A stretch of DNA of 64,000 nt from Paracoccus everestensis (GTDB lineage Bacteria; Pseudomonadota; Alphaproteobacteria; Rhodobacterales; Rhodobacteraceae). The stretch covers positions 533,001 through 597,000 of the forward strand of contig NZ_CP090836.1 of the NCBI RefSeq assembly GCF_021491915.1, read 5' to 3'. The translations under genes were made by a program, and so were the position numbers. This document shows positions 1-64,000 of this stretch, one piece after another. Under the pieces are notes generated by a model. The model saw nothing but the letters and a program-made list of their open reading frames with translations. It did no database searches and was not told the origin of the DNA. How positions within the stretch are numbered: position 1 is the first letter of the stretch; every line of letters starts with the position of its first letter.

Positions 1-1
1 C

Positions 2-670
2 GACCATGCCGAGGCTGCGGGCAACCCTTATGCCCGCAGCTATGGCTTCGAATCCGATCCCGACCTGTCGGATGTGTTTGCGGACCTGTTCGGGCGGCGC
101 GGCCGTCAGCGCGGCCCCGAGGATCCGCGCGATTTCCATGTCAGGGGGCAGGATTACCGCTTTTCGCTTTCCGTCGATTTCCTGACAGCCGTCAAGGGCG
201 GCAAGACCCGCATCACCCTGCCAGAAGGCGGCGATCTTGAGGTGACGATCCCCAAGGGCACCCGCGACGGCCAGACCATCCGGTTGAAGGGCAAGGGGGG
301 CCATGGGCTGGGCCAGGGCGGGCCGGGCGACGCTTACCTGACGATCAGCGTGGCCCCGCATCCCGATTTCCGGCGCGAAGGCGACGACATCCTGCTGACC
401 CTGCCCATCGGCCTGGACGAGGCGGTCCTGGGTGGCAAGGTCGCGGTTCCCACCATCGACGGGCCGGTCAACCTGACGGTCCCCCGGGGCGCCACCACGG
501 GGCAAAAGCTGCGGCTGCGCGGACGCGGCATCAATGGCGGCGATCAGCAGGTGGAACTGAAGATCGTCATGCCGCCACGGGTGGACGACGACTTGGCCCG
601 GTTCTTCGAAGGCTGGCGCAGGGACCATGCCTATGACCCGCGAGCCGGGATGAAGGCAGGGGAAAAATGA
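2..670 (+). CDS. DnaJ-family co-chaperone (CbpA type), 5' end missing
   Basis: J-domain co-chaperone that stimulates DnaK ATPase and delivers unfolded substrates in the cytoplasm. The frame is open from base 2 to the stop at 668-670, so the J domain and true start lie left of the window. What is visible is the end of the G/F-type linker, then the two beta-sandwich substrate-binding domains. These are marked by repeated glycine-rich motifs (LPEGGDLEVTIPKGTRDGQ, then VNLTVPRGATTGQKLRLRGRG). There is no cysteine in the visible part, so the DnaJ zinc-finger is absent; this fits class B (CbpA/DjlA-like) proteins rather than DnaJ itself. One base separates it from the next gene, which looks like its modulator CbpM. 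Identification as a DnaJ C-terminal domain is secure; the CbpA subtype is inferred from the missing zinc finger and the neighbour. Confidence 0.9.
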   Translation, partial: DHAEAAGNPYARSYGFESDPDLSDVFADLFGRRGRQRGPEDPRDFHVRGQDYRFSLSVDFLTAVKGGKTRITLPEGGDLEVTIPKGTRDGQTIRLKGKGGHGLGQGGPGDAYLTISVAPHPDFRREGDDILLTLPIGLDEAVLGGKVAVPTIDGPVNLTVPRGATTGQKLRLRGRGINGGDQQVELKIVMPPRVDDDLARFFEGWRRDHAYDPRAGMKAGEK

Positions 671-671
671 C

Positions 672-1019
672 ATGACCCGCCATTTTTCGGAAACCGAAGC
701 GATTGCGATCCTGGACGGGCTCGATCCCCGGCGCCTGCAAGGCTTTGTCGCGGCCCATGTCGTGAACCCGGTCGTCACCGCCCAGGGCGCCGCCTTCACC
801 GAGGCCGATCTGGCGCGCCTGCAACTGCTTTGCGACCTGAGCGATGTTTATGACCTGCCCGACGACGTGCTGGGCATGGTGATGTCGCTGATCGACCAGT
901 TGAACACGGCGCGCGGCGATATGCGCGCGCTGATCCAGGCGGTCGCGACCGAACCCGACGAGGTGCGCGGCCGCATCATGGCCCATGTCCGCAGCGTCAG
1001 GGTCATCGGCAAGGGCTGA
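672..1019 (+). CDS. CbpM-like chaperone modulator
   Basis: Small (115 aa) helical protein without cysteines, signal peptide or membrane segment. Its layout matches CbpM, the partner that binds the J domain of CbpA and inhibits it: a short MerR-like N-terminal segment (LQGFVAAHVVNPV), then a helix resembling the CbpM core (LARLQLLCDLSDVYDLP) and a C-terminal helix (SLIDQLNTARGDMRALIQ). Its ATG follows the stop of the dnaJ-like gene by one base, so the two are almost certainly co-translated. Overall identity to CbpM appears low, so the call rests on pattern plus gene context. A generic MerR-like or hypothetical protein is the alternative. Confidence 0.6.
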   Translation: MTRHFSETEAIAILDGLDPRRLQGFVAAHVVNPVVTAQGAAFTEADLARLQLLCDLSDVYDLPDDVLGMVMSLIDQLNTARGDMRALIQAVATEPDEVRGRIMAHVRSVRVIGKG

Positions 1020-1099
1020 CGGCAGTTTCAACAAGGCCAGGGAACTGCCTGCACGACTTGCAGATTGTGCAGCGGTGCCTGTCGCGCTATGGCGAAATC

Positions 1100-2470
1100 A
1101 TGTCCCGCTTCGTTCCCCATATCGCCGCGACCCTGTCGCTGGGCCTGCCGCTGATCGGCAGCCATCTGGCACGCATGGGCATCCATGTCAGCGATACGGT
1201 GATGCTGGGCTGGTACGGGGTCGATGCGCTGGCGGCCCTGGTGATCGCAACCTCGATGATCCACATCCTGTTCTTTCTGGGCATGGGCTATGGCACCGGC
1301 GTGATGGGCCTGATCGCCACCGCCATCGCGCGCGGCGATGAAACCGAGGTTCGCCGCGCCGCCCGCATGGCGCTGTGGCTGTCGGCGATCCATGCGGTCC
1401 TGTGCCTGCCCTTGTTCTGGTTTTCCGGGCCGATCCTTCTGGCGCTTGGCCAGACGGAAACGGTTGCCGCCTTGGCGCAGGATTTCCTGCGCATCGCGGG
1501 CTGGGGCCTGCTGCCGATGCTGGGTGCCCTGGCGCTCAATTCCTATCTGGCGGCGCTGGAACGGGCGCAGGTGGTGATGTGGGTGACGCTGGCCGGGCTG
1601 CCGGTAAATATCGCGCTGATCTGGCTGCTGACATTCGGCAACGCGGGCTTTCCCGAGCTGGGCGTGCGCGGCGCGGCCATCGCCAGCGTGACCGTCCAGA
1701 CCCTGCAACTTGTCGTGCTGGTGATCTATGCCCGCTGGCTGCCTGCCACGCGCAAATACCACCTGTTCCAGCGGTTCTGGAAGCCGGACGGCCAGGCCAT
1801 GCGCCAGGTGTTCCGCCTGGGCTGGCCCATCGGCCTGACCATGGTGGCCGAGGGGGGGCTGTTCGTCGGATCGAACCTGATGATGGGCTGGATCGGCACG
1901 CAGGAACTGGCAGCCCACGGGATCGCGCTGCAAATCTGCTCGATCACCTTCATGGTGCATCTGGGCCTGTCGAATGCCGCCACGGTGCGCGTGGGACAGG
2001 CCAAGGGCCGCGGCGATGCCGCCTGGATGCGGGACGCGGCGCTGACCGTCACGGCCCTGTCGCTGGTCTTTGCCGCGCTTGCGATCACCATCTACCTGCT
2101 GTTTGGCGAAGGATTGGTGCGGCTTTACCTTGACCCCGCCGATCCGCGCGGGCCTGCCATCGTGGCGCTTGGCGCGGCGCTGCTGGTCTATGCGGCGCTG
2201 TTCCAGCTGACCGATGCCTTCCAGGTCATCGCGCTTGGATTCCTGCGCGGGGTGCATGACACGCGCGTGCCGATGTGGATCGCGGGCTTCAGCTATTGGG
2301 TGATAGGGATGCCGGTCGCCTGGGGCTTGGCCTTCCCCCTGGGCTTCGGCCCTGCCGGGCTGTGGCTGGGCCTATGCATTGGGCTGACAGTGGCCGCCGT
2401 GCTGCTGATGGCGCGCTTTTGGCGGGGACACGCGCACGGGGTCTGGACCGGTCCGGCACTCGCGGTCTAA
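1100..2470 (+). CDS. MATE family multidrug efflux transporter
   Basis: Inner-membrane antiporter of the MATE (NorM/DinF) family, 456 aa, expected to export cationic drugs or metabolites using a Na+ or H+ gradient. Hydrophobic segments run through the whole length in two homologous halves, consistent with 12 membrane helices; family features include PLIGSHLARMGIHVSDTVMLG near the N terminus and the second-half counterpart WPIGLTMVAEGGLFVGSNLMMG. I placed the start at the ATG at 1100 (MSRFVPHIAAT); a longer frame begins at 1058 but adds 14 residues that do not look like MATE sequence. It lies 80 bases after the cbpM-like gene and 27 bases before the Lrp-type domain protein. Substrate cannot be told from sequence. 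Confidence 0.9.
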   Translation: MSRFVPHIAATLSLGLPLIGSHLARMGIHVSDTVMLGWYGVDALAALVIATSMIHILFFLGMGYGTGVMGLIATAIARGDETEVRRAARMALWLSAIHAVLCLPLFWFSGPILLALGQTETVAALAQDFLRIAGWGLLPMLGALALNSYLAALERAQVVMWVTLAGLPVNIALIWLLTFGNAGFPELGVRGAAIASVTVQTLQLVVLVIYARWLPATRKYHLFQRFWKPDGQAMRQVFRLGWPIGLTMVAEGGLFVGSNLMMGWIGTQELAAHGIALQICSITFMVHLGLSNAATVRVGQAKGRGDAAWMRDAALTVTALSLVFAALAITIYLLFGEGLVRLYLDPADPRGPAIVALGAALLVYAALFQLTDAFQVIALGFLRGVHDTRVPMWIAGFSYWVIGMPVAWGLAFPLGFGPAGLWLGLCIGLTVAAVLLMARFWRGHAHGVWTGPALAV

Positions 2471-2497
2471 CCTGCGCCCGATTGTAGAGGAGAGCCC

Positions 2498-2734
2498 ATG
2501 CGACCCGTCTTTGTTCAGTTCCGCTGCGAGCCTGGCAAGACCTATCAGGTCGCCGAGGCCATCTACGACCGCGAGGTCGTGTCCGAGCTTTATTCCACCT
2601 CGGGCGATTACGACCTGATCGCCAAGGTCTATATCCCGGAAGACGAGGATGTCGGCCGCTTCCTGTCGGACAAGCTGTTCGACATTCCCCATATCAGCCG
2701 CACCCTGACGACCATGACCTTTCGCGCCTTCTGA
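2498..2734 (+). CDS. Stand-alone Lrp/AsnC ligand-binding (RAM) domain protein
   Basis: A 78-residue protein consisting only of the RAM/AsnC effector-binding fold (beta-alpha-beta-beta-alpha-beta). Visible pieces are the first strand VFVQFRCEPGK, the helix with EAIYDREVVSELYSTSG, the strand YDLIAKVYIPE and the closing strand SRTLTTMTF. There is no helix-turn-helix, so it cannot bind DNA as Lrp does. Such single-domain proteins form dimers or decamers and bind amino acids. A good ribosome-binding site (AGAGGAGA) precedes the ATG. Its stop overlaps the start of the aminotransferase gene (TGATG), so the pair is translationally coupled, suggesting that it senses a substrate or product of that enzyme; this functional link is inference. 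Confidence 0.85.
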   Translation: MRPVFVQFRCEPGKTYQVAEAIYDREVVSELYSTSGDYDLIAKVYIPEDEDVGRFLSDKLFDIPHISRTLTTMTFRAF

Positions 2735-3837
2735 TGGTTCGCCTTGCCCCGATCGCCGCAAACCTGCCCGCGACCGTGCCGTTTGTCGGCCCCGAAACGC
2801 TGGAACGGCAGGCTGGCCGCCCCTTTGCCGCGCGACTGGGGGCCAACGAGAATGGCTTCGGTCCCAGCCCGCGCGCCGTGGCGGCAATGCAGGCGGCGGC
2901 CGGTGAGGTCTGGAAATACGCTGACCCGACCAGCCATGACCTGACCCACGCCCTTGCCGCGCATCATGGCGTCCAGGCCTGCAACATCATCGTGGGCGAG
3001 GGGATCGACGCACTGTTGGGCCTGCTGGTGCGGCTGACCGTCGCGCCAGGGGATGTCGTGGTCACGTCGGACGGGGCTTATCCCACGTTCAATTTCCACG
3101 TCGCGGGTTTTGGCGGCGTCCTGGACAAGGTGCCTTATCGCAACGACGCCGAGGATCCCCAAGCCCTGCTGGCCCGCGCCCGGCAGACCGGGGCCAAGCT
3201 GGTCTATCTGGCCAATCCCGACAACCCGATGGGAAGCTGGCATGACGGCACGGCGATAACCGCGATGCTGGACGGGCTTGCACCCGATGCGCTGCTGGTG
3301 CTGGACGAGGCCTATGCCGAATTCGCCCCCGCCTCCGCCATTCCGAAGATCGCGGCCGACGATCCCCGCGTGATCCGGATGCGCACCTTTTCCAAGGCCT
3401 ATGGCATGGCGGGTGCCCGGGTGGGCTGCGCCATCGGCCACCCGGATCTGATCGCCGCCTTTGACCGGGTGCGCAACCATTTCGGGATGAACCGCACCAG
3501 CCAGATCGGCGCGCTTGCCGCCCTGGCGGATCAGGACTGGCTGGCGCAGGCGGTTGCAGAAGTGGACCGGGCGCGCGGCCGGATCGCAGCCATTGCCGCC
3601 GACAACGGCATGACCGCCCTGCCATCCGCGACCAATTTCGTCGCCGTGGATACCGGCCGCGACGGCGCCTTTGCCCGCCGCTTGGTCGATGCGCTTGCAA
3701 CGGAAGGGGTCTTCATCCGAATGCCCGGCACGGCGCCCCTGAACCGCTGCATCCGCATCAGCTGTGCGCCAGATCCCGAATTGGATATCCTGGCCACGGC
3801 GCTGCCCCAAGCGATCCAGTCGATCACTCGCGCATAA
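2734..3837 (+). CDS. HisC-like PLP-dependent aminotransferase
   Basis: Class I/II (fold type I) aminotransferase of the histidinol-phosphate aminotransferase group, 367 aa, cytoplasmic. Diagnostic features are the N-terminal LGANENGFGPSP, the PLP-phosphate/ring-binding stretch LVYLANPDNPMGSW, LVLDEAYAEF, and the Schiff-base lysine in RTFSKAYGMAGARVG (about Lys221), then NFVAVDTG near the C terminus. It could act on histidinol phosphate, but no other his gene is nearby; many alphaproteobacteria have several HisC paralogues acting on aromatic amino acids, so I give no symbol. The start overlaps the stop of the RAM-domain gene. Its 3' end overlaps the convergent DUF1992 gene by 14 bases. Confidence 0.85.
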   Translation: MVRLAPIAANLPATVPFVGPETLERQAGRPFAARLGANENGFGPSPRAVAAMQAAAGEVWKYADPTSHDLTHALAAHHGVQACNIIVGEGIDALLGLLVRLTVAPGDVVVTSDGAYPTFNFHVAGFGGVLDKVPYRNDAEDPQALLARARQTGAKLVYLANPDNPMGSWHDGTAITAMLDGLAPDALLVLDEAYAEFAPASAIPKIAADDPRVIRMRTFSKAYGMAGARVGCAIGHPDLIAAFDRVRNHFGMNRTSQIGALAALADQDWLAQAVAEVDRARGRIAAIAADNGMTALPSATNFVAVDTGRDGAFARRLVDALATEGVFIRMPGTAPLNRCIRISCAPDPELDILATALPQAIQSITRA

Positions 3838-4147
3838 AGCGGCGGCGCGCTTCTTCGGCGATGGCTTGGCGCATCTGAAGCCGCGCAATCTCGGCCAGCA
3901 GGGCCGCGCGTTCCGGACCTTCGGGCAGGGTGGCCAGCCGCTGTTGCGCGGCGATGACCTGCTTTTTCAGAACGATCTCCTCGGGCAGGACGCCCGCCTG
4001 TGCCATGATGCGAAAGCCTACTGCCGTGCCGTCCTCGCCCGCCGGGCGATAGGGCAAAGGCTTGCCTTCGCCTTCAAGGCCCGAGAGTTTCCCCTCGGCC
4101 CTGGCCTTCAGCATCATCCTCTCGGCGATCCGTTCAAGCCAGCCCAT
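3824..4147 (-). CDS. DUF1992 domain protein
   Basis: Small cytoplasmic protein of about 107 aa that is nearly all a DUF1992 domain, the domain also found at the C terminus of some DnaJ-like (DNAJC28) proteins. The family signature is seen at the N terminus (GWLERIAERMMLKARAEG, then LSGLEGEGKPLP) followed by two charged helices. Molecular function of the family is not established. I use the ATG at 4147; a GTG at 4216 that overlaps the valS stop would add 23 residues not conserved in the family as I know it, but would give translational coupling to valS. It lies directly downstream of valS and converges on the aminotransferase gene. Confidence 0.75.
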   Translation of the reverse strand: MGWLERIAERMMLKARAEGKLSGLEGEGKPLPYRPAGEDGTAVGFRIMAQAGVLPEEIVLKKQVIAAQQRLATLPEGPERAALLAEIARLQMRQAIAEEARRRFMRE

Positions 4148-4212
4148 CGCCCCACCCCCGGCCTCCGGTCGAAAACCCCGCCGATCCCCAAGGGCCACCG
4201 GCAGGGGCGGGT

Positions 4213-7200
4213 TCACATTGCGGCAAGCTGCGCAAGCGCCGCCCTCAGCCGCGACAGGTCGTCGTCGAGCGCTACCAGCTTGTCGCGGGTTTCCTCGATC
4301 ACCTCGGCTTCGGCATTCTCAACGAATTTCGGATTGCCCAACCGCTTGCGCAACCCGTCTGCATCCTTTTCGGATTTCGCCAGCGACTTTTGCAGCCGCG
4401 AGGTTTCCGCAGCCACGTCGATCACCTCGCCGATTGGCAGCGCAAAGCTGGCCCCTTGGGCCGCGACCGCGATCATGCCGCGTCCCGCCGCGCCATCAGC
4501 CGGCGCATTCACGCGGGCCAGGCGTTCTATCAAGGGCGCATTGGCGGCAAGCGCCGCACGGGCCGGGGCATCGGCCTCGGTCACGATTAGATCCAGCTTG
4601 GCGCCCGCCGGGACGCCCATCTGGGCACGGGCCGACCGGACTGCTTCGATCAGGGCGATGATCCAGTTCATCTGGCGGTCGGCATCGGCGTCGATCAATT
4701 CGGCGCCATAGGCGGGCCATTCGCCATGGACCAGCATCTTCGACCGGTCTCCGGTCAGCGCCCACAGCTCCTCGGTCACGAAGGGCATGATCGGATGCAG
4801 CAGCAGATAGCACTGGTCCAGAACCCAGCCCATCGTGGCGCGGGTCTCGTCAGCGTGGTCGCCGTCGAACAGGGGCTTGGCGAATTCGACATACCAGTCG
4901 CAGACCTTGCCCCAGACAAAGGCATAAAGCCCGTTCGCCGCATCGTTGAAGCGATAGGTCGCAAGCGCGTCATCGGTGGCGATGCGGATCCGCGCCACCT
5001 CGCCGATGATCCAGCGGTTCACAGTGTGCCGGGGCTGCGGCAGCGTGCCGCCGCCGCGAACGCCGTTCATCTCGGCAAAGCGGGTGGCGTTCCAGATCTT
5101 GGTGACGAAGTTGCGCGCCCCTTCGACGTGCTTCGGTCCCAGCTTGGGGTCGCGGCCCATCGCGGCCATGCCGGTCAGCGTCATGCGCAAGGCGTCGGCG
5201 CCATATTCGTCGATCAGCGACAGCGGGTCGATGACGTTGCCTTTCGACTTCGACATCTTGGCGCCCTTTTCGTCGCGCACAAGGCCGTGGACATAGACCG
5301 TCCGGAAGGGCACGTCGCCCGCCACCTCAAGCTGCATCATCATCATCCGGGCGACCCAGAAGAAGATGATGTCAAAGCCCGTGACCAGCACGTCTGTCGG
5401 GAAATACCGGCGCAGTTCCGGCGTGTCCTCGGGCCAGCCCAGCGTGCCCAAAGGCCAAAGGCCCGACGAAAACCAGGTGTCCAGCACGTCCGGGTCGCGC
5501 CAGACGGGATAGACCAGCCGGGTCGGATCCTGGGTCAGGTTGTAATCGGCCAACCCCTTGGTGAAGGCGTCGATGGCGGCCTCGCGGTCGGTGCATTCGA
5601 CGATGCAGGCGATTTCCAGGGGCTGGGGCAGTCCTGCGATCGCGTCGCGGAACTGTTCGGCCACATCGGGGAAACTGGCGGCGGCGTGGTGGATTTCGCC
5701 GCGATGAACCAGGCCTTCCTCCAGCAGCGCGAAGATTTCCACGTTGTCCAATGCGCCGTCGCGGTCGTCATCCACCTGGCCTTCGGGCGACAGATCCAGG
5801 CCATACCAGACCGGGATCTGATGCCCCCACCAAAGCTGGCGGGAAATCGTCCAAGGCTCGATATTCTCAAGCCAGTTGAAATACACCTTCTTGTGCTGTT
5901 CCGGCAGGATCTCGGTCCGGCCCGTGCGCACGGCATCAAGCGCAGGACCCACGATGCGGGCGGTGTCCACGAACCATTGGTCGGTCAGCATCGGCTCGAT
6001 CACCACGCCGGACCGGTCGCCAAAGGGCTGCATGATCGGCTTGGCATCGACCAGGGGGCGGCGTTCCAGATGTTCGGCGCCCGTATCCTTGTCGATTTCC
6101 TTGTGCAGCCAGGTGACGGACAGCCGTTCTGCATTGATCTGGTCAACCACCCGCCGCCGCGCCTCGAGCCGGTCAAGGCCGCGCAGATCCTCGGGCACCA
6201 GGTTCACGTCGGACACGTCCCCCACATCCTCGCCCCGCGCGGCGCGGGTCGCGATGGCGGCGCTGTCGGCATAGGACAGCCCGTCCGCGCGCATCGCGCC
6301 CTTGCTGTCCATCAGCGCGTACAGCGGGATGTTGTTGCGCATCGCCACGCCATAGTCGTTGAAGTCATGCGCGCCGGTGATCTTGACCGCGCCCGACCCG
6401 AAATTCGGATCGGGATATTCGTCCGTGATGATCGGGATCAGGCGGCGGTGTTCCTTTGGCCCCACCGGAATCTCGCACAGCTTGCCGACGATGGGGGCAT
6501 AGCGGGCATCGTCGGGATGGACCGCCACCGCGCCGTCGCCCAGCATCGTCTCGGGCCGGGTCGTCGCAATGGAGATATAGTCGCGCACCTCGCGCAGCGT
6601 GACGTTCCCGTCGGCGTCCCGTTCGACATATTCATAGGTTTCGCCGCCCGCCAGCGGATACTTGAAATGCCACATATGGCCGGGAACCTCGCGGTTCTCG
6701 ACTTCCAGGTCGCTGATCGCGGTTTCGAAATGGGGATCCCAGTTCACCAGCCGCTTGCCGCGATAAATGATGCCCTTGTTGTAAAGATCCACAAAGACCC
6801 GTATCACCGCGTCGTGGAAATTGCCTTCCTCGCCCGCAGGCGCGCCGGGGGCGCCCGACATGGTGAAGGCATTGCGCGACCAGTCGCAGGATGCGCCAAG
6901 CCGCTTCAACTGGTTGATGATCGTGTCGCCGGATTCCCCCTTCCACCGCCAGATCTCGTCGGTGAAGTCCTTGCGGTCCCAGTCGCGGCGGGGCGGCTTG
7001 CCCTCGGATGCCAGCTTGCGTTCCACGACCATTTGGGTCGCGATGCCCGCATGGTCCTGGCCCGGCTGCCACAGCGTGTCAAAGCCGCGCATCCGGTGCC
7101 AGCGAACCAGGATATCCTGCAGCGTGTTGTTGAAGGCATGGCCGATATGCAGGCTGCCGGTGACGTTCGGGGGCGGGATCATCACGGTGAATGTTTCCGC

Positions 7201-7302
7201 GCGCCGGGCATTGGCACCCGCCGCAAATGCGTTCCGACGTTCCCATTCCGCGCCGATCCGCGCCTCGGCGGCGGTGGCGTCAAAGCTTTTGTCCATGCTC
7301 AT
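4213..7302 (-). CDS. valS: Valyl-tRNA synthetase
   Basis: Class Ia aminoacyl-tRNA synthetase that charges tRNA-Val and edits misacylated threonine, about 1029 aa, cytoplasmic. The HIGH-type motif is [17 protein letters not shown] near the N terminus and the KMSKS loop is seen in [14 protein letters not shown]. The editing domain, the anticodon-binding domain and the C-terminal coiled coil ([18 protein letters not shown]) are all present. The start is placed at the ATG at 7302 ([13 protein letters not shown]), preceded by AAGGGG; an upstream in-frame ATG at 7359 lacks such a site. It is longer than the E. coli enzyme (951 aa), mainly through extra sequence between HQIPVWYG and DVLDTWFSS. It is followed by the DUF1992 gene on the same strand. 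Confidence 0.97.
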
Positions 7303-7375
7303 CTTGGCAGATCCCCTTCGCTTGGAAACGGGATTAGCGAAAGCAGGGGCAAAGGCCAAGGGTTACGGCATGGAC

Positions 7376-8017
7376 CTATGCCGGGGATCGTTTCTCGTCC
7401 GCGGCGCGCCAATGGGCCAGATGGTCGGCAAGCGCCTTGCGAAAGGCCGGGCGGTCGGTGGCACGTTCCGCATAGGCCGCAAGGCCGTGCAGGTCGTCCA
7501 GCAGCCCGTTCTGCGCCGGGATGCGCAGGATGTCGGCCATCAGCAGGTCGGCCACGGTAAAGCCGTCCCCCATCAACCAGTCCTTCCCGCCCAGGGCCGC
7601 CTGCAACTGGCCCAGCCGCTGGCGCAGCAAGGGTTCGCGCCGGGCGGCGCCAGCCTCGTCCTTGTCAAAGAACTTGGGAATGATCCAGGCCATGGCAAAG
7701 GGTTCGACGCTGTTCAGCGCGGCGATCAGCCATTGCTGCACCTGCGGGCGCTGCGCATCCGGCATCAGAACCGTGCCTTCGGACAGATGCAGCAGGATCG
7801 CGCCCGATTCGAACAGGGTCAGGTCGCCTTCGCGGATGAACGGCACCTGCGCAAAGGGCTGCCGTGCGATGTGATCGGGCGATTTTTCCCGCAGCGGCAC
7901 GGTTTCGACCTGATAGGGCCGCCCCAATTCCTCGAGCAGCCAGCGGACGCGGATGTCGCGCACAAAGCCGCGCGGGAAATCCGGCACCCAGTCATAGGTG
8001 GTCAGGACCAGGGTCAT
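7376..8017 (-). CDS. Glutathione S-transferase family protein
   Basis: 213-residue cytosolic GST. The N-terminal thioredoxin-like domain (about residues 1-85) has the family cis-proline and glutathione-binding ESGAILLHL segment (after FAQVPFIREGDLTLF), and an all-helical C-terminal domain contains the conserved MGDGFTVADLLMADILR. It probably conjugates glutathione to electrophiles. Its ATG overlaps the stop of the upstream VOC gene (bases 8014-8017), so it is translationally coupled to it. With the DUF1428 and VOC genes it forms a minus-strand set divergent from an HxlR regulator, suggesting a detoxification operon. Substrate is unknown. Confidence 0.9.
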   Translation of the reverse strand: MTLVLTTYDWVPDFPRGFVRDIRVRWLLEELGRPYQVETVPLREKSPDHIARQPFAQVPFIREGDLTLFESGAILLHLSEGTVLMPDAQRPQVQQWLIAALNSVEPFAMAWIIPKFFDKDEAGAARREPLLRQRLGQLQAALGGKDWLMGDGFTVADLLMADILRIPAQNGLLDDLHGLAAYAERATDRPAFRKALADHLAHWRAADEKRSPA

Positions 8018-8802
8018 TCCGTTGTCTCCAACGGGCCGACCACGGCGAACCAGGCGCCCTGCGGATCCGTGGCCACCGCAATATGGGCGCCGCCCGGAAC
8101 CGGGGTCGGCCCGTTCTGGACAGTGCCCCCTGCGTGGCGAATGCGCCCCACCGCGTCATTGACGCCGTTGACCCCGAAATAGGCCAGCCAGCAAGGCCGG
8201 GGCGCGTTGCCCAGGCCCATCATGCCGCCGATGTCCCCGCCGTCATGGCGGAACAGCTGGTATGTGCCCATCGCGCCCATGTCCATGGCCTCGCCCGCCG
8301 TCCAGCCGAAAACCCCGGCATAAAAGGCAAGGCCCGCCGCCGGGTCGCTGGACATCAACTCGGTCCAGTTGGCGTGCCCGGCCTTTTGCTGGTCGAAGGC
8401 CTGCGTTGCACGGCCATCGTCCATCGGCAGGGGCGCGAGGATGCCGAAAGCCGCGCCCTGGGGGTCCGCGGCCACGGCAAAGCGCCCGGTGCCGGGGATG
8501 TCGGCGGGTTCGCGGAATATCCGCCCGCCCGCCGCGCGGATATCGGCGGCCGCCCGGTCCGCGTCATCGACCCCGAAATACAGCGTCCATGCCGGCGGCA
8601 TCCCGGAAACATCGTCCGGCATCTCCATCAGCCCCGCCACCATGCCGCCATCGGTGCTAGCAAGGCGATAGGTGAACCCCGCCATCCCGCTGTCGGCGAC
8701 CCGCCAGCCCAGCACCGAGGCATAGAACTCGCCCGCCGCCGCCAGTTGCCCGTGCGCGGTCGCAAGTTCGAACCACACGGGATGGCCATGTATCCTTGCC
8801 AT
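8014..8802 (-). CDS. Two-domain VOC (glyoxalase/bleomycin-resistance fold) protein
   Basis: 262-residue protein made of two vicinal-oxygen-chelate modules. The first (about 1-125) starts GHPVWFELATAHGQLAAAGEFYASVLGW; the second (about 135-258) starts ANWTELMSSDPAAGLAFYAGVFGW, and each ends in a DPQGA strand followed by F-A (AADPQGAAFGILAP; ATDPQGAWFAVVGP). The layout matches the CFP30B-like group of tandem VOC proteins, whose substrates are unknown. The metal-ligand positions are degenerate, so catalysis is uncertain. It lies 5 bases after the stop of the DUF1428 gene and overlaps the GST start by 4 bases. Confidence 0.88.
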   Translation of the reverse strand: MARIHGHPVWFELATAHGQLAAAGEFYASVLGWRVADSGMAGFTYRLASTDGGMVAGLMEMPDDVSGMPPAWTLYFGVDDADRAAADIRAAGGRIFREPADIPGTGRFAVAADPQGAAFGILAPLPMDDGRATQAFDQQKAGHANWTELMSSDPAAGLAFYAGVFGWTAGEAMDMGAMGTYQLFRHDGGDIGGMMGLGNAPRPCWLAYFGVNGVNDAVGRIRHAGGTVQNGPTPVPGGAHIAVATDPQGAWFAVVGPLETTE

Positions 8803-8807
8803 GGTCC

Positions 8808-9527
8808 TTACCCCCTGCTGTCGAAGACCGGCGTGAAACCGCCCCAGAACATCCGCATCCCGTCAAAGGGCATATCCGGCATATCCTGGCCCTCCATCTC
8901 GGATTCCATCTTGCGGGCCGCCTCGTCGCAGGTCGCGCGGTCGGGCCATTCGATCCAGGCAAAAACGGGCACCTCGCCCTCTCTTGCATCGGCGGCACGA
9001 TAAAAGTCGGTCTGCTTGCCACGGGGCACATCGGCGCCCCAGCATTCGGCCTGATAAAGGGCGCCCATCCGCTGGAACATGGCGCTCGCGCTGTTGGCCA
9101 TGTCGATATAGGCCTGCTTGCTGGTCTCGGGCGCGGCGAGGACAAAGCCCTGGACATAGCTGCCGGGCCTGCTTTCGCCCACCTGAACGACCGGGTCGAA
9201 GCCGCCCCAGAACATGCGCTTTCCGTCGAACGGCATTTCTGGCATCTCGGGCAGGTCGCTGCCGTCCTCCATGCTGGCCCAGGCCGCGTCGCAGGTTTCC
9301 CTGTCAGGCCATTCGACCCAGGAAAACAGCGGCACCTCGTCCTTCCGGGCCTGGGTCGCGCGATAGAAATCGGTCTGCTTGCCGTGCCGCACATCCGTGC
9401 CCCAGCATTCCACCATGCGCAGCGCGCCGCGTTCTTGAAACCAAGGCCAGCCTGCCTTGGCATGGGCGATGAACGCGTCTTTGTTGGCGGCAGGGACGGC
9501 TGCAACGAAACCGGAAACATAGGTCAT
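8808..9527 (-). CDS. Tandem DUF1428 protein (two fused YbaA-like domains)
   Basis: 239-residue protein made of two copies of the DUF1428 domain (E. coli YbaA family, dimeric alpha-beta barrel fold; family function unknown). Each copy shows the same order: YV-GFV-A-P at the start, ECWG-DV--GKQTDFYRA in the middle, then VP-F-W-EWPDR-TCD, and MPFDG-RMFWGGF at the end. The copies are about residues 1-120 and 121-239. Family members are usually single domains of about 120 aa, so this is an internal duplication or fusion. The ATG at 9527 has an excellent ribosome-binding site (GGAGGAG). It is the first gene of the minus-strand set that continues into VOC and GST. Confidence 0.85.
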   Translation of the reverse strand: MTYVSGFVAAVPAANKDAFIAHAKAGWPWFQERGALRMVECWGTDVRHGKQTDFYRATQARKDEVPLFSWVEWPDRETCDAAWASMEDGSDLPEMPEMPFDGKRMFWGGFDPVVQVGESRPGSYVQGFVLAAPETSKQAYIDMANSASAMFQRMGALYQAECWGADVPRGKQTDFYRAADAREGEVPVFAWIEWPDRATCDEAARKMESEMEGQDMPDMPFDGMRMFWGGFTPVFDSRG

Positions 9528-9577
9528 GGGAACTCCTCCGCTCTGGGCATCGCGGCCCCGAATGCGACTCAGCGTCG

Positions 9578-9602
9578 CAGTTGCAGTATTAAAAAGCAAC
9601 TG
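9578..9602. promoter_or_regulatory. Inverted repeat, candidate HxlR operator
   Basis: CAGTTGC at 9578-9584 and GCAACTG at 9596-9602 form perfect 7-base arms around an AT-rich 11-base spacer, the only AT-rich spot in the 87-base gap between the divergent DUF1428 and HxlR genes. HxlR-family dimers bind such spaced inverted repeats in their own promoter regions, so this is the likely operator. Binding itself is inferred. Confidence 0.55.
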
Positions 9603-9614
9603 ATAGTCTCGGGC

Positions 9615-10244
9615 ATGTCCAAAGACCGCAAAAAACCGCGCATCCGCTATGACGAGGGATGCCTTGCCGCCCACGCGCTGAACATCATGGGCGACCGCTG
9701 GGCGCTGCTGGTCGTGCGCGAACTGATGCTGGCGCCCAAGCGGTTCCAGGCGATTCGCCACGGGCTGCCCGGCGTCACCGCGGCGGTCCTGACGCAGCGG
9801 CTGGGGCAGTTGGCAGAGGCGGGCGTCATCACGCATGGCGACGGGCTGTATGCCCTGACCGATTCGGGACGCGGGCTGATGCCAGTCTTGCAGGCCATGT
9901 GCCGCTGGGGTGCCGCGCATCCGGGACATGATCCGCGCCGTTTCATCAGCCCGACGGCCTTGGTGATTTCCATGACGGCGATGATCCGCCCGACGGACAG
10001 GCAGGTGACGGCGGCCCTGACGATGGGGTCCGAGGCGTTCACGCTGTGTCTGACGGGCGGCATCCTGCACCCCAGGGCAGGGGCGGATGCGTCGGATTTC
10101 ACGCTGTCGGGAACGGGCAATGCCCTTGCGCGGGCGGTCTATGGCCCGGTGCTGCTGGCCGATCTGGCGCGGGACGGGTCCATCGGGCTGGCGGGCGATG
10201 CGGGGGCGGCCCAGGGTTTCGTGGACCTGTTCCGGTTGCGTTAA
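9615..10244 (+). CDS. HxlR-family winged-helix transcriptional regulator
   Basis: 209 residues. The N-terminal HxlR winged helix (about residues 15-105) reads GCLAAHALNIMGDRWALLVVRELM, FQAIRHGLPGVTAAVLTQRL and LTDSGRGLMPVL. The cysteine at residue 16 sits at the position conserved in HxlR/YodB/HypR proteins, where it can sense electrophiles, quinones or oxidants. A further roughly 100-residue C-terminal region, longer than in minimal HxlR proteins (about 110 aa), resembles a sterol-carrier-type ligand pocket, though I cannot assign it firmly. It is divergent from the DUF1428-VOC-GST set, which it probably controls through the inverted repeat between them. Confidence 0.88.
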   Translation: MSKDRKKPRIRYDEGCLAAHALNIMGDRWALLVVRELMLAPKRFQAIRHGLPGVTAAVLTQRLGQLAEAGVITHGDGLYALTDSGRGLMPVLQAMCRWGAAHPGHDPRRFISPTALVISMTAMIRPTDRQVTAALTMGSEAFTLCLTGGILHPRAGADASDFTLSGTGNALARAVYGPVLLADLARDGSIGLAGDAGAAQGFVDLFRLR

Positions 10245-10672
10245 ACCGTCCGGTCAAGTTTCGTGGTCAGATGGATCAGGCTTTCCTGCGACCGGATGCC
10301 GTCGATGGCACCGATGCGGTCCAAGACCTCGTCCAGTTCGGCGGTCGAACCGCTGACGATCTGCACCAGCAGGTCGATCCGCCCGCTGGTCGTGTGGATG
10401 CGTTCGACCTGTGGCATCGACTTCAGCCGCGACAGGATGGCGGGCTGGCTGCGCGGCTCGATCGCCAGCATGACGGTGGCGCGGATGCGGCCCCCCTTCG
10501 CGACATCGCCCAGGCGCAGGGTGTATCCGGCGATGGCACCCGATGTTTCCAGCCGTTCCAGCCGCGCCTGCAGGGTGGACCGCGCCACCTTCAGCCGCCG
10601 CGCCAGCACGGCGATGGAGGTGCGGGCATCCTGCGACAGCAGCGCCACGATGTTGCGATCCAGATCATCCAC
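10241..10672 (-). CDS. Lrp/AsnC family transcriptional regulator
   Basis: Feast/famine regulator of about 143 aa. The N-terminal helix-turn-helix is seen in LDRNIVALLSQDARTSIAVLARRL and VARSTLQARLERLE, then comes the RAM effector domain beginning IRATVMLAIEP and containing GRIDLLVQIVS. The start is uncertain: the GTG at 10672 (VDDLDRNIVALL) gives a typical family length; in-frame TTG (10696) or ATG (10780) codons would add residues, and none has a strong ribosome-binding site. It is divergent from the ornithine decarboxylase gene and 182 bases away, so it may regulate that gene or itself in response to an amino acid. Its stop overlaps that of the HxlR gene. Confidence 0.88.
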   Translation of the reverse strand: MDDLDRNIVALLSQDARTSIAVLARRLKVARSTLQARLERLETSGAIAGYTLRLGDVAKGGRIRATVMLAIEPRSQPAILSRLKSMPQVERIHTTSGRIDLLVQIVSGSTAELDEVLDRIGAIDGIRSQESLIHLTTKLDRTV

Positions 10673-10762
10673 CGGCTTGGTCCATGCTTTCGTCAAAACG
10701 TCATAAGTTTCGTCATAGTAACCGGCAGAAGATGCAGTTCTAGGCTTTTCATCGGTGAAACT

Positions 10763-10857
10763 GGAACCCAAAAGCGCCATTCTGGGATCCGGACATTCCA
10801 TCTGTCGCCCGACCATCTTGCTGCCACATCGAACGCGCGAAAGGATCCCACAGAATG
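10763..10857 (+). promoter_or_regulatory. Structured 5' leader of ornithine decarboxylase (candidate riboregulator)
   Basis: CATTCTGGGATCC (10778-10790) is complementary to GGATCCCacAGAATG (10843-10857) with a 2-base bulge. The right arm contains part of the Shine-Dalgarno sequence (AAGGA, 10841-10845) and the whole ATG, so forming this helix would block translation. The left arm can instead pair with GGAACCCA (10763-10770) with one mismatch, giving a mutually exclusive alternative. A leader RNA motif called speF is known upstream of alphaproteobacterial ornithine decarboxylase genes; whether this is a member needs a covariance-model search. Switching is inference. Confidence 0.45.
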
Positions 10858-12009
10858 GGAACTCAGAAGACCGTCTGGAACAATCCGGCCGAGATCATCC
10901 GCCATCTTCAGCCGGACCATCCGGTGATGGCTTTCGCGCCCACCGTGCTGCAGGACCGGGCGCGGCAGTTCCTGAAGGGCTTTCCGGGCCTGGTGACCTA
11001 TGCCGTGAAATCCAACCCGGACGAGGCGGTGATCCAGAACCTGGTGACCGCGGGTATCCAGGGCTTCGACGTGGCCTCGCCGTTCGAGATCGACCTGATC
11101 GGCCGCCTGGCCCCCCGCGCCGCGCGCCATTACCACAACCCCGTCCGTTCGCAGCGAGAGATCGCCCATGCCGTGCACGAAGGCATCCTCGCCTGGTCGG
11201 TGGACAGCCGCAGCGAGCTGGACAAGCTGTTCGAACAGGTGCCGACCCATGTGGACGGGCAGGGGGTCGAGATCTCGCCCCGCTTCAAGCTGCCTGTGCT
11301 GGGCGCGGCTTATGACTTCGGATCAAAATTCGGCGCGACGCCGGACCTGGCAGTCGAGTTGCTGCGGCTGGTGGCGGAACGGGGCTATGTTGCCTCGCTG
11401 ACCTTTCATCCGGGCACGCAATGCACCGACCCGATTGCCTGGGAAAGCTATATCCGCGTCGCACGCGAGATTTGCGATGCGGCGGGCGTCCAGGCACAGC
11501 GGCTGAACGTGGGCGGCGGCTTTCCGTCGCACCGGGTGGTGGGGGTGGAACCCGACCTGGAATCGATCTTCACGGAAATCGGCGACACGGTGACGGAATG
11601 CTTCGGCGACAACGCCCCCGCACTTGTCTGCGAGCCGGGCCGGGGCCTTTGCGCCGACGCCTATGCGCTGATCACCCGCGTCAAGGGCGTACGCGACGGC
11701 ACCAACGTGTTTCTGAACGACGGCGTTTATGGCAGCTTGGCGGAATTGCCGATCATCGGCAATATCGACCGGATCGAGGTGCTTACCCCGCAAGGCAAGC
11801 CCCGCACAGGCGAGCGCAACGGCCGCGTCATCTTTGGCCCGACCTGCGATTCGGTGGACCGCCTGCCGGGCGAACTGACCCTGCCCGACGACATCGCCGA
11901 GGATGATTACGTCATCTTCCACGGCGCGGGCGCCTATTCGGTGGTGACCAACACCCGCTTCAACGGCTTTGGCGCCATGACCCGCGCGACCGTGATGGGC
12001 TTCGAATAA
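10855..12009 (+). CDS. Ornithine decarboxylase, fold type III (alanine racemase-like)
   Basis: PLP enzyme of the eukaryotic-type ornithine/lysine/diaminopimelate decarboxylase family, 384 aa, expected to convert ornithine to putrescine at the start of polyamine synthesis. The PLP lysine is Lys52 in LVTYAVKSNP; the glycine-rich phosphate loop is LNVGGGFPS; EPGRGLCADA follows; and the second active site contributed across the dimer is FGPTCDSVDRL with Cys331. This sequence favours decarboxylation of ornithine; lysine may also be used by some relatives. The Shine-Dalgarno AAGGA is 9 bases before the ATG. It is divergent from an Lrp-family regulator and is followed by a hairpin repeat shared with metF. 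Confidence 0.9.
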   Translation: MGTQKTVWNNPAEIIRHLQPDHPVMAFAPTVLQDRARQFLKGFPGLVTYAVKSNPDEAVIQNLVTAGIQGFDVASPFEIDLIGRLAPRAARHYHNPVRSQREIAHAVHEGILAWSVDSRSELDKLFEQVPTHVDGQGVEISPRFKLPVLGAAYDFGSKFGATPDLAVELLRLVAERGYVASLTFHPGTQCTDPIAWESYIRVAREICDAAGVQAQRLNVGGGFPSHRVVGVEPDLESIFTEIGDTVTECFGDNAPALVCEPGRGLCADAYALITRVKGVRDGTNVFLNDGVYGSLAELPIIGNIDRIEVLTPQGKPRTGERNGRVIFGPTCDSVDRLPGELTLPDDIAEDDYVIFHGAGAYSVVTNTRFNGFGAMTRATVMGFE

Positions 12010-12018
12010 AGGCTTTTA

Positions 12019-12067
12019 CCTTGGCCTGAATATCCCACAGGGGGCTCGGGGGACGTGAAGTCCCCCG
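12019..12067 (-). repeat. Dispersed 3'-end hairpin repeat, copy 1 (probable terminator)
   Basis: Read on the minus strand, a hairpin with 8-base arms (CGGGGGAC/GTCCCCCG, 12047-12067) is followed by a C-run, GGGATATT and CAGGCCAAGG. It lies between the converging ornithine decarboxylase and metF genes, starting 4 bases after the metF stop, so it probably ends metF transcription and possibly both. Related elements lie at 32434-32494, 36889-36960 and 62771-62816. Confidence 0.6.
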
Positions 12068-12070
12068 GCC

Positions 12071-12940
12071 TCAGGCAACCGCACCCAGATCCAGCGGTTC
12101 CACATCAAGCGCCAAACACACCGCCAGGGTCAGGTCGGGCCGGTTCAGCGTATAGAAATGCAGCCGGTCCGCGCCTCCGTCCAGCAGGGCGCGGCACAGG
12201 TCGACGCAGACCCGTTCCGACACCGCCCGTTCTGCCGCCGGTCCCTCGGCTGCGGCTTTCGAAAACGCTTCCTCCGCCCAGCCCGGCACGCTGGTTCCGC
12301 AAGTCGCAGCGAACCGCTTGGCGCCCGCCCATCCCTGGATCGGCAGGATGCCGGGAATGACCGGCGCCTCGATCCCCGCTGCCGCGCATCGGTCGCGGAA
12401 CCGGAAGAACGTGTCTGCGTCAAAGAAGAACTGCGTGATCGCACTGGTGGCGCCCGCGTCGATCTTGCGCTTCAGCCAGAAGACATCGGCGTCCCCGCCG
12501 CTGCTGTCGGGATGGGGTTCGGGATATGCCCCCACCCGGATCGTCATGTCGCCCCGCGCGGCGATCGCGCCGATCAGTTCGACGGAATCGGCAAAGCCGT
12601 CGGGATGCGGGGTAAAGCGGTCCTGTCCCTTCGGCGCATCGCCGCGCAGGGCCACGATTTCCCGGATCCCGGCGTCGGCATAGGCCTGCACGATTTCCAT
12701 CGTCTCGGTCCGGGTGGCTTCGACGCAGGTCAGGTGGGCGGCGACCGGGATGCCGTAATGGCGGTGGATGGTCGTGACCGCCTCATGCGTCAGCTTGCGG
12801 GTGGTGCCGCCCGCGCCATAGGTGACGGACACGAAATCGGGGGCCAGCGGCGCCAAGGCCCGCGCGGTTTCCCACAGCCGGAAGGACGCGTCCAGCGTCT
12901 TCGGCGGAAAGAACTCGAAACTGATCTTGGGGCGGGACAT
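12071..12940 (-). CDS. metF: 5,10-methylenetetrahydrofolate reductase
   Basis: Flavoprotein (289 aa) that reduces methylene-THF to 5-methyl-THF for methionine synthesis. The N-terminal signature ISFEFFPPKT is followed by FVSVTYGAGGTTR, HLTCVEATR, IVALRGDAPKG and the FAD-binding GAYPEPHPDS, with IKRKIDAGA-type (LKRKIDAGATSAITQFFFD) and IPGILPI downstream; these cover the whole TIM-barrel catalytic domain. Length matches bacterial MetF. I start at the ATG at 12940 (MSRPKISFEF) with AGAGGAA before it; an in-frame ATG 33 bases upstream lacks this. It is divergent from a MetR-like LysR regulator, as in enteric bacteria, supporting methionine/homocysteine control. Confidence 0.96.
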   Translation of the reverse strand: MSRPKISFEFFPPKTLDASFRLWETARALAPLAPDFVSVTYGAGGTTRKLTHEAVTTIHRHYGIPVAAHLTCVEATRTETMEIVQAYADAGIREIVALRGDAPKGQDRFTPHPDGFADSVELIGAIAARGDMTIRVGAYPEPHPDSSGGDADVFWLKRKIDAGATSAITQFFFDADTFFRFRDRCAAAGIEAPVIPGILPIQGWAGAKRFAATCGTSVPGWAEEAFSKAAAEGPAAERAVSERVCVDLCRALLDGGADRLHFYTLNRPDLTLAVCLALDVEPLDLGAVA

Positions 12941-12983
12941 GGTGATTCCTCTGGCTTTCGCCGCTTGTGCCACGCGTGCCTCC

Positions 12984-13029
12984 GTGAGACAAATTCATAA
13001 TCCTCAAGATCAACATGAGCCTGTCTCAC
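12984..13029. promoter_or_regulatory. Inverted repeat in the metF-metR intergenic region
   Basis: GTGAGACA (12984-12991) and TGTCTCAC (13022-13029) are perfect 8-base inverted repeats 30 bases apart in the 90-base gap between divergent metF and metR-like genes. LysR regulators usually bind pairs of dyad sites here; these arms may be an operator, but they do not match the enteric MetR consensus (TGAA-N5-TTCA). The right arm ends one base before the regulator's ATG, leaving no clear ribosome-binding site. Confidence 0.45.
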
Positions 13030-13030
13030 A

Positions 13031-13945
13031 ATGCATCTGGAACTGCGCCACCTGCGCACCGTTCGCGCAATCCACGAACAAGGCGGCCTTGCCCGCGCGG
13101 CCGAGGTTCTGAACATCACGCAATCTGCCTTGTCCCATCAGGTCAAGGCACTGGAGGAACAGGCGGGCGTCGATCTGTTCGTCCGCCGCGCCAAGCCCAT
13201 GCGCTTGTCGCCTGCAGGGATGCGCCTGCTGCGCCTGGCCGAACAGGTGCTGCCGATGGTCCAGGCCACCGAGGCCGAATTCAAGGGCGTCGAGGCGGGC
13301 CGCATCGGGCGGCTGCATATCGCCATGGAATGCCACGCCTGCTTCGACTGGCTTTTGCCGGTCCTGGACATCTTTCGCCGCGCCTGGCCCGAGGTTGACC
13401 TGGACATCCGCCAGCGGCTGGCCTTTGGCGCGCTGCCCGCCCTGGCCCGGCAAGAGGTCGACCTGGTGATCTCCTCGGACCCCGAGGAGATGGCGGGGGT
13501 GACCTATCAGCCGTTGTTCGATTATTCGCCGACGCTGGTGGTGCCCGCCGATCACCCGCTGGTCGAAAAGGGTTTTGCCGACCCGCCCGACCTAGCCGGG
13601 GAAACGCTGATCACCTATCCCATGGACCGTGCGCGACTGGATGTCTTCAGCCAGTTCCTGACGCCTGCCGGGGTGGAGCCCGCGCGGCAACGGACCGTGG
13701 AACTGACCGCCGTGTCGCTGATGCTGGTGGCATCCGGGCGGGGCGTGGCGGTGATGCCCGACTGGGTTCTGCGCCGCGAATCCGCCAATGCGGAAATCGC
13801 CATGCTGCCCCTGACCCGCGGCGGGATCATCCGGCGGCTTTACGCGGCGGTGCGATCCGAGGATCTGGCACAGCCCTATATGGCCCATGTCCTGCGCCTG
13901 TCGCGCACCGAGCCGCTGCGAATGCTGCGCGGCGCCGCCGCCTGA
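13031..13945 (+). CDS. metR: LysR-family regulator, MetR-like
   Basis: 304-residue LysR-type regulator. The N-terminal winged helix (residues 1-60) has HLRTVRAIHEQGGLARAAEVL and TQSALSHQVKALEEQAGVDLF; a linker helix and a periplasmic-binding-like effector domain follow (CHACFDWLLPVLDIFRRAWP, LVISSD, SGRGVAVMPDWVL). The effector-domain segment with CHACFDWLLP is characteristic of MetR, which uses homocysteine as co-effector, and the divergent metF agrees. The start ATG at 13031 is preceded directly by an inverted repeat rather than a ribosome-binding site, so the message may be leaderless or weakly translated. Confidence 0.85.
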   Translation: MHLELRHLRTVRAIHEQGGLARAAEVLNITQSALSHQVKALEEQAGVDLFVRRAKPMRLSPAGMRLLRLAEQVLPMVQATEAEFKGVEAGRIGRLHIAMECHACFDWLLPVLDIFRRAWPEVDLDIRQRLAFGALPALARQEVDLVISSDPEEMAGVTYQPLFDYSPTLVVPADHPLVEKGFADPPDLAGETLITYPMDRARLDVFSQFLTPAGVEPARQRTVELTAVSLMLVASGRGVAVMPDWVLRRESANAEIAMLPLTRGGIIRRLYAAVRSEDLAQPYMAHVLRLSRTEPLRMLRGAAA

Positions 13946-14013
13946 AGCCCTTGCGCTTCACATTCCCCCCGCTTGCCCCTATGACGCGCCCCAACCCCTT
14001 TCCGGAGCATCCC

Positions 14014-14802
14014 ATGGCAAGCGCCAATCTGAACGTCATGATCAAGGCCGCCCGCAAGGCCGGGCGCAGCCTGGTCAAGGATTTCCGCGAGGTCGAGAAC
14101 CTTCAGGTCAGCGTCAAGGGCGCGGGCGATTTCGTCAGCAAGGCCGACCAGGAGGCCGAGCGGATCATCAAGGAGGAACTGCGCGGCGCGCGTCCGAACT
14201 ATGGCTGGCTGGGCGAGGAAACCGGCGAGGATGCGGGCGAGGATCCGACACGCCGCTGGATCGTCGATCCGCTGGACGGGACCACCAATTTCCTGCACGG
14301 GCTGCCGCATTGGGCGATCAGCATTGCCCTGGAACACAAAAAGGAAATCGTCGCCTCCGTGATCTTCGACGCGGCCAAGGATGAACTGTTCGTGGCCGAA
14401 AAGGGGGGCGGAGCCTTCATGAACGACCAGCGGCTGCGCGTGTCGGGGCGCAGGCGCCTGGACGAATCGCTGTTCGCCACGGGCATCCCCTTTGCCGGGC
14501 GCGGCCCGCTGCCCGCCGCCTTGCAGGATCTGGCGCGACTGATGCCGTTGACGGCAGGGGTGCGGCGGATGGGGTCTGCGGCCCTCGACCTGGCCTATGT
14601 CGCGGCCGGGCGTTACGACGGATACTGGGAACGCGGCAACAAGCCCTGGGACGTTGCGGCGGGGATCCTGCTGGTGCGCGAGGCGGGCGGCTTTGTCGAA
14701 GGCATCCGCGACGGCGATGACCCGCTGGAATCGGGCCGCCTGATCGCCGCGAATACGCAGGTCTTCGAACCCTTGGCCAAGATCATCCGCGCGCGCGACT
14801 GA
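14014..14802 (+). CDS. suhB: Inositol monophosphatase family protein (SuhB-like)
   Basis: Mg-dependent phosphomonoesterase, 262 aa. Metal and catalytic motifs are GEETG (after WL), WIVDPLDGTTNFLHGLPHWA, and the C-terminal WDVAAGILLVREAGG. It hydrolyses inositol-1-phosphate and related sugar or nucleoside phosphates; SuhB proteins also affect rRNA transcription antitermination, but that cannot be judged here. The ATG at 14014 is preceded by GGAG. It follows the metR-like gene on the same strand by 68 bases and may be independently transcribed. Confidence 0.92.
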   Translation: MASANLNVMIKAARKAGRSLVKDFREVENLQVSVKGAGDFVSKADQEAERIIKEELRGARPNYGWLGEETGEDAGEDPTRRWIVDPLDGTTNFLHGLPHWAISIALEHKKEIVASVIFDAAKDELFVAEKGGGAFMNDQRLRVSGRRRLDESLFATGIPFAGRGPLPAALQDLARLMPLTAGVRRMGSAALDLAYVAAGRYDGYWERGNKPWDVAAGILLVREAGGFVEGIRDGDDPLESGRLIAANTQVFEPLAKIIRARD

Positions 14803-14883
14803 GTTGCAGGCTGTGCAAGGCCGGCTTGCCTTGACCTTGTGACACCGGGGGCGCATGGCGGGGATCGACCCCGGGAATGCGCC

Positions 14884-15837
14884 ATGCCAAACGACCACGA
14901 TGACCTGCCCTATGTCGCCTCGGCGGTTGTCGCCAAGACGCCGCCGCCGATACCGGCGGGCCTTGGCGGCAGGCAGGACCGCACAGGGCTGGCGATCATC
15001 CTGATGTGCGCGACCAGCCTGATCTTTGCAGGCCAGGACGCGTTTTCCCGCATCCTCGGGTCCGAATATCCGCCCCTGTTGATCGTGATGATCCGCTATT
15101 GGGTCTTTGCGGTCTTTGTGATCGCAATGGTCTCGCGCCAGCCGGGCGGCCTGCGCCGGGCGATCCGCACCCGGCGGCCCAGGACGCAAATCCTGCGCGG
15201 CGCGATCCTGGTGATCGAGACCACCATCATGATCGAGGCCTTCGTTCGCCTTGGCCTGGTCGGCACCCATGCGATCTTCACCGTCTATCCGCTGCTGGTC
15301 GCGGCGCTGTCAGGCCCGATCCTGGGGGAAAAGGTCGGCTGGCAGCGCTGGACGGCCATCGGCGTGGGCTTCGTGGGCATCCTGATCATCCTGCAGCCGG
15401 GCAGCACGGCCCTTGACCCGGGCGCGCTGCTGGCCTTCGCGTCGGCGCTGATGTTCGCGGTCTATGGGCTGCTGACAAGGCACGTGTCGCGCGACGATCC
15501 CGCGCAGGTCAGCTTTTTCTGGACGGGCATTGCCGGGGCTGTCACGGCCACGATCCTGGGGATTTGGCATTGGGAATGGCTGGCGCCGACCGACTGGATC
15601 TGGCTGGGACTTCTTTGCGTGCTTGGCACCCTGTCGCATTACCTGCTGATCCGCGCCTATGAACTGGCCGAGGCTTCGGCCCTGCAACCCTTCGCCTATA
15701 CGCAACTGGTCTGGGTCAGCGTCATCGGCGTGCTCGTCTTTGGCGAGGTGCTGCACATGAACGTGGTGATCGGCGCAGTCATCGTGGTCGCGGCCGGGTT
15801 GTTCACCTTGTGGCGGACAAGGATCAGGGCAGCGTAG
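14884..15837 (+). CDS. DMT superfamily (EamA) permease
   Basis: 317-residue integral membrane protein with about ten hydrophobic helices in two EamA repeats (roughly residues 30-165 and 175-305) after a hydrophilic N-terminal tail. Motifs include YPLLVAALSGPILGE at the end of the first repeat and FAYTQLVWVSVIGVLVFGE in the second. It probably exports a metabolite or amino acid; substrate is unknown. The start at 14884 (MPNDHDDLP) excludes 15 residues of non-family sequence. Its TAG stop lies inside the left end of a REP-like palindrome (15834-15898). Confidence 0.88.
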   Translation: MPNDHDDLPYVASAVVAKTPPPIPAGLGGRQDRTGLAIILMCATSLIFAGQDAFSRILGSEYPPLLIVMIRYWVFAVFVIAMVSRQPGGLRRAIRTRRPRTQILRGAILVIETTIMIEAFVRLGLVGTHAIFTVYPLLVAALSGPILGEKVGWQRWTAIGVGFVGILIILQPGSTALDPGALLAFASALMFAVYGLLTRHVSRDDPAQVSFFWTGIAGAVTATILGIWHWEWLAPTDWIWLGLLCVLGTLSHYLLIRAYELAEASALQPFAYTQLVWVSVIGVLVFGEVLHMNVVIGAVIVVAAGLFTLWRTRIRAA

Positions 15838-15898
15838 GATGCGTGCTTGCACGCACCATGGCCCCTGCGGATCGGTGCGTGACATCCACGCACCCTAC
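15834..15898. repeat. REP-like double palindrome joining two convergent genes
   Basis: 65-base element with inverted ends GTAGG (15834-15838) and CCTAC (15894-15898). It contains two hairpins: TGCGTG-CTTG-CACGCA (15840-15855) and GGTGCGTG-ACATC-CACGCACC (15874-15894). The terminal TAG on each strand is the stop codon of the permease (plus) and the lytic transglycosylase (minus). The GTAGGGTGCGTG type of sequence resembles dispersed REP elements in other proteobacteria. It probably also ends transcription from both sides. Confidence 0.65.
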
Positions 15899-17943
15899 CG
15901 GGCCGAGGCTTCCACCGCGACCGGTTGCCATCCCTCGGGCAGCCTTGGGCCGATAAAGGGCTTTTCCACGGGGCGCGCGGACAGTGCCAGGGTCAGCCGG
16001 GCCACGGGGGGCGGCATCAGTCCGCCGCCCGTCAGATCCCAGGTGGGGACAATGGGGGCGGGACGACCCAGGATGCGCGCGCGATAAACGGGCATCGCCT
16101 CGGTCACGCGCATGACATAGTTGCGGGTTTCGTCAAAGGGGATCAACTCGACCCATTCCACCGGATCGGCGTCGCGGCGCAGGTCGCCGAAGTCGCGCAG
16201 CCAGCGGGCCGGACGCCCCGGCCCGGCGTTATAGCCCGATGCCGTCAGCGCCGTCGATGCCCCGAAGCGGTCGCGCAGCCCCGCCAGATAGGCCGCGCCC
16301 AGACGCGCGTTATAAGCCCCGTCGGTGGTCAGGCGCGCTGCGGAATAGGGTTCGCGGATCCGGCGGGCCATCTGTTCGGCGGTGGCGGGCATCACCTGCA
16401 TCAGCCCGCGCGCGCCCACCGGGCTGCGGGCTGCGGGATTGAATTCGGATTCCTGGCGCGCGATAGACAGCACCAGTTCCGGCGGCACCTCAAGGCCGGC
16501 ATCCTGCAAGCCGGTCAGCGGGAAATGCGCGGCAGGGTGGATCAGCCCCTTGTCGGCGGCGCGTTTCGACAGGCGCAGCCCGTGCCAGGGCATTCCGGCC
16601 TCATACATCAGCCGGGCCATGCGCAGCGTGTCCTGCGGATCGGCGGTTTCCGACAGGTGCAGGAAGAACCGCTGCGCCTCGTCCGCCCGACCCGTCGCCA
16701 GCAGCCACAGCCCCGCCCGGAAGACGCCGTTGCCGCCCAAGGGGCTGGCGCGCCAGTCGGGCAGGGGACCGGGCGTGGCATAGTCGGCGGGCAGGGTCGC
16801 GCCGGTCCGCTCGGCTGCAAGCTGGCCGTAATAGGTGCCGGGCAGTTCCGCCGCCTTGGCAAAGGCCTTGTCCGCCGCCCCATCGCCTAGGGCTTCATGC
16901 GCGCGGCCCTGCCAATAGAAGGCGCGCGACCGGCTGATCTGGCTGCCGACCACGGTTTCCAGATGCCGGAAATTCGCAAGCGCGCGGTCCGCAGCCCCCG
17001 TCTTCAGCGCGGCAAAGCCCGCCAGCCATTCCAGATCCGCGTAATGGCGGTTGTCGGGCGGCAGGAAATGCGGGCGGGCCAGGGCCTCGGCCCGCGACCA
17101 GTCGCCGTTGCGCATGGCCAGGCGTGCATAATCCACCCGCATCGGCGCCCACACCGCCGGATCGCGCAAAGCATGGGCACTGGTGGATGCCTCCAGCATC
17201 AGCGCCTGCGCGCCTTCGTGCTGCTTGGCGCCGACCCGCCACAAGTAACGGTCCATGGTCAAGCCGGGATCGGTGCGCACATCGGCGGGCAGGGCCAGGA
17301 TCAGGTCGTCCACGCCCGCGCGGCCCGCCTGCAAGGCGATGCGCGCCGCCAGCAGGGGCCCGTCGGGTTCGGACAGGCGCGGCACTAGGCGTTCGGCCTG
17401 CGCCCATTCCCGCCGGTCCAGCATCGCCACGGCCCGCGCGGTCATCAGAGGGGTCAGTTCAGGGCCGTGGGCGGCCAGGAACGCCGCCTCCTCGGTCGCG
17501 GTCAGGGGGACGGCGGTCCAGAAGCGGGCGCGTTCGGTCTTGGCGGCGTGCGGATCCAATGTGGCGAGATAGGCGTTTTCCGCCGCCAGCGTTTCGGGCA
17601 GGCGGTCCCCGAACCAGTCGCGGATGTCCTGCGGCGGCAGATCGGGACGCAGCTTGGCATCGCCTTGTTCCCGCAGCAGGGCAAGACCCGGCCAGTCGCC
17701 ATTGGCCCGCACGAAGTCGATGTAATCGCCCGGCGTCCCATAGCCCGCGCGCAGGGCTTGCCAGCCGACAAGGGCTTCGGCCATCGGCCCGGACCTGCGG
17801 GCGGCATCGCGGGCCGTCACCCAGTCACGCGCATCCGCGGCAGACAGGGCAAGCGCCATTGCGCCCGCATCCTCGGCCCGCGCAGGGGCAAGGGTTGCAA
17901 GCATCAACAGCCCGGCGGCCACCATGTCGCGCATAAGTCGCAT
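15895..17943 (-). CDS. Soluble lytic murein transglycosylase (Slt70-like)
   Basis: Periplasmic enzyme (682 aa) that cleaves peptidoglycan between MurNAc and GlcNAc with formation of 1,6-anhydroMurNAc. An N-terminal signal peptide (MVAAGLLMLATLAPARA) leads into a long helical superhelix domain rich in A/R/L repeats (about residues 30-480). The C-terminal goose-lysozyme-like SLT domain follows, with catalytic Glu in SIARQESEFNPAARS, then GARGLMQVMPATA, and LTASGYNAGPGRP. I use the ATG at 17943; an earlier ATG at 17985 would add arginine-rich residues before the signal peptide. Its stop is in the REP-like element; it is divergent from dapA. Confidence 0.9.
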   Translation of the reverse strand: MRLMRDMVAAGLLMLATLAPARAEDAGAMALALSAADARDWVTARDAARRSGPMAEALVGWQALRAGYGTPGDYIDFVRANGDWPGLALLREQGDAKLRPDLPPQDIRDWFGDRLPETLAAENAYLATLDPHAAKTERARFWTAVPLTATEEAAFLAAHGPELTPLMTARAVAMLDRREWAQAERLVPRLSEPDGPLLAARIALQAGRAGVDDLILALPADVRTDPGLTMDRYLWRVGAKQHEGAQALMLEASTSAHALRDPAVWAPMRVDYARLAMRNGDWSRAEALARPHFLPPDNRHYADLEWLAGFAALKTGAADRALANFRHLETVVGSQISRSRAFYWQGRAHEALGDGAADKAFAKAAELPGTYYGQLAAERTGATLPADYATPGPLPDWRASPLGGNGVFRAGLWLLATGRADEAQRFFLHLSETADPQDTLRMARLMYEAGMPWHGLRLSKRAADKGLIHPAAHFPLTGLQDAGLEVPPELVLSIARQESEFNPAARSPVGARGLMQVMPATAEQMARRIREPYSAARLTTDGAYNARLGAAYLAGLRDRFGASTALTASGYNAGPGRPARWLRDFGDLRRDADPVEWVELIPFDETRNYVMRVTEAMPVYRARILGRPAPIVPTWDLTGGGLMPPPVARLTLALSARPVEKPFIGPRLPEGWQPVAVEASAR

Positions 17944-18028
17944 CACTGCCCTGTGTCGCCGTCCCATGCGTCCGACGCAATTCACAACCTTGGCAAGTTC
18001 CGATTGCCCCGTTAATCAGGCGCGCAAT

Positions 18029-18055
18029 CCATACCCACCTGCCCATACCCACCTG
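18029..18055 (+). repeat. 13-base tandem direct repeat before dapA
   Basis: CCATACCCACCTG occurs twice, at 18029-18041 and 18043-18055, one base apart, ending 14 bases before the dapA ATG and just before its Shine-Dalgarno (AAGGAAG). It could be a regulator site, a leader element or a small tandem duplication; the sequence alone does not decide. Confidence 0.5.
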
Positions 18056-18069
18056 CAAGGAAGCGTGTC

Positions 18070-18945
18070 ATGTTCAAGGGATCCCTGCCCGCACTGGTCA
18101 CGCCGTTCACCCCGGACGGCGAGCTGGACCTGGACACGCTGAAAAAGCTCGTCGAATGGCATATCGAACAGGGCAGCCATGGCCTTGTCCCGGTGGGCAC
18201 CACCGGCGAAAGCCCCACCCTGACCCATGACGAACACCGTCTGGTGATCGAGGAGGTCGTGCGCGCCGTGGATGGCCGCATCCCCGTCATCGCCGGTGCC
18301 GGTTCCAACAGCACCCGCGAAGGCATCGGCCTGGTGCGCCACGCGGCCGAGGTGGGCGCCGACGCCGCCCTGGTCGTCACGCCTTATTACAACAAGCCCA
18401 CGCAGGCGGGCCTGATCGCGCATTACACCGCCCTGGCCGAGGCATCCGACCTGCCCATCATCATCTATAACATTCCCGGCCGGTCCGTCGTGGACATGAC
18501 GCCCGAAACCATGGGCGAGCTGGCCAAGCTGCCCACGATCATCGGCGTCAAGGACGCCACCGGCAAGCTGGAGCGGGTCAGCCAGCAGCGCATGACCTGC
18601 GGGACAGGTTTCGTGCAGCTGTCGGGCGAGGACGGCACTGCCCTGGGCTTCAACGCCCATGGCGGCGTGGGCTGCATCAGCGTCACGGCCAATGTCGCCC
18701 CCAGGCTTTGCGCGGAATTCCAGGAAGCCACGCTGGCAGGCGATTACGCCAAGGCGCTGGAGTATCAGGACCGGCTGATGCCCCTGCACGTCGCGATCTT
18801 TGTCGAACCGGGGCTGGTCGGCGCAAAATACGCGATGTCGCGGCTGGGGCTGTGCGACGAACGGGTGCGCCTGCCGCTGGTGGCGCTGACCGATCCGACG
18901 CGCCGCCTGATCGACGCGGCCCTGGAACACGCGGGCCTGATCTGA
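18070..18945 (+). CDS. dapA: 4-hydroxy-tetrahydrodipicolinate synthase
   Basis: Class I aldolase-type TIM barrel, 291 aa. It condenses pyruvate with aspartate semialdehyde in the first committed step of lysine and diaminopimelate synthesis. The Schiff-base lysine is Lys161 in [14 protein letters not shown], Tyr133 is in [12 protein letters not shown], and the substrate loop GTTGESPTL and VVTPYYNKP are present; numbering equals the E. coli enzyme. A Shine-Dalgarno AAGGAAG precedes the ATG. It is divergent from the lytic transglycosylase gene (peptidoglycan turnover). dapE, a later step in the same pathway, is at 58950. Confidence 0.96.
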
Positions 18946-19043
18946 GGGCAGGCGGGCCTGGGCGGAAAACTGCGACAGATTTTCACGGTCGTCTTTTCAA
19001 GTGTCTCTTTGCGCCCCATATTGGGGGCAAGGAGACAAACGCC

Positions 19044-19217
19044 ATGCCCTTGCCGCATTTCCTGTTCCTGATCGCCGCAGTCATCCTTGTGGCCGCCGTG
19101 ACGCTGTGGGCGTCCTTCGCGGCGGGTGTTCCGGTGGTGGCGCTGGCGCTGATCGTCCTTTCGGCTGCGGCGCTGCTGCACCTGTCCCAGGGCAACCGGC
19201 ACGATCACGACGCCTGA
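19044..19217 (+). CDS. Small two-helix membrane protein
   Basis: 57 residues: two hydrophobic segments (FLFLIAAVILVAAVTLWASFAA and VPVVALALIVLSAAALLHL) and a polar His/Asp-rich tail (GNRHDHDA). GGAGAC is spaced well before the ATG. No family is recognised. It is 98 bases downstream of dapA; a short GCCCC/GGGGC stem just before its ribosome-binding site may end dapA transcription or shape translation. It could be an uncharacterised small inner-membrane protein; coding status is supported by codon pattern, a good ribosome-binding site and hydrophobic design. Confidence 0.65.
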   Translation: MPLPHFLFLIAAVILVAAVTLWASFAAGVPVVALALIVLSAAALLHLSQGNRHDHDA

Positions 19218-19221
19218 CTGG

Positions 19222-19821
19222 TCAGCTTTCCAGTTCGGCGTCCCAGTACAGGAAATCCATCCAGCTGTCATGCAGGTGATTCGGCGGAAAACGCCTGCCC
19301 GCCGCGTGCATTTCCTCGGGTGAGGGCTGGCGGGGCTTGCGGCGCAGGCTCATCCCCGAATGGCGCAGGCTGCGGTTGGCCTTGCGCAGGTTGCAGGGGG
19401 AACAGGCGGCAACCACGTTGTCCCAGCTTGTGACGCCGCCGCGCGACCGGGGCACGACATGGTCGAATGTCAGGTCGCCCTTGTGCCCGCAATACTGGCA
19501 GCAGAATTCGTCGCGCAGGAAAAGATTGAAGCGCGTAAATGCTACGCGCTTCTGGGGTTTGACGTAATCTTTCAAGACCACCACCGAGGGCAGGCGGAAT
19601 GCCTGGCGCTGACTTCGCACCACCTCCTCGTATTCGGCGATGATGTCCACGCGGTCCAGGAAAGCGGCCTTGATCGCCTCTTGCCAGGGCCACAAGGACA
19701 ACGGGTAATAGGATAGTGGCCGGTAATCCGCGTTCAGCACCAATGCGGGATAGTGGCGCAGGCTTGCAGGCTCGCGCACGAAATGGGTTCGGAAATCCGT
19801 CTGATGTCGCTGATCCAGCAT
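19222..19821 (-). CDS. HNH endonuclease family protein
   Basis: 199-residue protein with a C-terminal HNH nuclease fold. The zinc-binding CQYCG and CSPCN pairs flank the catalytic core LTFDHVVPRSRGGVTSWDNV. The N-terminal half (YPALVLNADYRPLSYYPLSLWPWQEAIKAA) is typical of the conserved chromosomal HNH family found in many alphaproteobacteria and cyanobacteria, distinct from restriction enzymes. Its role is unknown, possibly DNA repair. The ATG at 19821 has GGAAGG upstream. A sigma-70-like promoter is seen about 60 bases before the start. No methylase or phage gene is nearby, so a restriction or homing role is unlikely. Confidence 0.9.
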   Translation of the reverse strand: MLDQRHQTDFRTHFVREPASLRHYPALVLNADYRPLSYYPLSLWPWQEAIKAAFLDRVDIIAEYEEVVRSQRQAFRLPSVVVLKDYVKPQKRVAFTRFNLFLRDEFCCQYCGHKGDLTFDHVVPRSRGGVTSWDNVVAACSPCNLRKANRSLRHSGMSLRRKPRQPSPEEMHAAGRRFPPNHLHDSWMDFLYWDAELES

Positions 19822-19881
19822 ATTGCCTTCCCGCCTGCCCCCATGGGTGGCCGGGGGCGCCCCGTCAGATCCTTCAGCCCG

Positions 19882-19909
19882 ACTATATATCGCGTCAGGC
19901 ATCTGGCAA
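19882..19909 (-). promoter_or_regulatory. Candidate sigma-70 promoter of the HNH gene
   Basis: On the minus strand TTGCCA (-35, 19904-19909) and TATAGT (-10, 19882-19887) are separated by 16 bases, in a locally AT-rich patch (CGATATATAGTC) of an otherwise GC-rich gap. The expected start point lies about 50 bases before the ATG at 19821. Confidence 0.5.
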
Positions 19910-20001
19910 GCCCCCGGATCTATTCTGCCCGATGGATAGTCCGCATGGGTGACAGGTCCGTGACAGTTGCCGCCCGCCTTTGTCCATGGCAGGCTGCAGG
20001 C

Positions 20002-20427
20002 ATGATCAAAATGACGCCGCCGGTGCTGGGCACGCTTGAGTCTGCGCTTTATGCGGGTGACCTGGATGCGGCCACGGTCTTCTGGCGCGACGTGATGGGG
20101 TTGCAGCCGTTCCAGGCCGTGCCGGGACGCCATGTGTTTTTCCGCGTCGGGCAGTCGCAGGTGTTGCTGGTGTTCGATCCCGCCGCCACCGAACAGCCGC
20201 CAAGGCCGGAAGCAAGGCTGCCCGTCCCTCCACACGGCGCGCGGGGGCCGGGCCATTTCTGCCTGGCTGTCGCGCCCGACCGACTGGACGCCTGGCGCGA
20301 CCACCTGACCGCGCAAGGCATCGCCATCGAGGCCGATTTCCATTGGCCCAACGGCGCCCGGTCGATCTATATCCGCGATCCGGCGGGCAATTCTATCGAA
20401 CTGGCCGATCCGGCCATCTGGGCCTGA
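20002..20427 (+). CDS. VOC family protein (single domain)
   Basis: 141-residue vicinal-oxygen-chelate protein with the paired beta-alpha-beta-beta-beta pattern: LESALYAGDLDAATVFWRDVMGL at the start, GHFCLAVAPDRLDAWRDHL in the middle and YIRDPAGNSIELADP at the end. The His in GHFCLAV and Glu in SIELAD are at usual metal-ligand positions, suggesting a metalloenzyme such as a fosfomycin-resistance/glyoxalase-type lyase or dioxygenase, but the substrate is unknown. It is divergent from the HNH gene across 180 bases and converges on a carboxylesterase gene. Confidence 0.88.
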   Translation: MIKMTPPVLGTLESALYAGDLDAATVFWRDVMGLQPFQAVPGRHVFFRVGQSQVLLVFDPAATEQPPRPEARLPVPPHGARGPGHFCLAVAPDRLDAWRDHLTAQGIAIEADFHWPNGARSIYIRDPAGNSIELADPAIWA

Positions 20428-21081
20428 CTACTTGCCCAGCCGGTCCCTGAGGAAACTCAGCGCCACCGACAGCCCGTCGGGCGAAATCCCGTGCCCGGTG
20501 CCCTTCATCACATGGCCATAAACGGCAAAGCCCGCCTGTTCCAGCGCGTCGCCGGCAAGCGTCATGTCCTGGAACGGCACCATCGGATCCTGGTCGCCAT
20601 GCAGCAGCAGGACCGGCGGCTTGACCGTCGCCTCGGCCGCCAGCAATTCGGGGACCAGCAGCCGTCCCGAAAATCCGATGATCCCGGCAACCGCTTCATC
20701 CCGGCGCGGCAGAACGTGCAGCGCCATCATCGTGCCCTGGGAAAAGCCCACCACGACCATCCGGTCCGCCGTCAACCCCTCGTCCGCCAGAACCTTGTCC
20801 AGCCAGGCGTTCAGCAGGGCTATGGACCGGCCCATCGCCTCCTTGGCCTGGGCTTCGGTCGATCCGTCCAGCCAGGGGATGGGAAACCACTGGAAACCGA
20901 AAGGGTTGTTGATGCTGCGTTCGGGGGCGTCGGGCGCATGAAAGGCCACGCCCGGCAGATGCGGCGACAGGGGATCGGCCAGGCCCAGCAGGTCGGCCCC
21001 GTCGGCGCCATAGCCATGCAGGAAGACCACGACCGCATCGGCCTTGGACGGACCCTTGCGGGCGGATTTCAGAACGGTCAT
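20428..21081 (-). CDS. Alpha/beta hydrolase, phospholipase/carboxylesterase family
   Basis: 217-residue serine hydrolase of the lysophospholipase/acyl-protein-thioesterase-like group. The oxyanion region is VVFLHGYGADGADL, the nucleophile is Ser in VVGFSQGTMMAL, and the acid and base are Asp in LLHGDQDPMVP and His in KGTGHGISPDG. Probable cytoplasmic esterase acting on short-chain esters. Its ATG overlaps the stop of the DNA glycosylase gene (ATGA, 21078-21081), so the two are translated together; a functional tie between them is not obvious. Confidence 0.9.
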   Translation of the reverse strand: MTVLKSARKGPSKADAVVVFLHGYGADGADLLGLADPLSPHLPGVAFHAPDAPERSINNPFGFQWFPIPWLDGSTEAQAKEAMGRSIALLNAWLDKVLADEGLTADRMVVVGFSQGTMMALHVLPRRDEAVAGIIGFSGRLLVPELLAAEATVKPPVLLLHGDQDPMVPFQDMTLAGDALEQAGFAVYGHVMKGTGHGISPDGLSVALSFLRDRLGK

Positions 21082-21725
21082 CGGATTCCCTCGCGGCCTT
21101 TGGCACGCAGGTAATAGGCCCAGAGGCCACGGGCCGCAACCGCGCGCCAGGGCCGCCAGGGTTCGGCCATCCGCCGCAGGCCGGCCGCCGTGGGGCGGGC
21201 ATCCAGGCCATACATCATCCGCGCGGCCTCTTGCAGGGCAAGATCGCCCGCCGCAAAGACATCGGCCCGGCCAAGCGCCATCTTCAGATAGATCTCGGCC
21301 GTCCATGCCCCGATGCCGGGCAGCGCGGTCAGGGTGGCGATGGCCTGATCGTCAGACATCGCGCGCAGGCCGTGCCAGTCCAGCCCGGCACCGGCGATCC
21401 CCTTCAGATAGCGGACCTTGGGGCGCGACAGGCCCGCCGCACGCAAGGCTTCCTCGGGCGCGGCAAGGATCGCCTCGGGCGTCATCAGCCCCGCCGCCGT
21501 CAACCGCGCCGAGATCGCGGCAGCGGCCGAGGTCGAGATCAGTTGCCCCACCACCGCATCCGCCAGGGCTTCGAAACCATCCGCGCGCCGCAGCAGCGGC
21601 AGCGGGCCTAGATCCGGCGCGACCCGCGCCCAGACGGGGCAGACCGCGACCAGATGAGCCATGCCCTGGGCCAGGTCGTCCTCGGACTGGATCAGGCGCG
21701 GCCCGCAACGGGGGGCGTCAGTCAC
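21078..21725 (-). CDS. DNA-3-methyladenine glycosylase II family (AlkA-like)
   Basis: Helix-hairpin-helix base-excision glycosylase, 215 aa, which removes alkylated purines. The HhH motif is LPGIGAWTAEIYLKMALG and the catalytic aspartate follows in DVFAAGDLALQ. ADAVVGQLISTSAAAAI is the family N-terminal helix. It is shorter than E. coli AlkA because the N-terminal beta domain is absent, as in many bacterial Mag2-type enzymes. It overlaps the downstream esterase by 4 bases and the upstream GntR gene by 8 bases, forming a tight three-gene minus-strand set. Confidence 0.9.
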   Translation of the reverse strand: MTDAPRCGPRLIQSEDDLAQGMAHLVAVCPVWARVAPDLGPLPLLRRADGFEALADAVVGQLISTSAAAAISARLTAAGLMTPEAILAAPEEALRAAGLSRPKVRYLKGIAGAGLDWHGLRAMSDDQAIATLTALPGIGAWTAEIYLKMALGRADVFAAGDLALQEAARMMYGLDARPTAAGLRRMAEPWRPWRAVAARGLWAYYLRAKGREGIR

Positions 21726-22344
21726 GATCCGCCGCGGCCTCCAGCTTCAGCCGCGTTTCCCATGCCATCGAGATATGCTGGCGCAGCGCCTTGTCCGCCG
21801 CCGCCCCGTCGCCTGCCGCGATGGCATCGACGATGCGCTTGTGTTCGGCAAGGGCGGTTTCGCTGCGCCCTTCGGCGGCCAGCGAGGTGCGCGCCATGAG
21901 CGCCATGGACCGATGCACCAGGTCAAGCTGCTGGACCAGATAGCGGTTGTGGGACGCCAGGTGGATCTGGTGGTGGAACCGCTTGTTGGCGCGGGCCAAC
22001 GCCTCGGGATTGCCGACGGCCTTCTGGTCGTCGGCGACCATCTGGGCCAGGACGCGCACCTCCTCGGGGGTGGCGTGGCGGGCGGCGAGGCGGGCGGCCA
22101 GGGCCTCGAGTTCGGCACGGACGGTATAAAGTTCGGCCAACTGGTTGTGATCCAGGGATGCGACGATCAGGCTGCGACCGTCACGGACCAGCATTTGTTG
22201 CGTTTCCAGCCGCTGCAAGGCCTCTCGGACAGGGGTGCGGCTGACGCCGAAGCGTTCGGCCAGTTCCGATTCCACCAGCCGGTCGCCGGGGCGATAGGTG
22301 CCGGATTCGATTGCCGTCAGGATCAGGGAATATGCGTCTTTCAT
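21718..22344 (-). CDS. GntR-family transcriptional regulator (FadR/FCD subfamily)
   Basis: 208 residues. The N-terminal winged helix is YSLILTAIESGTYRPGDRL, ESELAERFGVSRTPVREALQRLE; the C-terminal all-helical FCD effector domain (about residues 75-200) has ELYTVRAELEALAARLAA and FHHQIHLASHNRYL, whose histidines (with HKRIVDAI) are the usual metal ligands. It is expected to respond to a carboxylate metabolite. It is the first gene of a minus-strand set with the glycosylase and esterase and is divergent from a HAD phosphatase, so its targets may be either side. Confidence 0.9.
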   Translation of the reverse strand: MKDAYSLILTAIESGTYRPGDRLVESELAERFGVSRTPVREALQRLETQQMLVRDGRSLIVASLDHNQLAELYTVRAELEALAARLAARHATPEEVRVLAQMVADDQKAVGNPEALARANKRFHHQIHLASHNRYLVQQLDLVHRSMALMARTSLAAEGRSETALAEHKRIVDAIAAGDGAAADKALRQHISMAWETRLKLEAAADRD

Positions 22345-22408
22345 GGCCGCACGATTGGCCGCGCGCGGGCCGATTGCAAGCGCGCCGTTGCCGGGCTAGG
22401 CAGCAGGC

Positions 22409-23101
22409 ATGGATTTCACCCTTGTCGATACCTGGATCTTCGATCTGGACAACACGCTTTATCCGCCGGACATGGCGCTGTTCCCGCAGATCGAACAGCG
22501 GATGACCGATTATGTCGTGCGCACCCTGGCGGTCGAACGCGACGCCGCCGACCAGATGCGGCGCGACTGGTGGATGCGGCACGGTACGACGCTGGCCGGG
22601 CTGATGGCGGAACACGCCATCGATCCCATCGCCTATCTGGACGATGTCCACGACATCGACTTCGCGCCCCTGCTGCCCGCGCCCGATCTGGCCGCCGCCA
22701 TTGCCGCGCTGCCGGGGCGCAAGCTGATCCATACCAATGCCGACGCTGCCTATGCGGTAAAGGTGCTGCGGGCGCGGGGCCTGGGACTGGTGGACGACCC
22801 CGTGCCCGCGCCCCTGTTCGAGGCGATCTATGGAATCGCGGAAACGCATTTCCATCCAAAGCCCATGCGCGAAGCCTTCGAGGCCGTCATCGGCTATGCC
22901 GGGATCGACCCCACCCGCGCGGCCTTCTTCGAGGATGACCCCCGCAACCTGGCTGTCCCGCATGAACTGGGGATGCGCACGATCCTGGTCGGGCCGGGTC
23001 GGCACGGGCCGGATCCGATGGCGGGCGAGGTTCCCGCCCATGTGGATCATCACATCCACGACCTGACGGCCTTCCTGCGCCAGATTGCCCTTGGCCGCTG
23101 A
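22409..23101 (+). CDS. HAD hydrolase, pyrimidine 5'-nucleotidase (SDT1/SSM1-like)
   Basis: 230-residue haloacid-dehalogenase phosphatase. Motif I is WIFDLDNTLYPP, with the nucleophile Asp and acid/base Asp two residues on; motif II is the Thr in KLIHTNAD; motif III/IV is in HPKPMREAFEAVIGYAG and AAFFEDDPRNL. The FDLDNTLYPP form is typical of pyrimidine 5'-nucleotidases that dephosphorylate UMP, CMP or damaged pyrimidine nucleotides. It is divergent from the GntR gene across 64 bases. Confidence 0.88.
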   Translation: MDFTLVDTWIFDLDNTLYPPDMALFPQIEQRMTDYVVRTLAVERDAADQMRRDWWMRHGTTLAGLMAEHAIDPIAYLDDVHDIDFAPLLPAPDLAAAIAALPGRKLIHTNADAAYAVKVLRARGLGLVDDPVPAPLFEAIYGIAETHFHPKPMREAFEAVIGYAGIDPTRAAFFEDDPRNLAVPHELGMRTILVGPGRHGPDPMAGEVPAHVDHHIHDLTAFLRQIALGR

Positions 23102-23145
23102 TTGGGTCACAATGGGAACCGGACGCGCAATCCGATAGGCTTCCT

Positions 23146-23331
23146 ATGACCCATACTGCCGACAAAAGCGGAAATCGCCTGACTTTCCGCATCCTTGCCC
23201 TTCTTCTGGTCGTTGTCGCGATTGCCGTTCTGGCCGTCGTCCTGTTCGGCCTGCCGGTCCTCGGCCTGCTGGGACTGGTCCTGACCGTGGTCGTTTTCAC
23301 CGTCATGCTGATGTTCACGGCCGGAAACTAG
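23146..23331 (+). CDS. Small membrane protein
   Basis: 61 residues: a polar 14-residue N terminus, then two closely packed hydrophobic segments (LTFRILALLLVVVAIAVLAVVLF and VLGLLGLVLTVVVFTVMLMF). No family is recognised. It lies 44 bases after the HAD gene and 9 bases before the UbiH-like hydroxylase on the same strand, suggesting co-transcription with the latter. It may simply be an uncharacterised small inner-membrane protein. Confidence 0.6.
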   Translation: MTHTADKSGNRLTFRILALLLVVVAIAVLAVVLFGLPVLGLLGLVLTVVVFTVMLMFTAGN

Positions 23332-23340
23332 GCGCGGCAT

Positions 23341-24540
23341 ATGATCGCAGGCGACCTTGAACGGATCGACATTCTTGTGTCGGGCGGCGGCATCGCCGGG
23401 TTGATCACGGCTGCCGCATTCGGCGCGCAGGGGTTTTCGACGCTTTGCGTCGATCCCGCCCCGCCCGTCACGGAGGAAGGGTCCGAGGGCGCCGACCTGC
23501 GCACCACGGCATTCCTGGCCCCGTCGGTCGCCTTGCTGCGCCGGATCGGCCTGTGGGACCGCCTGTTGCCCCATGCCACGCCCTTGCAGGTCATGCGCAT
23601 CGTCGATGCGGGTGGGGCACAGCCTGTCGCCCGGTTGACCCGCGATTTCAACGCGTCCGAGATCGGCGACCAGCCCTTTGGCTGGAACCTGCCCAACTGG
23701 CTTTTGCGGCGGGAAATTTCCGCCCCGCTGGCCGAGATGGCGAATGTCCGCTTTCAGCCCGGCACCGGCACGGCGGGTGTCCTGGCCCGCGACGAAGGCG
23801 CGATCGTCACCCTGACCGACGGGCGCCGCGTCCGGTCACGGCTGCTGGTGGGCGCCGACGGGCGCGATTCCCCGGTCCGCCAGGCGCTTGGCATTGGGGT
23901 GCGGACCTTTCGATATGGCCAGAAGGCCTTGGCCTTTGCCGTCACGCATGAACAGCCGCACAAGAACATCTCGACCGAGGTTCACCGATCCGGGGGGCCG
24001 TTCACGCTGGTCCCGCTGCCCGATCGCGACGGCAAGCCCTGTTCGGCCATCGTCTGGATGGAAAATGGCCGACAGGTGGCGCGCCTTGCCGCCCTGCCGC
24101 CCGACGCCTTCGAGGTGGAACTGAACGCCCGGTCCGCAGGCGTATTGGGGCACCTGACCCTGGCCACCCGCCTGACGCAATGGCCGATCATCAGCCAGAT
24201 CGCCGACCGTTTCACCGGCCCCCGCACGGCCCTAATCGCCGAGGCTGCCCACGTCGTCCCCCCCATCGGCGCGCAAGGGCTGAACATGAGCCTGGCCGAC
24301 CTGTCCGCCCTGCTGGACCTGTCAGGCGACGAACCCGGCGATCCCGCCGGCCTGGCTGCCTATGACCGCGCCCGCCGCCCCGAGGCCTATGCCCGCCTGC
24401 TGGGCATCGACGCGCTGAACCGCGCCAGCCAGGCCAGCATCCGTCCCTTGCGCGACCTGCGCGCGGCGGCGCTTGGCGGGCTGTATGGCATCGCGCCGGT
24501 GCGCCGGCTGATGATGCGCGCGGGCCTGGGGATGCGCTGA
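23341..24540 (+). CDS. UbiH/UbiF-family FAD monooxygenase (ubiquinone synthesis)
   Basis: 399-residue class A flavin hydroxylase, expected to hydroxylate the ubiquinone ring on a membrane-associated precursor. It shows the FAD dinucleotide-binding motif DILVSGGGIAGLITAAAF, the second motif RLLVGADGRDSPVRQALG, and the UbiH-type segment ALIAEAAHVVPPIGAQGLNMSLAD near residue 300. Regiospecificity (C1, C5 or C6) of alphaproteobacterial Ubi hydroxylases (UbiH, UbiF, UbiL, UbiM) cannot be told from sequence by eye, so no symbol is given. The start at 23341 is preceded by no strong ribosome-binding site; coupling to the small upstream gene is possible. Confidence 0.85.
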   Translation: MIAGDLERIDILVSGGGIAGLITAAAFGAQGFSTLCVDPAPPVTEEGSEGADLRTTAFLAPSVALLRRIGLWDRLLPHATPLQVMRIVDAGGAQPVARLTRDFNASEIGDQPFGWNLPNWLLRREISAPLAEMANVRFQPGTGTAGVLARDEGAIVTLTDGRRVRSRLLVGADGRDSPVRQALGIGVRTFRYGQKALAFAVTHEQPHKNISTEVHRSGGPFTLVPLPDRDGKPCSAIVWMENGRQVARLAALPPDAFEVELNARSAGVLGHLTLATRLTQWPIISQIADRFTGPRTALIAEAAHVVPPIGAQGLNMSLADLSALLDLSGDEPGDPAGLAAYDRARRPEAYARLLGIDALNRASQASIRPLRDLRAAALGGLYGIAPVRRLMMRAGLGMR

Positions 24541-24599
24541 GCGGCGGAACAACGCAGCCCCCCTGGCGTTTGCCGTCTTTGCAGACCCCGGAGGAAACC

Positions 24600-25085
24600 A
24601 TGACCGATCCCGACGTGACCGATCGCATCTGGGCCATGGCCGACAAGCTGGACCCGTGCATGTTCGTGACCCGCGACGGCGACGGCCAGCGGGTCCGCCC
24701 GGTCTATGCCCGCGTGCGCCGGGACGAGGGCGCGATCTATATCCTGTCCGACATCCAAGGCTGCAAGCTGGACCAGATTCAGGCGAACCCCAATGTCTCG
24801 CTGGCCTTTTCGGACGAACGGGCCAACGATTACGTCGTGATCAACGGCACGGCCGAGGTGCGCCACGATCCCGAAAAGGCGCGCGATGTCTGGCGTTTCA
24901 GTGACGAGACCTTTTTCAAGTCCCCTGACAACCCCGACCTGCGCGTCATCGCCGTCACGCCTGTCGCGGCGGAATTGTGGGACGGCAGCAACCTGCTGAT
25001 CACCGGGGCGAAGATGCTGGCCGACCGGCTGGTCGGGACCAAGTCGGAACTGGTCCAGAACGCCAAGGTGGACCGGCTGGACTGA
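24600..25085 (+). CDS. Pyridoxamine 5'-phosphate oxidase-family (general stress protein 26-like) flavoprotein
   Basis: 161-residue split-barrel protein that probably binds FMN or F420-like flavin. It has the N-terminal strands CMFVTRDGDGQRVRPVYAR, then AIYILSDIQGCKLDQIQANPNVSLAFSDE and DYVVINGTAEVRHDPEKA, typical of the general stress protein 26 group; substrate is unknown. The ATG at 24600 has a perfect GGAGGAAA ribosome-binding site. It follows the UbiH-like gene by 59 bases and ends 42 bases before the guanidine riboswitch. Confidence 0.88.
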   Translation: MTDPDVTDRIWAMADKLDPCMFVTRDGDGQRVRPVYARVRRDEGAIYILSDIQGCKLDQIQANPNVSLAFSDERANDYVVINGTAEVRHDPEKARDVWRFSDETFFKSPDNPDLRVIAVTPVAAELWDGSNLLITGAKMLADRLVGTKSELVQNAKVDRLD

Positions 25086-25127
25086 CGAGCCTTGACCCCG
25101 GGGCCGGCGGTCCTATCTTTCCAGGCA

Positions 25128-25173
25128 GAGGACGACCTCCCCGCGATGGGCCGGAACGCCGGGACGACCCGGC
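25128..25173 (+). promoter_or_regulatory. Guanidine-II (mini-ykkC) riboswitch
   Basis: Two short hairpins with identical ACGA tetraloops closed by G-C pairs: GAGG-ACGA-CCTC (25128-25139) and GCCGGG-ACGA-CCCGGC (25158-25173), 18 bases apart, ending 16 bases before the sugE ATG. Tandem ACGR-loop hairpins are the defining feature of the mini-ykkC/guanidine-II class, in which guanidinium binding to the loops brings the hairpins together and frees the ribosome-binding site. The linked gene encodes an SMR protein of the SugE/Gdx guanidinium exporter type, the usual partner. Confidence 0.85.
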
Positions 25174-25189
25174 CAGCATGAGGTTCGTC

Positions 25190-25504
25190 ATGGCTTGGGT
25201 CTATCTTGTTCTTGCCGGTTTTCTGGAAATCGTCTGGGCAACGGCGATGAAGCAATCGGCCGGTTTTACCCGCATCTTTCCTACCGCGGTCATGCTGGTC
25301 AGCATGATCGCGTCCTTCTGGCTGCTGGCGGTCGCGATGCGGACGCTGCCGCTGGGCACATCCTATACCGTCTGGGTCGGGATCGGGGCCGTGGGCGCGT
25401 TTCTTTTCGGGATCGTGCTGTTCGGAGAGCCGGTGACCACAGCGCGCCTGATTGCCGCTGGATTGATCGTCGCCGGCATCGTCACGATGAAACTGGCATC
25501 CTGA
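25190..25504 (+). CDS. sugE: SugE/Gdx small multidrug resistance protein, guanidinium exporter
   Basis: 104-residue inner-membrane SMR protein with four hydrophobic helices. The conserved membrane glutamate is Glu13 in AWVYLVLAGFLEIVWATAMKQS; the W-A-T/G-K pattern after it and LPLGTSYTVWVGIGAVGAFLFGIVLFGE are those of SugE/Gdx rather than drug-exporting EmrE. Gdx proteins exchange guanidinium for two protons. The upstream guanidine-II riboswitch supports this substrate directly. I start at the ATG at 25190, using the ATGAGG at 25178-25183 as ribosome-binding site; that ATG is itself an in-frame alternative start (4 residues longer). Confidence 0.93.
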   Translation: MAWVYLVLAGFLEIVWATAMKQSAGFTRIFPTAVMLVSMIASFWLLAVAMRTLPLGTSYTVWVGIGAVGAFLFGIVLFGEPVTTARLIAAGLIVAGIVTMKLAS

Positions 25505-25597
25505 CATGCGGAAACGAACCGAAAACGCAGGCATTCGGCAATTTCCTTCCGTCCTCAACGGTGCTAGAACGCCTGCCAGCCAAAGGAGACTCAAGCC

Positions 25598-27436
25598 ATG
25601 CCCGCCTATCGTTCCCGCACCACCACCCACGGCCGCAACATGGCGGGCGCGCGCGGCCTGTGGCGGGCGACCGGGGTAAAGGACAGCGACTTCGGCAAGC
25701 CGATCATCGCCATCGTCAACAGCTTTACCCAGTTCGTGCCGGGCCATGTCCACCTCAAGGATCTGGGCCAGCTTGTCGCCCGAGAGGTCGAGGCCGCGGG
25801 CGGCATCGCCAAGGAATTCAACACCATCGCGGTCGATGACGGCATCGCCATGGGCCATGACGGGATGCTGTATTCGCTGCCCTCGCGCGAGATCATTGCG
25901 GATTCCGTCGAATACATGGTCAACGCCCATTGCGCCGACGCGATGGTCTGCATCAGCAATTGCGACAAGATCACGCCGGGGATGCTGATGGCCGCGCTGC
26001 GCCTGAACATCCCCGTGGTTTTCGTTTCGGGCGGCCCGATGGAGGCCGGCAAGGTCGTCCTGGAAGACGGCCGCGTCAAGGCGCTTGATCTGGTCGATGC
26101 CATGGTGGCCGCCGCCGACGACACGGTGTCGGACGCCGATGTGGAAACCATCGAACGGTCTGCCTGCCCGACCTGCGGATCCTGTTCCGGTATGTTCACC
26201 GCCAATTCGATGAACTGCCTGACCGAGGCGCTTGGCCTCGCGCTGCCCGGCAACGGATCGACGCTGGCGACCCATGCCGAGCGCAAGCGCCTGTTCGTCG
26301 AGGCCGGGCACCTGATCGTCGATCTGGCCCGGCGTTACTACGAAGGGGACGATGCCAGCGTGCTGCCGCGCGCCATTGCCTCGTTCGAGGCGTTCGAGAA
26401 CGCGATGACCCTGGACATCGCGATGGGCGGGTCCACCAACACCGTGCTGCACCTGCTGGCCGCGGCGCATGAAGGCGGCATCGACTTCACCATGTCCGAC
26501 ATTGACCGCCTGTCGCGCCGCGTGCCGGTCCTGTGCAAGGTCGCCCCCGCCAAGGACGACGTGCATATGGAGGATGTCCACCGCGCGGGCGGCATCATGG
26601 GCATCCTGGGCGAACTGGACCGCGCCGGCCTGCTGCACAGGCAGGCGGGCAGCGTCCATGCAGGTTCTCTGGCCGAGGCATTGGACCGCTGGGACGTGAT
26701 GCGCACCGATGCGGCATCCGTCCACGACTTCTACCGCGCCGCGCCGGGCGGGGTGCCCACGCAGGTCGCGTTCTCGCAGGACCGCCGTTACGATTCCGTC
26801 GATACCGACCGCAAGGGGGGCGTGATCCGCACGGCGGACCATGCGTTCAGTCAGGATGGCGGGCTGGCCGTGCTGTATGGCAACCTGGCCGAGGATGGCT
26901 GCATCGTGAAAACGGCGGGCGTGGACGAATCCATCCTGAAGTTCGAGGGGCCGGCCCATATCTTCGAAAGCCAGGACGACAGCGTCAGCGCCATCCTGAC
27001 CGGCAAGGTGAAGCCGGGCGAGGTCGTGCTGATCCGCTATGAAGGTCCGCGCGGCGGGCCGGGGATGCAGGAAATGCTGTATCCGACCAGCTATCTGAAG
27101 TCCAAGGGCCTGGGCAAGGCCTGCGCGCTTGTCACCGACGGGCGCTTTTCGGGCGGATCGTCCGGCCTGTCGATCGGCCATGTCTCGCCCGAGGCGGCCG
27201 AGGGCGGCACCATCGGCCTGGTCGAACAGGGCGACATGATCCGCATCGACATTCCGAACCGGGTAATCCACTTGGATGTGGACGATGCGACCCTGGCCGC
27301 ACGCCGGGCCAAGCGTGATGCGGAAGGCTGGAAGCCCGCCAAGCCGCGCCAGCGCCAGGTTTCCACCGCGTTGCGCGCCTATGCCGCCTTGACCACCAGC
27401 GCGTCGCGCGGCGCGGTGCGGGTCATTCCCGAATAA
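25598..27436 (+). CDS. ilvD: Dihydroxy-acid dehydratase
   Basis: Fe-S enzyme (612 aa) that dehydrates 2,3-dihydroxy-isovalerate and -methylvalerate in valine and isoleucine synthesis. Cluster and active-site motifs are [13 protein letters not shown] and [40 protein letters not shown] is the second signature; all cysteines are present and length is that of the family. A good AAGGAGA ribosome-binding site precedes the ATG. It is followed by a strong 9-base-stem hairpin (27457-27485). It appears monocistronic. No other ilv gene is in the window. Confidence 0.97.
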
Positions 27437-27456
27437 GCCGCCCCTACTAAGCCGCT

Positions 27457-27485
27457 GGCCCTGCGATCAGACAGACCGCAGGGCC
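27457..27485 (+). terminator. Hairpin after ilvD
   Basis: Perfect 9-base stem GGCCCTGCG/CGCAGGGCC (27457-27465 and 27477-27485) with an 11-base loop, 20 bases after the ilvD stop. There is no U-run, which is common for terminators in GC-rich alphaproteobacteria; it may serve both ilvD and the convergent kinase gene. Confidence 0.6.
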
Positions 27486-27558
27486 GGATCCTCACGTCCG
27501 CCTGCCTATAACCGCTTGGCCGGTCAGAAGCCGTCGATTGCGGTCGAGGCAGGACCGG

Positions 27559-28395
27559 TCATGCCGCCCCGGCCATCTGCCGCGCCATCAGCAGCGCGCC
27601 ATCGACGCCCGATCCAAGCGCGGGCCGTTGCGGCCAGTCCGTCAACCGCGCCGCATAGGCCGGGCCAAGCCCGCCGACGAACACCACCGGAAGCGGCGCA
27701 TCCCCTTGCAGCACGCTCAGGATGTGGCGCACATCCCCCAGGGCGGCGTCAAAGACCTGCCGCGCCGCCGGGTCGTCCGACCCGACGATGCGTGGGGCCA
27801 GTTCGGCAAAGTCCACAGGGCGCGCGCCATTGCCGAAGCGGATGATCCCCTCGATCCCGCCGAACTCCTCAAGGATGTGTTGCAGCAGGGGGGTCATGTC
27901 GGCGAACCCGTCCTCGGCCCGCATCGCCATGGACAAAAGCGCCCGGCCCAGCACGGCCCCGGACCCTTCGTCCCCCATCACGAAGCCACGTCCGCCGACC
28001 TGACGCAGGTCGCCGCCGCGCTGCGCGGCAAAGACCGATCCGGTGCCCATCGCAGCCAGGATGCCGTCCTGCGCCCCCAGGGCGCCGCGCGCGGCAGTCA
28101 CTGCGTCGTTGACGATCTGTATCCGGGCAAAGGGCAACAACAGCACCAGCCGGTCGATGGCGGCGGTTATCGTGCCCCCGGCGAGGCCCAGCGTGGCAAT
28201 CAGGTCGCGGGGGTCAGCGCCGGTGCCCTCCAAGGCCTGGGCCGTGGCGGCCAGGATATTGACCGCAGCACCTTCGACATCGGTGTTGATATTGGCAGGC
28301 CCGCCCTGACCCTGACCAATGATCAGGCCGTCCGCATCCGCCAAGGCCGCGCGGCATCCCGTGCCGCCGCCGTCGATTCCCAGAAAGAACGTCAT
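27559..28395 (-). CDS. BadF/BadG-family ATPase, probable N-acetylglucosamine-type kinase
   Basis: 278-residue ASKHA-fold protein. Phosphate-binding loops are FFLGIDGGGTGCRAAL at the N terminus, GILAAMGTGSVFAA in the middle and the C-terminal adenosine motif VVFVGGLGPAY. The single-domain, bacterial form with these loops is most often an N-acetylglucosamine or glucosamine kinase used in cell-wall recycling; the BadF-type benzoyl-CoA reductase activators carry Fe-S cysteines that are absent here. It lies 29 bases downstream of the YcjF-like gene and is probably co-transcribed. Substrate is inferred. Confidence 0.8.
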   Translation of the reverse strand: MTFFLGIDGGGTGCRAALADADGLIIGQGQGGPANINTDVEGAAVNILAATAQALEGTGADPRDLIATLGLAGGTITAAIDRLVLLLPFARIQIVNDAVTAARGALGAQDGILAAMGTGSVFAAQRGGDLRQVGGRGFVMGDEGSGAVLGRALLSMAMRAEDGFADMTPLLQHILEEFGGIEGIIRFGNGARPVDFAELAPRIVGSDDPAARQVFDAALGDVRHILSVLQGDAPLPVVFVGGLGPAYAARLTDWPQRPALGSGVDGALLMARQMAGAA

Positions 28396-28424
28396 CCGCT
28401 TGCCCCCCTTGCCCTGGGGATGTT

Positions 28425-29480
28425 CTAGCCCCGTTCGTCCGACCCGAACAAGCCGCGCAAGCCGCGCGTGACCAGGTTTCCGACCTTGGGTCGGGGCTGG
28501 GCGATGAAGGGCAGGGGGCGGCAAACCTCCATCGCGGCGATGCCCACGCGGGCGGTCAGCGCGCCGTTCACCACGCCTTCGCCAAAGCGGCGCGACACCT
28601 TGGAGAGGATCCCGCCCCCGGCCACCGTCTCGATCAGGTCGTCGCCTGCGGCGACGGCGCCGGTTGCGACCAGATGCGTGATGACCGTGCGGGCCAGACG
28701 CCAGCCGCCCACGGCGCCCGCGCGGCCGCCATAGATCTCGGCCATGCGCCGGATCATCCGCAGGTTCGCGGCCAGGGCTGCGGCCACATCGGCCAGCGCC
28801 AGCGGGATCAGCGCGGTGGCGGTGGCCACGGTGCGGGCGGCAGCCTCGATTTCCCGGCGGGCGTCCTGGTCCAGCCCGGCCAGCAATTCGGTTTCAGCCA
28901 TCGTCAGCAGGGTGCGCGCGTCAAAGGCGTCGCCCCGGTTGTCCCCCAGCCGCTTGCGGTTCCATTCCAGTTCCGGGCGGTCGCGATACAGCGCCAGCAG
29001 GCCATCCGCGACCGCGCGGGCCTTGTCCATGCTGTCATCGGCCAAGGCCGCGCCCGCCTGACGCTGGATCGCGTCGATGCGTGCGAACCGCGCCCAGGCC
29101 CGGTATTCGCGCCAAGCCATGCCAAGGGCCGCCAGCGTGAACAGCGCAAACAGCGCCACCCCGATCCAGCCCAGCACCGGATAGCGGGTCAGGAGGTCGT
29201 TGATGAAATTCAACGCAGCGATGGACAGAAGAAAGGTGAACAGCGCCACGCCGGAATTGATGAAGAACCGCGTAAGGCGCGACGGGGGACGGCCCACCAG
29301 CCGCGTCACCATCTCCATCGTGCGGGGCCGGGGCAGCAGGGGATCCGCCGCGTCGATGGGCGGTGCGTCGGCGGGGTTCAGCGTGTCGTCCCGCGCCTCG
29401 GACGCGGGGGCGGTGCGGGCTTCGGGGACAGGCGCGTCCAGTTCGATCAGCACGGGGCCACGGCGGGGGGTATCGCTCAC
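28425..29480 (-). CDS. YcjF-like membrane protein (TIGR01620/DUF697)
   Basis: 351-residue inner-membrane protein. A proline-rich, charged N terminus of about 60 residues is followed by two hydrophobic helices (FINSGVALFTFLLSIAALNFI and YPVLGWIGVALFALFTLAALGMA), then a soluble helical domain and a glycine-rich C-terminal DUF697 region (GWRLARTVITHLVATGAVAAGDDLIE). The family always accompanies the YcjX GTPase-like protein. The GTG start overlaps the ycjX stop (GTGA). YcjX/YcjF is induced by phage-shock or heat-shock stress in enterics; its molecular role is unknown. Confidence 0.85.
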   Translation of the reverse strand: MSDTPRRGPVLIELDAPVPEARTAPASEARDDTLNPADAPPIDAADPLLPRPRTMEMVTRLVGRPPSRLTRFFINSGVALFTFLLSIAALNFINDLLTRYPVLGWIGVALFALFTLAALGMAWREYRAWARFARIDAIQRQAGAALADDSMDKARAVADGLLALYRDRPELEWNRKRLGDNRGDAFDARTLLTMAETELLAGLDQDARREIEAAARTVATATALIPLALADVAAALAANLRMIRRMAEIYGGRAGAVGGWRLARTVITHLVATGAVAAGDDLIETVAGGGILSKVSRRFGEGVVNGALTARVGIAAMEVCRPLPFIAQPRPKVGNLVTRGLRGLFGSDERG

Positions 29481-30844
29481 AACCTGTCTCCGATCAGGAA
29501 GTCCGCGGCGCGATCCAGCCGGATATGCGGCGGGCCGTCGCCGGGACGCGCGGTCATGGGGGCGGGGGCAAAGTTCATGATGGCGTAATCGCCGTCCAGC
29601 CAGCGGTCCGCCCCGTCGCGGGCGGGATGCAGCAGCGCCGCCGGATCGGCGGGCAACTCGCCCGGATAGAACGCCGCCTGCCGCCCATCCATCAGCCGGC
29701 CCCGAACGGCGGGCAGTTCCTGTCCGTCCTGCCGGATCACATCCTCGGTCGTGGCGCGCAGGGCGGCGATGGACATGGCTTCCGTCCTTGCGCCGGAAAA
29801 ATCGGCGCGGTCGCGGGCTTCGCGCAGCATGGCCGACAGGATCGCGGTCAGGCGGTTGTGCTGGACATGGTGCAGGTGGTCGGCCTTGGTGGCGGCGAAC
29901 AGGATGCGTTCGACGCGCCGGGTGCCCAGAAGCTGCGCCAGCCAGCCCGCGCGCCCGGGCCGGAAGGCCGTCAGGATGTCGGCCATGGCGCGGCGCATAT
30001 CCTCGACGGCCCTTGGCCCCTGGTGGATGGCGCCCAGCACGTCCACCAGCACCACCTGCCGGTCGATGCGGGCGAAATGTTCACGGAAAAAGGGTTTTAC
30101 GACCCGCGACTTGTAGGCATCGAAGCGGCGGCGGAATTCCTTGTGCAAGCGCCCCTCGGCAAAGGACGCGGGCAGGGGGGCAAAGGTCAGGGCGGGCGAC
30201 CCCTCCATTTCCCCGGGGATCAGGAAGCGGCCGGGCGTGCAGTCGGACCAGCCCGCCTCGCGCGCGGCGTGCAGATGGGCGGTATAGGCCTGGGCCAAAG
30301 ACTGCGCCGTCGGTTCATCGAAGCGGTCTGTATCGATGCCAGCCAGCGCAGCGTGGTAATCGGCGGCACCGGGGCGTCCCGTCATGCGGTCCAGGACCTC
30401 GGCCGACCATTCGGAGAAATCCCGTTCCATCAGGCGCAGGTCCAGCAGCCACTCGCCCGGATAATCCACGATATCCAGGTGCAGGGTGCGCGGGCCGGTC
30501 AGCCCCCCCAGCAGCCCTCTGGCGTCCAGGCGCAGCGACAAGCGCAACTGGCTGACATGGCGCGTCCCCTCGGGCCAGTGCGAAGCGGGGCCGGTCAGGG
30601 CGGCCAAGTGGCGTTCCACGTCGAATCGGGGAATGGTGTCGTCAGGCTGGGGTTGCAGCCAGGCCGCCTTGAGGCTGCCATCGGCCGCGGCCCGCAGGGC
30701 GTGCATCCGCCCCCGGTCCATCAGGTTCGCGACCAGGGATGTGATGAACACCGTCTTGCCCGCCCGCGACAGGCCTGTCACGCCCAGCCGGATCACCGGA
30801 TCGCCCAGGCCGATGCCCGCCATCACTGTGCTGCCGATACCCAT
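29477..30844 (-). CDS. ycjX: YcjX-like P-loop NTPase
   Basis: 455-residue cytoplasmic YcjX (DUF463) protein. The Walker A motif GLSRAGKTVFITSL is near residue 25, LDIVDYPGEWLLDL is the switch/Walker B region, and ILFAATKADHLHH resembles the G4 TKAD guanine-specificity motif. The family is conserved but its cellular role is unknown. The start is set at the ATG at 30844 (MGIGSTVMAG); the frame is open upstream into sequence antisense to hrpB and has no family similarity there. Its stop overlaps the GTG of the YcjF-like gene. It is divergent from hrpB. Confidence 0.88.
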   Translation of the reverse strand: MGIGSTVMAGIGLGDPVIRLGVTGLSRAGKTVFITSLVANLMDRGRMHALRAAADGSLKAAWLQPQPDDTIPRFDVERHLAALTGPASHWPEGTRHVSQLRLSLRLDARGLLGGLTGPRTLHLDIVDYPGEWLLDLRLMERDFSEWSAEVLDRMTGRPGAADYHAALAGIDTDRFDEPTAQSLAQAYTAHLHAAREAGWSDCTPGRFLIPGEMEGSPALTFAPLPASFAEGRLHKEFRRRFDAYKSRVVKPFFREHFARIDRQVVLVDVLGAIHQGPRAVEDMRRAMADILTAFRPGRAGWLAQLLGTRRVERILFAATKADHLHHVQHNRLTAILSAMLREARDRADFSGARTEAMSIAALRATTEDVIRQDGQELPAVRGRLMDGRQAAFYPGELPADPAALLHPARDGADRWLDGDYAIMNFAPAPMTARPGDGPPHIRLDRAADFLIGDRL

Positions 30845-30956
30845 GCCGCCTGCCTGTTTCTTGTCGTCTTTGCGGGAAGATAGGCCCCGGCGGCGGGTTT
30901 GCCTAGGGCGGCGGGCCGGGGTTCCGCTTGGCCCGCCGTTGCGACATAACGCGGGG

Positions 30957-33416
30957 ATGCTGGATCGGTTGCCTATCGACGATGTTTTGCCCGCGCTGTG
31001 CCAGGCGCTGCGTGCGCATGGCCGCGCCGTGCTGGTCGCCCCGCCGGGCGCGGGCAAGACGACGCGCGTGCCCTTGGCGTTGCTGGACCAGGTTGCGGGA
31101 CGGATCGTCATGCTGGAGCCAAGGCGGCTGGCGGCGCGGGCCGCGGCGGAACGGCTGGCCGAGCAACTGGGAGAGTCCGTGGGCGGGCGCGTCGGATACC
31201 GGATGCGCGGCGAAAGCGTCGCGGGCAGCCGGATCGAGGTCGTGACCGAAGGCATTCTGACGCGGATGATCCAGTCCGATCCCGGCCTGGACGGCATCGG
31301 CTGCGTGATCTTCGACGAATTCCACGAACGCAGCCTGAACGCCGACCTGGGCCTGGCCCTTGTATGGGAGGCCAAGGGCGCGCTGCGCGAGGATCTGGCG
31401 GTGCTGGTGATGTCGGCCACGCTGGACGCGGAACCCGTGGCGGCGCTTCTGGACGATGCGCCGGTGATCCGGTCCGAAGGCCGCGCCTTTCCGGTCGAAA
31501 CCCGCTGGCTGGCCCGCCCCTTGCCCGCAGGCGCGCGGCTGGTCGATGAGGCCGTGCGGCTGATCGCGGGGGCAGAGGCCGAGACGCGCGGCACCGGTGG
31601 CACGATCCTGGCCTTTCTGCCGGGCGAGGGCGAGATCCGGCGCGTGATGGCACAGCTTGGCGACGGGTGCGAGGTATTGCCGCTTTATGGTGCGCTGAAG
31701 CCTGCCGAACAGCGGGCAGCCTTGGCACAACCGGGATCGCGGCGACGGATCGTGCTGGCGACGGCGATTGCCGAAACCTCGCTGACCATCCCGGCGGTTC
31801 GCGTGGTGGTCGATGCGGGGCGCGCGCGGCGGGCGCGGTTCGATCCATGTTCGGGTATGTCGCGGCTGGTTACCGAACGCGTCAGCCGGGCCGAGGCCGA
31901 TCAGCGCCGGGGCCGCGCTGGCCGCGTGGCCCCGGGCATCTGCTATCGGATGTGGGCGCAGGCCGAGGAAGGCGCGCTGCCCGCATTCGCCCCGCCCGAA
32001 ATCGCCGTGGCCGATCTGGCGGGCCTTGCCCTGGAACTGGCCGCCTGGGGGGCCGCGCCGGGGGATCTCGCGTTTCTGACGCCCCCGCCCGAGGGCGCCC
32101 TGGCCGAGGCGCGGGCCTTGTTGCAAGGGCTCGAGGCCTTGGATGAGGCAGGCCGCATCACCGATCACGGCCGCGCCATGGCCCGGCTGCCGCTGCACCC
32201 GCGGCTGGGACATATGCTGCTGCGGGCGGGGGAGGATGCGGCGGAGATCGCCGCGCTGCTGTCGAACCGCGATCCCCTGCGCGGCGCGCCCGCCGATCTG
32301 GCGCTGCGGTTGGCGGCGTTGCGCGATCCCAAGGGCTTTGCGGCGCGCCATCCTTACGAGGCGAACCGGGGGGTGATCCAACAGATCCGCGACGAGGCTG
32401 CCCGGCTGCGGCGGGTTATTGCGTCCCGCGATGGTGGGGGGCTGTCTGCCCCCCACACCCCCCGAGGATATTTTCGTGAAGAAGAACAGGGAGGCGCCGT
32501 CTCATTGGCCTATCCCGACCGGATCGGGCTGCGGCGCAAGGGCGACGAGCCGCGCTTTGTCCTTTCGGGCGGCAAGGGGGCGGTGCTGGACGCGGGTGAT
32601 CCGATCGCCGGGCAACGGCTGATCGTGGCCGTCGATCTGGATGGAGACCAGCGAGAGGCGCGGATCCGCATGGCCGGCCGCCTGGACGAGGGCACGATGC
32701 GCGCCCTGCATGGAGACAGGGTCGAGACCGTGGAAGTCTGCGAATGGTCGCGGCGCGACGGCCGGGTTCTGGCGCGGGTCCAGGAGCGGCTGGGGGCATT
32801 GGTCCTGTCCGATCGGCCTTGGCCGGATGCGCCGGACGATGCCGTGGCCCGGGCCGCGCTTGAAGGCCTGCGGCTGGACGGGCTGCCCTGGACGCCTGCC
32901 GCCGCCCGGTTCCGCGCGCGGATTGCGCTGCTGCCGGATCTGGGGCCGGTAGATGATGCCAGCCTGCTGGCCGATGGCGGCTGGCTGCTGCCCTGGTTGG
33001 GGCGCGCCCGCACGCTGGCCGACCTGCGCGGGCTGGATCTGGTCGAGCCGTTGAAGGCCCGGATCGGCTGGGACGGCCAGCAGCGGCTGGACCGAGAGGT
33101 TCCGGCGCATTTCACCACCCCTCTGGGCCGCCGGGTGCCCATCGACTATGACCATGAACAGCCGTCCATCGAGGTCAGGTTGCAGGAACTTTTCGGCCTG
33201 ACGCGCCATCCGGTCGTGGGCAACCGTCCCCTGCGGATCAGCCTGCTGTCGCCGGGCGGCAAGCCCGTGCAGGTCACCACCGACCTGCCGGGCTTCTGGG
33301 CCGCGTCCTATGCCGATGTCCGAAAGGACATGCGCGGCCGCTATCCCCGCCACCCCTGGCCCGAGGATCCGCGCGAGGCCGATCCCACCATGCGGGCCAA
33401 GCCGCGCGGCACCTAA
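30957..33416 (+). CDS. hrpB: ATP-dependent helicase HrpB
   Basis: DEAH/RHA helicase, 819 aa, cytoplasmic. Motifs in order: Walker A APPGAGKTTRVPLALL; DEFHERSLNADLG; SAT motif VLVMSATLD; motif V/VI RIVLATAIAETSLTIP and RRGRAGRVAPGICYR; then the HA2 domain and the HrpB C-terminal domain (LAYPDRIGLRRKG, YDHEQPSIEVRLQELFGL, PVQVTTDLPGFWAASYADVRKDMRGRYPRH). A GC-rich repeat element is inserted in frame at codons 493-513, giving about 21 residues (GGGLSAPHTPRGYFREEEQG) between HA2 and LAYPDRI. The frame is otherwise intact. HrpB's cellular substrate is unknown. It overlaps the convergent DUF2794 stop. Confidence 0.93.
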   Translation: MLDRLPIDDVLPALCQALRAHGRAVLVAPPGAGKTTRVPLALLDQVAGRIVMLEPRRLAARAAAERLAEQLGESVGGRVGYRMRGESVAGSRIEVVTEGILTRMIQSDPGLDGIGCVIFDEFHERSLNADLGLALVWEAKGALREDLAVLVMSATLDAEPVAALLDDAPVIRSEGRAFPVETRWLARPLPAGARLVDEAVRLIAGAEAETRGTGGTILAFLPGEGEIRRVMAQLGDGCEVLPLYGALKPAEQRAALAQPGSRRRIVLATAIAETSLTIPAVRVVVDAGRARRARFDPCSGMSRLVTERVSRAEADQRRGRAGRVAPGICYRMWAQAEEGALPAFAPPEIAVADLAGLALELAAWGAAPGDLAFLTPPPEGALAEARALLQGLEALDEAGRITDHGRAMARLPLHPRLGHMLLRAGEDAAEIAALLSNRDPLRGAPADLALRLAALRDPKGFAARHPYEANRGVIQQIRDEAARLRRVIASRDGGGLSAPHTPRGYFREEEQGGAVSLAYPDRIGLRRKGDEPRFVLSGGKGAVLDAGDPIAGQRLIVAVDLDGDQREARIRMAGRLDEGTMRALHGDRVETVEVCEWSRRDGRVLARVQERLGALVLSDRPWPDAPDDAVARAALEGLRLDGLPWTPAAARFRARIALLPDLGPVDDASLLADGGWLLPWLGRARTLADLRGLDLVEPLKARIGWDGQQRLDREVPAHFTTPLGRRVPIDYDHEQPSIEVRLQELFGLTRHPVVGNRPLRISLLSPGGKPVQVTTDLPGFWAASYADVRKDMRGRYPRHPWPEDPREADPTMRAKPRGT
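32434..32494 (+). repeat. Dispersed hairpin repeat, copy 2, inserted inside hrpB
   Basis: GTGGGGGGC-TGTCT-GCCCCCCAC (32434-32456) forms a perfect 9-base stem, followed by the family tail ACCCCCCGAGGATATTTTCGTGAAGAAGAA, here 32457 onward. The same arrangement lies intergenically at 36889-36960. In hrpB it is translated in frame and causes no stop. Confidence 0.7.
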
Positions 33417-33748
33417 TCGACGGCGCGGATCAGGGCCTTGTCCAGCACCCGCAAAACCTGGGCCAGGTCATGGCCGCGTTTCAGGATGCGCCCGTCCATG
33501 CCGATTACGGCATAGGCACCCTGGGCCGTGCGCAGCCGGGGGCGTTTCTCGATGCGGTACAGGGGATGTTCGGCGGCGCGGCGGAAGACGCTGAAGACTG
33601 CCGCGTCGCGCAGGAAGGACATGGCATAGTCGCGCCATTCGCCCGCTGCGACAAAGCGGCCATAGACCGAGAGGATCAGCGACAGCTCCGCCCGGTCAAA
33701 GACGACGCGGTCAGGATCGGCGGGAAACGGCGGGCCGGCATTCATCAT
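33413..33748 (-). CDS. DUF2794 domain protein
   Basis: About 111 residues. The whole protein is a DUF2794 domain, a family of uncharacterised proteins restricted mainly to alphaproteobacteria; the recognisable core is VVFDRAELSLILSVYGRFVAAGEWRDYA and SVFRRAAEHPLYRIEKRPRL, ending GRILKRGHDLAQVLRVLDK. No membrane segment or signal peptide. I use the first of two adjacent ATGs (33748, MMNAGPP). It converges on and overlaps hrpB by four bases. Function unknown. Confidence 0.82.
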   Translation of the reverse strand: MMNAGPPFPADPDRVVFDRAELSLILSVYGRFVAAGEWRDYAMSFLRDAAVFSVFRRAAEHPLYRIEKRPRLRTAQGAYAVIGMDGRILKRGHDLAQVLRVLDKALIRAVD

Positions 33749-33823
33749 GACAGGATGGTGACACCGGGCAAATAGCATGGCAATGCGGAAAAGGGGCGAC
33801 TGGCCTGCCGCCCCCCTGCGGGG

Positions 33824-34120
33824 TCAATAACAGCTGACCCTCTCGATCCGGTTCGCGCGGCCGTATTCGATGTTCAGCCGGTCGGGGCGGAAGTCGGATG
33901 TCACCGCATCGTCGGGTCCGATCTGGCGCGTGCCGATGGGAAAGGTCATGGCGGCAAGCACCGTAACCGGCTGGCCCACCAGCCCCTGATAGGCCGAGGC
34001 GCGGCAATCGTCCGGCGCCTCAACCGGCGGCAGGGGTTCGGCGGGCATCGGCTCGCAAGCGGCCAGCAGGGTGGCTGCCGTCAGTCCAAGGGCAAGGGTT
34101 CTGGCGTTCATGATGTTCAT
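33824..34120 (-). CDS. I78-family peptidase inhibitor lipoprotein (second of two)
   Basis: 98 residues: a lipoprotein signal (LALGLTAATLLAACEP, lipidated Cys in AAC) followed by a compact I78 inhibitor domain. Its pattern GLVGQPVTVL, then PIGTRQIGPDDAVTSDFRPDRLNIEY and a C-terminal RIERVSCY matches the family, which blocks serine or cysteine proteases. The ATG at 34120 overlaps the stop of the first inhibitor gene (ATGA). The two conserved cysteines in the mature domain (DDC and VSC) may form a disulfide. Confidence 0.82.
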   Translation of the reverse strand: MNIMNARTLALGLTAATLLAACEPMPAEPLPPVEAPDDCRASAYQGLVGQPVTVLAAMTFPIGTRQIGPDDAVTSDFRPDRLNIEYGRANRIERVSCY

Positions 34121-34476
34121 CCGCAATCGACATTGGTGATGATGCCCGCGGCATCCAGGCGGAAGACGATCCGGTTGGGATCGTATTCCTGCGGCTCGAT
34201 CCCGCGATATTCGACCACGCGGTAATCCTTGGTGATGCCCAGGGTCGGGATCACGCTGCCCGGCTGGCCCACGGCCGAAGCGTGGTTCTTGTTCGCGCCG
34301 CACAGGTCGGGCTTGCGTTCGGTCAGGCCTGCCACGCCAAGCACGGGCTGGGGCGCGGGCGGGACATAGGCCACGGGCGCGGGTTCCGGGATGGGCATCG
34401 GCGCGGGGGCCGGGGCCATGCATCCTGAAACCAGGGCGGCGGCAATCAGCGGCAGCAGGGTGGTGGTCGTCTTCAT
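34117..34476 (-). CDS. I78-family peptidase inhibitor lipoprotein (first of two)
   Basis: 119 residues. A lipoprotein signal peptide (LLPLIAAALVSGCMA) is followed by a proline/alanine-rich spacer (PAPAPMPIPEPAPVAYVPPAPQ) and an I78 domain: LCGANKNHASAVGQPGSVI, DYRVVEYRGIEPQEYDPNRIVF, ending IITNVDCG. It is therefore probably an outer-membrane-anchored, periplasm- or surface-facing protease inhibitor. It is coupled by a 4-base overlap to a second, divergent I78 protein. The long spacer suggests it projects from the membrane. Confidence 0.8.
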   Translation of the reverse strand: MKTTTTLLPLIAAALVSGCMAPAPAPMPIPEPAPVAYVPPAPQPVLGVAGLTERKPDLCGANKNHASAVGQPGSVIPTLGITKDYRVVEYRGIEPQEYDPNRIVFRLDAAGIITNVDCG

Positions 34477-34571
34477 GATAAAACTGTCTTCCCTCGGGGT
34501 GCCCGTCTGTCGCGGGGTTCATGGGGCCGATGATACAATGCCTGCCCTGGCTTGAGAAGGCGCAGCGCCCC

Positions 34572-35225
34572 TCACGATTGCATCATCGGCCGGCCGTGCC
34601 GGGGCGCGGGCCGCGCCGTTGCGGGGGGCAGGGCGGCGCGCAGGAACAGGTCGGCGGCCGCCTGGATGCCGGCATCCGCGGGAATGTTTCCCCGGCCCAG
34701 CAGCAGGCGATCCATCAGGCCCGCGCCGGACAGGGCGATCACCTGCCGGGCCGCGATGCCGGTGTCATCCAGGCACAACTGTCCAGCGGCAACCCAGCGG
34801 TCCAGATGCGGCCGGACGGCGTCTTGCAGGATCCGGGCCACCTTGGCGTGAAAGCGGGCGGACAGGCCGGCAAAGCGCGGCGCCTCGGCCAGATGGACCC
34901 GGCACAGGCCGGCATGGGCCGGATCGGCCAGCCATTCGGCGATCCGGGCCATGATCACCGGGATGGCTTGCCCGGGATCCAGATCGGCAGGGATGTCCAG
35001 CGCGAAGCTGCCGTCCAGGCGCATCGTTTCCGCCCGCATCGCTTCCTGGAACATACGAGACTTGTCGGGGAAATAACTGTAGAGCGTCGCCTTGGATACC
35101 CGGGCGGCGCGGGCGATGTCATCGACGCTAGCCCCGGCAAAACCGTCGCGCAGGAAAATCGCGGCGGCCCCGCGAACCACCTGGTCGAATTTGCGACCCG
35201 GACTAACCGATTGCGATATGGTCAT
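34572..35225 (-). CDS. TetR/AcrR-family transcriptional regulator
   Basis: 217 residues. N-terminal TetR helix-turn-helix: VVRGAAAIFLRDGFAGASVDDIARAARVSKATLYSYFPDK; an all-helical C-terminal ligand domain follows (residues 65-200). The final residues are Ala/Pro/Arg-rich. Divergent from the glutamate dehydrogenase gene with a 233-base intergenic region between the two starts; it may control that gene or itself. Effector unknown. The ATG at 35225 has only a weak ribosome-binding site. Confidence 0.9.
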   Translation of the reverse strand: MTISQSVSPGRKFDQVVRGAAAIFLRDGFAGASVDDIARAARVSKATLYSYFPDKSRMFQEAMRAETMRLDGSFALDIPADLDPGQAIPVIMARIAEWLADPAHAGLCRVHLAEAPRFAGLSARFHAKVARILQDAVRPHLDRWVAAGQLCLDDTGIAARQVIALSGAGLMDRLLLGRGNIPADAGIQAAADLFLRAALPPATARPAPRHGRPMMQS

Positions 35226-35458
35226 CTTTGAAATCCAAAATGGGGATTCCCTATCACCAGCCGAGTCAGATTCAACTGCTGAATGTCTGTGTTGCGCAAG
35301 AGGGGGCGCCAGGGTTGTGCATCCGGCCCTGTGGCATCGGCGCCGGATGGCAGGGATGCCTTGTTTTTGTTCAGTTTGCGCTTGGCACCCCTTGGCGCGC
35401 TGGCATAGCCTTTGGTTTGTCAGCGCAAGAAACCGCCGCCGATATTCAGGAGCTGTTG

Positions 35459-36886
35459 ATGACGATCCCCCACACATCCTTCCGCGCATCGGTCGAGCGG
35501 ATGTTCACCCATGCCGCCGGCCTGATGGACTTGCAGCCGGGCCTGGAAGAAAAGATCCGCGTCTGCAATTCGACCTATACCGTTCGATTCGGCGTCCGGC
35601 TGCGCGGGCAGATCCATACCTTCACCGGCTATCGCTCGGTCCATTCCGAACATATGGAGCCGGTCAAGGGCGGCATCCGCTATTCGCTGGACGTGAACCA
35701 GGACGAGGTCGAGGCCCTGGCCGCGCTGATGACCTATAAATGCGCCTTGGTCGAGGTGCCGTTCGGCGGATCCAAGGGCGGATTGTGCATCGACCCGCGC
35801 GCCTGGAACGAGGATGAGCTGGAACGCATCACCCGCCGCTTCACCTATGAACTGTCGCGCAGGAACCTGATCTCCCCATCCCAGAACGTGCCCGCGCCCG
35901 ACATGGGCACCGGGGAACGCGAGATGGCCTGGATGGCCGATGCCTATAAAAGGCTGCATCCCGACGACATCAACGCCAAGGCCTGCGTCACCGGCAAGCC
36001 GCGCCATGCAGGCGGCATCGACGGCCGGGTCGAGGCCACGGGCCGCGGCGTGCAATACGCGCTGCGCGAGTTCTTTCGCCATGACGACGTGATGAAAAGG
36101 GCCGGCTTGGAGGGCGGGCTTGCGGGCAAGCGGGTGATCGTGCAGGGCCTGGGCAATGTGGGCTATCACGCGGCCCAGTTCCTGTCGGCCGAGGACAATG
36201 CCCTGATCACCTGCGTGATCGAACGCGACGGCGCGATCCGCAACCCCCAGGGCATCAACATCGACGCGCTGCGCGGCCATATCCGCGCAACCTGGGGCAT
36301 CAAGGGCTTTGTCGGCGGCGATTATCGGGAAAACGGCCTGGGCGCGTTGGAGGATGAGTGCGACATCCTGATCCCGGCGGCGGTGGAAAGCGTGATCCAT
36401 GCCGGGAACGCCGAAAGGATCAATTGCAAGCTGATCATCGAGGCCGCGAACGGTCCCGTCACGGCCGACGCCGACGAGATCCTCAAGCGCAAGGGCATCG
36501 TGATCATCCCAGACATGTATGCCAACGCGGGCGGCGTCACGGTCAGCTATTTCGAATGGGTCAAGAACCTGTCGCAGATCAGCCTGGGCCGCCTGGAACG
36601 CAGGCACGAGGAAGCCCGGTCCCGGATGCTGGTCGAGGAACTGGAACGGATCTCGGCGGACACGGGCACGAACTTCAAGCTGGCGGCGGGGTTCAAGGAT
36701 TCGTTCCTGCACGGCGCGGACGAACTGGATCTGGTGCGGTCGGGGCTGGACGACACGATGCGCGAGGCCTTCAAGAAGATGAAGGAGGTGTGGATGTCGA
36801 ACCCTAAGGTCGATGACATGCGCACTGCGGGCTATGTCGTGGCGATCCGGCGGATCTCGAACGTCTACGGATCGCTGGGGTTGTGA
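35459..36886 (+). CDS. Glu/Leu/Phe/Val dehydrogenase (glutamate dehydrogenase)
   Basis: 475-residue amino-acid dehydrogenase, probably NAD(P)-dependent oxidative deamination of glutamate to 2-oxoglutarate. Catalytic-domain lysines are in HMEPVKGGIRY and VEVPFGGSKGGLCID; PAPDMGTGEREMAWMADAY follows; the Rossmann domain begins KRVIVQGLGNVGYHAAQFL, and ANGPVTADADEIL and IPDMYANAGGVTVSYFEWVKN complete it. The extra C-terminal region resembles the longer alphaproteobacterial type. A good AGGAG ribosome-binding site precedes the ATG. The 233-base leader is divergent with a TetR gene and holds several GC-rich dyads, so regulation is likely. The stop is followed by a hairpin repeat. Confidence 0.92.
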   Translation: MTIPHTSFRASVERMFTHAAGLMDLQPGLEEKIRVCNSTYTVRFGVRLRGQIHTFTGYRSVHSEHMEPVKGGIRYSLDVNQDEVEALAALMTYKCALVEVPFGGSKGGLCIDPRAWNEDELERITRRFTYELSRRNLISPSQNVPAPDMGTGEREMAWMADAYKRLHPDDINAKACVTGKPRHAGGIDGRVEATGRGVQYALREFFRHDDVMKRAGLEGGLAGKRVIVQGLGNVGYHAAQFLSAEDNALITCVIERDGAIRNPQGINIDALRGHIRATWGIKGFVGGDYRENGLGALEDECDILIPAAVESVIHAGNAERINCKLIIEAANGPVTADADEILKRKGIVIIPDMYANAGGVTVSYFEWVKNLSQISLGRLERRHEEARSRMLVEELERISADTGTNFKLAAGFKDSFLHGADELDLVRSGLDDTMREAFKKMKEVWMSNPKVDDMRTAGYVVAIRRISNVYGSLGL

Positions 36887-36888
36887 CC

Positions 36889-36960
36889 GGGCAGGGGGCG
36901 CTGCCCCCCGCCGCCGTTCCGGCGGCTCCCCCCCGGGATATTTCTTGAAGAAGAAAGAGG
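36889..36960 (+). repeat. Dispersed 3'-end hairpin repeat, copy 3 (probable terminator)
   Basis: Directly after the glutamate dehydrogenase stop. It has a stem GGGGGC/GCCCCC (36894-36908) and a second stem GCCGCCG/CGGCGGC (36910-36926), then TCCCCCCCGGGATATTT and TTGAAGAAGAAAGAGG. The tail matches copy 2 inside hrpB almost base for base. Its last bases run into the stop codon of the convergent tsaC gene at 36962. Confidence 0.7.
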
Positions 36961-36961
36961 C

Positions 36962-37906
36962 TTAACCGCGGGGCGCCGCGGCGCGGCGCAGGCGGTCGTT
37001 GATCGCGGCGCCAAGGCCATGGTCCGGGATCGGGGCGACGGCGATGGGACGGCCTGCGCGGTCGGCGCGGCGCAGGGTGTCGAACAGGCGGGCGGCGGCC
37101 TGGGCCAGGTCGCCGGTTTCCGACAATGTGAAAGGGCCGGGGGCGCCAAAGGCGACATGGGTTTCGCCGGATGCCGGATCGGTCACGTTCAGGCGCAGCG
37201 CGGCTTGCGGGGCATAGTGGCTGGTCAGTTGCCCTGGCGCGTTCGGGGCGGCTGGGTTGGTGTGGCGATTGTCCAGGTGGCCCATCACGTCGGCGATCGC
37301 CTCGGACGGGATGCCGCCGGGGCGCAGCAGGGTGGCGCGGTCGCCGGACCAGCCGACGATGGTGGATTCAAGGCCCACCGGGCAGGGACCGGCATCAAGG
37401 ACGGCGGCGATCCGTCCATCAAGGCCGCCGTCGGGATCCAGCACATGGGCGGCGCTGGTCGGGCTGATCCGGCCCGAGGCATTGGCCGAGGGCGCGGCCA
37501 GCGGGCCTGTCAGGCGCAACAGGGCCTGAGCGACCGGATGGGCGGGCACGCGCAATGCGACTGTTGACAGCCCTGCCGTGACCAGGGACGCGATACTGGA
37601 CCCTTCGCGCAGCGGCAGAACCAGCGTCAGCGCACCCGGCCAGAAGGCTTGGGCCAGCCGCTCGGCCTCGGGCGTCATGTAGGCGATGGTCCGCGCCGTT
37701 TCCAGGTCCGGGACATGGACGATCAGCGGGTTGAAGCTGGGCCGCCCCTTGGCCTGGTAGATCCGCGCGACCGCCTCGCCATTGCGTGCATCGCCCGCCA
37801 GGCCATAAACCGTCTCGGTCGGGATCGCCACGACCTCGCCCCCCGCCAGCAGGATCGCCGCGCGGGCCATGCCCATCTGGTCTGGCAACAATCTTTCGGT
37901 CTGCAT
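36962..37906 (-). CDS. tsaC: Threonylcarbamoyl-AMP synthase (Sua5/YrdC/TsaC)
   Basis: 314-residue enzyme that makes threonylcarbamoyl-AMP from threonine, bicarbonate and ATP for the t6A37 modification of ANN-decoding tRNAs. The YrdC core has GGEVVAIPTETVYGLAGDA, IYQAKGRPSFNPLIVHV and PLAAPSANASGRISPT; a C-terminal Sua5 domain (after about residue 220, beginning APNAPGQLTSHYAP) makes it the long Sua5 form. The start at 37906 (MQTERLLP) fits family length. It converges on the glutamate dehydrogenase gene and its stop abuts the repeat element. Confidence 0.93.
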   Translation of the reverse strand: MQTERLLPDQMGMARAAILLAGGEVVAIPTETVYGLAGDARNGEAVARIYQAKGRPSFNPLIVHVPDLETARTIAYMTPEAERLAQAFWPGALTLVLPLREGSSIASLVTAGLSTVALRVPAHPVAQALLRLTGPLAAPSANASGRISPTSAAHVLDPDGGLDGRIAAVLDAGPCPVGLESTIVGWSGDRATLLRPGGIPSEAIADVMGHLDNRHTNPAAPNAPGQLTSHYAPQAALRLNVTDPASGETHVAFGAPGPFTLSETGDLAQAAARLFDTLRRADRAGRPIAVAPIPDHGLGAAINDRLRRAAAPRG

Positions 37907-38021
37907 CCGTGACGCCGGGTTTTGGTTGAGCCTTGCCCCAAGCCCCCTAAGATGCCCGCGACGCCAATCTGAATAATCGCGCCGGGGCCGATTGCCAAGG
38001 CGCCCATGGGAGGGGGACCAG

Positions 38022-39719
38022 ATGAGCTACAAGGCGCCGGTCGCGCAGATCGACTTTATCCTGAACCATGTTGTGCCGTTTTCCGACCTGTCCCGGACCG
38101 ACCGCTTTGCCGAAGCCACGGCTGAAACCGCATCCGCCATCCTGGCCGAGGCGGGCAAGCTGGCGACCAACGTGCTGGCGCCCCTGAACCGCGCGGGCGA
38201 CGAACACCCGGCGGTGCTGGAAAACGGCCGGGTCCGATCCTCGCCCGGTTATGCCGAAGGGTTCCGCGCCATTGCCGAGGGCGGCTGGATCGGGCTTGCG
38301 GCGAACCCTGAACACGGCGGCATGGGCCTGCCGCAGGCGCTGAACATGGCGGTGGCCGAGATGATGTCGGGCGCCTGCCTGGCCTTGCAACTGAACCCGC
38401 TGCTGACCCAGGGCCAGATCGAGGCGCTGGAACATCACGCCAGCGACGATCTGAAGGCGCTTTATCTGCCCAAGCTGATCTCCGGCGAATGGTCGGGGAC
38501 GATGAACCTGACCGAACCGGGCGCGGGCAGCGACGTGGGCGCGCTTGTGACCAAGGCCGAACCGCAAGGCAACGGCACCTATCGCGTGACGGGCCAGAAG
38601 ATCTATATCACCTGGGGCGACAGCGACGTGACCGAAAACGTCTGTCACCTGGTGCTGGCCCGCCTGCCCGATGCGCCCAAGGGAACCCGCGGCATCAGCC
38701 TGTTCATGGTGCCGAAGCTGATCCCCGACGACCAGGGCCGTCCGGGGGTTGCCAACAGCCTCAAGGTCGTGAGCCTCGAGGAAAAGCTGGGCATCCACGG
38801 CAGCCCCACCTGCGTGATGAGCTTCGAGGGCGCGACCGGCTGGATGGTGGGCGGCGAACACAAGGGCATGGCCGCGATGTTCACGATGATGAACGTGGCC
38901 CGCCTTGGCGTGGGAATGCAGGGCGTGGGCGTGGCCGAGGCTGCGTTGCAGCAGGCGGTGGCCTATGCGGTGGACCGCAACCAGATGGGACCGATCATCG
39001 CGCATCCCGACGTGCGCCGGATGCTGGCGACCGCCCGGGCCGAGGTCTTTGCCGCCCGCGCCATCGGGCTAGCCTGCGCCACCGCGATCGACCTTGAACG
39101 CGCCACAGGTGACGCCGTCCACGCCGCCCGCGCGGCCTTTCTGACGCCGATTGCCAAGGCCTATGGCACGGATGTCGGCTGCCGCGTCGCCGATATCGGC
39201 GTGCAGGTCCATGGCGGCATGGGCTATGTCGAGGAAACCGGCGCGGCCCAGTACCTGCGCGATGTGCGGATCACGCCGATCTATGAAGGCACGAACGGCA
39301 TCCAGGCGATGGATCTGGTGGGGCGCAAGCTGTCGGACGGAGGCGACGCCGCCCTGCGCCTGCTGGACGAGATCGCGGACGGCGCCAAGGCGGCCCAGGC
39401 CGATCACCCGCAGATGGCAAACCAGGTGTGGCAGGCATCCGAAACCCTGCGCGAGGCGACCCATGCGCTGCTGGACCACGGCCTTCCCGAACGCTTTGCA
39501 GGCGCCGTTCCCTATCTGACGGCGTTTGCGCGCGTTCTGGGCGGGCTTTACCACCTGCGCGCGGCCCAGGCGGGGAACGAATCGCACAAGGCCCTGGCCC
39601 GCGTCTTCATGGCCCGCGTTCTTCCGCGCCATGCCGCCGATCTGGCCGAGGCGGTGGCGGGCCTGGACGACCTGACCGGCATCAGCGACGCCGTCCTTGC
39701 CGGCGATTTTGCGGCGTGA
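38022..39719 (+). CDS. Acyl-CoA dehydrogenase, large DmdC/FadE5 type
   Basis: 565-residue FAD acyl-CoA dehydrogenase, larger than the 380-residue standard form because of N- and C-terminal extensions typical of the DmdC/FadE5-like group. Motifs: MNLTEPGAGSDVGAL, QKIYITWGDSDVTEN, GVGMQGVGVAEAALQQAVAY, and the C-terminal GGMGYVEETGAAQYLRDVRI with the catalytic base in TPIYEGTNGIQ. Known relatives oxidise 3-methylmercaptopropionyl-CoA or medium/long chains; substrate here is unknown. The ATG at 38022 is preceded by GGGGGA. It is coupled to the MBL gene by a GTGA overlap. Confidence 0.88.
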   Translation: MSYKAPVAQIDFILNHVVPFSDLSRTDRFAEATAETASAILAEAGKLATNVLAPLNRAGDEHPAVLENGRVRSSPGYAEGFRAIAEGGWIGLAANPEHGGMGLPQALNMAVAEMMSGACLALQLNPLLTQGQIEALEHHASDDLKALYLPKLISGEWSGTMNLTEPGAGSDVGALVTKAEPQGNGTYRVTGQKIYITWGDSDVTENVCHLVLARLPDAPKGTRGISLFMVPKLIPDDQGRPGVANSLKVVSLEEKLGIHGSPTCVMSFEGATGWMVGGEHKGMAAMFTMMNVARLGVGMQGVGVAEAALQQAVAYAVDRNQMGPIIAHPDVRRMLATARAEVFAARAIGLACATAIDLERATGDAVHAARAAFLTPIAKAYGTDVGCRVADIGVQVHGGMGYVEETGAAQYLRDVRITPIYEGTNGIQAMDLVGRKLSDGGDAALRLLDEIADGAKAAQADHPQMANQVWQASETLREATHALLDHGLPERFAGAVPYLTAFARVLGGLYHLRAAQAGNESHKALARVFMARVLPRHAADLAEAVAGLDDLTGISDAVLAGDFAA

Positions 39720-40738
39720 TCGCCTATCCGTTCGACACGCCGCCCGCGCCCGGAAAGGCGGTAACGGTCGCGCCCGGTGTGTTGTGGATGCGCCTGCCGC
39801 TGCCCATGGCGCTGGATCACGTCAATGTCTATGCGCTGGAGGACGGCGACGGCTGGACGCTGGTGGATACCGGCTTTGACACGCCCGCCTGCCGCGACCT
39901 TTGGGACGCGCTGCTGGCCGGACCCCTTGCCGGGCGCCCTGTCCGGCGCGTGATCGGCACCCATCACCACCCCGACCATATTGGGATGGCGGGCTGGTTC
40001 ATGGCCCGCGACGGCGCGGACCTGATGATGAGCCGCACCGCCTGGCTGACCGCGCGGATGCTGGTCCTGGATCGGCAGGACCGCGCATCCCCCGAATCGC
40101 TGGCCTTCTGGCGCCGGGCGGGAATGCCCGCCGACCTGCTGGAACGGCGCGCGGCAGAGCGGCCGTTCAACTTTGCCGATGTGGTTCATCCGCTGCCGCT
40201 GGGATTTGCGCGGCTGACGGACGGCCAGCCCGTCAGCTTTGGGGGCCGCCGCTGGTCCGTTGCCATGGGGCACGGACACGCCCCCTGCCACGCGACCTTC
40301 TGGTCGCTGGATGACGACCTGGTGATCGGGGGCGACCAGTTGCTGCCCTCGATCTCTCCGAACCTGGGGGTCTATGCCACGGAGCCGGAGGCCGATCCGG
40401 TGGGCGAATGGCTGGAAAGCTGTCAGCGGATGCTGGGTCTGGCGGAAACCCGGCATCTGGTCCTGCCGGGCCACAAGCTGCCCTTCACTGGCCTGCCCAC
40501 GCGGCTGCGGCAGTTGATCGACAACCACCACGGCGCGCTTGACCGCATGACCGCCGCCCTACGCGACGAACCGCGCACGGCCGTCGGCTGCTTCGACATT
40601 CTGTTCAAGCGGCGCATCGGCGCGGGCGAATTCGGCCTGGCCCTGGTCGAGGCGGTAGCCCATGTGAACCACCTGCGCAGGCAAGGCATCGTGACACAGG
40701 CGGGCGAGAGTGACGGCGCCCTGCTGTGGGGGGCGTGA
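39716..40738 (+). CDS. Metallo-beta-lactamase-fold hydrolase
   Basis: 340-residue MBL-fold enzyme. The metal motif is GTHHHPDHIGMAG (HxHxDH), with further ligands in MGHGHAPCHATFW, GGDQLLPSI and LVLPGHKLPF. The long, single-domain form is typical of hydrolases next to acyl-CoA dehydrogenases; these may be thioesterases acting on the acyl-CoA products, but this is inferred from context. Translation starts at a GTG (39716) overlapping the stop of the acyl-CoA dehydrogenase gene, so the two are co-translated. No second domain or signal peptide is seen. Confidence 0.88.
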   Translation: MIAYPFDTPPAPGKAVTVAPGVLWMRLPLPMALDHVNVYALEDGDGWTLVDTGFDTPACRDLWDALLAGPLAGRPVRRVIGTHHHPDHIGMAGWFMARDGADLMMSRTAWLTARMLVLDRQDRASPESLAFWRRAGMPADLLERRAAERPFNFADVVHPLPLGFARLTDGQPVSFGGRRWSVAMGHGHAPCHATFWSLDDDLVIGGDQLLPSISPNLGVYATEPEADPVGEWLESCQRMLGLAETRHLVLPGHKLPFTGLPTRLRQLIDNHHGALDRMTAALRDEPRTAVGCFDILFKRRIGAGEFGLALVEAVAHVNHLRRQGIVTQAGESDGALLWGA

Positions 40739-40792
40739 CAGGGCGGGCGGGATCCGTTATCGCCTTGGCAACGGGAACAGAAGGAACGGCGC

Positions 40793-40951
40793 ATGGCCCA
40801 GCATCACCACCACGAAGTCACCGAACACAAAGTCGGCACCATGGACATCACCGAACAGCAGCGCACCTTTGCAGGCTTCATCAAGTTCGCCACCTGGACC
40901 GCGATCCTGTCGATCCTGGTGCTGATCTTCATGGCCCTGGTCAACGCCTGA
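40793..40951 (+). CDS. aa3-type cytochrome c oxidase subunit IV
   Basis: 52-residue protein, encoded from the ATG at 40793 with an AAGGAACGG ribosome-binding site. A His-rich N terminus ([15 protein letters not shown]) precedes the family motif [17 protein letters not shown] and one transmembrane helix ([16 protein letters not shown]). This is the small subunit IV of alphaproteobacterial aa3 cytochrome c oxidases such as that of Paracoccus denitrificans, where it touches subunits I and III but is dispensable for activity. It lies apart from the main cta/cox genes, as usual in this group. Confidence 0.9.
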
Positions 40952-40970
40952 TCGCCGGATCGGATTTCCC

Positions 40971-41594
40971 ATGAAAAGACGCGTTTTCCTGGCTGCGGCC
41001 TTGCCCGTCGCCCTTGCCGCCTGCGGTGCCCAGAACATCTGGGCCACGGACGAGGAGCTGCGGGCCGCGCGCTTCGTCTCCGACGAGCCGCCGTCGATCA
41101 CGCTGCTGACGGTCATCGGCATCCCAAGGGGCGAAGGCGGGCATTCGGGGCTGATGATCAACGGCAGCCAGCGGGTGATCTATGACCCGGCAGGAAGCTG
41201 GGAACATCCCCGCATCCCGGAACGCAACGACGTGCTTTACGGGATCACCGACAACTTCAAGAACTTCTACATCGACTATCACGCCCGCAGCACATACTGG
41301 GTGGCCGAGGATACCGTGTTCGTCAGCCGCGAGGTGGCCGACGCCGCCATCCGCGCAGTTGAAATGCAGGGCGCATCGCCCAAAAGCTATTGCGCGGTGA
41401 ACACGGGCCAGGCATTGCGCGGCGTGCCGGGGTTCGAGGGGGCGCCGACCGGCTTCAGCCCGCTCAAGCTGCGCAACTGGTTCCTGACCCTGCCGAACGT
41501 CCAGTCCAAGCGCCACATGGACGGCGATCCGGCCAACAACCACGACGTGCTGCTGCGCCAGAAGGACGGCCAGATCGTCGGCTATAACATGTAA
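40971..41594 (+). CDS. Lipoprotein, uncharacterised
   Basis: 207 residues with a lipoprotein signal (RRVFLAAALPVALAACGA; lipidated Cys in AACG). The mature part has GEGGHSGLMINGSQRVIYDPAGSW and later YCAVNTGQALRGVPGF. This order, a His in a GHSGL-type turn followed by a distant Cys, resembles permuted papain-fold (NlpC/P60, LRAT-like) enzymes, but no family could be confirmed by eye. It is 19 bases downstream of the cytochrome oxidase subunit IV gene. Its 3' end overlaps the convergent azlD gene by 13 bases. It may be an envelope hydrolase or an assembly-associated lipoprotein; confidence in function is low. Confidence 0.7.
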   Translation: MKRRVFLAAALPVALAACGAQNIWATDEELRAARFVSDEPPSITLLTVIGIPRGEGGHSGLMINGSQRVIYDPAGSWEHPRIPERNDVLYGITDNFKNFYIDYHARSTYWVAEDTVFVSREVADAAIRAVEMQGASPKSYCAVNTGQALRGVPGFEGAPTGFSPLKLRNWFLTLPNVQSKRHMDGDPANNHDVLLRQKDGQIVGYNM

Positions 41595-41914
41595 AGCACG
41601 CCGAACAGCGTGAGGGCGCCCGCAAGGATCGCGCCGATCATGTTCTTGGTCCACAGGCCGACCGCCACCGTCACCATGGCGGCGGCCAGCCGCGCAGGGT
41701 CGGGCTGGCCCCCTGTCGCGGCAGGCCAGACGACCAGCGGCGCCACAAGAGCGGGCAGCACCGCCACGGGGGTATAGCGCAGCATCCGCAGCACCCAGGG
41801 GTGCAGATCGCGGTCGCCAAGCGCCCCCAGGAAGGACCAGCGGATCAGAAAGGTGCCGATGCCCAGCACCACGATGACCAGCCAGATTGTCAGGTCCGAT
41901 GCGCCGTTCGTCAT
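41582..41914 (-). CDS. azlD: AzlD-family branched-chain amino acid export subunit
   Basis: 110-residue inner-membrane protein with four hydrophobic helices (LTIWLVIVVLGIGTFLIRW, MLRYTPVAVLPALVAPLVVW, LAAAMVTVAVGLWTKNMIGAILAGALTLFGVLY). It is the small partner of AzlC in the AzlCD (LIV-E family) exporters. The ATG at 41914 overlaps the azlC stop (ATGA), so the pair is translationally coupled. The 3' end overlaps the convergent lipoprotein gene. Confidence 0.88.
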   Translation of the reverse strand: MTNGASDLTIWLVIVVLGIGTFLIRWSFLGALGDRDLHPWVLRMLRYTPVAVLPALVAPLVVWPAATGGQPDPARLAAAMVTVAVGLWTKNMIGAILAGALTLFGVLYML

Positions 41915-42678
41915 GCGTGTGCCCTCCGTTCCGACCATGCCTCGACAACGGCGCCCGTTGCCATGCCCAAGGGGGATGCGATCAGCAGGCCCAAGCCCGA
42001 CGGCAGGCCCGCGAAGACCAGCGATCCCAGGATGGCGACGAAACAGGCGGCTAGATGCGCGGGCGTGCGCAGCATCGGCGCGATCATCGCCAGAAAGGTG
42101 ATCGGCATGGCGAAATCAAGCGCGATGCCTTCGGGAATTGCCTGGCCCACCGTTGCGCCCAGCCAGGAAAAGATCATCCAGGGCAGGCAGACCACCATCA
42201 CCACGCCCGCAAAGAACGCCAGGCGGTGTCGCAGGCTCATTTGGGGGTTCGCCTCGTATTCCTGGATCGACAACGCATAGCTTTGATCGACCAGGGCATA
42301 GGCAACCCAAGCCTTTTGTGCGCCCGTCGCATTGCGCAGCCACGGCACCAGCGACGCCGAATACATCGCCATGCGCAGGTTCACCGCCAGACAGGACAGG
42401 ATCACGATGATGACGGATGCGTTGTCCGACAACAACTGGACCGCCGTGAATTGCGACGCCCCCGCCAGCACCAGCACCGAGAACCCTATGACCTGCGCCA
42501 CGTCCATGCCCGCCTCGGTCGCGACGACGCCGAACAGCATCGCAAAGGGGATCATCACGATCAGGAAGGGCAGCGACTTGATGGCACCGCGCCGGAACAT
42601 CTCGCGCGCGGTATGCATCGCGCCGTCATCGGCAAGAGGCTGCCGGCTGTCTGGGCGGGAATCAAATGAGGAGGACAT
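41911..42678 (-). CDS. azlC: AzlC-family branched-chain amino acid exporter subunit
   Basis: 255-residue membrane protein of the LIV-E/AzlC family. After a hydrophilic N terminus the family core begins RRGAIKSLPFLIVMIPFAMLFGVVATEAG and includes GASQFTAVQLLSDNASVIIVILSCLAVNLRMAMYSASL, followed by several helices. Together with AzlD it probably exports valine-type or other amino acids. The start at 42678 (MSSSFDSRPD) is uncertain because the ribosome-binding site is weak; the ATG at 42618 (MHTAREMF) would remove 20 residues. It is divergent from a GNAT gene. Confidence 0.88.
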   Translation of the reverse strand: MSSSFDSRPDSRQPLADDGAMHTAREMFRRGAIKSLPFLIVMIPFAMLFGVVATEAGMDVAQVIGFSVLVLAGASQFTAVQLLSDNASVIIVILSCLAVNLRMAMYSASLVPWLRNATGAQKAWVAYALVDQSYALSIQEYEANPQMSLRHRLAFFAGVVMVVCLPWMIFSWLGATVGQAIPEGIALDFAMPITFLAMIAPMLRTPAHLAACFVAILGSLVFAGLPSGLGLLIASPLGMATGAVVEAWSERRAHA

Positions 42679-42747
42679 GGGGGCTTTCGCATCAGGCCGG
42701 ATCGCGGCACCTTCGTTGCACGACGCGCAAACAGAAGGCAAGGCCGG

Positions 42748-43230
42748 GTGCAGATCACGACCCCCATTCCCGACCGGCACCTGAGGGATGCCGCGCGCCT
42801 GTGGTGGGGAGCCTTTGCCCCGCCAGTCAGCGCGGGAATTCCCCGGATGCGCGCCTGCCACGGCATCGCGGCCATCGGCGCGGACGGCCGGTTGATGGGG
42901 ATTGCCGGGTTTCGCGACAGGCAAGGGGGCTTTCTGGCCCACACCCCCTGGCTGGCGCGGCTTTTGTATCGCGCGGCCCCCGCGACCGCTGATCTGGTAA
43001 TCGACGGGATCGTGGTCGATGGCCCGCGCCGGGGGGTTGGACGCGCGCTGCTGGAGGGGGCTGCGCAGGCCGCGCGCCGCGCAGACCATCCCGGCCTGCA
43101 GGCCGAGGTCGAAATGCGCAATGCCGCCGCCATGGCCTTTTACACGGCGACGGGCTTTACCGAGATCGGGCGCGGTGCCTTTGGCTGGCCTTGGTCGGGC
43201 CCGGTGGCGGTGCTGCACCGGCCGGTATGA
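42748..43230 (+). CDS. GNAT-family N-acetyltransferase
   Basis: 160-residue acetyltransferase. The acetyl-CoA site is seen in the central motif A region LVIDGIVVDGPRRGVGRALLEGA followed by AEVEMRNAAAMAFYTATGFTEIGRGAF, including the usual Y-x-x-x-G-F pattern. The start is a GTG (42748) 14 bases downstream of GAAGGCAAGG; an ATG start with better support is not seen. Substrate unknown. It is divergent from azlC and its stop directly abuts that of the convergent membrane protein gene. Confidence 0.82.
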   Translation: MQITTPIPDRHLRDAARLWWGAFAPPVSAGIPRMRACHGIAAIGADGRLMGIAGFRDRQGGFLAHTPWLARLLYRAAPATADLVIDGIVVDGPRRGVGRALLEGAAQAARRADHPGLQAEVEMRNAAAMAFYTATGFTEIGRGAFGWPWSGPVAVLHRPV

Positions 43231-44130
43231 TCAGCCGAAATTCCCCGCGATGCGACCCAACAGCATAAAGGCGCGGGCGGACCGCGTTTCCGCCAGAACC
43301 GCGATCTGCGCATCGTCCATCTGCGGCAGGTGCCGTGTCAGCATCGCATCGAAATGGCGCAGGAAATGATGAACGGTGTCGCGGAAGATCTCGTCCTGCT
43401 GCAACAGGTTGGCCGCGATGTCCAAGGCGACCGGATCCTGGATGCCGCCCAGGGATGCGATCGCGCTGCCCCGTTCGCCCCCGGCAAATCGCCGCCAGGC
43501 CGCCGGGGAGGCAGGATCGGGCGGCAGGTCGTCCATATACAGATCCTGCCCGGCCAGAAGCGTCACCACATCCTGCGCCGCGCGCAGGACGCGGGCGTGA
43601 TCCGGATCCTGCAAGGCCGTCCGAAGGGCGGCAATGGCGGGCGCATCGTCGGCGCCATCGGGAAAGTTCAGCGCGCGGATCAATGTCGGGACATCGACCG
43701 AGGCGGGGGGATCGACGCGCGGCGCATGCTGGCGTTGATCGGGGACGGCAGGCCGGGGCACCGGACGGGGGGCTGCGGTCGGGCGGGGCTGGGGGCCTGT
43801 TTCCTCGGTCTCGGGCTGCGGACGAGGGGGGCTGCCCCGGGTGGCGGCCATGTCGCGCATCTGGGACAGGCGCTGGCGCAGATCCGCGGCCTCGGCCCGC
43901 AATACCGCCAGGGCGCGGGCCATGCCCACCGCCAGCCAGATCAGCGCCAGGGGCAGGATCGTGCCCATGATTGTGGACAGGCGGGCAATGCCGCCCTCGG
44001 TTCCCTCGCCCCCTGGCACCAGCAGCCAGAACAGCGCGACAAGAAACAGCCATGCCGCGCTCAGCGCGAGGCCGGTGGTGGTCAGCGCGTCGCGCTGTGC
44101 CAGGCTGGTGATGCGGGCAATCAGGGACAT
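43231..44130 (-). CDS. Conserved membrane protein, function unknown
   Basis: 299 residues. Two hydrophobic helices near the N terminus (TGLALSAAWLFLVALFWLLV and IMGTILPLALIWLAVGMARAL) are followed by a coiled-coil-like stretch (ALAVLRAEAADLRQRLSQM), a proline-rich linker (about residues 100-140) and an all-alpha, leucine/alanine-rich C-terminal domain with a conserved-looking tail (LAETRSARAFMLLGRIAGNFG). No named family is recognised. It follows greA by 3 bases on the same strand and is thus likely co-transcribed with it. Its location suggests a soluble domain anchored to the inner membrane. Confidence 0.7.
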   Translation of the reverse strand: MSLIARITSLAQRDALTTTGLALSAAWLFLVALFWLLVPGGEGTEGGIARLSTIMGTILPLALIWLAVGMARALAVLRAEAADLRQRLSQMRDMAATRGSPPRPQPETEETGPQPRPTAAPRPVPRPAVPDQRQHAPRVDPPASVDVPTLIRALNFPDGADDAPAIAALRTALQDPDHARVLRAAQDVVTLLAGQDLYMDDLPPDPASPAAWRRFAGGERGSAIASLGGIQDPVALDIAANLLQQDEIFRDTVHHFLRHFDAMLTRHLPQMDDAQIAVLAETRSARAFMLLGRIAGNFG

Positions 44131-44133
44131 GGC

Positions 44134-44604
44134 TTATTCGAACCGGATCGCCAGGACTTCATAGCTGCGCTGCCCGCCGGGGGTGGCAACTTCGACACTG
44201 TCGCCCACGTCCTTGCCGATCAGCGCGCGGGCCAGGGGGGACCGGACGTTCAAAAGCCCGCTTTCGATATTCGCCTCGGCCTCGCCCACGATCTGATAGG
44301 TGCGTTCCTCGTCCGTATCCTCATCGACCAGATGAACGATGGCGCCGAACTTGACCGATCCGGTCAGCTTGGACGTGTCGATCACTTCGGCCCGGGACAG
44401 GATGGATTCCAGTTCCTTGATGCGGCCCTCGATAAAGCCCTGCTTTTCGCGGGCGGCGTGGTATTCGGCGTTTTCCGACAGGTCGCCATGTTCGCGCGCT
44501 TCGGCGATCTGGCGGATGATCGCGGGGCGCTCCTTTGATTTCAGTTCGCCCAGTTCCCGTTCCAATGCGGCACAGCCGCTGCGGGTCATCGGAATCTTGT
44601 CCAT
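44134..44604 (-). CDS. greA: Transcription elongation factor GreA
   Basis: 156-residue RNA-polymerase secondary-channel factor that stimulates cleavage of backtracked RNA. N-terminal coiled-coil tip residues are in [26 protein letters not shown] (the acidic D-LSENAEY tip), and the FKBP-like C-terminal domain contains [34 protein letters not shown]. Length matches GreA. It starts at the ATG at 44604, divergent from ETF-QO, and is followed by a membrane protein gene. Confidence 0.96.
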
Positions 44605-44654
44605 CGCTGCCCTGTCCTTATGCGGGATGCGTTACCGTCCAAATGCTAAGGCAA

Positions 44655-44683
44655 CGCCCCTGCCATTCGGAATGGCAGGGGCG
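44655..44683. other. Perfect 13-base hairpin between greA and ETF-QO
   Basis: CGCCCCTGCCATT (44655-44667) and AATGGCAGGGGCG (44671-44683) form a 13-base perfect stem with a 3-base CGG loop in the 233-base gap between divergent greA and the ETF-QO gene. On the plus strand it is followed by CGGCCTTGTTGT. It is not at the 3' end of any annotated gene, so it may be a leader attenuator, a terminator of an unannotated short RNA, or an mRNA stabiliser. Confidence 0.6.
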
Positions 44684-44837
44684 CGGCCTTGTTGTCGGCA
44701 CCGTGACCCGAAACGCCGCGTCTTTGCAAGCCCGCACGCGCAAGGGCTGGCATATTTTGGCCGTCGCGTCAGCATTGCCGCGATGCGGCAAAAACGCTAC
44801 ATCCAAGCAACAGCCAGCCACGGGGAGGATCCCAGCC

Positions 44838-46508
44838 ATGACCGACACCCTTCATCCTGAGCGCGAGTCGATGGAATACGACGTTGTGATCGTTGGGGCG
44901 GGGCCATCGGGTTTGTCGGCGGCGATCCGGCTCAAGCAGATCGACCCGGATCTGTCGGTGGTGGTCCTGGAGAAGGGCTCCGAGGTCGGCGCCCATATCC
45001 TGTCGGGGGCGGTGCTGGACCCGGTGGGGCTGGACCGGCTGATCCCCGACTGGCGCAAGAAGGGCGCCCCGGTCAGGACCACCGTCACCGACGACAACTT
45101 CTATGTGCTGGGCGAGGGGGGCCAGGTGCGGGTGCCCAACTGGCCGATGCCGCGGCTGATGAACAACCACGGCAACTTCATCGTCTCGATGGGCAGCGTC
45201 TGCCGCTGGCTGGCCGAGCAGGCCGAGGCTCTGGGCGTCGAGATCTTCCCCGGCATGGCGGCAAGCCAGGTCGTCTGGGCCAGGAACGAAGATGGCACCG
45301 ATCGCGTGCGTGGCGTGGTCGCGGGCGAGATGGGGCTGCAATCCGATGGCACCCCCGGCCCGCATTACGAGCCCGGCATGGAATTGCACGGCAAGTATGT
45401 CTTCATCGGCGAGGGCGTGCGCGGGTCGCTGGCGAAAGAGATCATCAACCGCCTGAACCTATCCGACGGCCACGAGCCGCAGAAATACGGCCTGGGCATG
45501 AAGGAGATCTGGGAGGTCAGCCCCGAGAAGTTCAGCCAAGGCCGCGTTGTCCACACGATGGGCTGGCCCCTGGGCAAGAACGCCGGCGGCGGCTCGTTCA
45601 TCTATCACTACGAGGACAACCTGGTGATGGTGGGCTTCGTGGTTCACCTGAACTACGAGAACCCGTATCTCTATCCCTACATGGAGTTCCAGCGCTTCAA
45701 GCACCACCCGATGGTGGCCGAGCTGCTGGAGGGCGGCAAGCGCATCTCCTATGGCGCCCGCGCGATCAGCGAAGGCGGCTACCAGTCTCTGCCGGAGCTG
45801 AGCTTCGCGGGCGGCGTGCTCCTGGGCTGCTCGGCGGGCATGGTCAACGTGCCGCGCATCAAGGGCAACCACAACGCGATGATCTCGGGGATCGAGGCGG
45901 CCGAGGCCGCGGCGGCGGCGATTGCCGCGGGGCGCGAGGGCGACCGGCTGAGCGACTACGACACTGCCGTGCGCACCGGCGCCATCGGCCAGGACCTCAA
46001 GAAGGTCCGCAACGTCAAGCCCGCCTGGTCGCGCTATGGGCTTTGGCCGTCGCTGGTGCTGGGCGGCATGGATATGTGGGGGGCCGGGCTGACGGGCCGC
46101 AACATCCTGCGGACCTGGAAGCATGGCAAGACGGATGCGGAAGCCACCGGCAAGGCCGCCAAGTTCAAGCCCATCGACTATCCCCGGCCTGACGGAAAGC
46201 TGTCCTTCGACCGGCTGACCAATGTGGCGTTCAGCTTCACCAACCACGAGGAAAGCCAGCCCTGCCACCTGAAGCTGAAGGATCCCACGGTCCCGATCCG
46301 CGTGAACCTGCCCGAATACGCCGAACCCGCGCAGCGCTATTGCCCGGCGGGCGTCTATGAGGTGGTCGAGGACGCATCGGGCCCGCGCTTCGTGATCAAC
46401 TTCCAGAACTGCGTCCACTGCAAGACCTGCGACATCAAGGACCCCTCGCAGAACATCGTCTGGACCACCCCGCAGGGCGGCGACGGACCAAACTACCCGA
46501 ATATGTGA
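44838..46508 (+). CDS. Electron transfer flavoprotein-ubiquinone oxidoreductase
   Basis: 556-residue membrane-associated FAD/4Fe-4S protein that passes electrons from ETF (reduced by acyl-CoA dehydrogenases) to ubiquinone. FAD motif DVVIVGAGPSGLSAAIRL near the N terminus; central GWPLGKNAGGGSFIYHYEDN and FAGGVLLGCSAGMVNVPRIKGNHNAM; C-terminal cluster cysteines in RYCPAGVYEV and NCVHCKTCDIKDPSQNIVW. The ATG at 44838 follows GGGGAGGA. The window also has two acyl-CoA dehydrogenases that would supply such electrons, though ETF genes are not here. It is followed by a GC-rich hairpin. Confidence 0.95.
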   Translation: MTDTLHPERESMEYDVVIVGAGPSGLSAAIRLKQIDPDLSVVVLEKGSEVGAHILSGAVLDPVGLDRLIPDWRKKGAPVRTTVTDDNFYVLGEGGQVRVPNWPMPRLMNNHGNFIVSMGSVCRWLAEQAEALGVEIFPGMAASQVVWARNEDGTDRVRGVVAGEMGLQSDGTPGPHYEPGMELHGKYVFIGEGVRGSLAKEIINRLNLSDGHEPQKYGLGMKEIWEVSPEKFSQGRVVHTMGWPLGKNAGGGSFIYHYEDNLVMVGFVVHLNYENPYLYPYMEFQRFKHHPMVAELLEGGKRISYGARAISEGGYQSLPELSFAGGVLLGCSAGMVNVPRIKGNHNAMISGIEAAEAAAAAIAAGREGDRLSDYDTAVRTGAIGQDLKKVRNVKPAWSRYGLWPSLVLGGMDMWGAGLTGRNILRTWKHGKTDAEATGKAAKFKPIDYPRPDGKLSFDRLTNVAFSFTNHEESQPCHLKLKDPTVPIRVNLPEYAEPAQRYCPAGVYEVVEDASGPRFVINFQNCVHCKTCDIKDPSQNIVWTTPQGGDGPNYPNM

Positions 46509-46514
46509 TAAAAG

Positions 46515-46541
46515 GGACGGGGGCGGGCGTTGCCCCGGTCC
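46515..46541 (+). terminator. Candidate terminator after ETF-QO
   Basis: GGACgGGGGC (46515-46524) pairs with GCCCCgGTCC (46532-46541), one G-G mismatch, loop of 7 bases, starting 6 bases after the stop codon. No U-run follows. Confidence 0.45.
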
Positions 46542-46586
46542 TGGCGCCGCGCTAGGGTCGGCAAAACATTTTTGTGACCTTCCGGG

Positions 46587-48404
46587 ATGGATGCCGTGAC
46601 CCTGACCCGCCCGAATCTGGCCCTGATTGCCGCCTTTCTGGCGGCCCTATCGCTGCCTGCCGATGCACAGGATCGGCCCGAACCGCGCCCCGAGGCCGAG
46701 ACACCTGCGGATGCCGCGCCCGTGGCAGACCCCGCGCCGCTGACCTTTGGTCTGGCCGGGCCGTTTCTGGCGGCGCGCATGGCCACGGTGGAAAACGACT
46801 TCCAGGCCGCTGCACGGTTCTTCGTGCAGGCCGTCGCCCATGATCCCGACGACCGCTTCTTGCAGGACAGCGCCTTGGTGGCCCTGGTATCTGCCGGGGA
46901 AATCGACCGCGCCGTGGCCCTCGCCACCCGCATCGGGTCCGAAGGGGAACCGACCGAACTGTCCCGCCTGGTCCATCGTGCCGATCTTGTCCATTCCGGG
47001 GATTGGGCGCGGCTGCTGGCCGATGTGGCCACGCCTGCCGACGCGGAATCCGAAGCGGACCTGCTGGCCGGGATGCTGCGCGGCTGGGGCCTTTTGGGCG
47101 CGGGCAAGGCCTCCGAGGCCTTGGCGGAGTTCGAGCGTTTGGCCCGGCTGGATGGCGTGGCGCCCATGGTGAATTATCACTTGGCCCTCGCCCGTGCCCT
47201 GGTCGGCGATTACGAGGGGGCCGAGGCGCTGCTGGCAGACGACATGACCGGCGCGCATATCCTGGGCTTTGCCGCCCGCGCGCAGATCCTGGCCCAACTG
47301 GAACGCCGCGATGACGCCGTCGCCATGATCGAGGCAATACCCGGGGTCGAGGCCGAACCCCAGTTGCTGGCCCTGCGCGACAGGCTGCAATCGGGCCAGC
47401 CGGTCACATTCGATGTGGTGAAAACCCCGGCGGACGGCATCGCGCAGGTGTTCCTGACCTTTGCATCCGCCCTGATGTCCAGCCCCGATCCCGAACCCTT
47501 GTCGCTGATCCATGCCCGCCTGGCATCCTGGCTGTCCCCCGACACGCCCGAAGCGCGGCTGATGGTGGCGCAGATTCTGCAGGAACGCCAGCAGTTCGAC
47601 CTGGCTGAACCCGAATTCGACACGCTGCGCCGGATGGGCCAGATGCGTCCTGTCGCCGAACTGGCGCGCATCGACGCCCTGTCGCGCGCGGGCCGCACGG
47701 ACGAGGCGGGCAAGGCCGCGCTGTCGCTGACCGCCGCCTATCCCGACCTGCCGCAGGCCTGGATCGCGCTTGGCGACCTGCTGCGCCAGCAGGAGAAATT
47801 CGCCCAGGCCGTGCCTGCCTATGACAAGGCCATGGCCCTGCTGGAAGGCGCCCCGGCCGAGGCCCGGTGGTTTCCCCTTTATGCGCGTGGCATCGCCCTG
47901 GAACGGTCCCGGCAGTTCGACCGGGCCGAGGCCGATTTCCTGGCCGCCATCGAAATCCGGCCAAACCAGGCCAGCCTTCTGAATTATCTGGGTTACAGCT
48001 GGATCGACCGGAACGAGAACCTGGACCGCGCGCTTGGCCTGATCGAAAAGGCGGTGCAGCTGTCGCCGGACGACGGCTATATCCTCGATTCGCTTGCCTG
48101 GGCTTATTACCGCCTTGGCCGTTACCAGGAAGCCGTGGCGCCGATGGAAGCCGCGATCCTGACCATGTCGCAGGATCCGCTGGTGAACGATCACTTGGGC
48201 GACATCTACTGGAAGGTCGGCCGCCACCGAGAGGCTGAAATCCAGTGGCAGCGCGCCTTGTCGCTGGACCCGACCGACACGGACGACGTGGACCCGGACC
48301 GTATCCGCGCCAAGCTGGACCGTGGCCTGGATGCGGTGCTGGCCGAGGAAGCGGCCGGTCCCGTGGAAACCCCGGCGCCCGCCTCGCAGGCCGCGAACGA
48401 CTAA
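46587..48404 (+). CDS. Secreted tetratricopeptide-repeat protein
   Basis: 605 residues. A signal peptide (LALIAAFLAALSLPADAQ) is followed by a Pro/Glu-rich spacer and many TPR-like helical pairs, clearest near the C terminus: PQAWIALGDLLRQQEKFAQAVPAYDKAM, PNQASLLNYLGYSWIDRNENLDRALGLIEKAVQL, DSLAWAYYRLGRYQEAVAPMEAAI, DHLGDIYWKVGRHREAEIQWQRALSL. It is a periplasmic or outer-membrane-associated scaffold; partner unknown. It lies 4 bases upstream of ispE, so co-transcription is likely though a functional link is not evident. Confidence 0.88.
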   Translation: MDAVTLTRPNLALIAAFLAALSLPADAQDRPEPRPEAETPADAAPVADPAPLTFGLAGPFLAARMATVENDFQAAARFFVQAVAHDPDDRFLQDSALVALVSAGEIDRAVALATRIGSEGEPTELSRLVHRADLVHSGDWARLLADVATPADAESEADLLAGMLRGWGLLGAGKASEALAEFERLARLDGVAPMVNYHLALARALVGDYEGAEALLADDMTGAHILGFAARAQILAQLERRDDAVAMIEAIPGVEAEPQLLALRDRLQSGQPVTFDVVKTPADGIAQVFLTFASALMSSPDPEPLSLIHARLASWLSPDTPEARLMVAQILQERQQFDLAEPEFDTLRRMGQMRPVAELARIDALSRAGRTDEAGKAALSLTAAYPDLPQAWIALGDLLRQQEKFAQAVPAYDKAMALLEGAPAEARWFPLYARGIALERSRQFDRAEADFLAAIEIRPNQASLLNYLGYSWIDRNENLDRALGLIEKAVQLSPDDGYILDSLAWAYYRLGRYQEAVAPMEAAILTMSQDPLVNDHLGDIYWKVGRHREAEIQWQRALSLDPTDTDDVDPDRIRAKLDRGLDAVLAEEAAGPVETPAPASQAAND

Positions 48405-48408
48405 GGCA

Positions 48409-49230
48409 ATGCCCGTTACCGAGACCGCGCCAGCCAAGCTGAACCTTGCGCTGCACGTCACGGGCCGACGTGCCGATGGCTATCACCTGCTGGATTCGCT
48501 GGTGGCTTTCGCGGGGGTGGGGGATGTGGTGAGGCTGGAACCCGGCCCCCTGTCCCTGCAGGTCGAGGGGCCTTTCGCGGACGGCCTGTCGGGTCAGGAC
48601 AACCTCTGCCTGCGGGCCGCACGGCTTGTGGGTGCAAAGGCCGCGATTCGGCTTACCAAGAACCTGCCGGTCGCGTCGGGCATCGGCGGCGGATCGGCGG
48701 ATGCGGCCGCAGTGCTGCGCGGTCTGGCACGGATGGGCCACCCGCTGCCTGCGGATGCGGAACGGCTGGGCGCGGATGTGCCGGTTTGCCTGCTGTCCAC
48801 CCCTGCCCGGATGCAGGGAGTGGGCGAGGTCGTGACTGCTCTGCCAGCGCTGCCCGCAATCCCGCTGGTCCTGGTCAACCCGGGGGTTGCGGTTTCAACC
48901 CCGCAGGTCTTTGCGGCGATGGTGCGGCGCGACAACCCGCCCCTGCCGGATATTCCCCGCTTTGCCGGCCTGACCGATCTGGCAAGCTGGCTGGGCCTGA
49001 CGCGCAACGATCTGGAACCCGCCGCCCTGTCCATCGCCCCGGTGATCGGGCAGGTGCTGGACGGCCTGCGGGCGACAGGCGCCGCCTTTGCGCGTATGTC
49101 GGGATCGGGGGCGACCTGCTTTGGGCTTTACGACAGTTCTGACCGCGCCCGGATTGCCGCCAATGTTTTGAAACAGCATGGCTGGTGGGCCGTCGCGACG
49201 GAACTGGCACCCCCGCCTGCGCCCCGCTAG
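48409..49230 (+). CDS. ispE: 4-diphosphocytidyl-2-C-methyl-D-erythritol kinase
   Basis: GHMP kinase (273 aa) of the MEP isoprenoid pathway; it phosphorylates CDP-methylerythritol. N-terminal TETAPAKLNLALHVTGRRADGYHLL, ATP loop LPVASGIGGGSADAAAVLRGL, and C-terminal ATGAAFARMSGSGATCFGLYD are all present. It starts with ATG 4 bases after the TPR gene stop, with AAGGC as ribosome-binding site. Confidence 0.95.
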   Translation: MPVTETAPAKLNLALHVTGRRADGYHLLDSLVAFAGVGDVVRLEPGPLSLQVEGPFADGLSGQDNLCLRAARLVGAKAAIRLTKNLPVASGIGGGSADAAAVLRGLARMGHPLPADAERLGADVPVCLLSTPARMQGVGEVVTALPALPAIPLVLVNPGVAVSTPQVFAAMVRRDNPPLPDIPRFAGLTDLASWLGLTRNDLEPAALSIAPVIGQVLDGLRATGAAFARMSGSGATCFGLYDSSDRARIAANVLKQHGWWAVATELAPPPAPR

Positions 49231-49257
49231 ACTGGCGCAAAGCCTTTCGGAGGGACC

Positions 49258-49992
49258 ATGCTGCGTCTTGGCGTCAACATCGATCACGTCGCAACCATTC
49301 GCAACGCGCGCGGCACGCCCTGGCCCGACCCCCTGCGCGCCGCACGCCTGGCCGAAGCCGCGGGCGCCGACGGCATCACCGCCCATCTGCGCGAAGACCG
49401 CCGCCATATCAGCGACGCCGATATCGACGCGCTGATGGCGAACCTGCGGCTGCCGCTGAACCTGGAAATGGCCGCCACCGCGGAAATGCAGGCCATCGCC
49501 CTGCGCCACCGCCCCCATGCCGTCTGCATCGTTCCCGAAAAGCGCGAGGAACGCACCACCGAAGGGGGGCTGGACGTGGCAGGAAACCAGGCAATGCTGG
49601 CGGATTACATCGCCCCCCTGCGCGAGGCGGGCTGCCGTGTGTCGCTGTTCATCGGCCATGACGCCGCGCAGATCGAGGCCGCCGCCCGCATCGGCGCGGC
49701 GGTCGTGGAACTGCACACCGGCGCCTATTGCGACCTGGACACCGAGGGCCGCCACCTTGACCGCGACAGGGAACTGGCCGGGCTGGTCGAAGGCGCGCGT
49801 TTTGCCGACAGCCTGGGGCTGGAGGTCCATGCAGGCCACGGCCTGACCTTCGACACGGTAGGCCCCATCGCCGCCATCCCGCAGGTCAAGGAATTGAACA
49901 TCGGCCATTTCCTGATCGCGGAATCGGTCTTTATCGGTTTGGATGGCGCAATTCGGGAAATGCGGCGCTGCATGGAAGGGGCGCGGGCATGA
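49258..49992 (+). CDS. pdxJ: Pyridoxine 5'-phosphate synthase
   Basis: TIM-barrel enzyme (244 aa) closing the pyridoxine ring from 1-deoxyxylulose-5-phosphate and 3-amino-2-oxopropyl phosphate. N-terminal [23 protein letters not shown], then [31 protein letters not shown], and C-terminal [39 protein letters not shown] are all family signatures. GGAGGG precedes the ATG. It follows ispE (a deoxyxylulose-phosphate consumer in the MEP pathway) and overlaps the next gene by 4 bases. Confidence 0.97.
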
Positions 49993-50435
49993 TCCGGCTG
50001 GCGGCTGCCTTTTTGCTGCTGGCGGGGCCGCTTCAGGCCCAGCAGGTCGAGGTGAAGCCCTGCGGCGATGGCGACCGTGTCGATGCCATCGCCGAGCCGT
50101 GGGAAAGCAACACCGCCACCTATGCCGACGGCGATATCCGCGTGGCCCTGCTGGACATGGTCGAACCCGCTGGCGGGGCCTGGAAGCTGGCCGTCATCAG
50201 CCCGCCGCGCGACGAGTTGGGGCTGCGGCAATGCCGCGTGATCGGCGCGGACGGCATCGGCTTCTATGGCCTGGATTTCGCCTTACGCCAGGCGGACTAT
50301 GATCCCCAGAAGGGGCTGGTGCTGACATTGCCCGCAACCCGCTATGCCGACGCTGCCCCCGAAGGCGAGCCCTACAGGCTGGTGGTCACGATCAACCAGC
50401 AGACCGGCGAGATCGCGACAGAGGTGCGGGAATGA
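49989..50435 (+). CDS. Secreted protein of unknown function in the pdxJ-acpS operon
   Basis: 148 residues. A short signal peptide ([17 protein letters not shown]) precedes a beta-rich, acidic domain with two cysteines (VKPCGDGD and LRQCRVIG) that could form a periplasmic disulfide. No domain is recognised. Its ATG overlaps the pdxJ stop (ATGA) and the acpS start follows by 28 bases; orthologues seem to travel in this operon in Rhodobacteraceae. Function unknown. Confidence 0.7.
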
Positions 50436-50463
50436 CGGTCCCTTCCAGCTTGGGATGGTCGCC

Positions 50464-50874
50464 ATGATCCTGGGCATCGGCACCGACCTTGCCAATATCG
50501 ACCGCATTGCCGGCACGCTGGATCGTTTCGGCGACCGCTTCCGCACCCGCGTCTTCACGCCAACCGAACTGGCCAAGGCCGCGCGCCGCAGGGACGAGGC
50601 AGGCACCCTGGCGAAACGCTGGGCCGCGAAAGAGGCGTGCAGCAAGGCGCTGGGCACCGGGCTGGCCATGGGGATCAGCTGGCGCGACATGGCGGTCAGC
50701 AACCTGCGATCCGGCCAGCCGGTGATGGAACTGACCGGCTGGGCCGCCGACCGGCTGGCGCGGATGACGCCGCCGGGCCACCATGCCGTCGTTCACGTCA
50801 CCTTGACCGACGATCACCCCTGGGCGCAGGCTTTCGTGGTGATCGAGGCGCGGCCCGGGCCTGCCCAATCTTGA
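50464..50874 (+). CDS. acpS: Holo-[acyl-carrier-protein] synthase
   Basis: 136-residue phosphopantetheinyl transferase that activates acyl carrier protein. Mg and CoA motifs: [15 protein letters not shown] at the N terminus, VFTPTELA, and [30 protein letters not shown]-terminal [24 protein letters not shown]. The ATG at 50464 is used; ATG at 50455 is an in-frame alternative (3 residues longer). Confidence 0.95.
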
Positions 50875-50949
50875 CTTTTCCCCCCGCCGGGGACCATGAA
50901 CGCGCCGATGCGGCCATTCGCCCGCGCTTGATGACGAAGGACGACGCTT

Positions 50950-51744
50950 ATGGCCGACAGCACGGCGGGCAAGAAAAAGGAAGGTGTGTGGGAAACGGTC
51001 AAGACCGTGTTCTGGGCGCTTGTCATCGCGGGCATCTTCCGCACGCTGTTCTTCCAGCCCTTCTGGATCCCGTCAGGCTCAATGAAGGACACGCTGCTGA
51101 TCGGCGACTTCCTGTTCGTCAACAAGATGGCCTATGGCTACTCCCGATATTCCTGCCCTTTCTCGATCTGTCCCATCAGCGGCCGGATCCTGGGGTCCGA
51201 ACCCGAGCGCGGCGATGTGGTCGTGTTCCGCCACCCCACGCGCGGCGTCGATTTCATCAAGCGGCTGATCGGCCTGCCGGGCGACACGATCCAGATGCGC
51301 AATGGCCGGTTGTGGATCAACGACCAGGAAGTTCCCATCACGCCCGCCAGCGATTTCGTGGAAATCAAGCAACAGCAAGGACCGCAGGGCCTGATCCCGC
51401 GCTGCGTGAACGAGCCGGTGCCCGAAGGGGGCGAATGCATCAAGCAGCGCTTCACCGAAACCCTGCCGAACGGACGCAGCCACGACATCCTGAACATCCA
51501 GGACGGCGCCTTCGCGGACGACACGCCCACCTTTACCGTGCCAGAAGGCCAGTATTTCTTCATGGGCGACAACCGCGACAATTCCGAGGATTCGCGTTTC
51601 CCCCAGGAAATCGGCGGCCTGGGCTTCGTGCCCGCGCAGTACCTGATCGGGCGCGCCGACCGGATCATGTTCTCCTCGGCGGGGCGGTCGCTTCTGTATT
51701 TCTGGACCTGGCGGGCCGACCGCTTCTTCAAGGCGGTCGATTGA
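50950..51744 (+). CDS. lepB: Signal peptidase I
   Basis: Inner-membrane serine/lysine protease (264 aa) that removes signal peptides from exported proteins. A single N-terminal membrane helix ([16 protein letters not shown]) precedes the catalytic Ser44 in [15 protein letters not shown], and the general base Lys104 is in [14 protein letters not shown]; the C-terminal [15 protein letters not shown] is also conserved. Four cysteines (PF-x-x-C region and later) could form a periplasmic disulfide. Its stop overlaps the rnc start. Confidence 0.96.
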
Positions 51745-52430
51745 AACCCGGAGCCGACATCCGCGCCTTCATGGCCCGGCTTGGGCACGACTTCGCGCGT
51801 CCCGAACTGCTGGTGCGCGCGCTGACGCATGGCTCCATCGCCTCCGCCACGCGGCCCGACAACCAGCGGCTGGAATTCCTGGGCGACCGCGTCCTGGGCC
51901 TGGTCATGGCCGAGGCCTTGTTCGACGCCGACAAATCAGCCAGCGAGGGCCAGCTTGCGCCGCGATACAACGCGCTGGTCCGGGGCGAAACCTGCGCCGC
52001 CATTGCCCGAGAGATCGGTTTGGGCGATGTGCTGAAGCTGGGCCGGTCCGAGATGATGTCGGGGGGGCGCCGCAAGGAAGCCCTGCTTGCCGACGCGATG
52101 GAGGCTGTGCTGGCCGCCGTTTATCTGGACGCGGGTTTCGATGCCGCGCGCCGGATCGTGATGCGCTTGTGGGCGGGCCGCCTGGACAGCCTGGAGGACG
52201 ATCCCCGCGATGCCAAGACGGCGTTGCAGGAATGGGCGCAGGCCAATGGAATGCCGCCCCCCGCTTACATCCAGACCGAACGCAGCGGCCCGGATCACGC
52301 GCCGATCTTCCTGATCACCGCACGCCTGGCCGATGGCCGCGAGTCGCAGGCCCAGGGCGCGGGCACCAAACGCAGCATCGAACAGGCGGCGGCGCAAACG
52401 CTGCTGGACCGGCTGGAGGGCCGCGCATGA
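51741..52430 (+). CDS. rnc: Ribonuclease III
   Basis: 229-residue dsRNA-specific endonuclease for rRNA and mRNA processing. RNase III signature [20 protein letters not shown] and catalytic [21 protein letters not shown], then a C-terminal dsRNA-binding domain ([46 protein letters not shown]). The start is a TTG (51741) overlapping the lepB stop (TTGA), matching the conserved N terminus [17 protein letters not shown]; the next ATG at 51771 would remove ten residues. It overlaps era by 4 bases. Confidence 0.95.
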
Positions 52431-53362
52431 CCGATACCACACCAACCGCCACAGGTCCGACCCGCGCCGGTTTCGTCGCCTTGATCGGCGAACCCAATGC
52501 CGGAAAATCCACGCTGCTCAATCAGATGGTCGGCGCCAAGGTCAGCATTGTCACCCACAAGGTGCAGACGACGCGCGCGCGCATCCGGGGCATCGCGATC
52601 CACGAGGCGGCGCAGATCGTCTTTGTGGACACGCCCGGCATCTTTCGCCCGCGCCGCCGGCTGGACCGGTCCATGGTCAAGGCCGCCTGGGGCGGGGCAG
52701 CCGACGCCGATATCGTCCTGCTGCTGGTCGAGGCGCATCGGGGACTGACCGAAGGCGCCAAGGCGATCATCGAGTCGCTGAAGGCCTTGGATGGCCAGAC
52801 TCCCGTGGGGCTGATCATCAACAAGATCGACCGCGTCAGGGCCGAAACGCTGCTGGCATTGTCGGCCGAACTGAACGCGGCCTATCCCTTTGTCAGCACC
52901 TTCATGATTTCCGCCGAAAAGGGCTATGGCTGCGACCAGTTGCGCGACTGGCTGGCCGCGACCCTGCCCGAAAGCCCCTGGTTGTATCCCGAAGACCAGA
53001 TCGCGGACTTGCCGATGCGGATGATCGCGGCGGAAATCACCCGCGAAAAGCTGACCCTGCGCCTACACGAGGAGATCCCCTATCAGTTGACGGTGGAAAC
53101 CGAGGCCTGGGAAGAACGCAATGACGGATCCGCAAAGGTGGACCAGATCGTCTATGTGTCGCGTCCCGGCCACAAGGGCATCGTCCTTGGCAAGGGCGGA
53201 GAGACGATCAAGGCCGTGGGCCAGGCCGCCCGCGCCGAGCTTGAGGAATTCATGGGCCGCCGCGTCCATCTGTTCCTGCAGGTGAAGGTCCGGGAAAACT
53301 GGTTGGACGAGGCCGAGCGCTATAACGAAATGGGCCTCGATTTCCGCGACGGCGATGCCTGA
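52427..53362 (+). CDS. era: GTPase Era
   Basis: 311-residue ribosome assembly GTPase that binds 16S rRNA. G1 [20 protein letters not shown]2 [14 protein letters not shown]3 [10 protein letters not shown]4 LIINKIDRV, then the KH domain with [26 protein letters not shown] and [20 protein letters not shown] overlaps the rnc stop and its stop is overlapped by the next gene, typical of the rnc-era-recO region. Confidence 0.97.
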
Positions 53363-53690
53363 ACCAAGGCTTGCGTCGGGCATCTGGGTTTCGGCCTATC
53401 TGGCGCGTCTGGGGCTTGCCAATATCCCCGCCTATGTGACCGCGCGCGGCGACGCGACCGCCGGTGCGGTGCTGGTGAAATGCGCCTTGCTGGACGGGAC
53501 CGCCATGCTTTACGGGCGCGAATGGAATATCGATACCGACAGTCGCCCCTGGCAGGTGATGGCCGAAGGGCCGGAACGCGACGTGGACGGGGCCATTGCC
53601 CGGCAGCGCGGCTTCGACCCCGACCTGTGGGTGATCGAGATCGAGAGCCGCGATGGCCGCACCTTGCTGGACAAGCCGGGACTGGCGTGA
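53355..53690 (+). CDS. DUF1491 family protein
   Basis: 111-residue alphaproteobacterial protein of unknown function, all DUF1491: LASGIWVSAYLARLGLANIPAYVTARGDATAGAVLVK and later DLWVIEIESRDGRTLLDKPG. It overlaps era by 8 bases and is located between era and recO, as in related genomes; it may be involved in the same ribosome/DNA-repair neighbourhood, but no role is known. Confidence 0.85.
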   Translation: MPEPRLASGIWVSAYLARLGLANIPAYVTARGDATAGAVLVKCALLDGTAMLYGREWNIDTDSRPWQVMAEGPERDVDGAIARQRGFDPDLWVIEIESRDGRTLLDKPGLA

Positions 53691-53718
53691 TCACGGTTTG
53701 CAGCCTATGCAAATGGGC

Positions 53719-54630
53719 ATGAGCAACACGCCCCCTTCCGGTGATTCCCTGCGCGGCCTGATCCTGGCCACCGCGACCTATGTGTTGTGGGGCTTTCTGC
53801 CCTTGTTCATGAAGGAACTGGCCCATGTCCCCCCGTCCGAGGTGATCGCGCATCGCGTGCTGTGGTCGCTGCCCATCGCGCTTGCGGTCCTGATGCTGCA
53901 GCGGCGCTGGGCCGAGGTGGCGGGCGCCCTGCGCCAGCCGCGCCTTTTGGGCATGGCGATGGTGACGGCGGCGCTGATTTCGGTGAACTGGATGATCTAT
54001 GTCTGGGCGGTGGGCAACAACCACGCGCTTGACGCCGCGCTTGGATATTACATCAACCCGCTGTTCAGCATCCTGATGGGCGCCACCCTGCTGCGCGAGA
54101 AGATGAGCAGGGCGCAGATGGCGGCAGTCGCGCTTGCTGCGCTGGCGGTGGTGGTGCTGACGGTGCAGCTTGGGCGGCTTCCGCTGGTCGCAATCGGGCT
54201 GATGCTGACCTGGGGCTTTTATGCCTATTGCAAGAAAAGCCTGCCGCTGGGCCCGACCCAGGGCTTCACGCTCGAGGTGCTGCTGCTGACGCCCCCGGCC
54301 CTGGCCTATGTGATCTGGCTGACGGCCAGCGGCGGGTCGCATTTCGCCACCGGCAATGCTTGGGACACGATCCTGCTGATCGGCTGCGGTCCTGTCACCG
54401 CCGTGCCGCTGATCTGCTATGCCACGGCGGCCAAGCAGTTGCGGCTGTCCACCATCGGCATCCTGCAATACATCGCGCCGACGATGATCTTTCTGACCGC
54501 CGTCCTGGTCTTTGGCGAGCCCTTCGGCGCGGCGCAGATGATCGCCTTTCCGATGATCTGGGCGGCCCTTGTCATCTATACCTTGTCGATGCTGCGCGGG
54601 GCAGGGGCACGGCGCCGGGCTATGTCCTGA
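53719..54630 (+). CDS. rarD: RarD-type EamA permease
   Basis: About 303 residues, ten hydrophobic helices in two EamA halves. RarD signatures are TYVLWGFLPLFMKEL, SEVIAHRVLWSLPIALAVL, VNWMIYVWAVGNNHALDAALGYYINPLFSILMG and LSTIGILQYIAPTMIFLTAVLVFGEPF. RarD proteins were linked to chloramphenicol sensitivity, but substrates are not known. Start is uncertain between ATGs at 53707, 53713 and 53719; none has a strong ribosome-binding site. It follows DUF1491 by 28 bases. Confidence 0.85.
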   Translation: MSNTPPSGDSLRGLILATATYVLWGFLPLFMKELAHVPPSEVIAHRVLWSLPIALAVLMLQRRWAEVAGALRQPRLLGMAMVTAALISVNWMIYVWAVGNNHALDAALGYYINPLFSILMGATLLREKMSRAQMAAVALAALAVVVLTVQLGRLPLVAIGLMLTWGFYAYCKKSLPLGPTQGFTLEVLLLTPPALAYVIWLTASGGSHFATGNAWDTILLIGCGPVTAVPLICYATAAKQLRLSTIGILQYIAPTMIFLTAVLVFGEPFGAAQMIAFPMIWAALVIYTLSMLRGAGARRRAMS

Positions 54631-54676
54631 CTTGGCAGCGCCCCGGCCCCGTGCCAAGCTGCCAGCCGGAGGTGCC

Positions 54677-55114
54677 ATGTCCTTGTCCCGTCAGCGCATC
54701 ACGCTTGTCACCCTGGGCGTGGCCGACATGGACCGCGCACGGGCCTTTTACGAAGCCTGGGGATGGTCGCCCCATGCCGGTTCGCAGCCGGGCGTGACAT
54801 TCTATCAGATGAACGGCGCGGTGCTGGCCCTGTTCGGGCTGGCCGATCTGGCCGCCGATCAGGGCAGGCCGGGCGCGGGGCTGGGAACCGGGGCGGTCAC
54901 GCTGGCGCAGAACTGCCCCGATGACAGGGAAACCGACACGGTGTTCCAGGCAGCCATCGACGCCGGCGCCACGGTTCTGAAGCAGCCCGAAAAGGTCTTC
55001 TGGGGCGGCTATTCGGGATATTTCGCCGATCCCGATGGCCATGTCTGGGAAATCGCCACCAATCCCTTTTGGCCGCTGGCCCACGACGGGTCGCTGACCC
55101 TGCCGGATGCGTGA
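54677..55114 (+). CDS. VOC family protein
   Basis: 145-residue glyoxalase-fold protein: ITLVTLGVADMDRARAFYEAWGWSP at the start, TFYQMNGAVLALFG, AVTLAQNCPDDRETDTVFQAAIDAGATV and FADPDGHVWEIATNPFW at the end. A perfect GGAGG ribosome-binding site precedes the ATG. Its stop directly abuts the recO start. Substrate unknown; metal ligands are only partly conserved. Confidence 0.88.
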   Translation: MSLSRQRITLVTLGVADMDRARAFYEAWGWSPHAGSQPGVTFYQMNGAVLALFGLADLAADQGRPGAGLGTGAVTLAQNCPDDRETDTVFQAAIDAGATVLKQPEKVFWGGYSGYFADPDGHVWEIATNPFWPLAHDGSLTLPDA

Positions 55115-55852
55115 ATGGAGTGGCAGGCCGAAGGCACCGTCCTGGCGCGGCGCCAGCATGGCGAGACGGCGGTGATCCTGGACGTGCTGACCGACCTGCA
55201 TGGCCGCCATTCCGGGCTGGTGCAGGGGGGCGTATCCCAGAAACGGGCGGCGATGCTGCAACCGGGATCACGGCTGGATCTGCGGTGGCGGGCGCGGCGG
55301 GACGACCAGCTTGGCACATTCGCGGTCGAGCCGGTGCGGCTTCGGTCAGGGCTGATGGCCGATCCGCTGGCCTTGGCGGGGCTGAACGCGGTCTGTGCGC
55401 TGCTGGTCTTTGCCCTGCCCGAACGCGACCCGCATCCGGCGCTGGTGGCCGATACGGAACGCCTGCTGGACCTGATGGAAACCGGCACCGACTGGGGCGC
55501 CGATTACCTGCACTGGGAAATGCGCCTGCTGGAGGAGATGGGCTTTGGCCTGGATCTGTCCGCCTGCGCCGTGACGGGCGGGCAGGAAGGCCTGGCCTAT
55601 GTCAGCCCGAAATCGGGCCGCGCCGTCAGCCGCGAAGGGGCGGGGGAATGGGCTGACCGGCTGCTGCCCCTGCCAGGCATCCTGGGCGGGGCGGGCGACA
55701 ATCGCGGGCATGGCCTGGCCGAGGGACTGGCGATCACCGGGCATTTCCTGACCGCGCGCATCGCGGGCGAACTGGTGGGCCGCGCGGTTCCGGCCGCCCG
55801 CCAGCGTCTTGTGGACCGGCTGACGCGCGGCCAGCCGAAGAACGGTTGCTGA
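55115..55852 (+). CDS. recO: DNA repair protein RecO
   Basis: 245-residue protein that anneals SSB-coated DNA and loads RecA with RecR in gap repair. N-terminal OB-fold WQAEGTVLARRQHGETAVILDVLTDLHGRHSGLVQGG; middle LRSGLMADPLALAGLNAVCALL; C-terminal helical domain with WEMRLLEEMGFGLDLSACAVTGGQEGLAYVSPKSGRAVS. The lone Cys in SACAVTG replaces the zinc-finger set of some RecO proteins, as is usual in alphaproteobacteria. The ATG follows the VOC stop without a gap. Confidence 0.93.
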   Translation: MEWQAEGTVLARRQHGETAVILDVLTDLHGRHSGLVQGGVSQKRAAMLQPGSRLDLRWRARRDDQLGTFAVEPVRLRSGLMADPLALAGLNAVCALLVFALPERDPHPALVADTERLLDLMETGTDWGADYLHWEMRLLEEMGFGLDLSACAVTGGQEGLAYVSPKSGRAVSREGAGEWADRLLPLPGILGGAGDNRGHGLAEGLAITGHFLTARIAGELVGRAVPAARQRLVDRLTRGQPKNGC

Positions 55853-55860
55853 CCGCCTTC

Positions 55861-56337
55861 TTATTGGCCGGCTCGTGCCTGATCGACCGCCGTGACCTGG
55901 GCCTGCGCCCCGGTCACGCCGCGTTCGAAGATCAGCCAGGTTTGGGGCGATTTCACCTTCAGCACGCCGCCGTAATATTCCATCTCGGTCGCCGATTGCA
56001 GGACCGAAAAGAAGCGGTTTTCAATCGTGGTGTTCTTGCCGCAGGGGACGTTGGTCCTTTGCAGCGGCGACAAGGCGACCAATGGCAGTTCCGCGTTGTT
56101 CTTGGCGCCATAACCGTTGCAGGGGCCGCGGCCCGACACGGTGGTCTCGGCAATGGTCAGCGTCATGTTGCGCAAGGGCACGGTCGCGCCATCCATGCCG
56201 ACCAGGGCATAATCGCCCCCCGGGATGAAGCCCCGGTCGTTGACCGGATCCACGGCGGGCGCGGGTTCGCAGGCGGCAAGAACAAGGGCTGCGGCGGTCA
56301 GCGCGCCGAATGTGCCAAGTCGGGCAAGGCGGGGCAT
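55861..56337 (-). CDS. META-domain lipoprotein
   Basis: 158 residues. Lipoprotein signal (GTFGALTAAALVLAACEP) with a lipidated Cys, then a beta-rich domain with the META-type GRGPCNGYGAKNN and LQRTNVPCGKNTTIENRFFSVLQSATEMEYYGGVLKV, the family associated with HslJ/MotA-like heat-shock and secretion proteins. Two mature cysteines may form a disulfide. The ATG at 56337 has AGGAG. It converges on recO and is followed upstream by the Mcd-like gene on the same strand. Confidence 0.82.
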   Translation of the reverse strand: MPRLARLGTFGALTAAALVLAACEPAPAVDPVNDRGFIPGGDYALVGMDGATVPLRNMTLTIAETTVSGRGPCNGYGAKNNAELPLVALSPLQRTNVPCGKNTTIENRFFSVLQSATEMEYYGGVLKVKSPQTWLIFERGVTGAQAQVTAVDQARAGQ

Positions 56338-56415
56338 GAGGGAAACTCCTGTGGGCGATCGTCGAGGGGAATGCGGCAAAACCGCTTTGGTTGCAGCACC
56401 CTAGACGAAATGCGA

Positions 56416-58023
56416 TCAGCCTAACAGACGCCGGGCGATCACTTGCGCCTGAATTTCCGCTGCACCTTCGAAAATATTGAGGATGCGTGCATCGCACAAC
56501 ACCCGGCTGATCTGGTATTCCAGCGCAAAGCCGTTGCCGCCATGGATTTGCAGCGCATTGTCGGCACTGGCCCAGGCCACTCGCGCGCCCAGCAGCTTGG
56601 CCATCCCGGCTTCCAGGTCGCAGCGGTGGCCGTGGTCCTTTTCCCAAGCGCTGAAATAGGTCAGCTGCCGCGCGACCATGATCTCCACCGCCATCATCGC
56701 CAGCTTGTCGGCCACACGCGGAAAGGCGATCAAGGGCTTGCCGAACTGCTTGCGGTCAAGCGCGTATTGCAGGCCCAGTTCCAAGGCGTTCTGCGCCACG
56801 CCGATGGCGCGGGCGGCGGTCTGGATCCGGGCGGATTCGAAGGTCTGCATCAACTGCTTGAAGCCCTGGCCGGTGACGCCGCCCAGCAGGTTTTCTGCCC
56901 GGACGGCAAAACCGTCAAAGCCAAGCTCGTATTCCTTCATGCCCCGATAGCCCAGCACCTCGATTTCCCCGCCGGTCATGCCCGGGGTGGGGAAGGGATC
57001 GGCGTCCGTGCCCGGCGTCTTTTCGGCCAGGAACATCGACAGTCCGCGATAATCGGTGGTGTCGGGATCGGTCCGCGCCAGCAGCGTCATCACATGGGTG
57101 CGCGCGGCATGGGTGATCCAGGTCTTGTTGCCGGTGATGGTCCAGGTATCGCCATCCAGAACCGCCCGCGTGCGCAGGCTGCCCAGGTCGCTGCCGGTGT
57201 TTGGTTCGGAAAACACCGCCGTGGGCAGGATTTCCCCGGACGCAAGGCGGGGCAGCCAATGGGCCTTCTGCGCCTCGGTGCCGCCGCCCCCGATCAGTTC
57301 GGCCGCAATCTCGCTGCGCGTTCCCAGCGAACCCACACCGATATAGCCGCGCGACAGTTCCTCGGACACGACAACCATCGCCGCCTTGGACAGGCCCAGG
57401 CCGCCGAACTCCTCGGGGATGGTCAGGCCGAAGACGCCCAGCTCGGCCAATTCCGCGATGATCTCCATCGGGATCAGCTCGTCCCTCAGGTGCCAGCCAT
57501 GGGCGTGCGGGACCACCTTGTCGTCGGTCCAGCGGCGGAACTGGTCGCGGATCATCTCCAGATCCTCGTCCAGGCCCGAGGCTCCGAAGGTGGCGCTGCC
57601 CTTGTTTTCCGCAATCAGCGCGGCCAGCCGGGCGCGGGCCTCGCGTGTGTTCCCCCCCATCAGGGCGCGGGCCGCCTCGGACGGCTCCCACTTCACCCCC
57701 AGGTCGGACAGCCGGGCGAATTCCGTCTGGCTCATCGGGATGCCGCCTGCGATCTGGGTCAGGTATTCGCCAAAGCCGATCTGGGTGATCAGGCCTTCGA
57801 TTTCGCCACCCACGCGGGCGGACCAAGCGGCAAGCTGGCGCAGCGCCTCGACATAGGTTGCCAGCCAGGACAGCGCATGGGCTGCGTGCTGGTGAGTTTC
57901 CATCCCCTCGGCATCGAGCTTGCCGTTGACGGTAACCAGGCCGCGCAAGGATTCGGTGGCGCGCGATTGCAGTTGGGCCAGGTCGGACAGGACAGAGTCG
58001 GTCTGGTGCGGCATGTCTTTCAT
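56416..58023 (-). CDS. Acyl-CoA dehydrogenase, methylsuccinyl-CoA dehydrogenase (Mcd)-like
   Basis: 535-residue FAD acyl-CoA dehydrogenase. An N-terminal extension of about 150 residues (helical, starting QTDSVLSDLAQLQSRATESLRGLV) precedes the standard core: SEPNTGSDLGSLRTRAVLDGD, ITGNKTWITHAARTHVMTLLARTD, EVLGYRGMKEYELGFDGFAV, ARAIGVAQNALELGLQYALDRKQFGKPL, and the catalytic region RVLCDARILNIFEGAAEIQAQVIARRLLG. This long N terminus with an otherwise short-chain core is typical of (2S)-methylsuccinyl-CoA dehydrogenase of the ethylmalonyl-CoA pathway for acetyl-CoA assimilation. Other pathway genes are not in the window. Starts at ATG 58023, upstream of a tandem repeat. Confidence 0.8.
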   Translation of the reverse strand: MKDMPHQTDSVLSDLAQLQSRATESLRGLVTVNGKLDAEGMETHQHAAHALSWLATYVEALRQLAAWSARVGGEIEGLITQIGFGEYLTQIAGGIPMSQTEFARLSDLGVKWEPSEAARALMGGNTREARARLAALIAENKGSATFGASGLDEDLEMIRDQFRRWTDDKVVPHAHGWHLRDELIPMEIIAELAELGVFGLTIPEEFGGLGLSKAAMVVVSEELSRGYIGVGSLGTRSEIAAELIGGGGTEAQKAHWLPRLASGEILPTAVFSEPNTGSDLGSLRTRAVLDGDTWTITGNKTWITHAARTHVMTLLARTDPDTTDYRGLSMFLAEKTPGTDADPFPTPGMTGGEIEVLGYRGMKEYELGFDGFAVRAENLLGGVTGQGFKQLMQTFESARIQTAARAIGVAQNALELGLQYALDRKQFGKPLIAFPRVADKLAMMAVEIMVARQLTYFSAWEKDHGHRCDLEAGMAKLLGARVAWASADNALQIHGGNGFALEYQISRVLCDARILNIFEGAAEIQAQVIARRLLG

Positions 58024-58038
58024 GGTCTGAACCCCTTT

Positions 58039-58054
58039 TGCGGCATTGCGGCAT
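58039..58054 (+). repeat. 8-base tandem repeat upstream of the Mcd-like gene
   Basis: TGCGGCAT occurs twice in tandem (58039-58046 and 58047-58054), 16 bases upstream of the Mcd-like ATG on the minus strand. It may be a regulator site, but it does not match the TTTGCAAA boxes known for propionyl-CoA/acyl regulators of related bacteria. Confidence 0.4.
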
Positions 58055-58183
58055 GGGTAGCGCCTTCGCAGGCGCAGCGCAACAATTATGCGCACGAAGC
58101 CCCCAACAGGAACGAAAATGTCCGCGCGGGAATGGCGCCAAGCGGCATTTTCATTTCCTGCCGGGGCGTTTAGCGTGGCCCGG

Positions 58184-58948
58184 ATGTTTGGATTGGATCC
58201 CTGGCAGTTCTGGACGATCTTTGCCGTCACGGCCTTTGCAGGCTTTGTGAAGGGCGCCATCGGATTCGCCATGCCGCTGATCATGGCCTCGGCCTTCGCC
58301 TCTATCCTGCCGCCGCAAACGGCGCTTGCGGCATTGATCCTGCCAGTGCTGACGACGAACTTTCACCAGGCCCTGCGGCAAGGACCTGCAGCGGCGATCC
58401 AGTCCATCGGCAACTTCCGCTGGCACATCGCCATGGTGTTGGTGGCGATGGCGATTTCGGCAGGATTGGCACGGTCGATTCCGCAAGGGCTGATGTATGC
58501 GCTGCTGGGCGGACCGATCCTGGCCTTTGCCCTGTGGCAACTGGCGGGCAAGCCCCTGGCCCTGTCCATCCATCACCGCCGCCGGGTCGAGATCCTGACC
58601 GGCATCATCGGCGGGCTTTACGGCGGCATCTCGGGCATCTGGGGGCCGCCGCTGATCGTGCTGCTGCTGTCCCTGGGCGTGCCGAAGCAGGAACAGGTGC
58701 GGGTGCAGGGCGTCGTCTTTCTGCTGGGCGCGATGGGGCTGACGGTGGCACATCTTCTGTCCGGCATCCTGAACGCGCAGACGATCCCCCTTTCGGCGGC
58801 GCTGTGCATCCCGGCCTTCGCGGGGATGCTGGCGGGCTTTGCCTTGCAGGATCGCATGGATGCCGCACAATTCCGCCGCTGGACGCTGGTCCTGCTGGTC
58901 ATCACCGGCCTGAACCTTGTCCGCCGCGCCCTTTCAGACTGGATTTGA
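58184..58948 (+). CDS. TSUP (TauE/SafE) family permease
   Basis: 254-residue inner-membrane protein with about eight hydrophobic helices in two repeats. Family motifs are [25 protein letters not shown] and [30 protein letters not shown] proteins transport sulfite, sulfoacetate or other organosulfur/organic anions; substrate is unknown here. It is divergent from the Mcd-like gene. Its stop overlaps closely with the dapE start by two bases before it. Confidence 0.88.
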
Positions 58949-58949
58949 C

Positions 58950-60086
58950 ATGATCGACGCCGCCGACCTGACCGCCCGCCTGATCCGCTGCCCGTCCGTG
59001 ACGCCCAATGAAGCGGGCGCCCTTGTCCTGCTGGGCGACCTGCTGGCGGAAGCGGGGTTCGAGGTTCACCGGGTGGACCGCAACGGCACGCCCAACCTGT
59101 TCGCCCGCTGGGGCCGCAAGGGGGCGCGTGCCCTGGGCTTCAACGGCCATACCGACGTGGTCCCGCCGGGCGACCTGGGATCCTGGACCCATCCCCCCTT
59201 CAGCGGCCATGTCGAGGACGGGATCATCTGGGGACGCGGCGCGACCGACATGAAATCCGGTGTCGCGGGTTTTGTCGCCGCCGCCATCGACTTCGTGCGC
59301 GAGACGCCCCCCGACGGCGCGGTGATCCTGACCATCACCGGGGACGAGGAAGGCCCGTCCCGCGACGGCACCACCGCCATCCTCGACTGGATGGAGGCGA
59401 ATGGCGAACGCATGGATGCCTGCATCGTCGGCGAACCCTCGAACCCGGAAATCATGGGCGAGATGATGAAGATCGGCCGGCGCGGATCGGCCACCTATAC
59501 GGTCACCGCCAAGGGGGTGCAGGGCCATGCCGCCTATCCGCACCGGGCGAAAAACCCGCTGCACGCCCTGACGGCATACCTGAACGACCTGATCGCCGCG
59601 CCGCTGGACGGGGGGACGGATCACTTCGACCCGACCGGCTTGCAGATCACCAGCATCGACTGCGGCAATCCGGCGTCCAACGTGATCCCGGAAACCGCGC
59701 GGGCGGTGGTCAACATCCGCTTCAACGACCTGCATACTGGGGCCAGCCTGGAAGCCGAACTGAAGGCCCGCGCTGCCCGCGTGACCCAGGCCACCGGCGT
59801 CGCCCTGACCATCGACAGCCAGATCAGCGGCGAGGCCTTCCTGACCCAGCCCGGCCCCTTCGTGGATCTGGTCCGCAGCGTGGTCACGCAGGAAACCAAC
59901 CGCCAGCCGGTCCTGTCCACCACGGGCGGCACTTCGGACGCGAGGTTCATCAAGAACCACTGCCCGGTGGTCGAATTCGGCCTTGTCGGCGCCTATATGC
60001 ACCAGGTGGACGAACGCGTGCCCGTAGCGCAGGTCCAGCAGCTCAAGACCATCTACCAGCGGATCCTGGAAAAATATTTCGAATGA
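58950..60086 (+). CDS. dapE: Succinyl-diaminopimelate desuccinylase
   Basis: Di-zinc M20-family hydrolase (378 aa), cleaving N-succinyl-LL-diaminopimelate in the succinylase branch of lysine synthesis. Metal ligands are in [40 protein letters not shown], and [26 protein letters not shown]-terminal [22 protein letters not shown]. Same pathway as dapA at 18070. The start at 58950 lies within the 3' end of the TSUP gene frame neighbourhood without overlap; it overlaps the GNAT gene by 4 bases. Confidence 0.95.
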
Positions 60087-60499
60087 AGATCGAACAGACG
60101 ACCGACCTTGCCGCCTGCCTTGCCCTGCGCCGCACCGTGTTCATCGAGGAACAGCGTGTTCCCGAGGATCGAGAGATCGACGACCTGGACGGCGGCGCCA
60201 TCCACCTGCTGGCCACTCACGAAAACCAGCCGATCGGCAGCGCCCGCATCCTGCTGGACGGCGACACGGGCAAGATCGGCCGCGTCTGCGTGCTGCCCAG
60301 GGCGCGCGGCACGGGCCTGGGCGCGGCGCTGATCCGGGCGGCGCTTGACGTGCTGCGCGTGCAGCCGGGCATCACCCGCGCCAAGCTGGGGGCGCAGACC
60401 CACGCGCTCGGATTTTACGAAAAGCTGGGCTTTACCGCATATGGTCCCGTTTACGACGATGCCGGAATCCCGCATCGTGACATGACCCGCGACCTTTGA
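60083..60499 (+). CDS. GNAT-family acetyltransferase
   Basis: 138-residue acetyltransferase with the ElaA-type start [42 protein letters not shown]. The acetyl-CoA loop is [21 protein letters not shown] and the C-terminal [23 protein letters not shown] is typical of this group. ATG overlaps the dapE stop. It sits between dapE and rnr, with rnr starting 12 bases after. Confidence 0.9.
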
Positions 60500-60510
60500 A
60501 GGACCGACAC

Positions 60511-62754
60511 ATGGCCCAGATTCCCAGCAAGGAACAGATCATGGAATGGGTCGCGGACAATCCCGACGCCAATTCCAAGCGCGACATCGCCAAGGCCTTT
60601 GGCATCAAGGGCGCCGAACGGATCGAGCTGAAGCGCCTGCTCAAGGAGCTTGAAGCCGAAGGTCAGCTTGAACGCCGCCGCCGTCATTACCAGGACGCCG
60701 AGCGTCTGCCCCTTGTCACGGTGCTGGAACTGCTGCCCCCTGACGGGTCCGGCGACCTGTTTGCCCGGCCCCTGGAATGGCAGGGCGAAGGCCCGATGCC
60801 GCGCATCCATTACGCCCCCCGCGACACCGATCCGGCCCTTGGCCGAGGCGACCGCTTCCTGGGCCGCCTGGTCGAGGTGCAGGGCGAGGATTATCAATAC
60901 CAGGCCCGCCTGATCCGCCGAATCACCGCCGCGCCCCACCGCATCACCGGCATCTTCCGCAAGGAAGCCGAGGGCGGCCACATCGTCCCCATCGACAAGG
61001 GCCAGGACCGCGAATGGCGCGTCCGTCCCGACGCCACCCAGGGCGCGCAGAATGGCGAACTGGTTCAGGCCGAACAGGTCGGACCCAAGGGCCGGCTGGG
61101 CCTGCCGATGGCGCGGATCATCGACCGGCTGGGCGACCCGTCCGCCCCCCGCGCGGTCAGCCTGATCGCCATCCACCAGCACGGCATCCCCGACGATTTC
61201 CCCGATGCCGTGATCGCCGAGGCCGAGGGCGCCAAGCCCGCGACCATGAAGGGCCGCGAGGATCTGCGCGACCTGCCCTTGGTGACCATCGACCCGTCAG
61301 ATGCGCGCGACCACGACGATGCGGTCGCCGCCCATATCGAGGAGGACGGCGGCGCGACCATCTGGGTCGCCATCGCCGATGTCGCCCATTACGTCACCCC
61401 CGGCTCGGCCCTGGACCGCGAGGCCTGGCTGCGGGGCAATTCAACCTATTTCCCCGACCGCGTGGTCCCCATGCTGCCCGAGGCGCTGTCGGCCGACCTG
61501 TGTTCGCTGCACGAGGGCGTGGATCGCCCGGTGATTGCCGTCCGGATGCGGCTGGACGCGCAGGGCAACAAGATCGGCCATAACTTCCACCGCGGCATGA
61601 TGAACAGCCGCGCCAGCCTTGCCTATGAACAGGCGCAGGCGGCGGCGGACGGCAACCCGGATGCGCAAACCGAACCGCTGCTGGACAGCGTGATCCGTCC
61701 CCTGTGGCACGCTTATGCCCTGCTCAAGGACGCGCGCGCCCGCCGGCAGCCGCTGGACCTGGACCTGCCGGAACGCCGGATCGAGCTGACCCAGGATGGG
61801 CGCGTCAAGGCGGTCAATTTCCGCGAACGCTTCGACGCCCATCGCCTGATCGAGGAGTTCATGGTCCTGGCCAATGTCGCCGCGGCCGAGGAACTGACCC
61901 GCCGCCAGCGACCGCTGCTGTTCCGCGTCCACGAGGAACCCAGCCTCGCCAAGATCGACGCGCTGCGCGAGGTGGCCCAGGCATCAGGCTTCACGCTGGC
62001 CAAGGGGCAGGTGCTGCATACCAGCCACCTGAACCGCCTGCTGGCCCAATCGGAAGGCACCGATTTCGACGAGCTGATCAACATCAGCACGCTGCGGTCG
62101 ATGACCCAGGCCTATTACCACCCGGAAAACTTCGGTCATTTCGGCTTGGCGCTGAAAAGCTATGCGCATTTCACCTCGCCCATCCGGCGCTATTCGGACC
62201 TGGTGGTGCATCGCGCGCTGATCAGCGGGCATGGCTGGGGCAAGGACGGATTGTCGGGCCAGGATCTGGACCGTTTGTCCGAAACGGCCACCCATATCAG
62301 CGAAACCGAACGCCGCAGCATGGCGGCCGAGCGCGACACGACCGACCGCTATCTTGCGGCATACCTCGCCGAACGCGTGGGAACCGAGATGACGGGCCGC
62401 ATCAGCGGCGTCCAGAAGTTCGGCGCCTTTATCAAGCTGGACGAAACCGGGGCTGACGGGCTTCTGCCTATCCGCGCCATCGGGCAGGAATATTTCCACT
62501 TCGATCCCGACGCGCAGATGCTGATCGGCAGCGATACGGGGCTGGAAATCGGCTTGGGCCAGCGCGTCACCGTGCGCCTGGCCGAGGCGATCCCGATGAC
62601 CGGCGGCTTGACGCTGGATCTGCTGGAACTGGACGGCCAGCCGCTGCCGCGCGACCCGCAAAAGGGGCGGCGCGGGCGCGGACCCCGGCCCATGTCCACC
62701 AAGTCCCGGCTGGCCGAAATCAAGCGCGCCACCAAGCGGCGCCGCAAGCGCTGA
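60511..62754 (+). CDS. rnr: Ribonuclease R
   Basis: 3'-5' exoribonuclease of the RNB family, 747 aa, degrading structured RNA. An N-terminal winged-helix-like region is followed by cold-shock domains, then the RNB catalytic centre with the aspartate cluster DPSDARDHDDAVAAHIEED, RGNSTYFPDRVVPMLPEALS and the C-terminal YAHFTSPIRRYSDLVVHRAL. The S1 domain is GTEMTGRISGVQKFGAFIKLDETGADGLLPI, followed by a basic tail (KKGRRGRGPR...RATKRRRKR). GAAGGA precedes the ATG at 60511. It is converged on by the hlyD gene, with a hairpin repeat between. Confidence 0.96.
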   Translation: MAQIPSKEQIMEWVADNPDANSKRDIAKAFGIKGAERIELKRLLKELEAEGQLERRRRHYQDAERLPLVTVLELLPPDGSGDLFARPLEWQGEGPMPRIHYAPRDTDPALGRGDRFLGRLVEVQGEDYQYQARLIRRITAAPHRITGIFRKEAEGGHIVPIDKGQDREWRVRPDATQGAQNGELVQAEQVGPKGRLGLPMARIIDRLGDPSAPRAVSLIAIHQHGIPDDFPDAVIAEAEGAKPATMKGREDLRDLPLVTIDPSDARDHDDAVAAHIEEDGGATIWVAIADVAHYVTPGSALDREAWLRGNSTYFPDRVVPMLPEALSADLCSLHEGVDRPVIAVRMRLDAQGNKIGHNFHRGMMNSRASLAYEQAQAAADGNPDAQTEPLLDSVIRPLWHAYALLKDARARRQPLDLDLPERRIELTQDGRVKAVNFRERFDAHRLIEEFMVLANVAAAEELTRRQRPLLFRVHEEPSLAKIDALREVAQASGFTLAKGQVLHTSHLNRLLAQSEGTDFDELINISTLRSMTQAYYHPENFGHFGLALKSYAHFTSPIRRYSDLVVHRALISGHGWGKDGLSGQDLDRLSETATHISETERRSMAAERDTTDRYLAAYLAERVGTEMTGRISGVQKFGAFIKLDETGADGLLPIRAIGQEYFHFDPDAQMLIGSDTGLEIGLGQRVTVRLAEAIPMTGGLTLDLLELDGQPLPRDPQKGRRGRGPRPMSTKSRLAEIKRATKRRRKR

Positions 62755-62770
62755 CCTTGTCGGCATCCAT

Positions 62771-62816
62771 CTTGGCCTAACTGTCCCGCAGGGTGTGGGC
62801 GCGCGAAGCCCCCACC
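62771..62816 (-). repeat. Dispersed 3'-end hairpin repeat, copy 4
   Basis: On the minus strand GGTGGGGGC/GCCCACACC (62792-62816, one mismatch) forms a stem, followed by CTGCGGGACAGTTAGGCCAAG, similar to copy 1 at 12019-12067 (GGGATATTCAGGCCAAGG). It lies 4 bases after the hlyD stop and between converging hlyD and rnr; probable terminator. Confidence 0.6.
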
Positions 62817-62819
62817 GTC

Positions 62820-64000
62820 TCAGCTTTCGCGGAACGCCCGGTTGAAGTAATCCGTCAAGGGCTTCATCAGATAGGCCATCGGGCTGCGCTCGCCTGTCTG
62901 AATAAAGACCTCGACCGGCATCCCGGGGATCAGGGCCAGGTCGCCCAGCTTGGCTAACTGGTCGGCCGGGATGGTCACTTCGGCCCGGTAATAGGGCATC
63001 TGCGTCGCCTCGTCCATCATGGCATCGGCCGATACCCGGCCCAGCACGCCGTCGATTTCCGGCGTGGTGCGCGAGGAAAAGGCCGAAAACCGCAGCACGA
63101 CCGGCTGGCCTGCCTGCACTTCGTCCACGTTGATCGTGGCCAGGCGCGCGCTGACGACCAGCGGGCGATCCTGCGGGATCACATACAGGACCGGATCGGC
63201 AGGGCGGACCACCGACCGGGGCGTCGTGACCTGCATGTTATAGACGATCCCCGCCGCGGGCGACCGGATGTCCAGGCGGTTGATCTGCTCGATCAGCCCC
63301 CGGCGGCGTTCGGCCAGTTCCAGCTCACGATAGCCCAGGTCGCGCAGTTCGGTTTCCGCCTCCTCGCGCCGTTCGGCGCCAAGGCGCAGGCGCTGGATGT
63401 CCAGTTCGGTCTGGCGCGTCTCGGCGGCAGCGCGGCTGGCCTGCAATTCACCCACCTGGCCGTCGAGGCTGGCCGCCTCGCGTTGCAGGGCCAGGACGCG
63501 GGACGCCTGTGCCAGGCCACGATCCAGCAGGGATTGCTGGTCTTCCAGTTCCTCGGCGATCAGGTCGCGCTGCCGGTTCAGGGCCGCGATCTGCGCGTCG
63601 ATGCCATCGACCTGCTGGCGGACCTGTTCGGATTGCTTTTCCAATTGCTGGATCGACTGGCGCAGCGTGTCGCGGCGGGTTTCGAACAGGCTGCGCTGTC
63701 CCGCGATCAAGGCTTGCAGATCGTCATTTCCTTCGGCGGCAGTCAGCAATTCCTGCGGGATCTGCATCGTCCCTGAATCGCCGCGTTCAGCCTCCAACCG
63801 GCCACGACGGGCGAGGATTTCGAAATACTGCCCTTCGACAATGGCGTGTTCCGTGCGCAGCAGGCTGCCGTCCAGGCGGATCAGGGGCTGGCCTGCCTCG
63901 ACCGATTGGCCGTCCTTGACCAGGATGTCCTCGACCACGCCGCCGTCGGGATGCTGGACGATCTGGCGCTGCTGTTCGACCTCGACCTGGCCCGATGCGA
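62820..64000 (-). CDS. HlyD-family type I secretion periplasmic adaptor (PrtE-like), N-terminal part outside window
   Basis: The frame is open to the right edge, so the N-terminal membrane anchor lies beyond base 64000. Visible 393 residues include the lipoyl-like beta domain (ASGQVEVEQQRQIVQHPDGGVVEDILVKDGQSVEAGQPLIRLD), a long coiled-coil (about the middle 150 residues), and the closing beta-barrel IRSPAAGIVYNMQVTTPRSVVRPADPVLYVIPQ and a C-terminal FIQTGERSPMAYLMKPLTDYFNRAF. This matches the membrane-fusion protein of T1SS exporters (HlyD/PrtE/LapC). The partner ABC transporter and TolC-like channel are expected to be to the right. Confidence 0.9.
   Translation of the reverse strand, partial: ASGQVEVEQQRQIVQHPDGGVVEDILVKDGQSVEAGQPLIRLDGSLLRTEHAIVEGQYFEILARRGRLEAERGDSGTMQIPQELLTAAEGNDDLQALIAGQRSLFETRRDTLRQSIQQLEKQSEQVRQQVDGIDAQIAALNRQRDLIAEELEDQQSLLDRGLAQASRVLALQREAASLDGQVGELQASRAAAETRQTELDIQRLRLGAERREEAETELRDLGYRELELAERRRGLIEQINRLDIRSPAAGIVYNMQVTTPRSVVRPADPVLYVIPQDRPLVVSARLATINVDEVQAGQPVVLRFSAFSSRTTPEIDGVLGRVSADAMMDEATQMPYYRAEVTIPADQLAKLGDLALIPGMPVEVFIQTGERSPMAYLMKPLTDYFNRAFRES

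Follow-up and report, generated by a model that had tools for sequence, protein, structure and literature searches.

The window analysed here is a stretch of 64,000 nucleotides from Paracoccus everestensis. On its plus strand, a gene for an SMR-family exporter is preceded by two short hairpins, called P1 and P2, whose loops both read ACGA and are both closed by a G-C pair. The features discussed below are as follows.

25092-25119, plus strand: promoter-like site, TTGACC (25092-25097) and TATCTT (25114-25119) with a spacer of 16, from a sigma-70-type scan
25124-25172, plus strand: probable Guanidine-II riboswitch aptamer, span of the Rfam match (RF01068, 32.8 bits, gathering score 32)
25128-25139, plus strand: hairpin P1, GAGG ACGA CCTC, 4 bp, read directly; stem kept in 66 Paracoccus SMR leaders
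25131-25139, plus strand: proposed anti-Shine-Dalgarno strand GACGACCTC, formed by the P1 loop with its closing G and by the P1 3' arm; pairs with 25180-25189
25140-25157, plus strand: P1-P2 linker, 18 nt, read directly
25140-25150, plus strand: possible small linker hairpin, CCC GCGAT GGG, from 13 leaders and a shuffled-linker comparison
25158-25173, plus strand: hairpin P2, GCCGGG ACGA CCCGGC, 6 bp, read directly and from Paracoccus leaders
25180-25189, plus strand: Shine-Dalgarno GAGG (25180-25183) with the spacer TTCGTC behind it, the proposed target of masking, from the sequence, pairing controls and a 13-leader fold
25190-25504, plus strand: SMR-family exporter gene of the Gdx/SugE kind, 104 amino acids, from PF00893, PDB matches and NF008512.1 (below its cut-off)

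The exporter matched PF00893 with 100.8 bits (Pfam gathering score 23.7), and its best PDB matches were 8vxu (1e-29) and 6wk5 (4.9e-29), both of which we take to be chains of the guanidinium exporter Gdx-Clo; EmrE-type chains followed at 5.8e-15 or weaker. The alignment with the best chains is gapless over residues 1-103. Residues 10, 13, 16, 42, 59 and 62, which presumably line the substrate site of Gdx-type SMR proteins, are G, E, W, S, Y and W, and the chain matched at 4.9e-29 differs near this site at residue 60 only. Compared with the Gdx-Clo and SugE/Gdx branch, the putative exporter keeps the site residues but lies below the SugE equivalog cut-off (NF008512.1, 114.9 bits against 126), although this model was its best NCBIfam match. 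With that reservation, the nearest solved relatives bear out the SugE/Gdx identity that a sequence-only reading of the window had given the gene, and the comparisons support a place in the Gdx/SugE branch of the SMR family with predicted guanidinium transport. The upstream neighbour resembles PPOX-class oxidoreductases, below the cut-offs, and the downstream neighbour is ilvD.

The same reading had described two G-C-closed ACGA hairpins of 4 and 6 bp, an 18-nt linker and 16 nt (25174-25189) between P2 and the exporter ATG, all of which can be read directly from the letters. It had also proposed a check with the Guanidine-II covariance model, and when this was run, RF01068 matched at 25124-25172 across all 48 model positions with 32.8 bits, a thin 0.8 above the cut-off of 32 (E = 0.0093 for 64 kb, both strands and 4227 families; 2.9e-5 for a 201-nt stretch). 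P1 is short relative to the model, and the alignment leaves two model pairs unpaired there. No other Rfam family matched in the window at gathering scores, and the match was the single one for RF01068 in the whole 2.96-Mb genome. The loose pattern GGACGRCC-N8-35-GGACGRCC had 3 exact matches in that genome, against 23 for a backwards control, and the covariance model matched only the one in the window.

At E 0.001, RF01068 matches were present in 52 of the 295 family genomes (41 above the cut-off); at E 0.01, a threshold that takes in matches below the gathering score, 84 of the 125 genus genomes had one (58 were above it). Two ACGN hairpins were present at 139 of 144 RF01068 loci, the five left out for want of a hairpin pair by the finder being L069, L135, L136, L137 and L141; among the remaining 47 loci, the family and genus samples have two in common (L001 and L076). 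The genes that follow the 139 two-hairpin loci are 90 SMR, 42 PACE, 4 urea-amidolyase-associated and 3 others. Removal of L133, L134 and L140, with another or no recognised downstream gene, and of L060, with no usable start, gave a set of 135 leaders (89 SMR, 42 PACE and 4 urea-amidolyase-associated). For 66 distinct Paracoccus SMR leaders, the consensus fold from RNAalifold consists of P1 and P2 alone, and 4 of its 8 pairs carry changes on both sides; the hairpins are therefore conserved as structures and not as sequence alone.

Taken together, these results make it very probable that the element in the window is a Guanidine-II (mini-ykkC) riboswitch. As such it is ordinary, a further case of a known class at a place where the field would expect one, and it points to a probable substrate and a probable inducer of an exporter labelled by annotation models as a quaternary ammonium pump.

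In the region 24950-25650, the promoter-like site was the one sigma-70-type site found, against 0.1 expected from shuffles. Of the 135 leaders, 93 have a CTTG 36-40 nt ahead of P1 (67/89 SMR, 26/42 PACE, 0/4 urea-amidolyase-associated), compared with 1.0-1.9% at control positions, and both promoter elements are present in 41 of the 135, compared with 0.0000 at control positions. The fixed distance of the promoter-like element from P1 implies that the riboswitch lies at the 5' end of its transcript. Counted off by the usual promoter-to-start spacing, the transcript probably starts near 25126, about 2 nt before P1.

A scan of the plus strand from 24950 to 25650 found no terminator-like sites. 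The sequence-only reading had suggested control at translation, and the position of the element, the terminator scan and what PMC9561414 says of the class all agree with translational ON control. We infer guanidine binding by the riboswitch and the direction of control from this evidence, and we consider the whole, a Guanidine-II riboswitch that turns on translation of the exporter, to be likely.

We also asked which strand might mask the ribosome-binding site. The ATGAGG that had been suggested as a masked site lies at 25178-25183, its GAGG (25180-25183) 6 nt before the ATG; a masking strand had not been named, and the 3' arm of P1 together with the P1 loop makes the best candidate. Positions 25180-25189 form nine pairs with 25131-25139, with one bulged U. 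Of the control gene starts (328 in all, from ORFs of at least 200 amino acids in the window and the fetched loci, with the start picked for the best Shine-Dalgarno), 2 pair this strongly, both of them among the 85 with a Shine-Dalgarno of four or more. GAGGT is also a plain Shine-Dalgarno sequence.

The pairing recurs in close relatives. In the 13 nearest leaders (protein identity of at least 82%, the next leader being at 77%), the ribosome-binding strands are GAGGTTCGTC, GGGGTTCGTC, GGGGTCGTC, GGGGTTGTC and GGGGTCGTT, and all 13 rank 0.024 or better for pairing with the P1 strand. RNAalifold folded these leaders into a helix of the ribosome-binding site with the P1 strand, the linker hairpin and P2, replacing P1. 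In the same alignment, 97.4% of the cells of that helix pair and P1 is 100% paired; thus, both of these mutually exclusive structures are kept. Because the ACGA loop of P1 is invariant in the 13 leaders, the helix has no both-sided changes there, and the observed measures were equalled or exceeded in 73 of 500 shuffles. When transcripts were started 0, 2 or 4 nt before P1, pairing of the Shine-Dalgarno with the P1 3' arm was at least 0.47 in 10 of the 13 leaders, the window leader lying outside the 10.

Folded by itself, the window leader gave no stable answer. Over 15 choices of ends, the same pairing spanned 0.00 to 0.98, and the best fold for it also took up bases that precede the probable start. 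When the start was set at P1, the mean of 18 choices was 0.27 for the P1 3' arm, 0.22 for the linker and 0.11 for downstream sequence. Folded alone, a 130-nt leader had a z of 0.60, a weaker fold than the average shuffle. A local start-codon hairpin, CAUGA/UCAUG, is part of the ON fold of the window leader, and its 5' arm is absent in several of the 13 leaders.

In the wider sample, the helix is absent from the consensus fold of the 66 genus leaders and so is not general in the genus. The P1 strand ranked at 0.05 in 38 of the 135 leaders and at 0.01 in 19 of them; after thinning at 80% identity, the counts were 17/86 and 6/86. The P1 3' arm reads CCTC at 81 of the 139 loci, and the P2 3' arm does so at 1 of the 139. 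A general rule in which the weaker hairpin pairs with the Shine-Dalgarno gave a rank correlation of 0.46 over 86 representatives; we dropped it because stem length goes together with arm composition and the group with the longer P1 had no clear preference (5/18 for P2, 3/18 for P1).

We therefore put the chance that the P1 3' arm and loop mask the Shine-Dalgarno at about even. Slightly below even, in our judgement, stands the fuller proposal that in this Paracoccus clade the ribosome-binding site repeats the P1 5' arm (GAGG) while its spacer complements the P1 loop, so that it would compete for the P1 3' arm and a single strand would serve as aptamer and expression platform by strand exchange in P1, at the extreme 5' end of the mRNA and with no separate anti-Shine-Dalgarno.

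The strongest competitor keeps the same riboswitch but places the anti-Shine-Dalgarno in the P1-P2 linker, as proposed for E. coli in PMC9094411 and PMC9300104, and we regard it as a minority possibility. Several folds of the window leader from P1 onward pair the linker sequence GAUGGGCC with GGUUCGUC while P1 stays closed, and one relative, L083, favours linker pairing (0.69). However, the helix in the window needs three G-U pairs, and RNAalifold did not choose it in the 13 nearest leaders, among which the linkers vary. The E. coli gdx/sugE riboswitch likewise has two G-C-closed ACGR hairpins, a short linker, an SMR exporter and proposed translational ON control, according to the same two papers; in the window, by contrast, P1 is only 4 bp, and its 3' arm and loop make the better candidate strand.

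The second competitor would mask the Shine-Dalgarno with the P2 3' arm or with a stem overlapping P2. For Gloeobacter violaceus, a riboswitch of the same class, PMC5486947 suggests a stem over the aptamer and the ribosome-binding site that cannot coexist with the folded aptamer. That stem overlaps P2, whereas the one proposed for the window overlaps P1. Some relatives do fold by way of P2 (L074, L142 and L143 at about 0.75, L107 at 0.60), but the 6-bp P2 of the window stays formed in most folds, and its arm pairs with the ribosome-binding site no better than in 9.8% of control starts. We consider this arrangement improbable for the window.

In Pseudomonas aeruginosa, again with the same class, guanidine-dependent ribosome initiation has been shown and mutants back a P0 helix in which sequence 5' of P1 masks the Shine-Dalgarno (PMC9561414). 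A transcript start near 25126 would leave no room for a P0 helix of this type, since almost no 5' flank remains, and even with a 15-nt flank supplied, flank pairing averaged 0.03 in the 89 SMR leaders; we hold such a mask to be highly improbable here. The weakest alternative, chance hairpins in a GC-rich leader with no regulation, can appeal to bare words that are not rare in the genome and to an RF01068 score near the cut-off, but the conservation of the element before SMR genes of the genus, the both-sided stem changes and the fixed promoter distance reject it, leaving it scarcely credible.

Returning to masking by the P1 strand, the switch could work as follows. The transcript would probably begin no more than about 2 nt from P1. 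As long as guanidine is absent, the ribosome-binding strand GAGGU(U)CGUC would take the P1 loop and 3' arm (GACGACCUC), ousting the P1 5' arm, which is also GAGG, and a helix of up to 9 bp would then enclose the Shine-Dalgarno. Once guanidine is present, P1 would re-form, its ACGA loop forming a kissing contact with that of P2 around two guanidinium ions; this re-formation would free the ribosome-binding site and turn on translation of the exporter. The kissing dimer with two guanidinium sites comes from published structures (PMC5486947), and a guanidine-dependent translational response has been described in P. aeruginosa (PMC9561414). We infer two of the steps, the transcript start and the P1 strand as mask.

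The Guanidine-II papers that name a place for the anti-Shine-Dalgarno put it in the linker, the 5' flank or an overlap with P2 (PMC9094411, PMC9561414, PMC5486947 and PMC9300104, all in the portions compared). A P1-strand mask is not among the places named in those portions, which does not by itself make it new to print. If confirmed, it would be a variation of the platform. If the strand exchange is true, the riboswitch would be a very small complete translational one, with about 64 nt from the probable transcript start to the ATG and a ligand hairpin that doubles as the anti-Shine-Dalgarno.

The linker itself may hold a further small element. A 3-bp CCC..GGG hairpin directly after P1 is 100% paired in the 13 leaders, and the Rfam consensus line for RF01068 is without it. 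This mini-hairpin was present in 107 of 181 distinct linkers (38 when shuffled) and, among 47 representatives at 70% identity, in 20, with 10.3 expected and 2 of 1000 shuffles reaching that number. We looked for covariation at its first pair in 110 leaders with XCC..GGX, where 82 first pairs were Watson-Crick and the maximum in 5000 swaps was 72; among the 47 representatives, the excess was not significant (reached by 1315 of 5000 swaps), and for this hairpin we claim enrichment only.

Among relatives, the finder saw a single ACGG hairpin in leaders L207, L217, L224, L233 and L248, and a hairpin pair within 110 nt was absent at 8 of 80 loci of one set of relatives. Single-hairpin leaders are possibly degraded or divergent switches. 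At L134, a Guanidine-II-like pair scoring 28.2 bits, below the cut-off, precedes a gene of the sodium/calcium exchanger family (PF01699); this pair may be due to chance.

Guanidine-II elements also stand before genes for PACE transporters (PF05232, chlorhexidine efflux) in Rhodobacteraceae relatives, at 42 of the 139 loci (L003 and L038 included). These 42 were assigned by tblastn to one member, two examples scoring over the PF05232 and NF033664 cut-offs. PACE genes accounted for 27 of 54 family-sample matches and 16 of 92 genus-sample matches; no PACE match was found in the genome of the window. Starting from the transporter instead, a PF05232 match was present in 30 of 120 family genomes, and 17 of the 30 loci fetched have a hairpin pair upstream (2 of the 30 being without a tblastn match). 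A literature search by title and abstract opening found no paper that joins a riboswitch or guanidine with PACE or chlorhexidine efflux, and in PMC12186494 and PMC9045395 the shared words were confined to reference lists. What PACE proteins do physiologically is called unsettled in PMC9045395. If confirmed, Guanidine-II elements before PACE genes would suggest guanidine, or compounds resembling it, as natural substrates of PACE transporters.
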